A stretch of 64,000 nucleotides of DNA from Rhodamnia argentea (lineage: Eukaryota; Streptophyta; Magnoliopsida; Myrtales; Myrtaceae). Shown one piece after another: positions 1-64,000 of this stretch. Position numbers and translations under genes: made by a program. Each line of letters starts with the position of its first letter. Positions within the stretch are counted from its first letter, which is position 1. Under the pieces are notes generated by a model that made no database searches, was not told the origin of the DNA, and saw only the letters and a list, made by a program, of their open reading frames with translations. Location: contig NC_063151.1 in assembly GCF_020921035.1 (NCBI RefSeq), positions 22,140,934-22,204,933 on the forward strand. The letters are read 5' to 3'.

Positions 1-495
1 CATTCCTTACTACGTAATTTGATTCCTGCTTTGTCCTAGCGAGCGTGATAATCAACATTGCAATCCATTGAACGAACCCTGCAGAGACATGAGCGAGAAA
101 CCTACAGGAACGAGCACGACAGAATTTACTGGGATCAGCTCTAGACCTTAGACCCGTGGCTTCGACCCCGTTTCTCAGCGTCAAACGCGGGTCGAAGAAG
201 GACGGGTCTTCTTTCCATGAATCATCTCGGAAGATAATAGTCTGTATTAACAATAGCGTGCGAAGACCCAAGAAAGTAAAAAGACCCAAAATGATATTAA
301 CGTTGCTATTATCTTCTCCATCTAAAGTCAACAACATTCCTGATCAACAAAATATCAATTCCGCTTTCGTATTGTCGTTCTTCGACGAAGCTTCTTCTCA
401 ACTTCGATGAAACCCTAAACCCCACGAGTTTCTTCAAAGTCGTGCTACGTACGCACGCACGTAAACACCCGTACAACACAAAGCTCCTTGCAGTC

Positions 496-501
496 TATAA
501 A
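496..501 (+). promoter_or_regulatory. TATA box of CML copy 1
   Basis: A TATAAA hexamer lies 102 bp before the start codon of the calmodulin-like gene. The same hexamer in the same context sits 103 bp before the start of the second copy (38736-38741). About 500 bp upstream of each gene is also duplicated (1-597 and 38215-38838), so the two promoters share an origin. The transcription start itself is inferred, roughly 30 bp downstream. Confidence 0.55.
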
Positions 502-597
502 TTCAAATTATCCTCCTCCCACCGGCGCAATTAGCATTTGCACATATTTCTTCATTAGTTTTCCCAATCCACACGTACATATCCAACATTGCACATC

Positions 598-1080
598 ATG
601 CCTTGCCTCGGAACCGGAGACTTGCATCGGATTTTCGAGAACCTTGACAAGAACGGCGACGGCCAGGTGAGCCTCGAGGAGCTCAAATGGCTGCTTGAGA
701 AAATCGGTGTCCAACCCAGCGTGGACGAGCTCGAATCAGCTATAGGAAAATTGAGCCTCGACTTTGATGAGTTCTTGTACTTTTACAACTCTATATTATC
801 AGGAGGAACCACGGGGAGTGGCGGATTAGAATCGCCGAAAGGCAATGAAGGAGATGGCGATCAAGAGGCCGACCTTGCCGAGGCGTTCAAAGTGTTCGAT
901 TTGAACGACGACAGCTTCATTTCCTGCGACGAGCTCCAAAGCATCCTCTCAAGACTAGGTTTATGGGACGAGAGAAGCGGGAGAGACTGCAATAGCATGA
1001 TCCACGCGTATGATACTAATCGCGATGGGAGGCTCGATTTTGAGGAATTCAAGAGAATGATGTTGATCACAATTTCTTGA
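598..1080 (+). CDS. Calmodulin-like calcium-binding protein (CML44-like), copy 1
   Basis: Intronless gene for a 160-residue EF-hand protein, a probable cytosolic or nuclear calcium sensor. Three calcium loops are visible: residues 17-28 (DKNGDGQVSLEE), 101-112 (DLNDDSFISCDE) and 139-150 (DTNRDGRLDFEE). The second hand is degenerate: around residues 44-65 only helix remnants such as LDFDEFLYFY remain, with no acidic loop. The start is the ATG at 598, 102 bp after a TATA box and opening MPCLGTG; a TTG nine bases upstream is in frame but is not a plausible plant start. Length and the WLLEKIG motif fit the plant CML44 group, a name I give from memory. The third loop has Ser at loop position 6, where Gly is usual and where the second copy keeps Gly. 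Flanks on both sides are shared with the copy at 38839, so this is a segmental duplicate. Confidence 0.9.
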   Translation: MPCLGTGDLHRIFENLDKNGDGQVSLEELKWLLEKIGVQPSVDELESAIGKLSLDFDEFLYFYNSILSGGTTGSGGLESPKGNEGDGDQEADLAEAFKVFDLNDDSFISCDELQSILSRLGLWDERSGRDCNSMIHAYDTNRDGRLDFEEFKRMMLITIS

Positions 1081-1605
1081 TGATATCTTCAACAACTTGA
1101 TATGTCTTGAGTCGGATTTGCTTTCATACATCTTACTGGTTCTATATACATTCTATAGCTCTATTCTTTTATGTAGCTTCTACCATTACTCTCTCTTGTT
1201 GATTTAACTCTCTCGTGCTATTCTTCTAGCCAGTGCTTTGGCCATCTCGATATTCCTATTGTCAATACTATTTCTAGTTTGAAATATGCGAGGCTAACAT
1301 TATATGCACCGGACGCAGGGGAGTCCAACATATATCGGTCATTCAACAATATTAGTCCCTGCACGCGTACGTGCCTAATTTTACATTCTAGACCATTGAA
1401 CATTTCCGGGTGGTATTCAAGAGATCAACACGGACAAATTTGGAAAGAGAAAGTGAGGCGAAAGTTACTTTTGTCTTAGATAGATAGACTAGCCTGTGGG
1501 TCGCCTGAGAACAAAGAGAATCAGATTACGCTGCAAGAGTTTTCGGGGAGTGGTTTTAGAGAAAGTGTCTAACCAGGGTCAATGAAACTACTCACTCAAA
1601 TGCAT
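1081..1605 (+). other. 3' flank of CML copy 1, duplicated elsewhere
   Basis: No further gene is seen here. The stretch holds the probable 3' UTR and downstream DNA. Positions about 1081-1500 match 39322-39670 after the second CML copy, and about 1430-1570 match 22925-23070, where no CML gene is present. A shared landmark is the GATAGATAGACTAGCCTG motif near 1480 and 39655. Confidence 0.6.
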
Positions 1606-2095
1606 AAAAGGAAAAATTATTTAAAAAGTCCTAAATGTATTGTACTTGTAATAATTCAGTTCTAAACATTTCAATTGTGCCAATTAAGTGCTAAATCTTT
1701 TCATGTTTTGCCAATCGAGTTTATCCGATCAATTTCAGCCAGAAATTGTTGACGTGGATGTTGACCATCTTACATGGCATGCTGACATGAAGAATTTTCA
1801 TAATTTTTGTAAAATTATGAATTATTATTATAATTATAATTATAATTTCTTGTCTTTTTTCTTCTTTCCATTCCTTTTCTTTTCTTTTCTTTCAAGCCCG
1901 ATGAGTATTTGACGTCCCTCGCGCAGTGGCCGATGAGGTCGCCGACCCTTGCTTGTGGTCAGGTGGTGACCTCGCCGGACTTGGTAGGAAATAAAAGGAA
2001 AAGAAAGAAAGAACAAAAAATAAAAAAATATGAAAAAAATCAGATATTTTTTTTGGATGCCCAATCCGAAAGTTTCCCGTATATAGTGTGTTGAA
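1606..2095. repeat. Partial inverted-repeat element, family A (one arm)
   Basis: AT-rich arm with the recurring phrases AAAAAGTCCTAAATG and TGCCAATTAAGTGCTAAATC, then a GACGTGGATG motif and a GC-rich core near 1900-1985. This is the arrangement of the complete family A element at 27313-28106, but only the left arm and core are recognisable. It probably lost its right end. Small open frames here are by-products of the low-complexity core. Confidence 0.5.
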
Positions 2096-2119
2096 GTTGT
2101 TGTCCCACATCACCTAAAT

Positions 2120-3200
2120 ATGAGTCCTAAATGCTCCTTATAGTCATGTGGTTTTCCTCTATTTATCAGCTTAAGCTTTTGACTTTCTAACACAGTGTAC
2201 CATTTTTTTTTCTGTCAAAACCTATATATAGTGTACATGAAGCTACACGTGAGCGTCAATCGATTCAATCGCTCCATACAACAAACGAACTCAAATACAT
2301 ACGTTTGGTGCCAGCAATAATTGTTTACTTTATAACTAAGGACCTTAATTTTTCCTAGGTGGAAAAAATAGACAAAACATGTCTTGTAGCGGCGGTATGT
2401 ATCTTTGCAATGATGTGTGCAGAATGTTAGATGCGTCATTAGTTTAATGCACATCAACCTTCAATTAAATTTCAGCTCATTCTAGCTCCAAGCAAGAATT
2501 ATTGGCGAGCGGCCATAGATGCAAAAAATCATTTACTTATTGTCTCTTCACAAAAAAAAAAAGAAAAAAATTCTGGGTAAACTCGTTCAGCTTACATGCA
2601 TTAGATATCAAGAGACGACTGATGATAGCCTCTTGGGTGACTTAATATATCAATTTTGTGAATCTGTCTTAGTAAATTTTACTTAACTCACCCCAAGGTT
2701 GAAAACTCTCAAGCAATGCCCTTTGCAAGTTAAAAGGCAAAAAAAAAACAAGATTATCGTGGTCGAGGGTACGCAAATGGACTTTTGGAATAAAACTTAA
2801 TTAGCATCTTAATCGGAGTCTCAAAAAATGGTGTCTAGGGAGCCAAACCAACTAGACATTTGGAGGAGAAAAGGGGGAATAATTTGCGCCTCATTCTCAT
2901 TCTGCCGATGGAATAGAAAATGTGGGCACCGGGTTTTCAAATGTTTAAACAAGTTTAACTTATGTCAATGATAGCAGATTTGTATGATGAATGAGATAAT
3001 TTTTTGATATGTGATAGATGTTCTTAACTTATCGATCCACTCAAAACACGACCTAAGCATGAATGTCCGGAGTCTCAAGAATTCCATTTGTACCTCTTGT
3101 TTAAAAATTAAAATGATGGGCCAATTGCCAAATTGTAGTTCAAATGGAAAAGCCAATTATATGCGATGGTGATGACCCGTGCACGAGGTGCCACATTATT
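2120..3200 (+). repeat. BTB 3'-flank module, copy R1
   Basis: This block recurs near 6600-7470, 12030-12740, 23830-25340, 28115-29450, 35070-35980 and, split, at 40130-40750 (minus) and 41090-41850. Landmarks are the pair 'antisense-like' phrases AACTCTCAAGCAATGCCCTT near 2705 and TGGAAAAGCCAATTATAT near 3144. Where the module is complete it abuts the end of a BTB second exon on the minus strand. Here no BTB exon follows. No gene is seen inside. Confidence 0.6.
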
Positions 3201-3362
3201 ACTTTGCCTAAGAATTCAAACTCTGATCAAAGAACACTAATTACAAAATTGAAAAAAAGAAAGTTTCCATATATTCAGTTGCTAACATTAGTTTTAAGTG
3301 ACCAAATTGAAGAATCTTTAAAAGTTTTGAGACTTGCTGTAAAAGTTTTCAAGTATTGTCGA

Positions 3363-5380
3363 GTGTAATCGACATTGTCAGATCATTACGATGTTTATGA
3401 CTAGAGACTTGCTGTAAAATTCTGCCACTGTACACACTCCTGGCCGAATTTATATGGTGATAATCGGTAGCATTTACTTTTGGAACTGCATGCTGCTAAA
3501 GGTGCACCTACATAAGACATTTCCACTGAAACATTATATCTTTTACTTCCTAGTTTTATGCTAAACTCTCTCTTAGGTTGATCTTGAAGTTTCTGTATTA
3601 GCTTTCATATTCAGGCATTAAATATATTGAGATTTCTCATTTCTTTGGCAGAAGGACACCTCAAGTGACAATATTTATGTACAACGCTCACCTTGATGTC
3701 AATTTTTTTTTTTCAGCTCACTTAAGTGCTAATTTTTTCGAAAAATGATTATTTCAGTGCCAACTCCGGTGAGCCTAGCTAGAAATAGTACATGGCAGTT
3801 TTTTATTAATTAACTAACCCTATGTGGCTCGCCGGAGGCTCGGAGATCCTAGTTAGCTTCCAAAGCACAAACAACATTGTTTAGCCAATTTCACGGAGTG
3901 ACTTTCAGTGCTATAAGTTGCAAATCATGATCGTTTGAATGCCAAGTTTTTCTGAAAGTGATCACTTAATTGTCATAAATTGCACAATGTGATCACTTAA
4001 GTGCTATAAGTTTAAGATATCTCAGTCACGTCAACCGAGTGACGTCATTCTATTTGCACAGTTGGAATTGATTTTTTTATTTAAAAAGCCATGCCACTAA
4101 ATTGTTTGGCATTTTGACCAAAAAAATTGCTTGTATTAAAAATGCCATGTCACTAAATTGTCTTAAATAAAAAGGCCACACATTTATTTTGGCCGGAATC
4201 TCCTACCGTTGGCACTTAAGTTATCATTTTTTTTTTCCGATTTAGCACTTAAGTGAGCCGGTGAAAAATTTTGATACCAAAGTGAGCGCCATACACAAAT
4301 ATTGTTACTTCGGGCATCCTTACGCCTCGTTTCTTTCCACCCTAGACAAGTCGTGACTAAATCACCATGAGTTCATTAAACATTTGCATTCAACTATCAA
4401 TCTTTTCAATGAATTGGCCTTGAAAAAGCATTTTTTACCACTTTCTTCTTTCGTTTCTGGTCTCAATAATTGCTTGGATTGGTCCTGTTCTTCTTCCTTC
4501 AGGAGCCTAAACTTAACTATTTTATGCTTGCCCGAGTCTTCAAGATGTAATGTCAAAGTTTAGGTGCATAAATAGTTGTTGAGTGTAATTGGCATCATGA
4601 AATCATTACAAATGTCTGCGACTATTTGTTTAGAGACTTCCTATAAAATTCTTCCATTTTTCATGCTTCTGGCCAGATTTATATGGTGATAAGGGGTTGT
4701 ATTTACTTTTGAAACTGCATGCCGCTAAAGATGCACTTATATAAAACACTTCCACTCAACCAATATATCTTTTACTTCCTAGTCTAATGTTAAACTCTTT
4801 CATAGGTTGATCTTAAAGTTTCTATATTAGCTTTCATATTCAGGCATTATTAGCTTTTGAGATTTCTCTCTTCTTTCCTCTCAGACAAATCCCGACTAAA
4901 TTGCCATGAGTTCATTAAACATTTGCATTCAACAATCAATCTTTTTAGTAATTTGGCCTTGAAAAAGCATTTTGGACCACTTTCGTCTTTCGTTTTCGGC
5001 CTCAATAATTGCTTCGATTAATCCTGCTCTTTTTCCTTTCGAAGCCTAAAGTTAACTTTCTTATGTTTACCCGAGTTTTCAAGAAGTAATGCCAAAGTTT
5101 AGGCACATGAATAGTTATAGAGTGTAATCAACATTATCAAATTCATTATGAATGTCCGCAACTCTTTGTTTTGCGACTTGCCTTCTGGCCGGATTTATAT
5201 GGTGATAATGGGGTTGCATTTACTTTGGAACTGCATGCTACTAAAGATGCCCACATTTCCACTCAAACAATATATCTTTTACTTCCTAGTCTGATGTCAA
5301 ACTCTCTTAGTTAGATCTTGAAGTTTCTGTATTAGCTTTCATATTCAAGCAGTAAAACTATTGAGATTTCTCGCCCTGCG
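3363..5380 (+). repeat. BTB intron block present three times in a row
   Basis: About 270-300 bp of the BTB intron occurs three times, at about 3363-3660, 4580-4880 and 5118-5372. Each copy runs from GAGTGTAAT through TTTATATGGTGATAA and TCTTTTACTTCCTAGT to the phrase TATTAGCTTTCATATTCA. A family D inverted-repeat element (3659-4314) lies between copies one and two. The same block appears once in the introns of the other BTB copies (about 10200-10480, 30500-30760, 42940-43200). The stretch has no exon 1, so it is intron DNA of a broken gene. Confidence 0.65.
3659..4314. mobile_element. Inverted-repeat MITE, family D
   Basis: The ends are near-perfect inverted repeats: the left runs AAGTGACAATATTTATGT and the right, on the other strand, AAGTAACAATATTTGTGT, both followed by CGCTCAC and a CACTTAAGTGC phrase. 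The middle is AT-rich with a short GC-rich core near 3825-3850. No protein is encoded. I could not find a clean target-site duplication. It sits inside the duplicated BTB intron and separates two of its three blocks. Confidence 0.6.
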
Positions 5381-5408
5381 AGAACTATGTTTCTGAGTCC
5401 TCTTCGAA

Positions 5409-5873
5409 GCTAACCGGTCCCAAGCATTTAAAGCAATGCTCGAGATTGAGATGGAAGAAAGCCGAAGCAGCATCATTAACATCAATGATGTGTCATATGA
5501 TGTCCTGGAAGCATTTGTCAAATATCTTTACACTGTTGAAGCATGCCTTGATGAACAAATGGCTTGGAATTTTCTAGTGTTGGCAGAAAAGTGGCAAGTG
5601 AAGCGATATTGTGAGAAGTTTATAATGTCCAAATTAAACTGGGACAACTCGATCTCGTACTGCGCCTTTGCGCACCAGCAAGACGCAAAGGTTCTTCTTG
5701 AGGCTGCCTTGTCATTAATCGTGGACAACATGTTAGAAATCGAAAAACATGCCGAATGTCCAAACTTTTATGAATCTTAGCCTCGCCTTGCAATGGAGAT
5801 TCACCGGGCATATGTTGCAAAGTGGACAATCATTGCAGTGCGCGAGGATACTTCTAACCAACGCTTGGGTGAA
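5409..5873 (+). pseudogene. BTB/POZ gene relic: second exon only
   Basis: Second-exon copy of the local BTB family, matching 11053-11514 in order: AFKAMLEIEMEESRSS, the YLYTVEACLDEQMA core, then SKLNWDNS and AFAHQQDAKVLLEAALSLI. Several faults mark it as dead. No first exon is found upstream; the AG acceptor seen before other copies has become AA, giving GAAGCTAACC where intact copies have CAGGCTAACC. Four residues are missing before RYCEKF. An in-frame stop follows CPNFYES, after which homology continues (PRLAMEIHRAYVAKW) to about 5873. It is a relic of a host gene rather than an alternative isoform. Confidence 0.8.
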
Positions 5874-5989
5874 TGAGTTTAGATTTTTTTTGTTCATGAA
5901 ATTTTCGAGTTTTAAGGATGATGGTCAGATAACTTTCTGGATGTTTGTGATAGATCTCATTGGCCTTTTCTAGATGGTTGTTGATACTT

Positions 5990-6165
5990 ACTTTTTGTAA
6001 TATTTTTTTATTTACTAGTGAAAGTCATTCCTTAGGCTTGGTCAGAAGTTTCATAGGAAGCATGATAGCTGACAGGAACTTATTATCATGTGATCGATAA
6101 TTAGCTGACAGGAACTTATTATCATGTGATCGATAATTAGTAAAAATTTCTTCGTCTCTTCATTC
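5990..6165 (+). repeat. PHD-gene intron 1 fragment
   Basis: Phrases such as ATTTACTAGTGAAAGTCATT and GTCAGAAGTTTCATAGGAAG match 11640-11870 and the PHD-gene intron at about 50230-50500, in the same order. It therefore descends from intron 1 of the PHD-finger gene. It includes a 36-bp tandem duplication, 6066-6101 and 6102-6137, built on AGCTGACAGGAACTTATT. Confidence 0.6.
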
Positions 6166-6508
6166 TCATATTTTCGATTGAGAATACTTTGTATTGCTTT
6201 AATTGTCGGATAGATCCAAAATGAAAGGAGAACACCTCTATTTATAGTAGAAGGCCTCTCATTACGACCGTTGATCAAGTCTAGATCTCATGGCTAAAAA
6301 TGCATCTCCCCATCTAACCAACTACAAACATTAAATAGGAGAGTTCTATAAAATGAGACATTTACCATATCGTCCGCCCCTAGAATACTCTAGAAGACTC
6401 AAGAAAACCTGAGAAACTCTAGAGATGAAGACACATAAGTCTTGTGGTTCTTCCGGGCTATTAGGTTTGGGTGGTTGGCTCATGAAACATCCGATTCATG
6501 ACACACGC

Positions 6509-6600
6509 ATAGAGCCAACGCAGTAGCATCAAGGCTTTGGTGCCATCAAATTTAGTCTTCATACTGTCGCTTCACACCTAATCCTAGGTCGCTTACATTG
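6509..6600 (+). pseudogene. Fragment of PHD-gene exon 2 and following intron
   Basis: AGAGCCAACGCAGTAGCAT and then GGCTTTGGTGCCATCAAA match PHD-gene exon 2 (51364-51382) and the exon 2/intron 2 junction (51487-51510), followed by CACACCTAATCCTA as at 51533-51546. About 104 bp of exon 2 is missing between the two matching pieces. It lies downstream of the intron 1 fragment at 5990, in the same order as in the PHD gene. Confidence 0.65.
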
Positions 6601-6609
6601 TAACCGGCG

Positions 6610-7470
6610 GTACCATGTTTTCAAATGTTTAAACAAGTTTCACTGTGATTAATGATATGTGATGTATCCGATAGATAAGATACACTCTGATACGTGATAG
6701 ACGATCCTAACCTATTGATCCATTAAAATCACGAAGAAAGCCAATTATATACGGCGGTGAATCTCAAGACTTGCACAAGACTTGCATGCCAGCATCGCGG
6801 TGAAAATTACAAAGATGGTCCTGTTGCTAAATCACATTTCAAATGGAAAAGCCAATTATATACGGCGGTGATTATCCCAAAGGGAGCAACAACAAAAAAA
6901 TCATCTTGTCAAACATCATGTTCTTCGACTATATGTTCACGGAATTACAAAAGACGAAAGGGGCGTTAATGTTCTGGGAGATCAACAAACAGTTTATCAC
7001 TCGAAGAATTTTAATTGACAAGTCTTAAACGAGTGGAATGCATAATCTCTATTGACTTTTTTGAATGTCTTCTAAACCTTACTCCCATCAAAGTTCAACG
7101 ACTGGACGGAGTTTTCTGGGTTGGTTAGTGTTTGACTGGAATATCTAAGCTCAAGTAAACTAATTGAAAGCGAAGTCAAAATTTTGCGATACGATTGAAA
7201 AGAGTTAAATTGCAATGGACAGTAGACAAAAATAAGAATAGAGTTTGATAACTCCGAATGTAAGAACTCTAAATTGAAATATAGTCTTTCTCATCCGCAC
7301 GCATTTGGTTTGTCTAAAATTTCCTGGACATTGCAGAGATTTCACCTAGTGACGGATTTTAGGGAAAAGGAAAGCATATTGAGAACCCGGAAAAAGCGAT
7401 TGTTACATCCGCCAAGCATTCATTGAGCAAGACCAAGCTGCTTCATGGTGGTAATGCGTGCGCAATTCTC
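6610..7470 (+). repeat. BTB 3'-flank module, copy R2
   Basis: Copy of the flank described for R1, beginning at CATGTTTTCAAATG. It contains the AAATGGAAAAGCCAATTATA landmark near 6840 and the CGCCAAGCATTCATTGAGCAAGACCAAG-like end that elsewhere lies just before a BTB second exon (compare 29285-29310). No BTB exon follows. No gene is seen inside. Confidence 0.55.
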
Positions 7471-8199
7471 TTCAGTAAGTGATACCATTTCGTTTTGCGC
7501 AAGCGATACTTTTCAACTGAATATCTATATATTTTATTGCTTGCCTTTTCTATTTTATTGTATTTATAAACCAAATAGAGGTTTCAGAGTAGTTGTGAGA
7601 TATTACTTTCCATAATTTTAATTACATTCTTGGTCGTTTTGCACGTGGAGAGACGAAAAGATTTCTGACTTAGATATATTTCATTCACTCCCTCACTTGT
7701 CTTTTATTGCACTTTTGTCTCGGAAGTTGATAGGATTTGGCAGAAAAAGAGCGTATCGGCGCTAAAAAGTTGTATACGGCGCTCGATTTAATATAAAAAA
7801 TTTCTACCGGATTGCCAAATTGGAGACAAAATCATCACTTTAGGGCCTTCGACGAGAAAATCGAGTCAAAATTAATAAGTGGCATTTTGAATTAAATTCT
7901 TAGTAATTTAAAAAAAAAAATTAAGTCCACTTAGACTTTTAAACTTAAAAAAAATAAAATTAGATTTAAAAAATGAAATTAACTATTTTTTAAAAAATAA
8001 ATTGAAAAGTTAACTTAAATATTTAACAGAAAAAACTTAAAAAAAAAAAAACAGGCTAAACTTAAAAGAAATTTTATAAAAAAAACACAAAATTTAAGTA
8101 ATTCGAATGAAATTTTTGACACTAAAATAAAATAAGTCGTACATAGCTTTTGAGACTTGTCTCCCGGATTTGGCAAGCAAATTAGCTCTCTTTCAGCAA
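7471..8199 (+). promoter_or_regulatory. Upstream region of BTB copy 2
   Basis: AT-rich DNA without a gene leading to the first exon at 8200. Long A runs fill 7905-8090. The last 30 bp before the start codon are shared with the other BTB copies (CTCTCTTTCAGCAA here), so they are probably 5' UTR. I see no certain TATA box. Confidence 0.3.
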
Positions 8200-11100
8200 A
8201 TGCAGCGACCCTGCAAGGAGGAGACCGATTCCATGCGTTGCACATCCTGCAAGGAGGAGTGCGTCACGCTCTATGCCGGCGCCTGCAAGCGGTGCTCCGA
8301 GGAGGCCAGCGAGACCAAGGAAGAGCTCAAGCGAGAGGTCGAGATTTTGAAGGCCAAAGTCGCCTTCTTGACTCTCTGGTCTCCGAACGGCCACCGCGAC
8401 CCTGGCCCCGGCTTCACCGACGTCGTCTTGGTCGCCGATGACGGTCCCAATGGAGGCCCGTCTATGCCGGTGCCGGCTCACAGGACCATTCTGGTGAACA
8501 TCGGCTTTTGCTTCGTTCACTGATATCCTTGCTGGTTTTGCTTTGATTTAAATTTTGAGTTTTTCTTAGTTTTTGCTCTTATCTCCATTTAAATTTTGGG
8601 TATTTCTTTGATTTTGCTCCAGTCTCCGTTTAAATTTTGGGTTTTTTCTTGTTTTGTGCTCTAATCCCCGCTTGAATTTGGGAACTTCAGAACAGGCGCG
8701 AGGTCTAGTCACAGTGATTGAGCTTCGATTAGTTTGTAGTTAATTTTTGGGTGAGTTCCAATGCTCTGTTCCTTGCTCCGAGTTCAAATTGCGGGCGTGT
8801 CTGATATGGTGGTGATATTTTGTGTGATCGATGGTAGATAAGTGGTCAATTACATCACGAACAAATTTTAGAATAATTCTTGGTGAAAGTGGGGAAGATA
8901 AGATGCGGGACCACGGTCTTTATGAGTTCTCTCAGTCATTGGACGACGAAGGCGTGACAAACCATTGTATCCTGAATCTTTGTTCGATTGTCTTAATTTC
9001 TGCAAAGTTAACGTGCTTGACTGTGAAATAATGCCGAGGAAGGAAGAGAAGATACTCATGTGGGAGAGCTTATAGTGGATATAGATGGTCTTAAAACGGG
9101 GTTGGTCAGATTGTTATGAAATTCAGTTGTCTGGGTCGAGCTATTAAGGTTTCTCAGATCTTTCATTTTAGTTGGGGCAGAGAGGAGTTGTAAGAGAGGG
9201 AAAAGAGCAATGCTCGTAGAGGATTTCTCATGGTAGTTTGTGTTGATAGATTTAAGTAAGGGGAACCTATGGTGAATTTGGTTGGACTTTTAAGAATTTT
9301 TTTTTTAAGGTGTTCTTGAGAATTTGGTAACATGGGATGATGTACTCACATAGTGGTACCTATGGCTTACTAGTCGACAGCGATCACTCTTTGCCCTCGC
9401 CACTCGGAAGCCGTGACAGGGTGGTAGCTTCAGTCTGAAAGCAAAGAGTGCCCCAAAAGTGATATTACTTGAGGATAATGAGTTAGGGCTTGCATGATTA
9501 AATGCTTCTAATGCCCCAGAAGAAGTTTACACCACCCCTTTAACTAGCTAGCCATCTTGAACTTTCATGCTGTCATATCCTTGAAGAACGGTACTTATAT
9601 CATTAATGGCTGAATGAAATCCTCTGGCTATCTCCTGCCCATCAGTTAAGCCAGCCTTCATATTTCTTGTGCGGGAGGATATCAATTAGAAAGCAGCCAC
9701 TGTAGAATTGGCAAGCATGTACTGTAACAAACATCCTTTCGTGAATGACTACGGTTGCCGCAAGATACTCTTCAGAGATGCTTGGACAGGCATCGCATAA
9801 ATGATTCACATAATTACTATCCTCATTATTGTGTACTGGAGCAAAGCTAACCACCAATTAAAATGAAACTGCAATTATTCATCTTAGATTAATGCCTTTT
9901 GTCCACTTCAAATGTTATATAGCGGGTCACTACTAAACTAGTTCTGTTAGATGACTTCTTTCCTCCTCAAACAAGTCTTGACTAAATCACCAGGAGTTCT
10001 AAACATATGCATTCAATGATCATTCTTTTTGGTGACCCCGGCCTCAAAAAAGGATGTTGGACCTCTTCCTTCTTTCTTTTCTGGCCTCAATAATTGCTTG
10101 GAGTGGTCTTGGTCTTCTCTCTTCTTTGCCTAAACTTAACTTTCTTACGTTTGCTTGAGTTTTCAAGATGTAATGCCAAAGTTAGCGGAGTAAATAGTTG
10201 TTAAGCGTGTATAATCAGCATTATCAACTCACTGTGATTTTCTGCGACTCTTTATCTAGAAACTTGCTGTAAAATTGTGCCGCTGTACATGCTTGTGGCT
10301 GAACATACATGGTGAAAATGGGGGTTGCATCTACATTTGGAATTGCATTCTGCTAAAGATGCACCTACATAATACATTTCCACTGACAGATTATGTCTTT
10401 TACTTCGTAGTTTGATCTTAAGCTCTCTCTTAGGCTGGTCTTGGAATTTTTATAGTAGCTTTCATCTATTCTGGCATTATAAGTACATATTTGTTTGCTT
10501 GGACTGGATTTCTAAATTGGTGAGATTCTCAATTTTATTTTGCAAGTGTTCCTTTTATTTGCCTGGAATGTGGCTTTGTTGAGTTGAGTGAAATGTTAAT
10601 CTCTATTTGAAGTGACGTGTTTAGTGAATTTTTTTTTTTTGGTTGGAATGTGTTTAGTGATTGAGTTGCTGGATACTTCATTCATTATGACTATTGCGCA
10701 ATATTTGGTGTAAACGGTGCTTGAGTTCGGATATGCATTTTGCCTGCTGCTATGTGCATTTCATTGGAGTTATCAACTCAAACATTGCAAAAGCTTGAGT
10801 TATGGTCTTTCGCTTGGCGTAGGGGACTTATGAGCACAACATAGTTTGCATAATTTTTGTAGTTGATAACGTTAGCAAGGACACATTCAAAAGCTTTGAT
10901 TGCATACTCATGATATTCATTTCAGGAGTTTCTTCAATTTAGCAAAATCCGACTCATATTGATAAGATGCATAAACATTTCCTATCAAACTACTGAACGC
11001 TGCAAGAATTGCATTTCCTAGTGCTCTTAATTTATTTATTTTTAATTATCAGGCTAGCCAGTCCCCAGTATTTAAAGCAATGCTCGAGGATGAGATGAAA

Positions 11101-11514
11101 GAAAGCCGAAACTGCACCATCAAGATAAGTGATGTGTCATACGATGCTGTCCGAGCATTTGTTGGCTATCTTTATGCCGAAGCGTGCCTCGATGAGCAAA
11201 TGGTTTGTGAGCTTCTGGTATCAGCCGAAAAGTACCAAGTGGAGTACCTCAAAGCTTATTGTGAGAAGTTCTTGGTGTCCAAATTGAACTGGGACAACTC
11301 AATCATATACTATGCATTTGCGCACTTGCACAACGCGAAGCTTCTTCTTGAGGCTGCCGTGTCCTTAATTGTGGACAACTTGGATGAACTCAGAAATCAT
11401 CAAGAATATTCGGAACTTGTTGAAAAGGACCCACGCCTTGTGGTGGAGTTATACGAAGCATGTCTTGCAAAGCAGAAAAAAAATGCAGCAGCTAAGGATA
11501 CTTCTGCGAAGTAA
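8200..11514 (+). CDS. BTB/POZ domain protein (At4g08455-like), copy 2
   Basis: Two-exon gene: exon 1 is 8200-8493, with a GTGAAC donor at 8494, and exon 2 is 11053-11514 after a CAG acceptor; the junction is in phase 0. The protein has 251 residues. It opens MQRPCKEETDS, then a paired-cysteine motif, MRCTSCKEECVTLYAGACKR (C-x2-C, with two more cysteines 12 and 15 further on), then a short coiled coil (SEEASETKEELKREVEILKA). The BTB fold follows, split by the intron after HRTIL, and includes SPVFKAMLEDEM, AFVGYLYAEACLDEQM and SKLNWDNS. The C-terminal part is helical. BTB proteins of this kind dimerise and many recruit targets to cullin-3 ligases; that role is inferred. It converges on copy 3 (15422-12742) as half of an inverted duplication. 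No stop or frameshift is seen. Confidence 0.82.
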
Positions 11515-12030
11515 TAGTCTTCTCTGGAGAAAGGAATTCATATCCACAGGGCTTTCTAAGTTTTGATAATCTTTTCCTTACAGCAATAGGAGATTCTCAG
11601 ATCATTATGACGACTTTGGCTTTGGGGAGCATTTTTTGATTTACTAGCGAAAGCCATTATATAGGTTCGGTACCATCCATTTGAGCTACTTTGGTTAATG
11701 TGCGATAGGGACCAAACTTTGAAACTTTGCCATCTGAGGTCGGAGTTCATTTATCTCTTTTGGTTCTTTTGTTAGAAAAAGAAGTTTTTTTTCCCTGAAA
11801 GTCCTGCCTTCTACTTCTTTGAGCTAGTGCTCTAATGGACATCTAGAAGTTATGTAGGAAGCATGATATAGGCTTCCAGAAACTTATTGTTTTTTGTTTT
11901 ATAGATAACTACTAAAAATTCTCTTCATTCTTGTATTTTTGTTTCGATTTAGACAACTTATGACTCTTCCCATTGTCTTTCCGACCTAGGGTCGCAACTT
12001 CTTATTTTTACTTTTGCTTTCCTTTCACTT
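11515..12030 (+). repeat. PHD-gene intron 1 segment placed after BTB copy 2
   Basis: From just after the BTB stop codon the sequence follows PHD intron 1 (about 50105-50690). Shared phrases in order include GGAGATTCTCAGAT, ACCATCCATTTGAGC, GATAGGGACCAAACTT, CCTGCCTTCTACTTCTTTGA and CTTTCCTCTCATTTG versus CTTTCCTTTCACTTA. Similarity looks roughly 75-80% by eye. So the 3' flank of this BTB gene is a duplicated piece of the PHD locus 38 kb away. Confidence 0.7.
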
Positions 12031-12741
12031 AACTTGCCCCAAGCTCGATAACTCTCAAGCAATGCCCTTCAACATGTTTAAAAAGACAAGATTATCGTGG
12101 TTGAGGGTTCTCAAATGGACTTTTGGAATATGATTAACTTAATTAGCATCTTAAATGGAGTCTCAAATCACACGGACATTTGGAGCGAAAAGGGGGGGAA
12201 ATAAGTTTCATCTCATTCTGCCGATGAGACAGAAAATGCGTGCACCACGTTTGCAAATGATTAAACAAGTTAAACTTAGGTTAACGATAAATGAGATACT
12301 TTTTGATCCGTGATAGCTGATCTTAACCTAAGCATGGATGTAAGGACTCTCAAGAGCCGCATGCCAATTGCCAAATTGCATTTCAAATGGAAAAGCCAAT
12401 TATATACCATGGTGATGACCCGGGCAGGAGCAAATAATATTGATCTCATCCGACATCATGCTCTCTGCACAAAGTGTTCAAAGAATACATAAAAGATGAA
12501 AGGCTCGTTAGTTTTCAAGGAGACTCCCAAAAAGTTGAATGACCAATAGATTTTTAAGTTGGTTGGTTGGTTATTTGCCGTCGATTTAACTAATTGAGCG
12601 CAAAGTCAAAATTTAGTGGTACGTTTGCAAAAAGTCATTGCAATATACCCTAGATGAAAATAAGAATGAAGTTCGATAACCCCAAATGTAAAAACCCTAC
12701 ACTGGAGTATAGTCTCTCTTATCCGCAAGCAACTGGTTTGT
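12031..12741 (+). repeat. BTB 3'-flank module, copy R3
   Basis: Copy of the duplicated flank, with AACTCTCAAGCAATGCCCTT near 12050 and TGGAAAAGCCAATTATATAC near 12385. It reaches the 3' end of BTB copy 3 on the minus strand. Together with the PHD-derived segment it forms the roughly 1.2-kb spacer between the two convergent BTB genes. Confidence 0.6.
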
Positions 12742-15422
12742 CTAAAATTTCCCCAAGAATGCTCTGTATATCTTCAGCATAAGACGTGGGTCCTTGTTGA
12801 CGAATTCCCAGTAGTCTTGATGTTTCTGGAGTTCATATATGTTGTCCAAGATTAAGCACAAGGCAGCCTCAAGAAGAACCTTCGCATTTTGCTGGTGCAC
12901 AAAGGCATAATATTTTATCGAGTTGTCCCAGTTTAGTTTGGATACCAAGATCATCTCACAATAAGCTTTGAGGTGCACCACCTGGTGCTTTTCGGCCAAT
13001 ACTAGAAGTTCACAAGCCATTTGCTCATCGAGCCACGCTTCAGCATAAAGATAGTCGACAAATGCTCGGAGGGCATCACATGACATGTCGCTCATCTTAA
13101 TGGTGCCACTTTGGCTTTCTTCCATCTCATTCTCGAGCATTGCTTTAAATACTGTGGACCGGCTAGCCTGATTGTAAAAAGAAAATTAAAGAGGACTCAC
13201 AAACGCAATTCTTGCATTGTGAAAACTCAGATATTTATGCATCATATCTGTAATCTGTAATATGAATCAGAGTTTGCTAAATTGAAGGGACTCCAGATAT
13301 GAATATTATGAGCATGCAAGCAAAGCTTCTGAAACATATCCTTGCTATCTTTATCAATTACAAAAACTATAAAAACTAGAAGACCCCTATGTGAAGGGGA
13401 AGACCATAACTCAAGCTTGTGTAATGTTTTGAGTTGATACTCCAATGAAATGCGCATGGCAGCAGGCAAAATGCATATCCCGTGGCTCAAGCATCAGAGT
13501 CATGATGCAGAAGTTCATAGAGTTGATAATGCTGATTATAGACGATTCAACAACTATTTACACTGCTAATTTCAGCATTACATCCTGAAAACGGTGAACA
13601 TAAGAAAGTTAAGTTTACGTGAAGAAGAGAGAAGACCAAGACCACTCCAAGCAATTATTGAGGCCAGAAAAGAAAGAAGGAAGAGGTCCAACATCCTTTT
13701 TTGAGGCCGGATCACCAAAAAGATCGATCATTGGATGCATATGTTGAGAGCTCTTGGTGATTTAGTCAAGACTTGTTTGAGGAGGAAAGAAGTGATCTAA
13801 CAGAACTAGTTTGGCAGTGACCCGCTATATAAAATTTAAAGTGGACAAAAGGCATAACTCTAATGTGAATAATTGCAGTTTGATTTTAATTGGTTAGCTT
13901 TGATCTAGGACACAACAATGAGGATAGTAATTATGTAAATCATTTATGCAATCCCTATCTAAGCATCTCTGAAGAGTATCTGGCGGCAAATGTAGTCATT
14001 TACTAAAGGAAGTTTGTTACATTACATGGTTGGCTGCCTCCTAATTGACATCCTCATGCACAAGAAATGTGAAGTCTGGCTTAGCTTGACGAGCAGGAGA
14101 TAGCTAGAGGATTTCATTCAGCCAATAATAATATAAGTAGCTTTCTTCAAGAATATGACAGCATGAAAGTTCAAGATGGCAAGCTAGTTAAAGGGGTTGT
14201 GTGGACCTCCTATGGGGCATCGGAAGCATTTAATCATGCAAACCCTAACTCATTATCCGCAAGCAATATCATTTTTGGGGCACTCTTTGCTTTCAAACTG
14301 AAGCTACCACCCTGTCATGAACTTCCAAGTGGCGAGGGCAAAAAGTGATCGCCGTATACTAGTAAGCCATAGGTACCATTGTGTGAGCACCTCCTATGTT
14401 ACCAAATTCTCATGAACACATAAAAGTCATCTTAAAAGTCCAACTGCAAATACACCGTAGGTTTCCCTTACTTAAATCTATCAACACAAACTACCATGAG
14501 AAATCCTCTACGAGCATTGCTCTTTTCCCTCTCTTACAACTCCTCTCTGCCTCAACTAAAATGAAAGATCTGAGAAACCTCAATAGCTCGACCCAGATAA
14601 CTGAATTTCATAACAATCTGACCAACCCCGTTTTAAGACCATCTATATCCACCGTAAGCTCTCCCAATCGAGTATCTTGTCTTCCTTTTTCACAGTCTAG
14701 CACGTCAACTTTGCAGAAATTAGGACTATCAAACAAAGATTCAGCATACAATGGTTTGTCGCACCTTCATTGAATGACCGGTAGAAGTCGTAAAGATCGA
14801 GTTCCCGCATCTTATCTTCCCCACTCTCACCAAGAATAATTCTAAAATTACTTCGTGACGTAATTGACCACTTATTTGCCATTGATCACACAACTAATCA
14901 CCACCCTACGAGACCCGCCCGCTATTGGAACTTGGAGCAAGGAACAGAGCATACGAACCCATCCATTCAAATAGAGATCAGAGCAAAGACAAAGAAAATC
15001 GCAAAAATTTAAATGGAGATCAGAGCAAAGACAAGGAAAAACCCAAAATATCGATCGAAGAAAAATCAGCAATGATATTAATAAACTGAGCAAGAGCTGA
15101 TGCTCACCAGAATAGCCCTGTGAGCCGGCACCGGCATAGATGGGTCTCCGTTGGGACCGTCCTTGGCGGCGACCAAGACGACGTCGGTGAACCCGGGGCC
15201 ATGGGAGCAACCACTGAGGTGGCAGTGGCGGCCGGTTGGAGACCAGAAACTCAAGAAAGCGACTTTGGCCTTTAAATTCTCGACCTCTCGCTTGAGCTCT
15301 TCCTCAGTCTCGCTGACCTCCTCGGAGCACCGCTTGCACGTGCCGGCATCGAGCGTGACGCACTCCTCTTTGCAGGATGTGCACCGCATGGAATCGGTCT
15401 CCTCCTTGCAGGGTCGCCGCAT
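12742..15422 (-). CDS. BTB/POZ domain protein (At4g08455-like), copy 3
   Basis: Minus-strand two-exon gene: exon 1 is 15422-15108, with a GTGAGC donor, and exon 2 is 13167-12742 after a CAG acceptor, phase 0. It gives about 246 residues. The start MRRPCKEETDS matches copy 2. The cysteine motif (MRCTSCKEECVTLDAGTCKR), the coiled coil (EVSETEEELKREVENLKA) and the BTB core (TVFKAMLENEMEESQSG, AFVDYLYAEAWLDEQMA) are present. The conserved EACLDEQM reads EAWLDEQM here and in copy 4, and the C-terminus is shortened to KIYRAFLGKF. Exons, intron and flanks mirror copy 2, and the two genes converge. The frame is open, but the altered tail leaves function uncertain. Confidence 0.75.
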
Positions 15423-15499
15423 TTGCCGAGGGAGAGCTAACTCGCTTGCCAAACCTCTCGACGACAGAAAAGTAATAAAATAACAGCTTCTTGTCATAA

Positions 15500-16665
15500 A
15501 AAAATAAAATTTAAAGAAGGGCATGAAATGTATTTTGTTTCAAGAGCTTGAATTGCCATTCTCATTTTTAAAAAGTACTTTCGTCATTTTATTTTGGGAA
15601 AAATCCAAAAAAGGGCCCGAGTCTTCAGATTTTCTCCAATAAGGGCCCCAAATGAATATTGTTTCAAAAAAAAGACCCGAAGTCCTCATATTTTCTCAAA
15701 TAAGACCTCCAAGTGAACACTGTTTCAAATAAGGGCTTGAAATGACCATAAAATTTCAAAAAAGAGCATGATTTAAGGGCATTTTAGTATTTTCACTTAT
15801 TTAATTTTTTATTATTCTTATTGTTATATGTTTTCTCATCCAAAAAAAAAAAAAAAAAAGAAGGGAAAGTGGACCTTTACAAGCGGGAGGGGCGACCCTC
15901 CCGCTTGTGGCCACCGCCCCACCGCCGGAGGGCGGTAGGCGGGGCGGCAAAGCCTCGGCGGGGTCGCCGGTGCCTCGGCTAGGGCCGGCAACCCGGCCAA
16001 CCGGAGGCGAGGGCCTTTGGCCCTCGCCAAAATCGAGAGAGGGTTGGGCCTTCTCCCGGATCCGGGTGAGGGCCGGTGGTCCCCGCCCAGATCCGGGATC
16101 ACCGGCCATCACCCTATCATCGGTGGGGGTCGCCTAGTCAAGGCGACTCCAACCCAGCCCCCGGCGACACCTGGTGATCTCCGATCCGGGCGGGGATCGC
16201 CGACCCTCACCCGCATCCGGGAGAGGGCTCGACCCTCCAGACTGTGGATGGGTTTTTTTTTTTTTTTAATCGGGAAAAAGAAAAAAATGAATAAAAAAAT
16301 TAAAATGTGAAATGACGAAAGCGCCCTTCAGGCCGGACCTTTTTTTAAAATATTATGATCACTTCGGGCCCTTAATTGAAACATATTATGTCACTTTGAG
16401 TCCTTATTTGAAACATAGTTCACTTGGGGCCCTTATTTGAGAAAATCGAGGACTTCAGGGCCCTTTTTTGGATTTTCCCAAAAAAAAAAAGAGGAAAAAG
16501 AAGGAAAAAAAATCAAAATAAGAAATGACTAAAATGTCCACGATCAAGTCTTTTTTGAAATAAGGAGGATATTTCGGACACTTATTTAAAATAAAGTCTA
16601 CTGCAGATCCTTATTTGAGAAAATAAAAATATTTCATGCTCTTGAAATTTTTTCTAAAAAATAAT
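15500..16665. repeat. Older family C element interrupted by a newer one
   Basis: The DNA on either side of the complete element at 15596-16479 also looks like family C: the left part (about 15500-15595) has TTTGTTTCAAGAGCTTGAA and the right part (about 16490-16665) has the reciprocal CTTATTTGAGAAAATAAAA. The simplest reading is one element nested in an older relative. The outer ends are eroded, so its limits are approximate. Confidence 0.4.
15596..16479. mobile_element. Inverted-repeat element, family C, complete
   Basis: An 884-bp element with long inverted ends: the left starts GGGAAAAATCCAAAAAAGGG and the right ends CCCTTTTTTGGATTTTCCC. Subterminal phrases of the CCTTATTTGAAACA type are repeated several times in both arms. 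The centre (about 15880-16245) is very GC-rich and produces several overlapping open frames with no recognisable protein, which I treat as composition artefacts. It is probably a non-autonomous DNA transposon; no clear target duplication was found. Confidence 0.65.
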
Positions 16666-16770
16666 TTTGGATAAATTTGTCATAAATGTAACAGTTTGAG
16701 ATTTTTCATGGTATTAACCTTAAAATAATGAAAAGTAATCACTTGCAACTCTGAAACCTCTATTTGGATG

Positions 16771-19619
16771 TGTCGCGACCTAAAAATTTAGAAAATTTCC
16801 AAGCTAATGGATTATCGGGTTAATTATTTAACTAACTTAACTCGAACTCTCCCAAGTCCATACCAAATCGCAACTTGAGGTTCAATTGATTAACATGCAA
16901 TGTATTTTAATTTTGGAGCCGCCACTAATCATTTATGGTAGGTTGATTAGAAACATAAATAAAATAGCGGGAGAACTATTTTATTCCTACGAACCAAAGA
17001 TTAAGAATTCGGGGACTTGATTACGCCGGATTACTCTAACGCCCTTTCGGTACCATTTTATTTCATGAAAAATCATTTGAGAAGGCAACATTAATTGATT
17101 TTAACCTAAGTTACTAACAAAGGTTATCATGCGAATGCACAATCAATTAATGAACATCCGTAAGTCAATATAATCAAGAGAGCATGCACCACACAAAATT
17201 ATTTTTTTTTTATTTTCGATTTTTATATGAATGCATGAAAGACTATACTATATATGATGCAATGTCGTGATGCAAATGCAAGACTAAGTTAAATGACGTG
17301 CAAAAGATGACATGCAAATGAAAATTAACTTCGTGATGTATGAATTAATTCAAATTTTAAATATGCAATTTTAAACTAATGTAACAAGATATGCTTATAG
17401 TTTAATTAAATTGATTACGTGATGTTGGAATCAATTAAATTGACCTAAGCATACAATTCTACATAGAATGCAAACTAACATGCAACCTATATGACATGGT
17501 ATGAGGTGACATAGCAAAGATGAATGACGTGGCATGGATGATGTGGCAAGATGTCGTGGCAAAGATGAATTTTTTTATTTTCGGATGAATTTATTTCCTA
17601 AAATAGAACTATGCCAAAATAATTTTTATCTTGCATATTTTAGAGTTTACATTCACCTAAACCCTAATATATTGAAGCTATATTTTTTAAACATGAGATT
17701 CTATTTGAATATGCAATTTTCTATCCTAAAATGCAATCTAACCTAATTATTTACAAAAAAAAAGATTAAATATGCAATGATCTACATGATGCTAGTTTTG
17801 AAAAGATACGTAATTTTCAAATATAGAAAGTGAATGAATACAATTTTTTAGAATTTTCGAGATTGGATCACGCGACGGATATATTCTAAAAAAAATATGA
17901 CAATCAAACAATTCAAATCAAATTAGGAAAGTGAATATACCAATCAATGTCAATCAAGAAAGTGGATATATCAATCAAGTTTTGAAATATTTCGTGAATA
18001 TTTGAATTAATCTTTAATTCGTAATCTTACGATTAACGATTAAACCCAAATCCTTGCCTAATCGAGTATTCCATCAATAATCCTAAAGATGGACGTTCTC
18101 GATCGTGTGACAAGTTGTGCATTAGGAAAGATTATTTTCCTAATCAACCTGTATTTTGGAAAAATATCCACTTCGATGCAATATTCAAGATATGCAAATA
18201 AATCACAAAATAAGCAAGTGAATATATCAAAGTTCAAGATAAGAAATTTACCTTGTCTTGCAAATTTATGCTTCTCTAATTTGGACCGGACCAAATTTTG
18301 CACTCCAAGCTTCCACTCCTTGGATCGGTTTAGTGAGGACACGTTCGATGGGAAATCTGCTGGTCTTTGTGCTATGCAATGGTGTACAAGGCGAGACTTG
18401 TGGAACACCTATGAAGGGCCTGCAAAGTCAACAATATCATTCAAGGAGATTACTACGCTGCATATGGACTAGGCTTGGAAGGATTCTAGAGAATCGAGGC
18501 TCTCTTTTGAGATATATTAAAAAAAAAACTTCGTGGCAATGGTCTCTCGTCGCAGGATAGAAAGGGTCAACGACAGCGAGTCGGACTAGCGGGGGATAGC
18601 ACCGATGAAGACGCTAGAATAGGATTCTTCGTCGTCATCAAAAGTAGAGACGAGACAGCTCGGACGAGGCGGCACAACGACTGATTCTTCAGAGCCGTAG
18701 GCTTATTAGGTTGGATCGGAATCGCAAATCTGAAACTTCGTGGCCGCCCGTCAAGACGTTCAACAAATCAATAAGAAGTGAAAACCGCGAGCGATGACCT
18801 TCAGTACGTCTCGTGTGGATCTGCAAGAAAAGGAGAATTAAAGCAAAAAAATCACTTTTGTTGTTGACCTCACCTGTTCGTCACCTTGCATGGGGATGAG
18901 GACGTTATGATGAGGGCGCCCACTAATACTTGGACTTGAGGTTAAGCCTTAATTCCTGCAGATCAACTCCATGAACGTGAGACAGAAGTCCCTCTCTATC
19001 CTTTTCTTTTTTTTCTTTTTTCTCTCAACTTCTCACGTGATTTTTGAGCTGGAAAATTTTCCTGACTCCTTCTCTCTCTCTCTCGCCTATGGCTCTCGAC
19101 ATCTTCCCCCTTCCGTCTATAGTGAGTCTTATTTATAGGCAAAATCAGTATGCCTCCTTTCCAGCGGTGGGTGAATTTTTAGGAAGAAAATTGTCTATGA
19201 ATCATGCGGAAATCCCATATTTTATATCTACCGAATCATCCAAAATATTCCTTTTATTCATATGATCGAGAATAACAAAACAAATACGTTGAGAATAATT
19301 TGCACATGCTTGTTGCTTCACAAAATTTTTCTTTCCCATTAAACTTTACACAATTCCCTTAAATAGTTGAATGTGCATGAATGTATTTGGAACCATCTGC
19401 ACATCACATGTAACTTCGGTCCCCATGACGGAATTCCAAGATTATTCAAAACCATTCATTTTATGCTCATCCACCGCCATTCCGGATAATATGCAAAATG
19501 CATGATCGACAAAAACTAAATATAAATTATGAATTATTTTTTGTGAGAGCTAAAACTAATCCTCTCTTTTTTTATACAAGATAAATGATTTAAGAAAAAT
19601 CAAAATTTAGGTGTCAACA
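16771..19619. mobile_element. Solo LTR, 2.85 kb, with 5-bp target duplication
   Basis: The sequence starts TGTCGCGACC and ends GGTGTCAACA (TG...CA ends), and both sides carry GGATG (16766-16770 and 19620-19624). The whole 2849 bp is free of recognisable retrotransposon proteins, primer site or polypurine tract, as expected of a solo LTR left by recombination between the two LTRs of one insertion. The great length suggests a Ty3/gypsy Tat/Ogre-type or LARD family (inference). With only one LTR its age cannot be estimated from the window, but the intact ends and target repeat argue against great age. Confidence 0.75.
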
Positions 19620-19624
19620 GGATG

Positions 19625-22560
19625 TGATTAATTTCACCCTTATAAGTCATCCTGACCAATTCTCGTGAAGAATTTTAACAATTGTGAAAACAAAAATACC
19701 ATAGTCCATATTGAGTATGTTATCAAGAAAAGTACAATCTCACTTTTGTTTGGTGATTCTCCCATGGTGTTCTTTTTTATTTTCAATTCCAAGTATCTTC
19801 TTCTCTTAACATAAATTTCTTTTTTTTAAAAAAAAAATTCATGAAAATAAGAGCTTAAAGTGGATTTTCTTTTAAATAAGGACATAAAATGCCCTCATTA
19901 TTTCAAAAAACAGACCGACTAAGGATATTTTTATCATTTTTTTTATTTTTTTTTGTTCCTTATTTTTTATTGAACCAATGCAACTCAACTCATAATGTCT
20001 TTGATATCATAGTCATCTCATAAATTTCGATTAAGAAAAGAATTTTATGCCTTTTTAATGCCTTGTGATTTATAAGCCACTTATATGATGTAGATGAGGC
20101 CTAAGGTCATGCGACTCAGGCAACTTAGGCGACCGTCGCCCGCCCTACCCTAAAGAAGAAGATGAACAACATCAATCTAGGGGTCTACTTTAAAAAAAAA
20201 GGGTAAAAATGGATTTTCATTAAGGTTTTGAGGACAAAATAGGTAACTGACTAATTTTATTAATGGGGCCTTCGTCATTCAGAAAATACTAAAATCCCAA
20301 TACTGGTCCCAACTAGCTTTAGGCTTTTAGCCTCCTCATGACTGGCATTTGGCCAAAAGCTCCTTGAAAAGACTTGCTAATAAACACCCCAGCATTTTCC
20401 TAAGGGTCTTTCGAGGCTTCTAGCCCCTTAGAAAAGTTAGACCAAATGCAATTAACCACGATGAGGGCTTGTAGCTTAAATCTAATTTTTAAAGCAAATT
20501 GTATTTAAATTAAATAAAAAAATAAAAGAGAGAGAGAAACTAGGCAACGAGGGCTTGTAGACCTCACCATCTGGTATATGTTTCCTCCTCTATGTCTTTA
20601 ATATTTCAGTCATTTATTCAAGTAAATTTTGCATCAAAAAATCATATTTGGATTAAAAAGATATCATTTTAGCCACATCTTCACCACGTAGAATAAAAAA
20701 AAATAATAATAAAAAGCAACATTAGCATCTTTCGTCAATCCAATTAGACGGAGTTGATGGAAGGACTTGATTGAATCAATTTGACAAATTTTATGATTTA
20801 ATTACACTTTTTGTTGCACGTTTTAGGACTTTTAGATCATTTATCCATATTCTAAATAAACAAGGAGAAATACCTTTTAAGGATTTCTATTTCCCTGATC
20901 CTTATATTACTCTCTCGACTTCTGTATACGATAATATCACATTCAATTATCAGTGTAATATACCCAGCTTCCTTTTCTCTGACTGAGCTGAACCATGATT
21001 TGAGAAAAAAAAAATTGGACAAAGAAAAGACTTCACAGCTAAGATTTCAATCACCCAACTTGCAAAACGACGGTATATGATCAAAACGAACTGGAATATG
21101 CCATTTGACAGAATTGTTCATGTCTAGCTTCATGGTGTCATGTGCTTCAGTTGACTACGTCCTACACAATCCAGTTAAAAGTGTATGAGTTGCGTGGTTT
21201 CTTGAGATTGTAGACCCAAACCCGAACGTGCCGGTGTCGCTTCAAACCCGCTTTCTCGCATCGAAGCCAACAGAGGCATGCTTTCAATTTCCAGTACAAC
21301 TCCTTACTCGCGTGTCGCTGCACCTCTTCCTTTACTCCCCCGCATTCATCGCTTGCCCCATGCTTGTCTTGCGAAATGTCAGAGTTCTTGGTGAAATCAT
21401 TAAAATGTGCTAAGTAGATGAACTAAATCTGGTCCGGATTCGAGCACATAGAGCTGCACGCTTCGATAAACATGAATTTCACGGTACAAAACAGATCCAC
21501 TTTGCATTTGCATGCGACTGAAATACAGAAAAGCCCGCGGAGTCCCCAAATTCCACGTCGGAGATGTTGAACGATGCACAACCACCAGTCACTATCTGCG
21601 TATCACAAACTGATCAAATATGGTATACCAAGTAATGTGGCGACCTCCTAATGGGCATCGAAGGTGGCCTACATGCCTCCATGCAATAAATCTTTTTCAG
21701 TTCAACTCATGAATCAATGTACTTCTCAGAAAAGTATGTCCTGCTAAAAGATTGATATTAACCCTTCTGCAAATCTGACCAGCCAGACAATCAGCTTCGT
21801 TTGTAATGGAGATCTATCCCGCTCTCCCTATCCCTCTCCCTCACTCAAAGAATAACAATATGCCATCCACATATAATGAACAAACAAACTATAAGGTGAA
21901 TTAGACTTAGATTTAGAACAAATTGGACCGAAAAGGCCAAGTCGACACACCACCCCCAACCAAAAGCAAAATCTACGTAAGAGATTTAAAGTACGGTGAC
22001 AATCACCTTGAGTTAACTTGAGTTCTTTTGCAAGATCTGCAAAAAAAAATGACGATAAAAATCGAGGCCTGGAGTATCAATTTACATTCGGCTTTTCACG
22101 CATCGTTTTCTCGGTTTGCTCTCTCACGGTCTCACCCACCATTAACTATAGAGAAAAGATCCAACCTTCATAAGTCTTAATTAAACCAAAAGGAAAAAGG
22201 AGCATACCATTTCATATATGTCAAAATGCATTAAAAAATGACCTCAAGTAAAACGAAAGACCAAAGACTAAAGTTTTATGAATCCAAGGGCTAATTTTTC
22301 ATCTTGAGGAAGATCCATTGAAAGAAAAAGAGAGACAACTTGACGGTTCTTATTCACCTTGTTGAACACACACACATGCGCTTAACCCTTTTATTATTCT
22401 ACCCTTATCACTGACAATACTTTCCAACGCTCACTCTCACGTTGCGACGTAGATATCAAATAATGCTAATTTGTTACATAAAACACTCACTCTATATATG
22501 TTGCCGTAGAGACTTAGCAAAGATGTCTACAAGTTGATCCTCCATCCTTGTGTGTTGAAG
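19625..22560. other. Gene-poor stretch
   Basis: About 2.9 kb in which I see no gene. Positions 19840-19960 hold a fragment of family C wording (AATAAGAGCTTAAAGTGGAT). The rest is AT-rich single-copy-looking DNA with short open frames of no recognisable family at 20771-20986 and 21228-21413. No tRNA or other RNA gene is apparent. Confidence 0.4.
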
Positions 22561-22599
22561 AATAATCTGCCTCTATGTGCTTAGTTTGCTCATGCAATC

Positions 22600-22850
22600 A
22601 ACCGACGTCCACTTTAGTGATTTTAGATTAAAATTGATTGGACTGACTCAATTATATAAATGCAAAAAATCTTAGGACTAAATTGAAATCGATGCAAAAG
22701 ATTTAAGACTCAATTGGCACCAATAAAAGGTTTAGGATTGAATTGACATCAATGCAAAAGACTTATGACTAAATTGACACTAAAAAAAAGTTCGGGACTG
22801 AATTGGCATCAATACAATAGGTTTGTGATTTTTTTTACACTTTCCCCGAT
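22600..22850. repeat. Family A fragment
   Basis: Repeated phrases of about 35-40 bp, such as TTTAGGATTGAATTGACATC and GACTAAATTGACAC, are typical of a family A arm, ending in a CACTTTCCCC terminus near 22848. Only one arm is present. Confidence 0.5.
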
Positions 22851-22924
22851 AACTAACTGCCTAGGTATGATGGATTTGGTATTTCAACACTTCAAATCTT
22901 ATTGTGTCAAATTATTTCACATTT

Positions 22925-23072
22925 GTATAGGTAAATTTGAAAAGAGAAAGTGAGATGAAAGTGACTTTTGTCTTTATATGGACAAGCCTGTCATAGATTT
23001 ATGTGCGTGCTTGAAAAAGAAGAGAATCATATAAAAGTGTAAGTATTTTTAGGGCGTGAATGTGGCACTGAC
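22925..23072 (+). repeat. CML 3'-flank relic without a CML gene
   Basis: GAAAAGAGAAAGTGAGATGAA and ACTTTTGTCTT, then GACAAGCCTGTC, match 1440-1495 and 39610-39672 downstream of the two calmodulin-like genes. No EF-hand frame lies upstream. It is joined, via a MITE, to BTB flank copy R4, the same order as after the two CML genes. Confidence 0.55.
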
Positions 23073-23211
23073 TTAATATAGGGTTAATATCACAAAAAAT
23101 TTCTTATTGGTGTACTTATAATAAATTTATCCCAAATATTTTTTTTACTACGAAAAATTCCAAAGTGGTACACTTATTATAAATTTACCTTAAACTATTT
23201 TTTTGACCATC

Positions 23212-23396
23212 AACAATCCTAAACTGGGGGTGCGATCATACCAGCACTAATGCATCGGATCCCATCAGAACTCCGAAGTTAAGAGTGCTTGGGCGAGAGT
23301 AGTACTAGGATGGGTGACCTCCTGGGAAATCGTCGTGTTGCGCCTCTCATTTTCGTTTTCCTCACCAAAAAAAAAAAAAAAACAATCCTAAACTGG
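23212..23396 (+). mobile_element. 5S rRNA retroinsertion with poly(A) and 16-bp target duplication
   Basis: The direct repeat AACAATCCTAAACTGG lies at 23212-23227 and again at 23381-23396. Between the copies are a full-length 5S rRNA sequence starting at the first base after the repeat (23228), about 19 further bases (CATTTTCGTTTTCCTCACC) and a run of 16 A (23367-23382; the last two overlap the repeat). This is the pattern of target-primed reverse transcription by LINE machinery. The extra bases include two TTTT runs, normally pol III stops, so the copied RNA seems to have read through them. It lies inside a family B MITE. Confidence 0.85.
23228..23347 (+). rRNA. 5S rRNA sequence, isolated retrocopy
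   Basis: The 120 bases run from GGGTGCGATCATACCAGCAC to GTCGTGTTGCGCCTCT, matching the plant 5S rRNA throughout with only a few substitutions (for example GTTAAGAGTGC where plants usually have GTTAAGCGTGC, and GGGAAATCGTC for the usual GGGAAGTCCTC). The internal promoter region is largely kept, so transcription by pol III is possible. However, it is a single copy inside a transposon, with a poly(A) tail and target duplication, not part of a 5S array, so it is most probably a retropseudogene. Confidence 0.88.
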
Positions 23397-23832
23397 TATA
23401 CCCGTGATAAATTTACTCCAAACTAATTTTTTTACCATAAAAAATCCTAAACCGGCATACTTATGATAAATTTACCCCAAACTAATTTTTTTTACCATGA
23501 AAAATTTCAAATTGATACATACGTGACAAATTTACCCTTCATTAACTTAAGTTAATATCATGAAAAATTTCAAATTGATACTTCTATGAACAGAGGGTAA
23601 AAATCCTAAAGTGGTACACCCATGAACCGCCACATTCCATCTAACTCTGCAATTTGATGGTTAAATTTAACGAACACTAATGGAAGGTAAATTTGTCACA
23701 TGTGTACCAATTTGAGGTAAATTTTTCATGAGTGTACCAATTTGATGTTTTTTGTGGTTAAAAAATAGTTTGGAATAAATTGTCACAAGTGTACCGGTTT
23801 AGGATTTTTCATGGTATTAATCCTTTAATATA

Positions 23833-25345
23833 TTAATTTTGTAAACTGATCTTAGTACGGCTTTACTCTCCTCCCCCAAGCTTGACAACTCTCAAGCACT
23901 GCCCTTTTGCATTAAAAAAAAAAAAAAGACTTGACGTGGTTGAGGTTTAGCAAATGAATAATTAACTTAATTAGCATCTTAAATGGAGTCGAGAGTGCCA
24001 AATCATATAAACATTTGGCGGAAAAAGTGGGGGAATAAGTGGCATCTCATTCTGCCCATGAAATAGAAAATGTGTGCACCATGTTTTCAAATGTCTGAAC
24101 AAGTTAAACTTTGATTAATTATGGGAGACATGTCTTATGTAAAAGATACTTTTTGATATGTGATAGATGATCTTAACTTATCGATCAATTCAAAACACGA
24201 ACTAAACATCCGTGTGCGGGCTTTAAGACTGGCATGTCGCCCTCAGTTGATAACAAAATTCACAGACGTTGATGACAAGGATCAGAGCAAACAAAATTCA
24301 TCTCGTCAAACGTCTGGTTCTTCGCGCCAAATGTTCAACAAATCACAAAAGATGAAATGGGCGTTAATTTTCCAGGAGACCTCCAAAGAGTTGATTCCGG
24401 AACATTTATCAAAAATGATCCCAAACCTATTCAATTGTGCCAATTCAATCATAAACCTTTTTTTTGCCAATTGACTACTAAACCTTTTAGAATTGTGTCA
24501 ATTCGGTTCATTTGGTCAACCGATCTCGACATGACAAATTTTTAATAATATTTTATTTATATTTTTAATACTTTTTCTTTGTCTTTTTTTTTTTGCTTTT
24601 GTTTTTGTTAGGGCCGGACACTTCTGCCGACCCTTGCCCATTGGCCGACAAGGGCTATGACACCAAAAAAAAAAAGGACAAAAAAATTATCAAAAGAATA
24701 ATTAATAATTCAAAAATTATTAAAATAGTATTATCACCACATCAGTATCGGCTAGCTAAATGGATTGACTTGGCACAATTGTAAAATTTAGGACTAAATA
24801 AGCCAAAAAATTAAAATTGAATTGATACAATTACAATAGGTTTAGAAATTTTTTGATAATTTTTCCAAAGAATTATAATTAAACAGGTGAAATGTATTAT
24901 CTATCTCGACTTTTTTTAATATCCTTGGACGCTACTCACATCAAAGTTCAATGACCAAATAAACTTTTGGGTGGGTTGGTTGTCAGCAGGAACAACTAAG
25001 GTTGAATAAACTGATTGAGAGCGAAGTCAAAATTTACCGGTAAGTTTCCAAAAACTTAAATTGCAGTATACCCTATAGCAAAGTTTGATAAATGTAAAAA
25101 CACTAAATCACAGTATAGACGAGTTTCATGACCGATGGCAGCATACATAGTTTGTCTCTAGAAAAACAAAAAGAATGTCAGAAACTGTAAAAGCGATAAC
25201 TGCATCCATTAGACATTCATTAAATAAGATCATGCTGTCAGGACATAGCATGCGCAATTTGCTTCGATAAAAATTCACTCTTAAAGCTGAAAATACCAGT
25301 CAGCTGCTAATTAAGAAAAAGGCAATGATATCTATCAACAATCCA
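23833..25345 (+). repeat. BTB 3'-flank module, copy R4
   Basis: Copy of the duplicated flank, from TTAATTTTGTAAACTGATCTTAG to ATCTATCAACAATCCAGG. In copies R5 and R6 the corresponding end leads straight into a BTB second exon (compare 29410 and 35935), but here a LINE fragment follows. A family A element interrupts the module at 24409-24864. Small open frames here have no recognisable product. Confidence 0.6.
24403..24864. mobile_element. Inverted-repeat MITE, family A
   Basis: Left end GGAACATTTATCAAAAATG and right end TTTTTTGATAATTTTTCC are inverted repeats. Both arms carry the family A CCTAAACCTATT and CAATTGACTACTAAACC phrases, and the core (24600-24660) is GC-rich. It interrupts flank R4: the other copies read continuously across this point (compare 35400-35425). 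The target duplication is not clear. Confidence 0.6.
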
Positions 25346-25349
25346 GGAA

Positions 25350-27285
25350 GAAAATTAATCTGAGAGTGGCCCGTTGTTGACTACAAAGCTTACAGGTATC
25401 TTCTTCCATAAGTTCGATTTCTCTTGAATAAGTTCGATTTCGTTGGTAATGCATTCGGACATATTTTCCATAAGAAAAGCTTAATTTTTGGAGTGGTGTT
25501 GGCGCTCCAAATCTTTTTCCAGAGTCCCCAAGGGGTCTGATAGGAGGATGAAGCCGAGGATCGGCACTGCTTTTCGTTTTCCTCCCTGCATCTGTTATAT
25601 CCACTTTTCACTGTGTATACCCCAGACTTTATGTTTGTCCTGACTAGTTTGTCTTCCTGTTCTTGTGTATTCAATGGAGTCGCCGGAATTTCATTTTTCA
25701 GTTCTTCGTCAAACAGTTCATTCAGAGCTGGTATCTTCCAAGTTGAGTTATCCCTATTAATCAGTTCCGCCACTCTCTGAGGCTCATCTCTGTTAGCAGG
25801 GCTGCCAATCACTCATTTGGAAATCCACTTATCTTCTCTAATTCTGATGTTTTCCCTGTTTCCGACCGACCACATGACGGAAGCCTTAATAGTTTCTCTG
25901 CCTATAAGAAGGCTTTGCCGACACCAAGATGGTTGAGTTCCCTCACTAGTTCTCCAAAAGTCACAGTTCGGGAAGTAGAGTCCTTTCAAGACCTGGCACC
26001 ATAATGAGGAAGGGCCCTGTGCCAACCGCCAAGCCTGCTTTCCCAGCATTGCTCTATTGAAAGTTACCAAATCTCTAAGGCCTAATCCGCCATTATCCTT
26101 TCTGAGTTTAAGAAATTCTCATTTCCTCCAATGCAACCCCTTTCTATTCTCGCTAATTTTTCACCAAAACTCAGCAACTTTTTGTTCATTACTTCGGCAA
26201 ATGGACATGAGGATCTTGAAAATTGACATTGCATATTGTGGTAGTGCTTCTTGCACCACTGCTTTTACAAGAATTTCTTTTCCAGCCTTTGACATTAAAC
26301 GTTTCTTCCAACCTTCCAACTTCATGTTAACTCGTGACAAAATCCAAGCGAACATTTGTTTCTTGGACTCACCCCAATCCGAAGGTATCCCCAAATATTT
26401 ACCTGTTTTAACAATTTCTGGGACACGAAGTTCTGTTAGCATGTTGTGCTTGAGTCTTTGAGGACACTCTTTGCTAAAGAAGATGCCCGACTTGTTCAGA
26501 TTTATGGTCTGGCCGGATGCGTAGCAATATTGGTTCAAAACCTCTGGCACGTTTTGACATTCCTTTATGGTCCCATCAAGGAAGAAAATAGAGTTGTCTG
26601 CGAACATTAAGTGTGACAAAGTAGGACATGATCTCTTTAGTTATATTCCTTTTATGTCTCCCTGCTCCGGAGCCTTTCTCATCATACAGGATAGAACATT
26701 AACCACTAAGATGAAAAGATATGGGAAAGAAGGTCACCTTGACAAAGACCTCGAGAGGGCTGGAAAAAGGGGATTGGTTCTCCATTAAATTTTACGCTAA
26801 AAGAGACAGTAGTTACATTGCATTACCTATTGGACCAACTTAGCACTAAAACCCATATTTAGCAAACATGATTCCAAGAAATCCCACTCCACTCAATCGT
26901 ATGCTTTTTGCATGTCCAACTTGAGTACAGCTTGGAACTTTGTTTTCGTTTTCGGATTCTGAGTTGGTGAAGCACTTCCTGGACAATCTTGATATTATCC
27001 TAGATTTGTCTTCCACTAACAAATGCGCTTTGCTCCACTGAGATCAAATCTTGTAGGCATGGTTTCAGTCCATTTGCTAGGATCTTTGATATTATTTTGT
27101 ATGCAAAGTTGCACAAGCTGATTGGAGCTTGGGGATGAGAGTGATATGTGTTTTATTCAACCTCGGGTCAAGCATCCCTGAATTAAAGAAATTCTGAGAT
27201 GAAATGCTTGAGAACCTCCCAATTGTGATGGTAGAACAGCCCATTCAAGCCGTCCGGTCCTGGTGCTTTGGTAGAACCCAATTGG
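25350..27285 (-). mobile_element. L1-type LINE fragment: reverse transcriptase and zf-RVT
   Basis: On the minus strand, from 27285 downward, the sequence shows reverse-transcriptase blocks in order: GSTKAPGPDGLN near 27280, SGRQI near 27010, LKLDMQKAYD near 26930, then FADNS (the FADD-box position) near 26605, GKYLGIP, EGWKKRLMSKAGKEIL, and LGKQAWRL near 26040. A zf-RVT-like tail follows, with GVYTVKSGY near 25620 and CKLCSQQRATL near 25380. It encoded the polymerase of a non-LTR retrotransposon. It is broken: the frame changes near 26070 and 25810, a stop follows QKAYD, and Asn replaces the second catalytic Asp. The endonuclease, ORF1 and poly(A) tail are absent, so both ends are truncated. 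It occupies the place where a BTB second exon stands in sister modules. Confidence 0.85.
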
Positions 27286-27304
27286 ATGTGTCATCGACTC
27301 GTTA

Positions 27305-28114
27305 GTTATATGAAGGGGAAAGTATAAAAAGAAGTCCTAGACATATTGCACTGGTACCAATTCAATCATAAATCTTGACCAATTTAGTCCAAAACCTTTT
27401 TACGTTAGTACAAATTCAGTCCATCCGATCAATTTTGGCCGGAAATCGCTGACATGGACGCCGGCGGTGCCACATAGGACCACGAAAGCTGACGTAGACA
27501 TTTTTTAGTAATATTTTCTTAAAAAATTTCATTTTAAAAAAAGAAAAAAAATCAAAAATAACTAAAAAAGGATAAAAATAAAAAATAATAATTTATAACG
27601 TATGCTTTGGCCGGCCAAAGCCAAGTTTTAGCAGGTTGTAATCCTAAAACTGATTTATAATTTAATTAGAATTCTGTTGTTACTTTTCCAAAAATATTGA
27701 ATTTTTCCCATCCTGGTGATTCAATAAATGTTGATAAGTATTAAAAAAATTGTTGGTAAAAATAAAGGCCACTATGCTTTCCTCTTTTTTTTTTTGGTCA
27801 GAAAACTTGGCCGGCCAAAGCAAATGTTAAAAAGAATATGTTATAAATTATTTTTTTCATTTTTAAAAAATGAGAAAATATAATTAATTTTTTTAAAGAA
27901 AATATTATTAAAAAATGTCCACATTAGCGCCGATTGTCCTATGTGGCACCACCGATGTCCACGTCAGCGATTTCCGGCCAAATTGACTAGATGGTCTGAA
28001 TTAGTACTAATACAAAAAATTTTAAGACTAAATTGGTCAAATTAAAAGGCTTAAGAATGAATTGGTACCATTGCAATATGTTTAGGGCTTTTTTGGTACT
28101 TTTCCCGTTATATG
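27305..28114. mobile_element. Inverted-repeat MITE, family A, complete, with 8-bp target duplication
   Basis: The element at 27313-28106 (794 bp) is flanked by exact GTTATATG repeats (27305-27312 and 28107-28114). Its inverted arms exceed 200 bp: the left has AAGTCCTAGACATATTGCA and TTTTGGCCGGAAATCGCTGA, the right their complements near 28060 and 27965. Sister flanks at 40690-40720 (minus) and 2430-2460 lack it, showing the empty site. There is no transposase; a hAT-type origin is suggested by the 8-bp duplication, although such long arms also recall MULE elements. Confidence 0.85.
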
Positions 28115-29453
28115 GACATCAATCTTCAATTAAATTTCTGCTCAATCTGGCTCCAAGCAAGAATTATTGACAAGCTGCCATTCATGCAAACAATCGTTAT
28201 TTTTTTTTGGCAAGAAAGAAGAAAAATTATGGGTAAACTTATTCAACTTACATGCACTAGATATTAGGCGATGAAAGTCTATCGGGTGAGTTAATATATC
28301 AATTTTGTAAATCAGTGTTAATATATCTTTACTTAACTCGCCCTAATCTCGAGAATTCTCAAGCGATGCCCTTTAGCATGTTTAAAAAAACAAGATTATT
28401 GTGGTTGAGGGTTTGCAAATGGACTTTTCGAATAAGATTAACTTAATTAACATCTTAAATAGAGTCTAGAGAGCCAAATCATATAGGCATTTGGAGGAAA
28501 AAGAAGGAATACGTCGCATCTCATTCTGCCAATGAAATAGAGAGTGTGGGCAACGCGTTTGAAACTGTTCATATAAGTTAAACTTTGATTAATGAAAGGA
28601 GATGTGTACGATGAATGAGATACCCTTTGACATGTGGTAGATGATCTTAATCTATCGATCCATTCAAAACGCGAACTGAACGTGCATATGCGGACTCTCA
28701 AGAGTTGCATGTCACCCTCATGTTGACAAATTTAAAAAATAGGCCAATTGCCAAATTGCATTTCAAATGGAAAAGCCAATTTTATACGACGGTGACGACC
28801 CAGACTGGAGCAAATAAAATTGATCTCGTTAAAAATCTTGTGCATTCTTCGCACAATTGTTCAAGAAGTTATAAAATATGAAAGGGGCATGGGCGTTAAT
28901 TTCTTAAGACTCCCAAACAGTTGAAATGTATTATCTGTCTTGACTTTTTTGAATGTCTTTTGCACGTCATATGAAAGTTAAATGACCAAATAAATTATTC
29001 GGTTAGTTGGTTATTGGCCATCGAATAAAATGATTGAGCGAAGTCAAAATTTAGCAATATGCTTGTAAAAAATCAAATTGCAATATACCCTAGATGAAAA
29101 TAAGAATATAATTTGATAAACCCAAATGTAAAAACCCTAAACTGCATATAGTCTCTCTCATCCGCAAGCAACCTGAACAATGCTCAAACTTCACCTCAAT
29201 CATAATATAGATGAATATCATGAGCAATTTCAGCATAGATAGTAAAAAGAAAGCATATTGCAACCTGTAAAATCCATTATTACATCCGTCAAGCATTCGC
29301 TGAGTAAGACCAAGCGGCTGTCATGACATTGTGTGTGCACTTTGCTTCAATAAAACTTCGCTGTTCAATTAGACGACACTTCAAATTGCATCCCTGAATA
29401 AGAAAAAGGCAGTGAGATCTATCAAGAACCCAGACAGAAAAGTTATCTGAAAC
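28115..29453 (+). repeat. BTB 3'-flank module, copy R5
   Basis: The most complete copy of the flank: ACATCAATCTTCAATTAAAT at the left, TCTCAAGCGATGCCCTTTAG near 28358, TGGAAAAGCCAATTTTATAC near 28768, and GATCTATCAAGAACCCAG near 29418, ending at the 3' end of BTB copy 4. No gene is seen inside it. Confidence 0.6.
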
Positions 29454-32400
29454 TCAAAATTCCATCACTTGGGAACGAAAAAGCGAAAACTCACCATCTG
29501 ATTTGTTGTTCGGATACAGCTTTGTAATAAATGCTTGGTATATCTCCGTCACAAGGCGTGAGTCCTTTTTAACGAGCTCTGGATATTTAGGATGTTCTGG
29601 GAATTTATACATGTTGTCCATCATTAAGCACAAGGCTGCCTCAAGGAGATGCTTTGCGTTATGCTGGTGCGCAAAGGCATACTTTATGATCGAGTTATTC
29701 CAGTTTAATTTGGATACCAAGATCATCTCACAATATGCTTTGAGGTGCACCACCTGGTACTTTTCGGCCAATACTAGAAGCTCACAAGCCATTTGCTCAT
29801 CGAGCCATGCTTCAACAGAAAGATAGTCGACAAATGCTCGGAGGGCATCACACGACATGTCACTTATCTTAATGGTGCCGCTTTGGCTTTCTTCCATCTC
29901 ATTCTCGAGCATTGCTTTAAATACTGGGGACCGGCTAACCTGATTGTAAATAGAATATCAAAGAGGACTCAACAACGCAATTCTTGCAGTGTGAAAACCC
30001 GGTAATTCGATATGAGATGTTTATGCATGACATCTATGTGAGTCGGAGTTTGCTATATTGAAGGAACTCCGGATATCAATATTATGAGCATGCAAGCAAA
30101 GCATCTGAAACATGTCCTTGCTATCGTTATCAATTACAAACATTATGAAAACTATGTGCGCTCATAAGTCCCCTTATGCCAAGGGGAAGACCAAAACTCA
30201 AGCTTGTGTAATGTTTTGAGTTGATACTCCAATAAAATGTACATGGCAGCAGGCAAAATGCATATCCGGTGGCTCAGCATTCGCTTAATTCAAATCTTGT
30301 GCAAGAGTCATGATGCATGAACTATCTAGAGACTCAATCACTAAACATGTCAATTCACATAGAGATTAACAGTCCACTCAACTCACAAAGCCACATTCCA
30401 GGCAAATAATAGGAACACTTGCAAAATAAAGTTGACAATCTCTTGGATTTAGAAATCCAGTCCAAGCAAACAAATACGTACTTCTAATGCCTGAACAGAT
30501 AAAAGCTAATAAAAAAGTGTCAAGATCAACCTAAGAGAGAGTTTAACATCAGACAGACATAATCTGTTAGTGGAAATGTCTTATATAGGTGCATCTTTAG
30601 CAGCATGGAATTCCAAAAGCAAATGCAACCCCTGTCATCACCATGTATATACGGCCACAAACATGCACAGTGGCAGAACTTTACAGCAAGTCTCTAGATG
30701 AAGAGTCACAGAAGTTCATATGAGTTGATAATGCTGATTATGTACGCTCAACAACTATTTAATCCACCTAAACTTCGGCATCACATCTTCAAAACTCAAG
30801 TAAACTTAAGTTTAAGCTCAAGAAGAGAGAAGACCAAGACCACTCCAAGTAATTATTGAGGCCAGAAGCGAAAGAAGAAAGCGGTCTAACATCCTTTTCT
30901 TAAGGCTGCATCACCGAAAGATTCATCATCGAATGGTTATGTTTAGAGTTCATGGAATGGTAATTTAATCAGGACTTGTCTGAGGCGGAAAGAAGCGATC
31001 TAACAGAACTTATTTGGTAGCAATCTGCTTGACAAAACTAAAGTGGACAAAAGTGCATAAATCTGAGATGAATCACCGTTGTTTCTTTTTTATTAGGTTA
31101 GCTTTTCTCCAGTACACAACAATTAGGATAGTCATAGTGTGAATCATTAATGCGACCCCACACGCTATCCAAGCATCTCCGAAGAGAATCTTGCGGCAAG
31201 TGTGGTCATTTATGACAGGAAGTGTGTTATATTACATCGTAGCCAATTCTAGAGTGGCTGTCTTCTACTTGATATCCTTGTGCACAAGAAAATATGAAGG
31301 CTTTTGCTAATTATGTAAATGACTCAAGAGCAGGAGATAGCTAGAGGACTCCATTCAGCTATAAATTATACTCGTATGACAGCATGAAAGTTCAAGATGC
31401 CAAGCTAGTTAAAGGTGTCGTGCAGACCTCCTCTGAGGCATTGGAAGAACTTAATCATGCAAGCCCTAACTCATTATCATCAAGTAATATTACCTTTGGG
31501 GGCACTCTTTGCTTTCAGACTGAAACTACCACTCTGTCACGAACTTCAAGTGGCAAGGCAAAGAGTTATTGCTGTCAACTAGAAAGCCACAGGTACCACT
31601 GTCTTAGCACACCCATGTCAATGTCGAGTTACCGAATTCTTAGGAACACATAAAACTCATCTTAAAAGTCCAAGTGCCAATTCTCGGTAGGTCTCCCTTC
31701 CTTAAATCTATCTGCACAAACTACCATTACAATGGTCTTTTATCAGTAGTAGTTGTTCAAAGGAATGCCCATAAGGGCCAAACGAAGATAAAACTTCTAA
31801 AGAAATCCTCTATGAGCACTACTCTTTCACTCTCTTATGACTCCTATCTGCCTCAACTAAAATGAAAGATCTGAGAAACCTTAATAGCTCGACCCAGACA
31901 ACTGAATTTCATAACACTCTGACCAACCCCGTTTTCAACCATCTATATCCACTATAAGCTCTCCCAAAAGAGTATCTTTCTTTCCATTTCTAGCTTCATT
32001 TGGGCATCAGTTCACAGACAAGCCTCAACTTTACATAAATCAAGACTACCGAACAAAGGTTCAGCACACACAGGTCATCCACACCTACGTCGTCCAATAA
32101 CTGAAAGAAAACTCATAAAGGAAGTGTTACCGTATCTAATCTATCCCTTCAAGAAGCATTATTCAAAAATTTCTCCATGACCAGACACTCCCACTATTAG
32201 AACTTGGCGCAAGGAACAGAACATTTGAACCCACCCACGAATTAGCTACAAAACTAATCGAAGGTTAATCGTCTCTTCTGAAATTCCCAAATTCAATCGG
32301 AGATCAGAGCAAAAATAAAGGAAAAAAAAAAAGCCAAAATTCAAATCAAAGCAAAACCAGCAACTAAATCAATGAAAGCAATGCTCACCAGAATGGACCT

Positions 32401-32688
32401 GTCGGCTGGCACCAGCATCGACGGTTCTCCATTAGGAACGTCCACGGCAGCGACCAAGACAGCATCGGCGAACCCGGGGCCACGGGCGCCGGACCTCAAG
32501 TAGGCGACCTTGGCCTTCAAGTCCTCGATCTCTCGCTTGAGCTCTTCCACGGTCGCGCTCACCTCCTCGTAGCAATCCTTGCACGTGCCGGCGTCGCCCT
32601 TGACTTGCTCTTCCTCACAGGATATGCACCGCATGGTCTCGGTCTCCTCCGGCTCCGGGTGCTCCTGTCTCGCGCACGGTCGCCGCAT
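29454..32688 (-). CDS. BTB/POZ domain protein (At4g08455-like), copy 4
   Basis: Minus-strand gene: exon 1 is 32688-32389, with a GTGAGC donor, and exon 2 is 29939-29454 after a CAG acceptor, phase 0, about 261 residues. It begins MRRPCARQEHPEPEETET, followed by the cysteine motif (MRCISCEEEQVKGDAGTCKD), the coiled coil (EEVSATVEELKREIEDLKA) and the BTB fold (SPVFKAMLENEMEESQSG, AFVDYLSVEAWLDEQMA, AFAHQHNAKHLLEAALCL). The first exon lacks the residues between RSG and GPGF that other copies have, and PAHKAIL reads PADRSIL, so the conserved BTB His is Asp. The C-terminus has an unrelated end (YPNNKSDGEFSLFRSQVMEF). The frame is open. An upstream in-frame ATG at 32823 would add 45 residues, but the shared start at 32688 is preferred. 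Confidence 0.75.
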
Positions 32689-32859
32689 CTGCTGAGTGGG
32701 AGAGCTAACTCGCCTGCGAAAACCTCCCACTCCTTTTTCTCCCGCTCGGGTTCGGATGCGAGTAAAAACGAGTAAAAAGGAAAGGAAATATAGGATTTTA
32801 AATGAGGCCCGACGTGGACTCATGTTATATGAAAAAAAGATTTAAAGTAGATTTTATTT

Positions 32860-33000
32860 TAAACATAGTTAATGCCGGGAAAAATCTTAAACTGATATAT
32901 ATATGTTATAAATATATTCCAAACTATGCTTTTAATTACAAAAATCCTAAGTTGATACAATTTGATAAATTTACATGCGTACAAATTTAAGATTTTTGGT
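32860..33000. repeat. Family B fragment
   Basis: TTCCAAACTATGC, ATTACAAAAATCCTAAGTTG and TTTAAGATTTTTGGTG are degenerate family B phrases. It separates BTB copy 4 from the degenerate exon 1 at 33118. Confidence 0.4.
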
Positions 33001-33117
33001 GATCAAATCAACCAACATAGCACATCTTAATCATCTCAAATTGTCAAAGCAAATCAACTGAAAAAATTCACTAGGATCATCCTCTGAGTGAGGAACAAAT
33101 CAACTAGAAAAACTCAC

Positions 33118-33400
33118 TAGGATGGGATCTGTGTTGGCATCGGCAGAGCCGACCCCTGCCAACATCGGACTCCAACCTTCGTCGGAATCATCCTCTACGA
33201 CTAGCAATTGTATATCGACAAACTGATTTTGGTCCATCAAGATGGTCAACAGAAACGTCTTGGCCTCCAAGGCCTTCATCTTCTTCCCCGAGCTCTTCAT
33301 GGCAAGCCTTGCAGCACCAGGGCTGGCCCGTGCCGCTCAGCTTCCGGCAAGAGCTGCGGCACAGGGACTCACCCCACGGCTGAGGTCCTCCACCTACCAA
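33118..33400 (-). pseudogene. Diverged first exon of a BTB-family gene
   Basis: On the minus strand one frame reads CRSSCRKLSGTGQPWCCKAC, a paired-cysteine motif like MRCISC...TCKEC of the BTB copies. After a change of frame near 33290 the other reads KMKALEAKTFLLT, FVDIQLLVVEDD and DPIL, matching the coiled coil, the FTDVVLVAAEDG strand and the AIL end of exon 1. A perfect GTGAGT donor follows at 33117-33112, at the same place as in the other copies. The next exon downstream on this strand is the first exon of BTB copy 4, so no second exon is available. It looks like an orphan relic of a more distant family member. Confidence 0.6.
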
Positions 33401-33479
33401 AGCGGACGAGCATTAATCGTTGGTGCATTGTGAGGCAAAGACGGAGACGGAGGTTGCCAATTGAAATGGAAAAGCCCTA

Positions 33480-34340
33480 AATCTTCTTTCAAAACATAAT
33501 AAAGGTACGTTCGAGGTAATTACAATGACGAGTCAGGGCCATGCCTTGCTTGTGGTTTCATGTTTTTTTCTTTTTCCCTTTTAATCTACACTTTCGAGGG
33601 TGTGGTAGTCATGGTCCCATGGACCGCAATGAAACTTCAACACAAGGGACCTCAGATACGTCTTTCTTAGTCATTGAGCTAGATACTGGACTTCATTTTA
33701 CTCTAATCCCTTTCTTTTCATCTGTGTGTTTTTTTTTTTTTTTTTTTTTTTTTTTGTGGCTTTCAGCAATATAAAGACATGATGGTGGCCAAAAATGCTA
33801 GAGATGGGAACGACGGGTACCATCAAAGAATCAAGGCCGACTTCGGCTTTCCCGCCTACTGCGTGCAACCGATCTATCCAAACTTACAATGAAGGTTCTA
33901 AAACTGCCTATCTTAAGCCGATTGCCGACGTCCCTATGGGCTTCCTGAAGTACCACCGTGCATTGAGTCTGTTATAAAATCTCGATAGGAAACATATAGC
34001 TCGTATGGAATAAGATATGTTTTCCTTTTTCATCTTTTGGCTTTTTAGGTGAGGTAGAGCACTCGGGGCAGTTAGCTTTATGAGAGTTACGGACGGGCTA
34101 CAGAATGCTCGATTTTAGACTTTGAGCCATATTTTACTTAGTCCAAGGGTAAATGTACAAGCCCATCACCACGGCCCTCCGATATGCTAGAAGCCAGAAA
34201 ATCTTTCCACGTGAGATGGCAAATACCCAAGACACGAGCTGGCCCTCGCTCATGACATGTTTCAAGCTTGTGACGTGTGAAAAATAGCGTGACCCATATT
34301 CCCGATAGGATTGCATGTAAAACGTTCTATAACACTCAAT
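33480..34340. other. Gene-poor stretch with poly(T) tract
   Basis: I see no gene here. A run of 27 T lies at 33729-33755. Two short open frames (33541-33774 and 33795-33977) resemble no family I know and have no supporting signals. Confidence 0.35.
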
Positions 34341-34429
34341 CTCTCTCTCCCTCTCCCACTATGACCGGCCAAAAACCCCCTCTTCCTTGAAATTTACTCA
34401 AAAATCAAAGAAAAAAGATTAAAAAAATT

Positions 34430-35065
34430 ATAAGAAGTTGTTGAAATATTATTACATATTATCAATGTCAGAGTCTACGATTCCATGTCGGTGACTTTCG
34501 TCGAATGAGGCTAAATCGGCAAAATGTGAGAAGGTTTAGGATTGAATCAGCAAACTTAAAAGGTTTAAGATTGAATTGGCAAAAATGTGAAAAATTTATG
34601 ACTTTTTTGGCAATTTTCTCCAATTCGATCCTATTGGCCGGAAATCACCGACATGGATACCAGCCATCCTACGTGGCAATGGACATTGACGTGGATAATT
34701 TTTAATATTATTGTAATATTTTTTCAAATATTTTAATTTAGTTTTCCTTTTTTCTTTTTTTCTTTTCTTTTTTCCCTCCCTCATCCGGCCTCAACCTCCA
34801 GCCTTCACCCGGTGGCCGAGGGACGCCCTCGCCGGATCAAACCACAAAAGGGGAAAAAATACAGAAAAAACTAATTAGAAAATTACTTAAAAAATTCAAA
34901 AAATATTAAATTATTATTAAATATTATCCACTTCAGCTACGGCCTTGAGCTAAATAGACTAAATTGGTACAATTATAAAAGGTTTAGGACTCAATTGAAA
35001 AAAAAAATTAGAATTGAATTTGCACAATTATTATAGATTTAGGATTTGTTTGGTAATTTTCTCTA
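34430..35065. repeat. Two abutting family A elements
   Basis: Positions 34430-34620 look like the right arm of one family A element, ending in TTTTTTGGCAATTTTCTCC. Directly after it, 34621-35065 contains the arms of another: GATCCTATTGGCCGGAAATC on the left and TTTAGGATTTGTTTGGTAAT at the right end, with a GC-rich core near 34790-34840. One probably inserted into the other, or they recombined. Flank R6 starts at the right edge. Confidence 0.5.
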
Positions 35066-35069
35066 GAGG

Positions 35070-35980
35070 GTGCATCATGTTTTCAAATGTTTAAACAAGT
35101 TAAACTTCGATTAATGATACCAGATGTGGCTTATGGAAAAGATGCTTTCTGATACGTGATGGATGATCTTAACCTATCGATCAATAGAAAACACGAACTT
35201 AAGCATGCATGTGCGGGCTCTCAAGACTTGCATGACACCCTCAGTTGCGTTTCAAATGGAAAAATTAATTATATACGATGGTGATGGCCTCGTCCGAAGC
35301 AAATAAAATTCATCTTGTAAAACACCGTGTTCTACGCACAAAAAGTTCAACAAATTCCCAAAGATGAAAGGGATGTTAATTTTCTGGGAGACCTCCAAAG
35401 CGTTAATTGCCCAAAGAATTATAATTGACAAGTCTTAAACAAGTGAAATACATTATTTACCTCGACTTTTTTTTTTAATGTTTTCTGGACGTTACTCACA
35501 TAAAAGTCCAACGATTAAAGAAAAAATTGGGTTTCTCGGTTACCAACCGGAATAGCTAAGGTTGAATAAACTGATTAAGAGCGAAGTCAAAATTTAATGA
35601 TATGTTTAAAAAAAATTAATTTGCAGTATACCCTATAACAAAGTTTGATAACCCAAATGTAAAAACACTAAACTGAAATCATAGTATAGATTCTGACCAA
35701 AAAAGAATCATGGCATAGATGAGCATCATGACCGGATGCAGCACAGATAGTGTGTTTCAGGAGAAAAGAAAGCATATCGGAATTTGTAAAAGCCATTATT
35801 ACGTCAAGCCTTCATTAAATAAACTCGTGCTTGTCATGACATGGCATGCTCACTTTGCTTCAATAAAAGTTCACTATTAAACCTGAAAACACCTGTCAGC
35901 CGTTGATTAAGGAAAATAAAAAAAGGCAACTCGATCCATCAACAATCCAGGCAGAAAACTATCTAAACCATGTTTCTTCA
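35070..35980 (+). repeat. BTB 3'-flank module, copy R6
   Basis: Copy of the duplicated flank, from GTGCATCATGTTTTCAAATG through TGGAAAAATTAATTATATAC near 35258 to CCATCAACAATCCAGGCAG near 35936. It lacks the left third of the module, where the family A pair now stands, and ends at the BTB relic. Confidence 0.55.
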
Positions 35981-35989
35981 AACTCAAAA

Positions 35990-36402
35990 TTCCGTGCTGC
36001 AGGACCAGAAAATGGAAAGCCCATTCATCCCTTTTACACGCTTCGTATATCTCCACCACAAGGCGTGCTGTGCTGCTTGACGCTCTTGGAGTTTATCCAT
36101 GTTGTCTATATAATTAGGGAGAAGGCGGCCTCCTTTAGAAGCTTCACATTGTGCTGGTGCCCAAAGGCATAGTTTGTGATCGAGCTCCCACAATAAGCTT
36201 TGAGGTGCTGCGCCTGGTACTTTTCAGCTAATACTAGAACATCATAAGCAATTTGCTCATCGAGACATGCTTCAGCAGAGTAAAGATAGTTGACAAATGC
36301 TCAGAGGGCATCATGCGACACCTCACTTATCTTGATGGTGCTGCTTTGGCCTTCTTTCCTCTCATTCTCGAGCATTGCTTTGAACAGTAGGGATCGACTT
36401 GC
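35990..36402 (-). pseudogene. BTB/POZ gene relic: second exon only
   Basis: On the minus strand the second exon begins at 36402 with ASRSLLFKAMLENERKEGQS and ISEVSHDAL. It hits a stop at about 36303, where the family has R in DALRAFV, and continues as AFVNYLYSAEACLDEQ and VLAEKYQAQHLKAYCG. About 13 codons, the EKFLVSKLNWDNS segment, are missing before SITNYAFGHQHNVKLL; the 3' part is frameshifted. No first exon exists upstream. It is a dead duplicate. Confidence 0.8.
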
Positions 36403-36589
36403 CTGATTGTGAAAAGAGTTTATCAAAGAGGACTTAAAAGAGGACTTAGAAACGCTTTTACGCAGCTTGTCTATATACGTCACAGTACTTTTTACTATGA
36501 TATAATTCTATGAGCATGTGAGCAAAGCTTTTGAATAATGTCCGCACAATCATCATCAATTACAAAGGAACCAATGTTGTGCTTAGGGT

Positions 36590-36720
36590 TGTGCAAACTG
36601 GACCGGACCAGGCCGAACTGAACCGGGATTGGACCGGACCGGCCTAGTTGGTCCGATCCTTAAGGGGGGCAATCCGGTCCTCAATTCCATGGTGGATGAG
36701 ACCAGATCGGACTACCCGGA
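36590..36720. repeat. GGACC-rich tract
   Basis: Repeated GGACCGGACC-like wording (GACCGGACCAGGCC, GATTGGACCGGACCGGCC), followed at 36721 by an alternating AT then AC microsatellite. A similar GGATC-rich tract is at 39950-39985 on the other side of CML copy 2. Function unknown. Confidence 0.45.
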
Positions 36721-38214
36721 ATATATATATAGACACACACACAATTAAAAAAAAAGAATTAGAAATGTTTAACTTCAAACAACACAGTACAATGATAAAA
36801 AATAACAAAAGAACCAGTTAACTACTAAACTAGTTAACCTAATTTTCCCCAGAATCCCCATGACACTCACTCCTCCGAGTCCACTCCGCTTGCGTCTTGT
36901 CTTTGCCTGTCCACTCGCTCTTCTTGCAGTCCCACCTCTCGCTCATCGATGTCGTCACTCATCTCGCGTCTCGCAGCCACTGGCATTGTCGACTCGTTGC
37001 TCCTCTCGCCGATTCCTTTCCTCTTCTCCATTCTTGCTTGGTCGCTTCGATCTCGGGTAAAAACCCCATAATCACTGAATTGGCAGAACTACTGAGTTGC
37101 ATTGCATTTTCATTTCCTTCTCAATTCTTGTATGTAATTGGAGTCCTCCCTGACATGATTTGACCGTTTAGATTATTATACTCAACACATTCCCTAGGTA
37201 TCGGCCTTGGTCAGAGATGATTGCCTGGGGATGTTGCAATCATAAATTGGCTAAAATCTCAACTCCATCAATCTCTCCTAGACCAGCCGGCCCTAGGTTT
37301 TCTCCCTGCCCTTCCTTCTCTTCTCTCGTTTTTCTTCACAGCTTTCTTCTTCAACTACCATAGATGCGAGAGTTTGAGCTAGAGCACTCCCGCCCTCCCC
37401 CCTTTCTTAGGCCATTTTGATTCTCTATTTTCATTTTCTTACTTTCTTCCCGTTTGGAAACTTTTCTTTGTCTATTTAATCTAGATTTGAAAGCTTTTCG
37501 TTCTCTTTTTTTGGGAGATTTTTATTCCTATCATTTAGATTTGGAAATTTCTATATGTATTTTTTCGGAATTTCGCTCTCTTTCGATTTTATTGGTGAAC
37601 AAGTCCAGTTTTCAAGGAAATTAAAGGAGCTTCATAAAGGTTTCGCTCTCGCAAGCATCAAATTTATGCTCTTTTAGCCTTTTTACTCTGCTCGATTATG
37701 GTGTTGTGGACGCTAAACCTAGGCATGTACCACCGAAAGGTAAAGCCGTAACAATAGATAGAGATCTCAATGTGTGCTCATTATTGAAGACAGATTCGGT
37801 GATCAACTGTCAATTTTGATGTGAAGAAGTCATAGATGTTCATTGAGTGTGTGACTCATAGTCTTGTTCTGATAATTTCTCTTGTTATTCGGAGGAAGTT
37901 TTATTTTAAAGTAATTTAGGATTTGTTTTGATTTACGGTTGATCTGCGATATTTCTCTGTTGCCTTCCAAAAAAGTAAATGAAATGTTATTGTGACAAAA
38001 AAAAAATCCTCTCCCAGCCAAATTGGTCGGGATCGACGTGGGTGAGTCTCATCTTCCCACATCTCAAATAAGCACGCGTTCGACCAAAAATAAAATAAAA
38101 TAAAATAAGCATGCGCACAAACAAGGAGATTCCTTCGACCAAAAAAAAAACAAGGCGATTCCAAATTATCCAACCACACTTGTGCATAACCAGTCCCATG
38201 ACCGTCCCTCCCTC
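36721..38214. other. Gene-poor stretch before CML copy 2
   Basis: A CT-rich segment at 36840-37060 has two overlapping open frames (36860-37060 and 36897-37163) rich in Ser, Leu and Arg with no recognisable domain. The remainder is AT-rich. No RNA gene or known repeat is recognised. Confidence 0.35.
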
Positions 38215-38735
38215 CCTACATAATCTGATTCCTGCTCTGTCCTAACGAACGTGTTAATCAACATTAACATCCATTGAACGAACCCATTAAAGACGCGAGC
38301 GAGACCCCGTGAAGCACATCAAAACTGTGGGAACGAGCACGACAGAATTTACTGGGACTAGTTCTAGACGTTAGACCCGTGGCTTGGATCACGTTTCTCA
38401 GCGTCAGACGCGGGGCGAAGAAGGGCCAGTCTTCTTTCCAAGAATCATCTCGGAAGATGGATGGTGCGATTAATCAAACTTAGAGAATAATAATAGTACG
38501 TATTAACAACGGCGTGCGAAGACCCAAGACAGATATTAACGTTGCTATTATCTTCTCCATCTGAAGTCAATAACAAACTCCTGATCAAGAAAAAATATCA
38601 ATTCCGCTTTCCTAATGTCTTTCTTCCACGAAGGTTCTTCCCAACTTCCATGCAACCCTAAACGCCACAAGTTTCTTCAAAGTCATGCTACGCACGTACG
38701 TAAAACATCCGTACAATGTAAAGCTCCTTCCAGTC

Positions 38736-38741
38736 TATAAA
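38736..38741 (+). promoter_or_regulatory. TATA box of CML copy 2
   Basis: TATAAA 103 bp before the start codon, in the same GTCTATAAATTCAAATTATC context as in copy 1, within the duplicated promoter 38215-38838. Confidence 0.55.
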
Positions 38742-38838
38742 TTCAAATTATCCTCCTCCCACCAGCGCCATCAGCATTTGCACATATTTCTTCATTAGTT
38801 TCCTCAATCCCACACGTACATATCCAACATTGCATATC

Positions 38839-39321
38839 ATGCCTCGCCTCGGAACCGGAGACTTGCGTCGGATTTTCGAGAACCTCGACAAGAACGGCGA
38901 TGGCCAGGTGAGCCTCGAGGAGCTCAATTGGCTGCTCGAGAAAATCAGTGTCCATCACAGCGTGGACGAGCTCGAATTGTTTATAGGGAAACCAAGCCTC
39001 GACTTTGACGAGTTCTTGCACTTTTATGTGTCTATATCGTGGGAAGGAACCACGGGAAATGGCGGATCAGAATCACCGGAGGGCAACGAAGGAGACGACG
39101 ATCAAGAGACCGACCTTGCCGAGGCGTTCAAAGTGTTTGATCTGAACAACGACGGCTTCATTTCCTGCGACGAGCTCCAGAGCGTGCTCTCGAAACTAGG
39201 GTTGTGGAACGAGGGAAGCGGGAGAGACTGCAATAGTATGATTCGCGCGTATGATACTGATAGCGATGGGAGGCTCGATTTTGAGGAATTCAAGAGCATG
39301 ATGCTGATTACATTTGCTTGA
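38839..39321 (+). CDS. Calmodulin-like calcium-binding protein (CML44-like), copy 2
   Basis: Intronless gene for a 160-residue EF-hand protein, the paralogue of the gene at 598. Loops at residues 17-28 (DKNGDGQVSLEE), 101-112 (DLNNDGFISCDE) and 139-150 (DTDSDGRLDFEE) are canonical, with Gly at loop position 6 in each. The second hand is again degenerate (LDFDEFLHFYVSI). The start is the ATG at 38839 (MPRLGTGDLRR). Differences from copy 1 cluster in the linker and second hand, while the frame is fully kept, so both copies appear to be under constraint. The likely role is a calcium sensor; partners cannot be read from the sequence. Confidence 0.9.
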   Translation: MPRLGTGDLRRIFENLDKNGDGQVSLEELNWLLEKISVHHSVDELELFIGKPSLDFDEFLHFYVSISWEGTTGNGGSESPEGNEGDDDQETDLAEAFKVFDLNNDGFISCDELQSVLSKLGLWNEGSGRDCNSMIRAYDTDSDGRLDFEEFKSMMLITFA

Positions 39322-39867
39322 TGATATCTTCAAGAAGAATATGAGATACGTCCTGAGTCAGATTTGCTTTCATTCATCTTACTGATTCTTTTATGTAGCT
39401 TCTACCATTTCTCTCTCTCTCTCGCGCTATTCTTCTAGCCAGTATATTGGCCATCTCCACATTCCTATTGTTGATTCTATTTCGTACGTTGAAATGTGCG
39501 AGGCTAATATTTGTCATTCAACAATGTTCGTCCTCTCGCGCACCCGTGCCTAATTTTACATTCTACACTTTTGAACATTTCCCAGTAGTATTCAAGAGAT
39601 CAACCGTGACGAAGTTGGAAAGAGAAAGGGAGATGAAAGTTGCTTTCGTCTTAGATAGATAGACTAGCCTGTCGCGGCGAACTTAGGCGAGTACGAATTG
39701 TCATTCTCTATTCTAATCTTCTCTTTGGAGAGTGAAAGCGCGGCGTCCAAAACATTTGCCACTTGGTATTAAAGTGCGGTTAGAAGATCTGTGGCTTTGC
39801 CCTGTTAGTCTGATACATGGAAAGAACTTAAGGCTGTAATTGTGTGATTTTTACTCTCCCATGGTAA

Positions 39868-39915
39868 CATGGTGCTTATAGTCTCCTCCCTGATGCTTAT
39901 TTGCTTTATATAACA
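39868..39915 (+). repeat. PHD-gene intron 1 end, short copy
   Basis: CATGGTGCTTATAGTCTCC, then CTGATGCTTATTTG, TTTAT and an AG, match the last 45 bases of PHD intron 1 (51208-51254: TATGGTGCTTATAGTCTTC, GGATGCTTATTTGG). It is a third place in the array carrying PHD-locus DNA. Confidence 0.5.
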
Positions 39916-40129
39916 GGGTTGAGCAAAGCAAATCGTCTGGGCCGAGAACCCCCGGATCGGATCGGATCGGGTCGGACTGGACCGAAACGGCTGGTGGGCG
40001 ATTCTCGGGTTTACTAGTCCGATTCCCGATTTCATAAAATTGGTACCAGTGATTTCGATCTAGTTCTCGATTCAAGGGATGGAACCGTCCACCCAAACGT
40101 CGATGGTTAGTTCTTTTTGAATGGATCGT

Positions 40130-40750
40130 AGGTTGAGATCATTTATCAATCATCAAAAAGTATCTCATTCATCATTAATCCAACTGTTTTTTTTTTTGTG
40201 GGGGGGGGGGGGAACCTCAGTTTAACTTGTCTAATCATTTGAAAACGTGGTGCCCACATTTGTATTTCATCGGCAGAATGAGATGCAACTTATTCCCCCT
40301 TTTTTCCTCCTAATGTCTATATGATCTGGCTATCTAGACTCCATTTAAGATGCTAATTAAGTTAATTATATTCCAAAAGTTCATATGTGAACCCTCATGA
40401 TGATCATGTTTTTTCAAACATGCTAAAGGGCATTGCTTGAGAGTTGTTGAGCTTGGACCGAGTTAAAGTAAAGATGTACTAAGGCTAGTTTACAAAATTG
40501 ATATGTTATCCCGATAGGCTCCTATCGCGTAATGTCTAGTCGCATGTAAGCCGAATGAGTCTATCCAGAACTTTTTCTTCTTTCTTGGTGAAAAGATAAT
40601 AAGTAAATCATTGTTTGCATGTATGGCTGCTCGTCAATAATTCTTGTTTGGAGCAAGATTGAGCTGAAATTTAATAGAAGGTTGATGTCCATAAAACCAA
40701 TGATACATCTAACATTCTGTCGACATTTCATTGGACATGTACATATCATC
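40130..40750 (-). repeat. BTB distal flank, inverted copy R7a
   Basis: Reverse-complement copy of the left part of the flank module: AAGGGCATTGCTTGAGAGTT near 40427 and AATTCTTGTTTGGAGCAAG near 40640 match 2700 and 2490 in reverse. It preserves the empty site for the family A element at 27313: GTCCATAAAACCAATGATAC on the plus strand near 40688. Contains a G run of 12 near 40201. Confidence 0.55.
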
Positions 40751-40898
40751 GGTTAAGTAGCACCGGCACCAACACGCGAAACACCACACGACATGCTGAC
40801 AAGCCATTTCTCAAAAAATGAAGAATTCCAATATGTTGAGACACGTTGTACATTAAATGTTGTTTTTATATATACATGATAAATTATCACACACACAC

Positions 40899-40900
40899 AG

Positions 40901-40928
<28 letters not shown>
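40899..40928. repeat. AT microsatellite
   Basis: An alternating AT tract of about 30 bp, preceded by a short CA tract (40889-40899). Likely variable between individuals; no gene is near. Confidence 0.7.
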
Positions 40929-40931
<3 letters not shown>

Positions 40932-41089
40932 CAGTGAATTTCATTTTCCTCTTCTTTTGTTAGGGATTCACAATTTAATTTTTTTGGGGGTAGTTGGGGG
41001 TGGAAACTCACATGTCGCTGGTATTTCTTGTAAGTCTAACATCAATAATTGATTACCATGATCGATTATGCTTGGGTCAAGATCCAATT

Positions 41090-41924
41090 TTAGTCAAAAT
41101 TGATTAATCAAACAAGATTCTCAAATTGGGTCCAAAATATCTTCAAATTAAGTCAAATTTCAATAAATCTAACATCACCAATCAATTACCCATGGTCAAT
41201 TACGCTTGGGTCAAACATTCAAGAAATTTCAAAAGATGTATGAAAGAGGTCGTTAATTTTCTGAGAAACCTCCGAACGGTTAATTGCCCAAAGAATGTTG
41301 ACAGCAAATCTTAAACTTGTTAGATGTATCCTTCGTTGAATGTCTCCCGGACGTCACTTGCATCAAAGTTCACTGACCAAGGTAACTTTCGGGTTGGTTG
41401 TCGGCCGGAATAACCACGGTCGAATGTACTGATTGAAAGCCAAGTCAAAGTTTAGTGATACAAATGGGAAAAAAATAAAAGAGTTAAAAAAGGCATATAC
41501 GATGGATGAAAATAAGATCAAATTTCGACGACCCTAATGTAAATAGAACCCCGAAGTGAAATGTGGTCTCTGTTAGTGGCAAGCATTTGGTTTGTCCGAA
41601 CTTTCCTAGACAAGGCTCAAATTTCCCTAGATCATAATACAGATGGACATGATACAGATAGTTTATAATGGCATCGCATGCGCACTGTGAGTCAATAAAA
41701 GTTCACTGTCGAAGCTGAGAACACTACACTCGCGAAAACAATACCAAAGCGTTGACGCTGGAGGTTGTATACCTGATTAATACATAGGCAAAGAGATCTA
41801 TCAACATACCATGCAGAATATCCAACCTGTTCTTTCAAACTCCAAATTCCATAAAGTTGAAAAGTCATTCTCCCAACCGATTCTTCTCATCAACAGTTAC
41901 CGGTACAAGACAAGACTATGCAAA
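41090..41924 (+). repeat. BTB 3'-flank module, copy R7b
   Basis: Right part of the flank module leading to the 3' end of BTB copy 7, with GGTCGTTAATTTTCTGAGAA near 41250, TTAATTGCCCAAAGAATG near 41280 and AGAGATCTATCAACATACCA near 41790. Its left part is the inverted segment 40130-40750, so a small inversion separates the two. Confidence 0.5.
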
Positions 41925-44900
41925 CTATGACTTTGCAGAAGCATCCTTAGGTGCTGCAGTGTTTTCCTGCTTTGCAAGACATGCTTCTAATATCTCCACC
42001 ACAAGGCTGGGGTGCTTTTCAACGAGTTCCGCATATTCTTGACGTTTTCTGAGTTTATCCATATTGTCCATGATTAATGACAACGAGGCCTCCAGGAGAA
42101 GTTTCGCATTGTGCTGGTGCGCAAAGGCATAGTTTATGATCGAGTTGTCCCAATTCAACTTGGACACCAAGAACTTCTCACAATAAGCTTTGAGGTGCTT
42201 AACCTGGTACTTTTCAGCCAATACTAGCAGCTCACAAGCCATTTGTTCATCGACGCATGCTTCGGCAGAGTAAAAATAGTTGACAAATGCACGGAGGGCA
42301 TCATAGGACACGTCACTTATCTTAATGGTCCCACTTCGGCTTTCTTCCATCTCATTCTCAAGCATTGCTTTAAACACTGGGGACCGGTTAGCCTGATTGT
42401 AAGTACAAAATTGAAGAGCATTCAAAAACGCAGTTTTTGCAGTGTGAGAAAACTCAATAGTATGATAGGAGATGTTTGTGCATCATATCAATATCAGTCG
42501 CAGTTTTCTAAATCGAAGAAACACCTGATATGAATTTTACGAGCTTGAGCAAAGCTTCTTAACCATGTCCTTGCTAACGTCATCAATTATTAAACTTATG
42601 AGAACTATGCTGCGCTAAAAGATTCCTATGCTATGCAAGAAAACTTCATACTCAAGCTTATGTAATTTTCGAGTTGATGACTCCAAATGGAATTTGCATT
42701 GTAGGAGGCAAAATGCATATCAGGTGGATCAAGAAATGCTTAGATCAAATATTGTCAAAGAGAGTAGTAATTACTGAAGTATCCAGCAACTCAACTACCA
42801 ATTATTCCACTCAACTCAACTATGCCTTATTCCAAGCAAAAAAAAAAAAAAAAAGGAATCAATCATGATCTGCATAAAAGAAATTGAGAATATCTATGAC
42901 TTAGATATCTGGCCAACCAAACAAATATGGTAGTTCTAATGCCTGAATAGATGAAAGCTAATTCAGAAACTTGAAGATCAACCTAAGAGAGATTAATATT
43001 AGACTAGGAAGTAAAAGAAATAACAGGTGCATCTTTACCAGCGTGCAGTCCCAAAAGTAAATGCAACCCCCATTATCACCATATAAAATCCACTCAGAAG
43101 AATGTAGAGTGCAACAGCAAGCCGCTAAATAAAGAGTCGCAGAAATTCTTATTGACTTGACAATGCTGATTATATATGCTCGACGACTATTTAATCCACC
43201 TAAACTTTGGCAATACATCTTGAAAACTAGAGTAAATAAAGAAGGTTAAGTTTAGGTTACTGAAGAGAGAAGACCAAAACCAATCCAAGCAATTATTGAG
43301 GCCAGAAACAAAAGAAGAAAGCGGCCCAACATGATATTGCAAGGCCAGATCACGGTTAATATTGATTGTTGAATGCATATGTTTAATAACCTCATGAACA
43401 GAACTCATTTTGTTAGCTTTTCCCCAGTACACGAAAATTAGGATTGTACTTATTTGAATCATTCATTTGATCCCACAATCTCTCCATGCATCTCTGAAGA
43501 ATATTTTGTGGCAAAGCATAATCATCTACTGCAGGAAGTTTGTTACATTACATGATTGCCAAGTCCAGAGTGGCTGCCTTCTACTTGATATTCTCGTGCA
43601 CAAGAAAATACGAAATTGCCTTTTGGTAATCAAATAATTGACTAAATCTCACGAGCAGGACATAGCTAGAGGACTTTATTCAGCCATAAATACTACAAGT
43701 ACTGTTCTTTAAGGATATGACAGCATGAAAGTTCAAGATGGCAGCAGAAGCATTTAATTAATTAAGCCCTAACTCATTATCCTCAAGTAATCTCACTTTT
43801 GGGGGCACTCTTTGCTTCCAGACTGAAACTACCACTCTAACATAGACTCCAAGTAAAAAGGGCAAAAAGTCACCGCTGTCAACTTGTAAGCCACAGGTAC
43901 CACTGTGTTAGCACACCCATGCCAATGTCGAGGTACCGAATTCTCATGAACACAAAAAAGTCATCTTAGAAGTCCAACTGTGAATTCTCTGTAGGTCTCC
44001 CTCCTTAAACCTGCCTGCATGAACTACCATTGCAATGATCTTTCTCAGTAGCAATTGTTCAAAGGAATTGCCATAAGGGTCAAACCAAGATAAAACTTCT
44101 AAAGAAATCCTCTATGAGCATTACTCTTTCACTCTATTATAACTCCTCTCTGCCTCGACTAAAATGAGAAATCTGAGAAACCTTAATAGCTCAACCGAGA
44201 CAACTGAATTTCATAACACTCTGACCAACCCCATTTCAAACTATCCATAGCCACTAGAAGCTCTCCAAAAGAGTATCTTTCCTTCCATTTCTCGCTTCAT
44301 TCGGGCATCATTTCACAGTCAAGCGCCTAAACTTTTCTTAAATCAAGACTATCGAACAAAGGTCCGCACCTTCATTGTCCAATTACTGAAAGAAAACTCA
44401 CAAAGGAAGTGTTCCCGTATCTAATCTACCCCTTCGCAAAAAATTATTATCCCAAAATTTCTCCATGACGCAATTGACAACCTGGCACTTACCATCGAGA
44501 CACAATTTATCACCACCCTATGAGACGCCCGTAATTAGAGCTTGGAGCAAGGAACGGAACATTTGAACCCTCCCCAAACTGACTACAAACTACCACAGTG
44601 GACTAAACCCTCTCGTTCCTTCTGAAATTTCCCAAACTCAAACTGAGATCAGAGCGAAAACAAAGAAAAACCTAAAATTCAAATCAAACAAAAATCAGCG
44701 ACTATATATCTATGAACCAGACAAGAGCGATGCTCACCAGAATGGCCTTGTGAGCCGGTACCGGCATAGACGGGCCTCCAAAGAGACCGTCCTCCGCGGC
44801 GACCAAGACGACGTCAGTGAACCCAGGTCCATGGGAGCGACCACTGAGGTCATGGCGGTGGTCGGTCGGAGACCAGAACCTCAAGAAGTTGACCTTGGCC

Positions 44901-45094
44901 TTCAAGTCCTCGATCTCTCGCTTGAGCTCTTCCTCGGTCTCGCTGGCCTCCTCGTAGCACTCCTTGCACGTGCCGGCGTCGCTCGTGACGTACTCCTCCT
45001 TGCAGGATATGCACCGCATGGTCTCGGTCACCGAATCGGTCTCCGACTCGCCCTCCTCCAGGAGGTGGTCCTGCCTCGCGCACAGTCGCTGCAT
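41925..45094 (-). CDS. BTB/POZ domain protein (At4g08455-like), copy 7, best preserved
   Basis: Minus-strand gene: exon 1 is 45094-44738, with a GTGAGC donor, and exon 2 is 42392-41925 after a CAG acceptor, phase 0, 274 residues. Paired cysteines are at 28/31 and 43/46 (MRCISCKEEYVTSDAGTCKE). A coiled coil covers about 48-70 (EEASETEEELKREIEDLKAK) and the BTB fold about 85-190 (GPGFTDVVLVAAEDG, PVPAHKAIL, ANRSPVFKAMLENEMEESRS, AEACVDEQMACELLVLAEKY, EKFLVSKLNWDNSI), then a helical tail to ENTAAPKDASAKS. This copy keeps the BTB His and the full tail of the plant At4g08455 type, so it may be the founder of the array. An in-frame ATG at 45175 would add 27 residues; I prefer 45094 because all intact copies share it. 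Likely role: dimeric adaptor, perhaps for cullin-3 ligases (inference). Confidence 0.85.
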
Positions 45095-45179
45095 TTGCTG
45101 AGCGAGAGAGAGTTCGCCAAACCTCTTCGCTTCTTTTCCTCGTACTGATATCATTTGCAGCGCAGGTTTGTCCATTTCT

Positions 45180-45845
45180 ATGCAAGTAAAAACGTGCGAA
45201 GTTTTTTTTTTTTTTTAAATGGAGTTACAATTATAATTAGCGGAAATAATATTTTCACAGCTAAAAGAATTTTTTCACTACTTTTTTCGAAATCCCCATT
45301 TTGATGCGATTAATTTGCCCTCAAAATTCAGCCACAATTAATTTGCATAAACGTTCTTAATAGATATAAAGACAGAAATACCCTCTGCCAAATTGATCAT
45401 GGTACCACTTAACATAGAAGTACAAACTTACTTTTGTTTGTTTCCTTTTTCATTCGAAGTAATTAAGGCAAATGGCTTATGGAAATCTAACTAATTTATA
45501 ATGAAGTAGAATAAAAAGATAAAGCAGTAACATATTTATATATTTTATGTGGTGTGATTAAATTTTCCGTGAGTTTAATTATTACGGCAATATTTAATCA
45601 AGGGAAGAATTAGAAATATGAATCTTACAAGAGTAAAATTTGAAAATAAAGCGTCTTAACAAATTGTCTTATTACTAGAACGTTTATCTATGATATTAAG
45701 TATGGCTTACTTGACTAATTGAAGAAATTTGTACTTAATAAACTTACTCTTTTTGTAGTACAATTAAAACTAAACGTAAGACTATTAAAATGACTCATGT
45801 TGATCATTTTGACCAAGTGAATAAATAGCAAATGTCACTTCATTT
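45180..45845. other. AT-rich upstream region of BTB copy 7
   Basis: No gene is seen. A T-rich tract lies at 45204-45216. The stretch upstream of the gene may hold its promoter, but no element is clear. Confidence 0.35.
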
Positions 45846-46272
45846 TCAAAATAGGGCTAGCACCATGAAAACCTTCAAACTGATACATATGTGATAAATT
45901 TTTTCAAAATTAATTTTTTGAACATTAAAAACTCAAACTTGTATACCTGTGATAAATTTAGCCCAAACTAATTTTTTCACTATCAAAAACTTAAATTAGT
46001 ATACATGTGATAAATTTATCCTTTGTTCATTTCCGTTAAATTGGATTAGTACCACCAAAAACTCCAAGCTGGTAGATCTATGACGGATGGTGAGTAAAAG
46101 CACTCGCTAACGACTACATGTCGCCAACTCAGTAATTTGATGGTCTAACAGACGGTAAGTTTGTTACGGTTGTACCATTTTGAAATTTTTGGTGGTCAAA
46201 AAATTAGTTTAGACTAAATTTGTCGCATGTATATCGGTTCGAGATTTTTCATGAAATTAACCCTTAAAAATA
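45846..46272. mobile_element. Inverted-repeat MITE, family B
   Basis: The element at 45854-46264 begins GGGCTAGCACCATGAAAAC and ends TTTTTCATGAAATTAACCCT, inverted repeats of each other. It is flanked by TCAAAATA and TAAAAATA (7 of 8 identical). At 411 bp it is near the size of the element at 23081 without its insertion. No transposase. Confidence 0.7.
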
Positions 46273-46488
46273 TGTTGAAGATAGAGATACTTGCATCAAT
46301 TGATAATCTATAATTTATCTTGAATTTTTTATGTTTAGATTAGAATGAAATGAAATACATAGGATTATTTTTGTTAAAAACAACTTAGAATAGTAATCTT
46401 CTTATTTGCCTTGCATTTTTCATTTTCCTAACAAGATCTTGTACATAATAGAGTCATAACATGATTCGATGTTGTAACCCAGTTTTAT

Positions 46489-47549
46489 GGAAAATTCTAA
46501 ATAAAGACCTCAAGTGCCTTTTATTTTTTTAATAAGAGTATAAAATGGACTTTATTTCAAATAAAGGCTTAAAGTGTTCTTTTTGTTTCAAATAAGAGCC
46601 TAACAATGTATTTTTGCCATTTACATTTTTTGAATGTTTTTCCTTTTTTTTTTTTTTTTTTTCTTTTCTCCTTTATTTTTTCCCTTCAACTTGAAGGGAA
46701 CACCATCGGCATGATGGCCGCCAGCAAGGACTGGGCAGCCTTGCCCAAGCAAGGCTACCCTCAACGGCCATAGGCAAGGTCCGGCTTCACCCGTGGTCGG
46801 CGAGAGCGACCCTTGCCCGATTTGGCGATGGTGGCCTTACCTAGGCAGGGCGAGCTTGGGCTTGTGCTCGGATAGCCGATCGGTGAGAGCGATGTTGATG
46901 TTGTGGGTTGCGGGGAGATAATCGTAGGCTGGAGCAAGGTCCACAAGCTAAGACTAAGGTTGAGGTTAAAGTTGCTGAGGGTACATGTCCATAAACGACG
47001 ATATATTGTCGAGGGAAATTGCAGCTTCTCTTCCTCTTTTGCGTGGGTTGTTACTTTCGATCACGAACAATGCAAGGCATCAACTACTAGATTCAATGTG
47101 GCATTGTACAGTTGGTTGTGATTACCATGAAAGATTTTATGGGATCACAGCTAACTGTTCTAAAAGCTTAAATTAACATAAGAAGGCGTGGTTTAATATT
47201 TATATATTCCAACAGAGAGATAGAGAGAGATGAGCACATGTTAAGGAAGAGGATATTAGTAGGGTATTGAGCTTGAATGGCCATGACGAGTGATGAAGGA
47301 AGGGGAAAGACGAGAGAAATGAAGGAGAGAGGAAGAAGAGAATGAGGATGGTAGCCGTTCCTCCTTGAAGGGAAAAAGAAAGAAAAAAGAAAAGAAAAAA
47401 ATATTCATAAAGTGTTAATGATGGAAATACCTTTGTTAGGCCCTTCTTTGAAATAAATATAGCATTCAAGTCCTTATTTGAAACAAACTCCACTTCAACC
47501 TCTTATTTAAAAAAACGAAGGCATTTGAGGCCCTTATTTAAAATTTTCC
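46489..47549. mobile_element. Inverted-repeat element, family C
   Basis: About 1061 bp with inverted ends: left GGAAAATTCTAAATAAAGAC, right CCCTTATTTAAAATTTTCC. Both arms repeat TTATTTGAAACAAA-like phrases. The core (about 46680-46960) is GC-rich and encodes nothing recognisable. Same family as 15596-16479. The target duplication is unclear. Confidence 0.6.
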
Positions 47550-48480
47550 ATTAATTTTATTCGTGGCATTCTCACCAATAATTGTTCCAATTTTCCCTAA
47601 AAAACGGAGATCTTGAATTTGCCCCCTTAGGGAGCAGCATGTAGTCTCGAATAAGTGTATGTCGGTGGTGGAATGCTCTCAAAACCAATTCACTTGAGTG
47701 AGACAAAGAAGAGTGAAATTTCATGTGTAGGGGTGAAATCTGGAGATCTAAGAAGGAAGGCCAAAAGCGAAGTCTAGTCGGACCGTTCCTATGTTTCCGA
47801 TATGAAGTCTCATTCGAAGCTTTTTATAATAACTTGCATTTACTAATTTCATTAAATTGATTATTCACATTACCTATCTAATTTCATTTATAGAATGAAA
47901 GTTAGGAAACTTAATAAATAAGTATACAAGACAATCCGATGGCGGCGATACACATATAATCAAATAATGACGATTTGAATTGTACATTCTAGGCAAATGC
48001 AATTATTAATCAGTTAAAATTTGGTTAACGCAACCGCTTGCAATCGCTACACATTAACAAAAAAAGATGACATAGTTAGAAAAACAACAAAATGGGAAGT
48101 AACGAGTCGAAACTACTTCACGGATTATCTTCAGGGATATGCATGTACGGCGGTTGCGATTCAAGAAATAGAAAGCTTCTAATCACAGCCGTCGTTACCA
48201 TTTCAAATGCACAGTACGCTCACTTTAGAGAGCTAATCTACATCTCTTTACTTGACATGAAAACAACAATATTTGACTCGTACATAGAAAAATCATCATG
48301 TGGTTGGGCAGATAATAATAACATTATAACACCAAAAGGAGGAACCACAAAAAAAAAAAAAAAAAAACCAATGTAGGCTTCCCAAAGGTCCCAAAGTGAA
48401 TAATGTGGATCGAATCTATCGATTTGATATGATCTGTCTCTCTTAAAAGTCAAGGCCAGCGGCCTTTGACCACTTTCTAT
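47550..48480. other. Gene-poor stretch
   Basis: No gene is recognised. The open frame at 48092-48376 has no known domain and ends in a poly(A)-encoded lysine run. It is likely intergenic DNA before the PHD gene. Confidence 0.35.
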
Positions 48481-48494
48481 TGGATGCCAAAAGT

Positions 48495-48504
48495 GCCACG
48501 TGGC
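48495..48504. promoter_or_regulatory. G-box palindrome upstream of the PHD gene
   Basis: GCCACGTGGC is a perfect 10-bp palindrome with the CACGTG core bound by plant bZIP and bHLH factors. It lies about 270 bp before the probable TATA box at 48761. A TTTGACC W-box-like site is about 30 bp upstream. Binding is inferred only. Confidence 0.4.
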
Positions 48505-48760
48505 AGTGGTGTTTAACCCGGGAAGTTCAAAACCAATTTCACCCCCCCTCAACCCCCAAGAGATCCAACGTGATGCAATAAGATGGAAATAAAATAGTAA
48601 AATATTAAAAAGTGTTATCAAATTCGAAAATGGTTTTAGAGAAGTAGATTACAATTGCAGGAAAGATCCGCCCTTTCCCCTTATCGCCGAGAAGCGGAAA
48701 ACGAGAAGAAAACAAAAAGCGGTCTCCCCATTTCCAAATACCCTTTTTATTTTGCGAGAT

Positions 48761-48768
48761 TTATAATA
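48761..48768 (+). promoter_or_regulatory. Probable TATA box of the PHD gene
   Basis: TTATAATA lies just before a GA-rich tract (48771-48785), a common start region in plant 5' UTRs. The transcription start would fall near 48790. From there a 5' UTR exon could run to 48901, where a GTGAGA donor opens a 481-bp intron ending with AG at 49381-49382, seven bases before the start codon. Confidence 0.4.
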
Positions 48769-49389
48769 GAGTGAGAGAGAGAGAGGAAAATCCAGTTGAA
48801 GTTGCAGAGACCCCCCTCACCAAAAAAACTGAAAAGCGAAGTACCAGTTACGAACTTTCTCCTCCGAAAGATTCAACCCCCGTTCGCTCGAGGACGCGAA
48901 GGTGAGAAAGGTCTCTCTCTTTTTCAAGTTCCTGTGCTCGTCAACTGCTCTGTTCGTTTCGTTTCGTTTCGTTCGTGGCTGGTGTTGTGTTGCCGAGACA
49001 AATTGTGGGGTTGTGTGGTTTCGTCGATACATGCATTGCTTCGTGCGTCGCTTTCTGCCAAGATTTTGAGTCTGTAACTCGAATCCACGCGTTTCGTGAA
49101 ATGGGTCTTCCTTTGGATTGGACGAGAAGCTACAGTTGCGGCGAGCTTGGCATGGGATTGCGAAATATGAATTTTCATTTTCTACTCGGAAGTCTTCGTT
49201 TTTTTGGGAGCTGGGAAGAGCAATATGGTGAATTCACCTGCTGAATTTTCGTGGTATTGATGAAATTAGGATTTTTCCTGCGAAAACGTGTAAATGCTTT
49301 AGCTTTTGCTTTGGAAGTTTGAAGCTTGAGGTTTTCTCTTGAGCCCTAATCTGACGCTTAGGGTTTGGAGTTCTGGATTCAGGTTTCCG

Positions 49390-52300
49390 ATGGGCGATGA
49401 GGACAATGGGGTAAAGGGAGGTAAACCTGTCTTTGTCAACAACCATGATGCCGAGAGTTCTTGTTTGAGGAGTGGGAAGATGAGTAATGGTTTTGCCAAT
49501 GGCCACGATAGTGATGTTGCCGAAGGGAGTTCAGGCGGTAGTGAGTGTGTTCGGACTTACAAGAGGCGAAAACAAGTGAAATTGGAAAGTAAAAGTGGAG
49601 AGGATGAGAGAGCTACTTCCGGAGCTTCAACTATTTGGGCAAACCAGGTTTGTCCGGTACCTTTTTCTATTTGTTGCAGGTTAATTGTTTCTTGCCTCAG
49701 ATTTATGGTCTTTGCTGCACATGGAATGTTTCAACTTAATTTTGCCAGTAGCTGTATTAAGTTTCGTCCTTCTTATCAAGTTAAAATGATGCACATACTA
49801 TGATAGTTTGAAAATTGTTTGTCGGTGTAGAGAGTTGGAATTCAGTTCACACATTATAGACGAAATCTATAGCTGAGATTTTTTTACGTTTGTTATTCTG
49901 ATGAATGATCCTTGCATGTCATTATTCTCCAAAGGTTTTGTCTATGAGGTCACATAAGTGAGTTTTGGGAGCTCATTGGGGTTGGTTGGGTTATCTTAGT
50001 TCTGAACGTGATGGAATGATTCTGAGGAGAATTTCTTGAAGCTGCATATGCTAATGGTGCTACTAGTTAGTATTTTAGTTTTGAAGATCTTAGTATGGTT
50101 TAAGGTACAACTGTAGAGAAGAATTTCTTTTTGACAAGGAAGGAGAGGTTTCTTAGTCTTATTAGTCTTTTTCGTACAGCAATTGGAGATTCTCAGATGA
50201 TTATTGACCACTTTGGCTTCGGGGAGTAATTTTTATTTTGCTAGTGAAAGCCATTTCGGAGGTTTAGTACCATCCATTTGAGCGTTTTTGGTTGTTGTAT
50301 GATAGGGACCAAACTTCAAAACTTTTCTATCCGACCTTGGAGTTTATTGGTTATTTTCTTTTTGTTGTTTTGTTAGTAAAAGAAGTTTCTAAGCATGAAA
50401 TCCTGCCTTCTACTTCTTTGAGAAGGCACTTATGCTGGTGAAGAATCTTCTAGTGGACAGTTAGAAGTTATGCCGGAAGGGTTATATAGGCTGACAGAAA
50501 TTTGTTTTCTTCTTGTTGATGAAGTGCTTTTATTTTAAAGATCAAAGAAGGAAAATAAAAGTTCCTTCGCTTCTTTGGTTTTTGAGTGTTATGTTGAGAC
50601 TCAATTTATGACTTACGAGTGCCTTTCTGACTCAGGGTTGCAGCTCTTATTTGTCTCCCTGCTTTCCTCTCATTTGAAGTAACTTATGCTTTGATGATTC
50701 TGTGATTCCAGTGCAGACATTTACTTTTCAGTAATACTTTAAATTTTGATCTTTGGGATGGTCTTTTCGTTAGGTGATCTGAAGCATTGGTTGAGATGGA
50801 TGTTATCTAAATGTTTTTGCGTATAAACTTTGTCTATGTCTCTACAACCTGTATAGTTGAGTAAAGCAATTTTATAACTTAGTTGTGGCTTTGTTAACAA
50901 ATAGGAAAAGATAGATAACTATCACCTGAATAACTTTTTCCAAAGCTTCTTAGACTAGGTAAGCATGTAGATGTCACAGCTTCACAGCTAAATGAATAAG
51001 TTTCCTGTGCCCATGGCTCAGTCTGTAGACTTGCAGGGTATCTTGGATTGGTTCGTATCACTTAGCTGGGACAGCTGTCTTGAACAGGTGGTGGTGTTTA
51101 TTGCTTTCTGCATACTGTTAAAGACACCTCCCAGGAGTGTGACATGCAACTCATTTGGTTTGAATGTGGTTGAATAAATTGTAATTTTGCCCGTTTAGAG
51201 TCTGATTTATGGTGCTTATAGTCTTCTCTTGGATGCTTATTTGGTTTATTGCAGATTTTAAGGGAACCAATATTTGGAGCTTCAGATTTTCACGTGTCTG
51301 AGCAGCTTCATGTTCCTTCTGTGGTCCGTGATGCTGTTGAAAATGATTGCAATGAGCACTCACAGAGCCAATGCAGTAGCATTGTGTTGGAGCAGATATT
51401 CCGGTCATTGAGTGATGAAGGTGGTGTAGGACGGTGCATCCAAAATGCCCTGGCATGTCATGCTAGAGAAATTGATAATATGAAAGTCAAGGTTTTGGTG
51501 CCATCAAAACTACTATTTACGTATTGTAACTTTACACCTAATCCTACATCGGTTATCTCATTTTAACTGGTGGCTGCTTTTTGGTTTCTAAGCAGGATAC
51601 TCAGTTGAAAGATCAGCATAGGCTGGGCACCTCTACCCAAGCTGCAGGTATGCAGAATGGAATTGCTGCCACGGGTGTTGACCTTACATCTAAGGCCTCC
51701 GTGAATGGATCTAACCATGAGATGATCACCGAATCGAGTCAACGTGCATTTTACAACATATTAATCTCAGGAAAGTTCAGCCAATTATGCAAGCTTCTTT
51801 GTGAAAACTTTCCAGAAACCAAGATTGACAGAGTGTTGGATTTTCGCCTCATTAACTCACGGATGAAGGAGGGAGCTTATGAACAGTCCCGAGTGCTTTT
51901 CTCTACTGACATATTACAGGTATCATACCATTGGTAAAACAGATATATTGCGAATTGCAGCAAAGTATCTTGACATGGACGTGTTGACTCGTTTCATGTG
52001 AGACTGTTCAATAAATATGTTGGCCGATTGATTTGTGGTCTCATGCTATAAACTGAGAAATCCTTCAATTGTTTATAATTGCACTCCTCTTATGTCTTTT
52101 GGTTATTGTGTATACTGAAAAAATCTCCCCTTTGTATGCTGTCACATTGACTTTTGATGACTAGTAACTACTGTGCATGTAGTTGATTTTTTTTTTTTTG
52201 GTCCAAAGCATGCATGTAGTTGATTGAAATGTCAAATTTGGGAAGGAATTTGCACTTCTTTTGGTTGCTTCCTCTTCTGTGAGCAGTGCTCAAAGCAGAT

Positions 52301-55300
52301 CTAGGATGGATTCTTTCTGCTGGCCAACACCTGAGAAACTTAGACAGCTGCTTTTCATTATCATGCACAAGTCACTCCTTTTGTTTTCTAAACTACATAA
52401 ACATTGGACCATTCGTTCTTCAGCTTAAAATTCGTTTGATTTTAGTGCTTGATCTTGGGAAAACCCTCGTTTTGCTTAAGATTTTGTTGGATAGAAACAA
52501 TTTTTTTCTTTCTCGTTCTCTTCTTACTAGATAGAATGGTCAATGTTTTTTCACCTTGCAGAATAACAGTAAAACCCAGATATGACTTACAAAAAGATCG
52601 GTCGTCTTCTAAAGAATCGTTTCTCCTATTCTCTGCAGCCTTTGTAATTGTGGTGCCAACATGCGATAGCTGGGACATTCATTACTGGTTTTTTTTTTTT
52701 TTCATGATGAAACCCCTTCTTTGCGATCTTCCTTCCAATGCGTTACTAGTATCTTTTTTCCTCTGATTTCCTAAGGGTGTTATATCTAGATTAAGTAAAT
52801 TGTCAAGCCTCTTTTTATTTATTTATTTATTATTATTTATGGTTTGTACATTCTTAAATCTCTGTCTCCAACTCATGTCTTGAATTTAAAGGGGTCAGGT
52901 CAACATAAATGTATGCCTTGTCAGAACCAGCTACAGATTGCATTATGCAATGCGCCTTCTGTACTGGAGAATTGTACGGGGTCTTACATTGAACCCAATG
53001 GATTGCATTTACCCATGTCTCTTTCAAAAAATTCGAAGCATATTTTCAATCTGTTAATAGGTTGTGAGCTTGAGTTGCAGTTCTGTGATACAAAATGAAG
53101 GTCCCATGATGGATATAGGTGAATGTCCAGTGTAAAACAATCATAGATTTTGTTTACAAATGCGACTTTTTTTGGTACAACGTTTTGAGAGAATCTAGTT
53201 ATGAAATGCAATAGTTACATTTCGACTGGGCTATGACTTCAGATTATAATAGTACTTTCTTTACTGCTGTAGGGTTAAATTAAGTCTTTGAGAAGTAATT
53301 CGAAAGAAATGGCTTGGCATTATAGCTTTAATGACTTTGCTGGGATGTATAGGAGAATGGAAGGTAATTGTAGTGAGTTGTGGTGATCTAAAGGTCAGGA
53401 AAGCTGCCAGTTGAATATGTACTACTGATGCAGGAGCTATGTAGAAAAGCCTGCTGGAAGTCGAACTTTTACGTCATGTTATAGTCTCATTGTGTCGTTT
53501 TTTAGTCTGTAGAGTCAGATTAATAAGGATCTGCTCTATGTTAGAAACAGTGTAAAGAGAATGAATTGCAGTTGATTTTATAGAAGATCAAACTCTTTTT
53601 TCCTAGTTACATTCTGTAAATCTTTTGCCTGAGAGTGTCTGAAGTCCAAAGGGCTTTGTCGAATGTATGCTTGAGGAAGGATTTTCAGCTTTATCCTCTA
53701 ATTTAATCTTGGCTCCTTTTCTGTTCTTTTCCAGTCAGTGGCTTGTGAAATTTATTTCACGTCATTACCACTGACATTCTAACAATGTCGGATAGATATA
53801 CCAATGTGCTGCTTGGAAAATTTGTTTATCTGCTGAAAGTTTTACTTGGAAATAGCTCCAAATATGTGATTTAATTAAATTATTAGTGTAATTCAAGTAG
53901 TATGTTTGCTTCAATGAATACTTGTGAAGAACAGTTGGGTCCTAACTGCAGTTACTACTGCATGCTCTTCTAAGGTTTCTCCATTGGATGCAATGGGATT
54001 TTATGTCCATGGTGGTTTATTTCCTCCCTATATTCTTTTGAGCTACTTCATTCTTTGTGACTGATAATGTTCGTTCTTGGGCATCTTGATTTGGATGTTT
54101 GATCTGTGTCAGTTCTTACAATTCCTATTTAATATAGCTATTTGTGCAAGTATTTTACAATCAGAATCATTCTCAATGAGTCCATAATAAATGATCTCAT
54201 TTTTTTTTTCATCTGGTCTGGTAGAGACCAAGGGTCTTGTGTGATTGTTTCGAATATCTGTTGCAGTTTTTGATTCATAGAAGTGGATTTCTGAACTTCC
54301 TATTATCAAACTTGTATGTCGAAAGACACCTTGTTGTATAAGCTGCATTGCATATCTTAAACCTGGTGAAACCTTACAGGTTTGGAGGAAGCTTGAAGAG
54401 ATTGGCACTGAATTAGCTTCTTTGGCAAAGAGTCTCACCGACATATCTAAGGAGTATTGCAAATATGTGAGATTGTTGTATTTTGAAATATGTATTTCAA
54501 CAGTCTTTGCTGTCATTTTTTCTTCAAAGGTAAGTCTGAAGTTGTCTCCTGTTTCTCCCAGGGGGCAAATGCAGGCAAAAGCTATGCTGATGGAGGAAAA
54601 TTTGAGGTAACCTTTTCTACATTGTTGTGTAAATTATTTTAGATGCATTATGCTGGTGCAGGTGCATGACTATAATGGATTAAGTTTTGCAAATGATTGT
54701 CCACAAAGTTTGGATTCTTCCGTTCTGTGTTTACTGTACACAAGATGCTTAAAGCACGATGAATCACTCCCTCAATTTCCATATTTGCTAAGAGATGGCA
54801 TTTATGTGGATTCGCTATATGGGAGTCTTTCGTGCGTGTTGTAATCCTGTATAGTTGGAAGCCGTTGAATTTTTTTTCATTCTTTGATCTGGACCAGTGA
54901 ATACATCCTTTTCTAATTATTTTCAACTTTGCTTTGTTATTTTGCAGAGCACATTAGTGTTTGCGGGTTAGGGTGGTTTAGTGATGTTGCTATCTGACTT
55001 TTCTCCGCCACTGTTTGCTTTCGATTTTCTTTTGTACTTTCATTGCTATTGTATTCCTTTTGTAATCTTTGATGCCTCTGTCTATGAGTTTAACTTGTGT
55101 AGTTTGTGAATTGGAAACATACTGATGAATCTAATAGTTCACCCTGATGTTTTATGGTATTTGCACTACGAGATTAGTATATCTAAAGCTTTCGCAGAAG
55201 CTATTATCAGGATCACATTGAATCCTCTCGGACTTTAGTTCTTGAAATGAGGATTTTGTCAATCCTGGTTATGACTTGACAAGCCGTTTATTTTGGATAG

Positions 55301-56203
55301 GTCTCTGGGAGGGATGCTCTTGTTGATGCTAAATTGGAGCAAACAGAGGAATGTGGTGCATATAATGTTAGCACCTGTCGGCATTGTGAACTGAAGGCAG
55401 ACGGAATGGAATGTTTAGTTTGTGATTCATGCGAGAAAATATACCATGTCTCTTGCATCGAGCCTGCAGTGAAAGAGATTCCACCTAGAAGTTGGTACTG
55501 TGCTAGTTGCACAGAAAGTGGAATCACGTCTCCCCATGAGAACTGTGCTGTCTGCGAGAGATTGAATGCTTCCAGGAGTGCCGCCAATGGGTTTGCTGAT
55601 GAAGAGGCTCTTACTACATTGGAAGATGCAAATTGCAGCTCAGATTTGGGGATTAACCCATTTGAAGAGACCAAAATCTTGAGTAACTGCAAAATATGCG
55701 GGAACGAGATTGAAAACGGGGATAAGTTCAGGATGTGCGAGCATCCTTTTTGTCCCAGTAAGTATTATCATAGGAGGTGCTTGACGACTAAGCAGTTGAA
55801 GTCTTACGGTTCTCGTTGGTACTGTCCTTCTTGTTTGTGTAGAGCCTGCCTCACAGATCGAGATGATGATAAGATTGTTTTGTGTGATGGTTGTGATCAA
55901 GCTTATCATATCTACTGCATGAAGCCGCCACGCACCTCAGTTCCACGGGGAAAATGGTTTTGTAGAAAATGTGATGCTGGGATTCAAGCAATACGCAGGG
56001 CGAAGAAGGCACATGAGAATTTTGAAAATAACCAAAAGAGGAAAGTTGTAGAGAGCGGGGAATGCAGGAGACCGGACAAGAAGCCAAATGAGAAGGGTGA
56101 AGAGAATACAGACAAAGGTAGGGGTGGGATGGACATGCTTTTAATTGCGGCCAACACACTCAATTATGAGGAGAAATTGGCTGGTGTAGAGATGAATTGT
56201 TGA
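49390..56203 (+). CDS. PHD-finger protein, EHD3-like
   Basis: Nuclear chromatin-reader protein. Six coding exons, all junctions in phase 0: 49390-49647, 51255-51491, 51596-51919, 54380-54466, 54562-54606 and 55301-56203, giving 617 residues. The start MGDEDNGVKGG is followed by a basic patch (RTYKRRKQVK, about 55-64) that may be a nuclear signal. The middle exons carry SSIVLEQIFRSLSDEGG and VWRKLEEIGTELASLAKSL, typical of the EHD3 group. Exon 6 holds a first PHD finger (about 343-388: CRHC, CDSC, YHVSC, YCASC) and a second zinc region (about 446-539: CKIC, YHRRC, YCPSC, then CRAC, CDGCDQAYHIYC and FCRKC). PHD fingers bind histone H3 tails; rice Ehd3 promotes flowering, a role not provable here. 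A 5' UTR intron is likely. Parts of intron 1 and exon 2 are duplicated at 5990, 6509, 11515 and 39868. Confidence 0.85.
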
Positions 56204-56620
56204 GCACTTGATATTGTCGACTTTGTCTCGGGAGGAACAGTATCATCGAGTCGGAATTTTTTTTAACTCTAGCAACCAATTTTCTGAAAATGCGCTTTAG
56301 GATGATCAGTGATATCCCAAGGAGTTTTTGTGGGGTCTTGCTGACTTCTGGTTGCGCAACATTGGGTGGCATATCATTGTGAAAGCTGTGCATTATTTGA
56401 CAGTAGCACTCGATTCAACAACGGCGGAATATGAAGGTGACGAGGAAATATTGCTAACACCTTTGTTGTTTTTGTTCTAGCAACAGCTGTTGTAGTTTCC
56501 GGAGCTTGTACCCTGTTGTGCATTTAGTTGTACCATGATAGCATCAAAAAGCTGATTACTCTCTGAGATATGTTGTAACAGAATAACTGTCCAGCTGCAA
56601 TTTTTCCTTCAACATCAAGA
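56204..56620 (+). other. Probable 3' UTR of the PHD gene
   Basis: Non-coding DNA directly after the stop. It has T-rich stretches and no new gene. No clear AATAAA signal is seen before 56620, so the end of the transcript is uncertain. Confidence 0.35.
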
Positions 56621-58090
56621 AGAGAAAGCTCCTTTTTTCCCCCCCTTAAGACACCAACCTGTGAATTTTTTTTTTTTTAAATCTTGGTGGAAACACTGCT
56701 TTTGTTGCTCACCCCGGTGATACAGAATTCTTGTAGCGTGGAAGTTCCACTCTGCTTATGGTACTTCATTATCGTGGACCAAGTCTCTCAATAAAATGCA
56801 GCAATATCCATTTCATGGGTGCTCTCTTTGGTACTCTCTTTGATATTCATGATAGTGAGGTTTTCCATGTAGTGAGGTGGTCAACTGGAATGAACTTCAA
56901 GAGTTGCTTACTTTGGATCCTTCCAGTTTATGCACATCCAACATTTTTTCTGTTGTTGGGTATGCGCTCTTTTTGCCTCACCGACTCATGGCTCAGGTGT
57001 CCAAAAGTGAAACAGTGCATGCTTTTTTTGTCTATTGAATTGTTGTCAATTGAGATCTTGTAAGGGTGCTTGTGCTTGTGGTGGCAGGGTTTCAGCCCCT
57101 CCTGCTTTCTGTAACTCGTGTCATGTTCTGTTTCTCGGATGAAGTTCGCTTTGTGCCGTGCTGATATAAGTACGTAGCGTCCGAGGAAACTAAGCTCACT
57201 TGACTTAATGAACGATAATATACCGATATTCTTTTGAAAATACTTTATCTAATTTGTCCTTTTTCTAAGTATGAACTCAACCGGAGATAATTTTTCATAT
57301 ACGTTGTTTTTTTATATTTATTTTAGTTATGGGTTAAATGGCAATGCTATGTCAACCGTCATACCAGTACGCAAACACTCCGTCAGCTCCGGTTTTTCAC
57401 TACATAGAGTGAACCCTGCCGAAGTATGGTTATGCTAAATAGGGTTTGTATAAAATTAATGATGAGAAATTGCTGATGTTGCCACCAGGAATTGCTAATT
57501 ATTTATGCTGTCCCTTACACAAATGACCACCCAATGTTTTTTTTTTTTTGGGTGGTCATATCCACCCAACTTCAGTGGTTCCTGTCCGTGTCCTGTCCTT
57601 TTCTTTACTCGTTGTACTTCGACTTTTGATACGACTTGGTTTTGTTTCCACTGCCAATTGCAAGCCCTAACATCACCTGTTGTCACCATTGCAGTGTCGG
57701 CGAGTTTCTATGGTAGCTGGTTATAAAGAGCAACATTGACATAATGTTAAAATACTGGAATTGATTTAGCAAACAAATTTCATCTGAAGTAGGGCTGAGT
57801 CTGCGCTGCCGTGGGGTAAAGCGCTGCAAATTTGGCATGCTCAAGTCCGACGATTGATGTCGGCAAGTTTTAGGTTGAATGAGGGAGACACACACAAACC
57901 GATTGGCTGACAAAGAAATTGTTTGGATCTAATGGCGGACGAGGCCGTCACCAATGGCCCCGTGCAAAGGTCACGGGAAGGGGGTTTATATACTCACTTA
58001 ATACCCTTCTACGATTAATTACTAATTATATAATAATCATTGTCGGGACTACTGAGTAATGTACATCATATTTAGCTTTTTAGGAGCTCC
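56621..58090. other. Intergenic stretch after the PHD gene
   Basis: I see no gene. The open frame at 56758-57063 has a hydrophobic, Phe-rich composition and no family match I recognise. T runs near 56665 and 57538 resemble insertion scars but have no matching repeats. Confidence 0.35.
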
Positions 58091-58477
58091 ATTGTCAAGG
58101 GAAAATTGTCTAAAAAGTCCTCAACTGTTGTACTTTACCAATTCAATCCTACCCCATTTAATTGAGCCAATTGAGTCTAAACTATTCACCTTTTGCCAAT
58201 TTAGTTATAAAACTTTTAATTGTGTCAATTTAGCCCAAAATATTTGATAATTTGTCAATATAGTCATTTCGACCTATTATCCAGAAAATATGTTTAGGAC
58301 TAAGTTGGCAAAAGTTCAAAAGATTTAGGAGTAAATTCGCACAATTAAAACATCTAGGATTAAATTGAAAAATCTTCAAAAGGTTTATGGCTAAAGTGGC
58401 ATAATGAAAAGGTTTAGAAATAAATTGGTAAATCGTCAAAAAGTTTAGAATTTTTTTGATAATTATCCCAATGTCAA
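58091..58477. mobile_element. Short family A hairpin MITE
   Basis: The element 58099-58469 begins GGGAAAATTGTCTAAAAAG and ends TTTTTTGATAATTATCCC, and consists almost wholly of two inverted arms. Flanks are ATTGTCAA and AATGTCAA (7 of 8 identical). At 371 bp it is the smallest member seen and lacks the GC-rich core. It lies 80 bp upstream of the WAK pseudogene start. Confidence 0.7.
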
Positions 58478-58961
58478 TTGTAAAGATTGTCACCAAGCTA
58501 TTAAGCTCAATATCGTGTTGCAAAAACATCATCTCATTCCAAGGAAGTGATGGGTGAATCTATGTTGCTCCATAGCCTTCCCACGAGAGATGTACTGTTG
58601 TTGTGCACATTGGTGGCTCTATTCTCAGTAGCTATGGCGGATGTAGTTCAAACAACGAAGCCCGGATGCGCGAGTAGATGGCAACTTCACCTTCTCGTAC
58701 CCATTTGGGATGGATCCCATCGGCAACGACTGCTACTTCAGAGAAGAATCAGGTTCTTTCCTCATCTTTTGCGACAAATCGACCGATCCTCCCAGTCCTT
58801 ATATGTGCGAGAAAAGCTCTAATCTCCGCATAGTCAATATGTCTCTCGAGAATCACGAGATGAGCGTAACGACGGTTGTGGCTGAAGATTGATCCAGAGC
58901 CCACTCTTGCCATATTCCCCATGTCTAATGCCAAGAACAAATTCATCGCCGTGGGATGCGA

Positions 58962-59734
58962 TGTTGGGAGCGCGCAGCAGAAGTCCGATACCTTCACCCG
59001 GGGAGATCGCTAAGAGGGAGCCTAAGTCCGATACCTTCACCCGGGGAGATCGCTAAGAGGGAGCCTAAGTCCGAGCCCGTTAACATATCTAGTTGGACCC
59101 ACCTTCACTCAAAAGCTTAAGCTAATGAGTTATGGGCCAACTTGGATATATTACTACTCCACACCACATTAATTCTCCAATGTAGGACTTCTCTAACACA
59201 ACTTACTCCCCCTCACGTGTGAGCTTTAGTGTTAGGTTTGCTCTCCCTTAATCCAAGTATCATTCTGCACCACATATCTCTTCTGCACCAACATATCTCA
59301 ACTTGAATCTCCATCAACGCCCATCGGGCCCGCATTGCTACACCACAACGCTACACCGGCCCGGAAACCGCGTTGGTCACCAAATTCCTTTATTGAGATA
59401 TTTACCAAACACCGAAACAGATTGAAGGCCCACCAATCAATCATCGGTGCCTTCAACCATCGGCACACCGAAACAGATTGAAGGCCCACCAATCAACCAT
59501 CGGCTCTGATACCAATTGTTGGGAGCACGCAATAGAAGTCCGATATCTTCACCCGAGAAGATCGCTAAGAGGGAGCCCAAGTTTGAGCCCGTTAACATAT
59601 CTAGTTGGACCCACCTTCACTCAAAAATTTAAGCTAATGAGTTATGGGCCAACTTAGATATATTAACTACTTCACACCACATTAATTCTCCAATGTGGGA
59701 CTTCTCTAATACAATTCACACGTGCATTCTAACA
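58962..59734 (-). mobile_element. TRIM (miniature LTR retrotransposon) in the WAK pseudogene
   Basis: Two direct terminal repeats, about 58962-59213 and 59517-59734, enclose about 300 bp without coding capacity. The element starts TGTTGGGAG and ends TTCTAACA and is flanked by TGCGA at 58957-58961 and 59735-59739. On the minus strand TGGTATCAGAGCC (59514-59502) follows the right repeat: this is the primer site for initiator tRNA-Met. A purine-rich GTGAGGGGGAG lies at the other internal edge. The left repeat carries a 43-bp internal tandem duplication. By eye the two repeats are about 90-94% identical, implying a moderate age. It is non-autonomous. Confidence 0.8.
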
Positions 59735-60496
59735 TGCGACACGCCCGCTACTTTTCAGAGGTCGACAAGGAAGCAAGTATGCGACGGGATGATTGTCCTC
59801 GTGCAACGGCATCTTGGACGTGATTAACGGGTCGTGCTTGGGCATCGGTTGCTGCGAGACTAGCATACCTCGAGGTGCATCTCTGTCACCGGCAACAACA
59901 ATCATCGAGACATCTGGGGACTCGGTCCGTGCGGGTATGCTTTCGTTGCGGAAGACGGCTTCTTTGGCTTCTCTACCGATTGATTGGTTGATTCCATATC
60001 AAACATGCGATGATGCAAATTAGAATAGAACGACCTTCATGGGCCAAGGGAATACCATCTGTACAGATGCTGAGAATGGGAATGGGTACAAGTGCAATGG
60101 CTTAGAGGGTTTTCAAGGGAACCCCTATCTTCAAAATGGTTGTCAAGGTACCTTTTCTAGTCTTTTCATCAGACCTACCTCACATTCGAGCAAGTGTTCA
60201 TATATTTGGAATTGGAAATCATTATTTCAATAAGGGCGAGCATGATAAATGGATCCAATTGCATAAAAAAAATAAAAAACCTAGAGTGTGAACTTGTTAG
60301 AAGCTTCAAGTCAGAGAAGCAAATTTTGACTTCAACGAATTGTAAATGGTCTAAACAATTTTCCAAGTTACCAAGTAATATCTAAACTCTTAGAAAGTAT
60401 AACAATCTAGGCTGTAGAATGCGATCATAGTTATTTTGCGTGCACGAACTCTAGTTACTACGAAGTGCTTGAAATAATCTATCAATTTTCATCGTT

Positions 60497-61482
60497 ATGA
60501 TTCCTCAGAAAAATTATCCAAAAAGTCTTAAATCTATTTTACGGTGGCTAATTCAGTCCTCAACCTTTCAACTATGCCAATCTAGTCCTATACCTTTAGA
60601 CAACTTGTTAATTTAGTCATAAATCTTTCAATTATGCAAATTTAATCTGAAAGCTTTTAATGATTTTCTAATTTAGTCTCAAACCTTTTAATGATTTGTC
60701 AATTTAGTCATTCCAACAAATTTTGACCGTAAATCACCGATGTGATAGTCGAGTCAACCCTAACCATCCTATGTGGCATTACCAACATTGTGATGGATAG
60801 TTTTTGTGATTTTTTGAATTTTTCCTTCCCTTCTATTTTCTTTTTTCCTTTTTCCATTTGTCGGGCTCGGGTGAGGGCAACCTTTGCCCGGGTGAGGGTT
60901 GCCCTCACCAGCCTAGGGCGAGTGTTGCCCTCACAGGCCTCGTGCAAGGGTCGCCCTTGCTAGGGTTGGTGAAGGCTGCCCTCACCAAGCCGGTGAAGGC
61001 TGCCCTCACCAAGCCGTTGAGGGTGACCCTTCCCCAAGCGAAGGCTGCCCTTGCCGAAGCCTAGCAACCTTCGTAGGCCATCTACGAGGCCTAGCGATAG
61101 CCGGCAGAGGGAAAAAAGGAAAAATAAAAAGAAAAATTATAAAAAGGGGAAAAATTGAAAATTTAAAACAAAATGCAAAAATTGTCTACGTTAGCGCCGA
61201 TCACGCCAAGTAGAATGGCTGACGTTGACTAGATTGACATGTCGGCGATTACCGAACAAAATTGATTGGAATAACTAAATTGGCAAATCGTTAAAAAGTT
61301 TGGAACTAAATTGACAAATCATCAAATGTCCGAAGACTAAATTGACACAATTAAAAGATTTATGATCAAATTAGCATGTTGTTAAAAGGTTCAAGATTGA
61401 ATTAGCGAAAATGAAAGGTTTAGGATTGATCGATCGCCCTACAATAGGTCTAACACATTTTGGGCAATTTTCGCATGATTTC
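60497..61482. mobile_element. Inverted-repeat element, family A, inside the WAK pseudogene
   Basis: The element at about 60505-61474 has inverted ends (AGAAAAATTATCCAAAAAG and GGGCAATTTTCGC) and near-identical flanks ATGATTCC and ATGATTTC. Both arms carry many copies of a CTAATTTAGTC or GACTAAATTGAC phrase. The core (60870-61100) is a GC-rich, imperfect tandem array of GGTGAGGGCTGCCCTCACC-like units, whose open frames are composition artefacts. No transposase. Confidence 0.6.
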
Positions 61483-61527
61483 TAGTATAGCTAGACATTC
61501 TTCTCTCTTAAGTTTAGTACGTACATG

Positions 61528-62062
61528 TGTTGGAGTTGGTGAATACTTCGGAGACCCTTATTTCTCACATTAGGCAAGCGCACGTGAGCTTAGGGAAATC
61601 GAAGGATGATCCAACGATGTGTGACCCTTGCGCATGGAATGCGGGGGTTCGGGGGGCAGCGCCCCCGACATGGGTGTTCCGCTCCCCGGTAAGCGGGTGG
61701 GAGTTCCGCTCCCCGGTGAGCGGACAGTTGCCCCACTCGCAGGTGAGAAGGCGAGGGTTCGGGTACATCGCCCCCTAAATAACAATGGGTTTAGATGTTT
61801 TTTTAAGTTAGCCCATTTGTTGAGGGATTAAAAGAGTTTCAGATAGGTTTAGATTTTGGGCCTGTTTAGGGCATATATATATTTGCTCGTTTTTAGCTGA
61901 TCATTGTAACGAGTTGTGCAGCTGTAAACCAAAATCATAGTGAAATCTCTTTGCGGGACGTAGCCCTATTTCGGGGTAAATTTGGGTAAACCGTATTTCG
62001 TCTATTTTTTTTTCTATTATCTTTGTGATCGTTCTGAATCGGTTTTGCGATACAACCCTTCA
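61528..62062 (+). mobile_element. Solo LTR, probably Ty1/copia, with 5-bp target duplication
   Basis: The 535-bp sequence starts TGTTGGAGTT and ends ACAACCCTTCA, with ACATG on both sides (61523-61527 and 62063-62067). Inside, GCGGGACGTAGCC followed by GGTAAATTTGGG near 61955-61990 is characteristic wording of copia LTRs close to their right end. No internal genes or second LTR are present, so it is a solo LTR. It sits between the two remaining halves of the WAK pseudogene. Confidence 0.75.
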
Positions 62063-62949
62063 ACATGTGTTTTACAAAACTAAATCGGTCAATTGCAGTT
62101 GAGTTTTTAAACAAATGATCCTTTTAGAACGCTCAATATGAGTCAGCCAAGTTAGTTTGTAAACCAATTTTATGTACCTATGCCAGCACTTCCAGCATTA
62201 TTCTGTATTTTTTAGACAATTAAATTTGAACTCATTTCTATCTAATGTGTTATTCTCGTTGTCATGGCGCGAATATGGAGGATATATCATAAGTCTTCTA
62301 TTCACCCTTTCAAGCTTTTTCAAATTGAAATGCTGTGGGATTTGCTTCTACTCTTTTGAGTATATTCCTTCATTCATCAATGAATGGAGGACTTCATAAC
62401 CCTGCAACCCATATTTTGCTTGCACTACGATGCCATCTTTTCTTTCATCTCCTTGTTATCCTACTCGGTCCTTGCACGACGATGCATCCACTCAGATTTT
62501 GCACAGAGACATAAAGAGCATGAACATATTGTTGGACGAAAACTACGCCGCAAAGGTCTCTGATTTCGGAGCCTCCAGGCTAGTCCCCCTCGACCATACG
62601 CAGCTGACCACGCTGGTGCAAGGCACGCTCGGGTACTTGGACCCCAAGTACTTCCACTCGAGCCAGTAGACAGGGAACTCGTCATTGTATTTTTTCGGGA
62701 CGTGTTGGCCGAGTTGCTGACTGGACTGAGGGCCTTGTCCTTCAAGAGCCAGAGGAACTCGTCCTTGTATTTTTCTTCAGCAATAAAGGGCGAGAGGCTG
62801 TTCGAGATCATTGACCCGAGGGTGCTGAACGAGGGGAACCCTGAAGAGATTAAGGAAGTTGCTATGCTTGTTCTATGTACTCCAAGTTCAGATGCTGCGT
62901 CCAAATAGATTACCTGGCCTTTATATTTGGGTAGCATAACATTGGGCGG

Positions 62950-63593
62950 TAACTGAAAAATGGAAAAACGCCAAAAACATAGTGTTTATCTTATTCAGCG
63001 AGCTAGGAATTGGCCAACTTTGTATTGCCTCCATCTTGCTAGGATCTACTCTAACACCATCCTCGGGCGACAATATAACCTAAGAAAACCAGGCTGCTTG
63101 TGCAAAAGTGACACTTCTTCTAGTTGGCATACAAGCGTTGTTGTTCCCGTAGCACTTGGAGAATTTATGTAGATGTTCCAAAGGCTCCACTTGCGTCTTG
63201 CTGTGCTATAGGTCACATGTCATCAAGGTACACGACAACAAACTAGCCAATGAAAAGTTTAAAAACATGATTTAGAAGACCCATAAAAGTACTTGGAGCA
63301 TTAGAAACTTCAAAGGGCATCACCATGCATTCATGAATACCGTTCTTAGTTTTGAAAGTGGTCATCCTTTCATCTCCCTATTTTATTCGGATTTGATGAT
63401 AGCTGCTTCTAAGATCAAAGCACAGAGGGTCCATGGCGTTGATCAAGCAAATATCAAGACGATGAAAAGGAAAAAACTTGATGGTTATGTTGTTCACCGA
63501 TCTAGTATTGATACAAATTTGCCAAGAGTCAATTTTCTTTGGAACCAGAAGCGTCGGGACAGCAAAAGGACTTGAGCTTTCTTGTATCAATTG
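62950..63593 (-). mobile_element. Ty3/gypsy pol fragment (fossil)
   Basis: On the minus strand, reverse-transcriptase blocks of a gypsy element appear in order: SSSPFAVPTLLVPKK near 63570, DLRSSYHQIR near 63390, [13 protein letters not shown] near 63310, and VVVYLDDM near 63220 (the YxDD box). Only part of pol is present and it is broken in several places. No gag, integrase or LTR of this element is seen in the window. It is an old remnant. Confidence 0.75.
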
Positions 63594-64000
63594 ATGTGGC
63601 TAGTAGTATCACCTAGAGGGTGTGAATAGATGATTCTAAAGAACGTGATAAACTAATGCGGTATTTAAACTATCAAGTTCAGAACCAAGTTAGAGTGCGA
63701 ACATAAACATCGATATAATCAGATTTACGTGTGTGCAATAGAGTATCGGATGCAGTATGTAAGAGTTAAGATATAGAAGAGTCTGTACAGAAAGTTTATA
63801 GTGGTTCGACTTATTGCCAGCGTACATCCACTCTCAACATTGACAACCTATTGGCTAGATTCCACTAATCAATCGACGACAAATTACACAATAGAGTGAT
63901 GGTACTCGAGTTTGTGGATCACACTGTCTCCATACAATCACACACTCAATGCCTCTCAAGGTATGCTTTTGAACAAGGAAGCTTGTCTTCAAAATGATTA
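63594..64000. mobile_element. Possible LTR-type element running off the window
   Basis: Gypsy homology stops at about 63593, where TGTGGCTAGTAGTATCACC begins. The wording CACCTAGAGGGTGTGAATAG and TTTATAGTGGTTCGAC recalls ends of plant LTR elements known to me, but only one edge is in the window. It may be an LTR inserted in the gypsy fossil. Confidence 0.3.

Follow-up and report, generated by a model that had tools for sequence, protein, structure and literature searches.

A probable 5S rRNA retropseudogene with a 3' extension, an A tail and a target-site duplication inside a MITE-like element of Rhodamnia argentea

Introduction

As far as the accessible text of the relevant papers goes, SINE3 families are described from animals and fungi (PMC10886601, PMC5063351, PMC3272025), and SINE3-like 5S sequences in plants receive a passing mention, with the Cassandra paper given as source, in the available part of a study of Asteraceae 5S genes (PMC3095306). 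The same study proposed that 5S moved into 35S units at the base of Asteroideae, perhaps mediated by a retrotransposon. For mammals, duplications of 7–17 bp were reported in 20 of 27 5S/LINE-1 chimeras (PMC13174262, accessible portion). Truncated human 5S or U2 RNAs gave no sign of adenylation before retroposition in the sections available of another study (PMC5322556), in which the tailless copies from plants number only eight, all U2-derived and from maize, and no plant 5S copy is named. Retrocopies of mRNAs that are L1-like and carry A tails are described from Arabidopsis and cassava; in the accessible text, the two cleanest have 15- and 13-bp duplications, and the others have diverged duplications or none (PMC4838847). 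Relaxed, poly(A)-based template recognition has been argued for plant L1 lineages (PMC3747384, in part). The titles and abstract openings of the literature searched, with most subscription journals outside its reach, contained no description of a full-length, A-tailed 5S retrocopy from a plant.

Here we analyze a candidate for such a copy in a 64-kb window (the whole stretch of Rhodamnia argentea DNA studied, with positions counted from its first base) and compare its anatomy to these systems. A preliminary description had read the locus as a retroposed 5S rRNA with a read-through tail, poly(A) and a target duplication, an interpretation that is supported by the boundaries of the copy, the A16 tract and the restored unit register of the host element.

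Results

Based on the Rfam covariance model RF00001, a full-length 5S rRNA copy occupies positions 23228–23346 on the plus strand (model positions 1–120 of 120 aligned; 105.5 bits, E-value 4.1e-22 in a search of the window). This is the sole Rfam match at the gathering score in the 64-kb window, and a tRNA scan of the window returned no genes. The copy starts at mature position 1, where a pol III start is expected, and the base before it is the last base of the left 16-bp repeat; the earlier claim of a complete 5S starting right after this repeat is borne out by the RF00001 match and the repeat end, and its coordinates for the copy and the repeats were correct. Between the two 16-bp repeats lie 153 nt, made up of the 119-nt 5S, a 20-nt tail and 14 A. 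The 3' extension (TCATTTTCGTTTTCCTCACC; 23347–23366, plus strand), read as 5S 3' flank, does contain the two TTTT runs previously noted, and its length is 20 nt rather than the ~19 given before. It is followed by an A16 tract (23367–23382, plus strand; identified in the sequence and by an A-run scan), in which 14 A are followed by two that are common to the run and the right repeat, such that the succession of 16 A and a 16-bp repeat stands as described. The copy shows the transcript ends of a retropseudogene, from 5S position 1 to beyond the mature 3' end, together with its A tail (A16) and a flanking duplication of 16 bp, against a range of about 7–20 bp for L1-like retroposition.

In the Rfam structure, all 34 aligned consensus pairs are standard in the copy (G-U counted), and the RNA fold of 5S plus tail has a z-score of -1.3, with 20 of 200 shuffles equally stable, which is uninformative. 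Compared to a plant consensus, 7 of 119 positions differ (C28T, C49A, C57A, G102A, C105G, A115G, and C118T), among which 49A may be a natural variant. Fifteen nucleotides of the copy are identical to a primer in an Elaeagnus 5S rDNA paper; this match and the consensus comparison are the basis for calling the sequence plant. If all seven differences were post-insertional, the probability of zero changes in the 32 duplication bases and 14 A would be ~0.07 (0.10 for six differences); because an unchanged duplication and A-run would be that improbable, the comparison leans weakly towards a source 5S gene that already carried some of the differences. The IE stretch and box C match the plant consensus, while box A departs from it at a single position (C57A). 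Upstream of the copy, the stretch from -30 to -23 is TTTTTTTG, with G at -1. For Asteraceae 5S genes, a TATA is reported ~24–30 bp upstream, along with a C that is conserved at -1 (PMC3095306, available part); upstream of the copy, a TATA-like motif at -28 and C at -1 are both absent. Because box A is changed and these Asteraceae-type signals are missing, the promoter of the copy may be weak.

The 20-nt extension looks like 5S 3' flank transcribed beyond weak terminators, since most species with linked 35S-5S units have a pair of oligo-dT terminators behind the 5S gene, according to the accessible text of the Asteraceae study (PMC3095306). With up to three mismatches allowed, the tail has no occurrence in the 64-kb window besides 23347–23366. 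A pattern of the tail gave one 19-nt match in viral contigs, with ~180 and 60 flanking bases free of 5S by eye, which we took as chance. An exact plant 5S pattern had no matches in viral contigs and none in genome contigs, with the same result (0 and 0) for a looser pattern, and a search of 5S plus tail against plasmids gave no match.

Two further matches to the tail, both post hoc, were found within the window, each with 0 of 100 shuffles (of the window in the first case) matching. One consists of 14 exact bases (TTTTCGTTTTCCTC) common to the tail and the antisense strand of a LINE ORF at 25571–25584. The other, CCTCACCAAAAAAA (CCTCACC+A7, the tail/A-run junction), recurs at 48815–48828, where the surrounding 80 bases contain no 5S, in line with the single Rfam match of the window. 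When a match could start from any part of the 5S and its tail (139 nt together), the longest match was at least 14 nt in 9 of 300 shuffles, a control that leaves out the A-run of the 48815–48828 match. The LINE match is antisense and lies mid-ORF; it is probably due to chance, and derivation of the tail from the neighboring LINE is unlikely.

The copy is inserted in the left arm of a MITE-like element at 23081–23823, which we delimited using inverted repeats, tandem units and a unit alignment, with ends (GGGTTAATA.../...TATTAATCC) placed by eye. Its inverted arms are composed of AT-rich units of ~59–63 bp each, the best of 17 inverted pairs being 71 nt long and 79% complementary, and a candidate 9-bp repeat flanks the element (8/9 match by eye). 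The placement of the 5S insert inside a MITE in the preliminary description agrees with this MITE-like host, whose inverted arms and ~60-bp units surround the insert. Relatives of the ~60-bp units that are free of 5S were seen at 45862–46280, 16640–16740 and 32860–33010, and a different AT-rich array with a ~29–31/60-bp period lies next to the element at 22645–22824, with an apparently related stretch at 24762–24854 (68% over 101 nt).

To either side of the insert, the 16-bp sequence AACAATCCTAAACTGG is present on the plus strand at 23212–23227 (left) and 23381–23396 (right), with a 16/16 match between the copies. When the insert and one repeat copy were excised in silico, a motif scan of the joined sequence (at least 10 of 16 positions) gave motif starts at 23095, 23153, 23212, 23271, 23331 and 23394 in joined coordinates, with spacings of 58, 59, 59, 60 and 63 bp. 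The same scan gave an extra row that is a one-base shift of the second match, and a 15/16 motif copy that lies out of register, 36 bp past the last one, at the arm end. Because excision restores the unit register, one AACAATCCTAAACTGG copy is native and the other is a target-site duplication.

The strong evidence for the duplication is this restored register, and the identity of the repeats alone is weak evidence, because exact 16-mer pairs are no rarity here (at distances of 60–1000 bp the window has 15 after merging, the AACAATCCTAAACTGG pair among them) and the 5S-free units 23496–23518 and 23559–23581, adjacent in the same element, have 23 exact bases in common. Using an alignment of 17 unit rows, hand-picked from BLAST matches and including the joined empty site as one row, we found that the motif in the other 16 rows matches the flanking repeat at 9–14 of 16 positions, and that only 2 of 136 unit pairs are identical over the motif, with the joined unit in neither. 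When both 400-bp flanks were shuffled 2000 times with dinucleotides preserved, a procedure that breaks up the host element's own unit repetition, the boundary match did not exceed 6 nt. The window contains 36 A-runs of at least 10 nt (18 per strand), and that of the 5S copy is the only one with an adjoining direct repeat of at least 12 nt that recurs upstream within 1.5 kb; when the repeat length was lowered to at least 9 nt, such repeats were found for five A-runs on the plus strand and one on the minus strand.

Two kilobases from the 5S copy, the minus-strand ORFs 25390–25812 and 26161–26640 resemble a broken LINE. In a Pfam scan covering 8 of the 38 listed ORFs, these ORFs matched zf-RVT (3.6e-9) and RVT_1 (0.0024, below its cut-off), and the remnant is probably of L1 type. 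It indicates only the past presence of such elements in the genome; it is at most a candidate helper, and its broken state counts against that role.

Elsewhere in the window, ORFs that are alike by eye occur on both strands at 5397–5780, 10975–11514, 12742–13185, 29454–29957 and 41925–42482, and the sole one of these scanned (ORF 10975–11511) contains a BTB domain (Pfam, 7.5e-14). A cysteine-containing ORF recurs at 8131, 15078, 32341 and 44702, and together with the ORFs above it gives the impression of a gene cluster in which some members may be broken. Two EF-hand-like ORFs (559–1080 and 38722–39321) are also alike by eye, the first matching EF-hand_1 (Pfam, 7.4e-22). The domains found among the scanned ORFs (EF-hand, BTB, and PHD) are eukaryotic and not plant-specific.

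Discussion

The anatomy of the locus and its boundaries can be read directly from the DNA, and the duplication is established by register. For the source transcript, its adenylation and the agency of a LINE, we infer the following history, which very probably accounts for the locus: a 5S transcript made by pol III, extended at its 3' end and oligoadenylated, was copied by L1-like target-primed reverse transcription. On a 5S rRNA gene, pol III would start at +1, pass two weak TTTT signals and stop ~20 nt past the mature 3' end. This read-through RNA would then be oligoadenylated, as in incompletely matured yeast 5S, and captured by an L1-type LINE through its reverse transcriptase/endonuclease. 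A bottom-strand nick in an AT-rich unit of the MITE-like element (5'-GATTGTT/GATGG-3') would have allowed priming on the A tail, followed by copying to the RNA 5' end, and a staggered cleavage of the second strand would have produced the 16-bp duplication, with a single retropseudogene as the outcome. The top strand of the nick site reads TC/AACA, which by eye is the same as TT/AAAA at 4 of 6 positions and is non-canonical.

Published work offers support for this history in the relaxed poly(A)-based recognition argued for plant L1s (PMC3747384), in the A-tailed plant mRNA retrocopies (PMC4838847) and in yeast. In the accessible text on yeast, 5S RNA with failed 3' maturation receives A tracts at -2 and -3 (~70% of clones) and at +11 (~30%), with averages tabulated at 12–14 A (PMC11115967); the retrocopy extends to +20 with 14–16 A. 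Several observations count against it, among them the non-canonical nick site. The adenylation evidence comes from yeast, truncated human 5S or U2 RNAs gave no sign of it (PMC5322556), and adenylated, 3'-extended 5S in plants was not reported in the literature found, including the available portion of an Arabidopsis exosome paper (PMC3820695). The recurrence of the motif in the host units, including the out-of-register 15/16 copy, also counts against it.

Is the A-run an added tail at all? The source 5S spacer could itself have contained an A-run that primed reverse transcription, with no post-transcriptional adenylation involved. Nothing in the copy tells templated A from added A, and internal priming on A-rich stretches has been argued for mammalian tailless copies (PMC5322556, accessible text). 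An added tail would be expected to stop where this run does, exactly at the target duplication, which is a weak argument because a templated run used for priming would end there too; we consider a templated origin unlikely. The 16-bp repeats might instead be two native units, with an rDNA fragment inserted or recombined at the DNA level between identical MITE units. Adjacent host units can indeed share 23 exact bases and the repeat motif is found again in host units, and the preliminary doubt over native repetition was fair because the units contain versions of the motif. The idea that the repeats are the MITE's own periodicity is correct in that the motif does recur, and fails in that the native unit spacing is complete without a second copy. 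Given in addition that the insert is bounded exactly by 5S +1 on one side and by the last A of a run on the other, DNA-level insertion is very improbable.

Retroposition of an adenylated 5S transcript might also have founded, or come from, an amplified SINE3-like family, with many copies having the same tail and different target repeats, and an active internal promoter. A full-length 5S head, unchanged box C and IE, an A tail and a duplication make up the least that an element of this kind needs. On the other hand, there is one 5S and one tail within 64 kb, two TTTT runs would tend to stop transcripts ahead of the A tail, box A carries C57A, TATA and C(-1) are missing upstream, and the literature search found no title or abstract opening that names a plant 5S SINE. 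SINE3 elements have an unrelated body and a LINE-like 3' end, and here 20 nt alone separate the 5S from the A-run; because a SINE body is missing and the promoter looks weakened, the copy does not belong to SINE3 on structure. The suggestion that it founded a 5S SINE family with a kept promoter finds no support in the window, with its one 5S, one tail and changed box A. We regard an amplified SINE3-like family as distinctly improbable, and the broader proposal that the copy is a visible member or founder of a poly(A)-tailed, 5S-headed SINE family in a flowering plant as quite unlikely. A plant retroelement bearing 5S has been described in the Cassandra type (PMC10853983, PMC10886601, both in part), an LTR retrotransposon with 5S in its LTR, and the insert could be a fragment of one. 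The copy covers 5S from +1 through the mature 3' end with the duplication directly at its 5' end, and there is no second 5S in the window. A comparison of the 1.5-kb flanks gave 19 direct matches, the strongest of which come from the units of the MITE itself; a further flank match (22735–22834 and 24762–24854; 101 nt, 68%, E-value 0.007) lies in AT-rich sequence outside the MITE and is without 5S. Cassandra is excluded by structure, and we hold this origin to be extremely improbable. A tandem 5S array would repeat 5S and spacer, and the 64-kb window has one 5S match alone, which does not fit an array unit.

As a single locus the copy is ordinary, and only the discovery of a family would raise it above modest importance. 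It is a clean case, and suggests that the L1-like machinery of plants can accept 3'-extended, adenylated pol III RNA, and the uptake of adenylated pol III 5S RNA would be a first step toward a 5S-headed SINE. A plant family of this kind could be overlooked because AnnoSINE discards candidates that are near-identical to Rfam RNAs: by default, it drops those matching at 1e-15 (PMC8825457, accessible text), and the copy has an E-value of 4.1e-22 in a search of different size. Copies of this type would be dropped or mistaken for 5S genes, which makes for a blind spot in annotation.

Compared to the described systems, the locus combines familiar features. Like Cassandra TRIM elements, it places 5S in a mobile plant context, whereas the 5S of Cassandra sits in LTRs and no paired LTR is present here. 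SINE3 elements share the 5S head with internal promoter boxes, but here there is no body, and no amplification was seen in the window. The Asteraceae 35S-5S units differ in that no duplicated integration site was found for them in the available part of that study (PMC3095306), whereas one is present here. The plant L1-like mRNA retrocopies (PMC4838847) resemble the copy in their A tail and, for the two cleanest, in a 13–15-bp duplication, with the difference that the template here would be a pol III RNA. Mammalian L1-mediated 5S retropseudogenes (PMC5322556, PMC13174262) likewise consist of retroposed 5S with a target duplication; as characterized in the accessible text, they lack a tail and part of the 3' end, or else are fused to LINE-1, typically in truncated form, whereas the copy here is full-length, 3'-extended and A-tailed. 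Real and well bounded, it adds one more case to a class of event that is already known.
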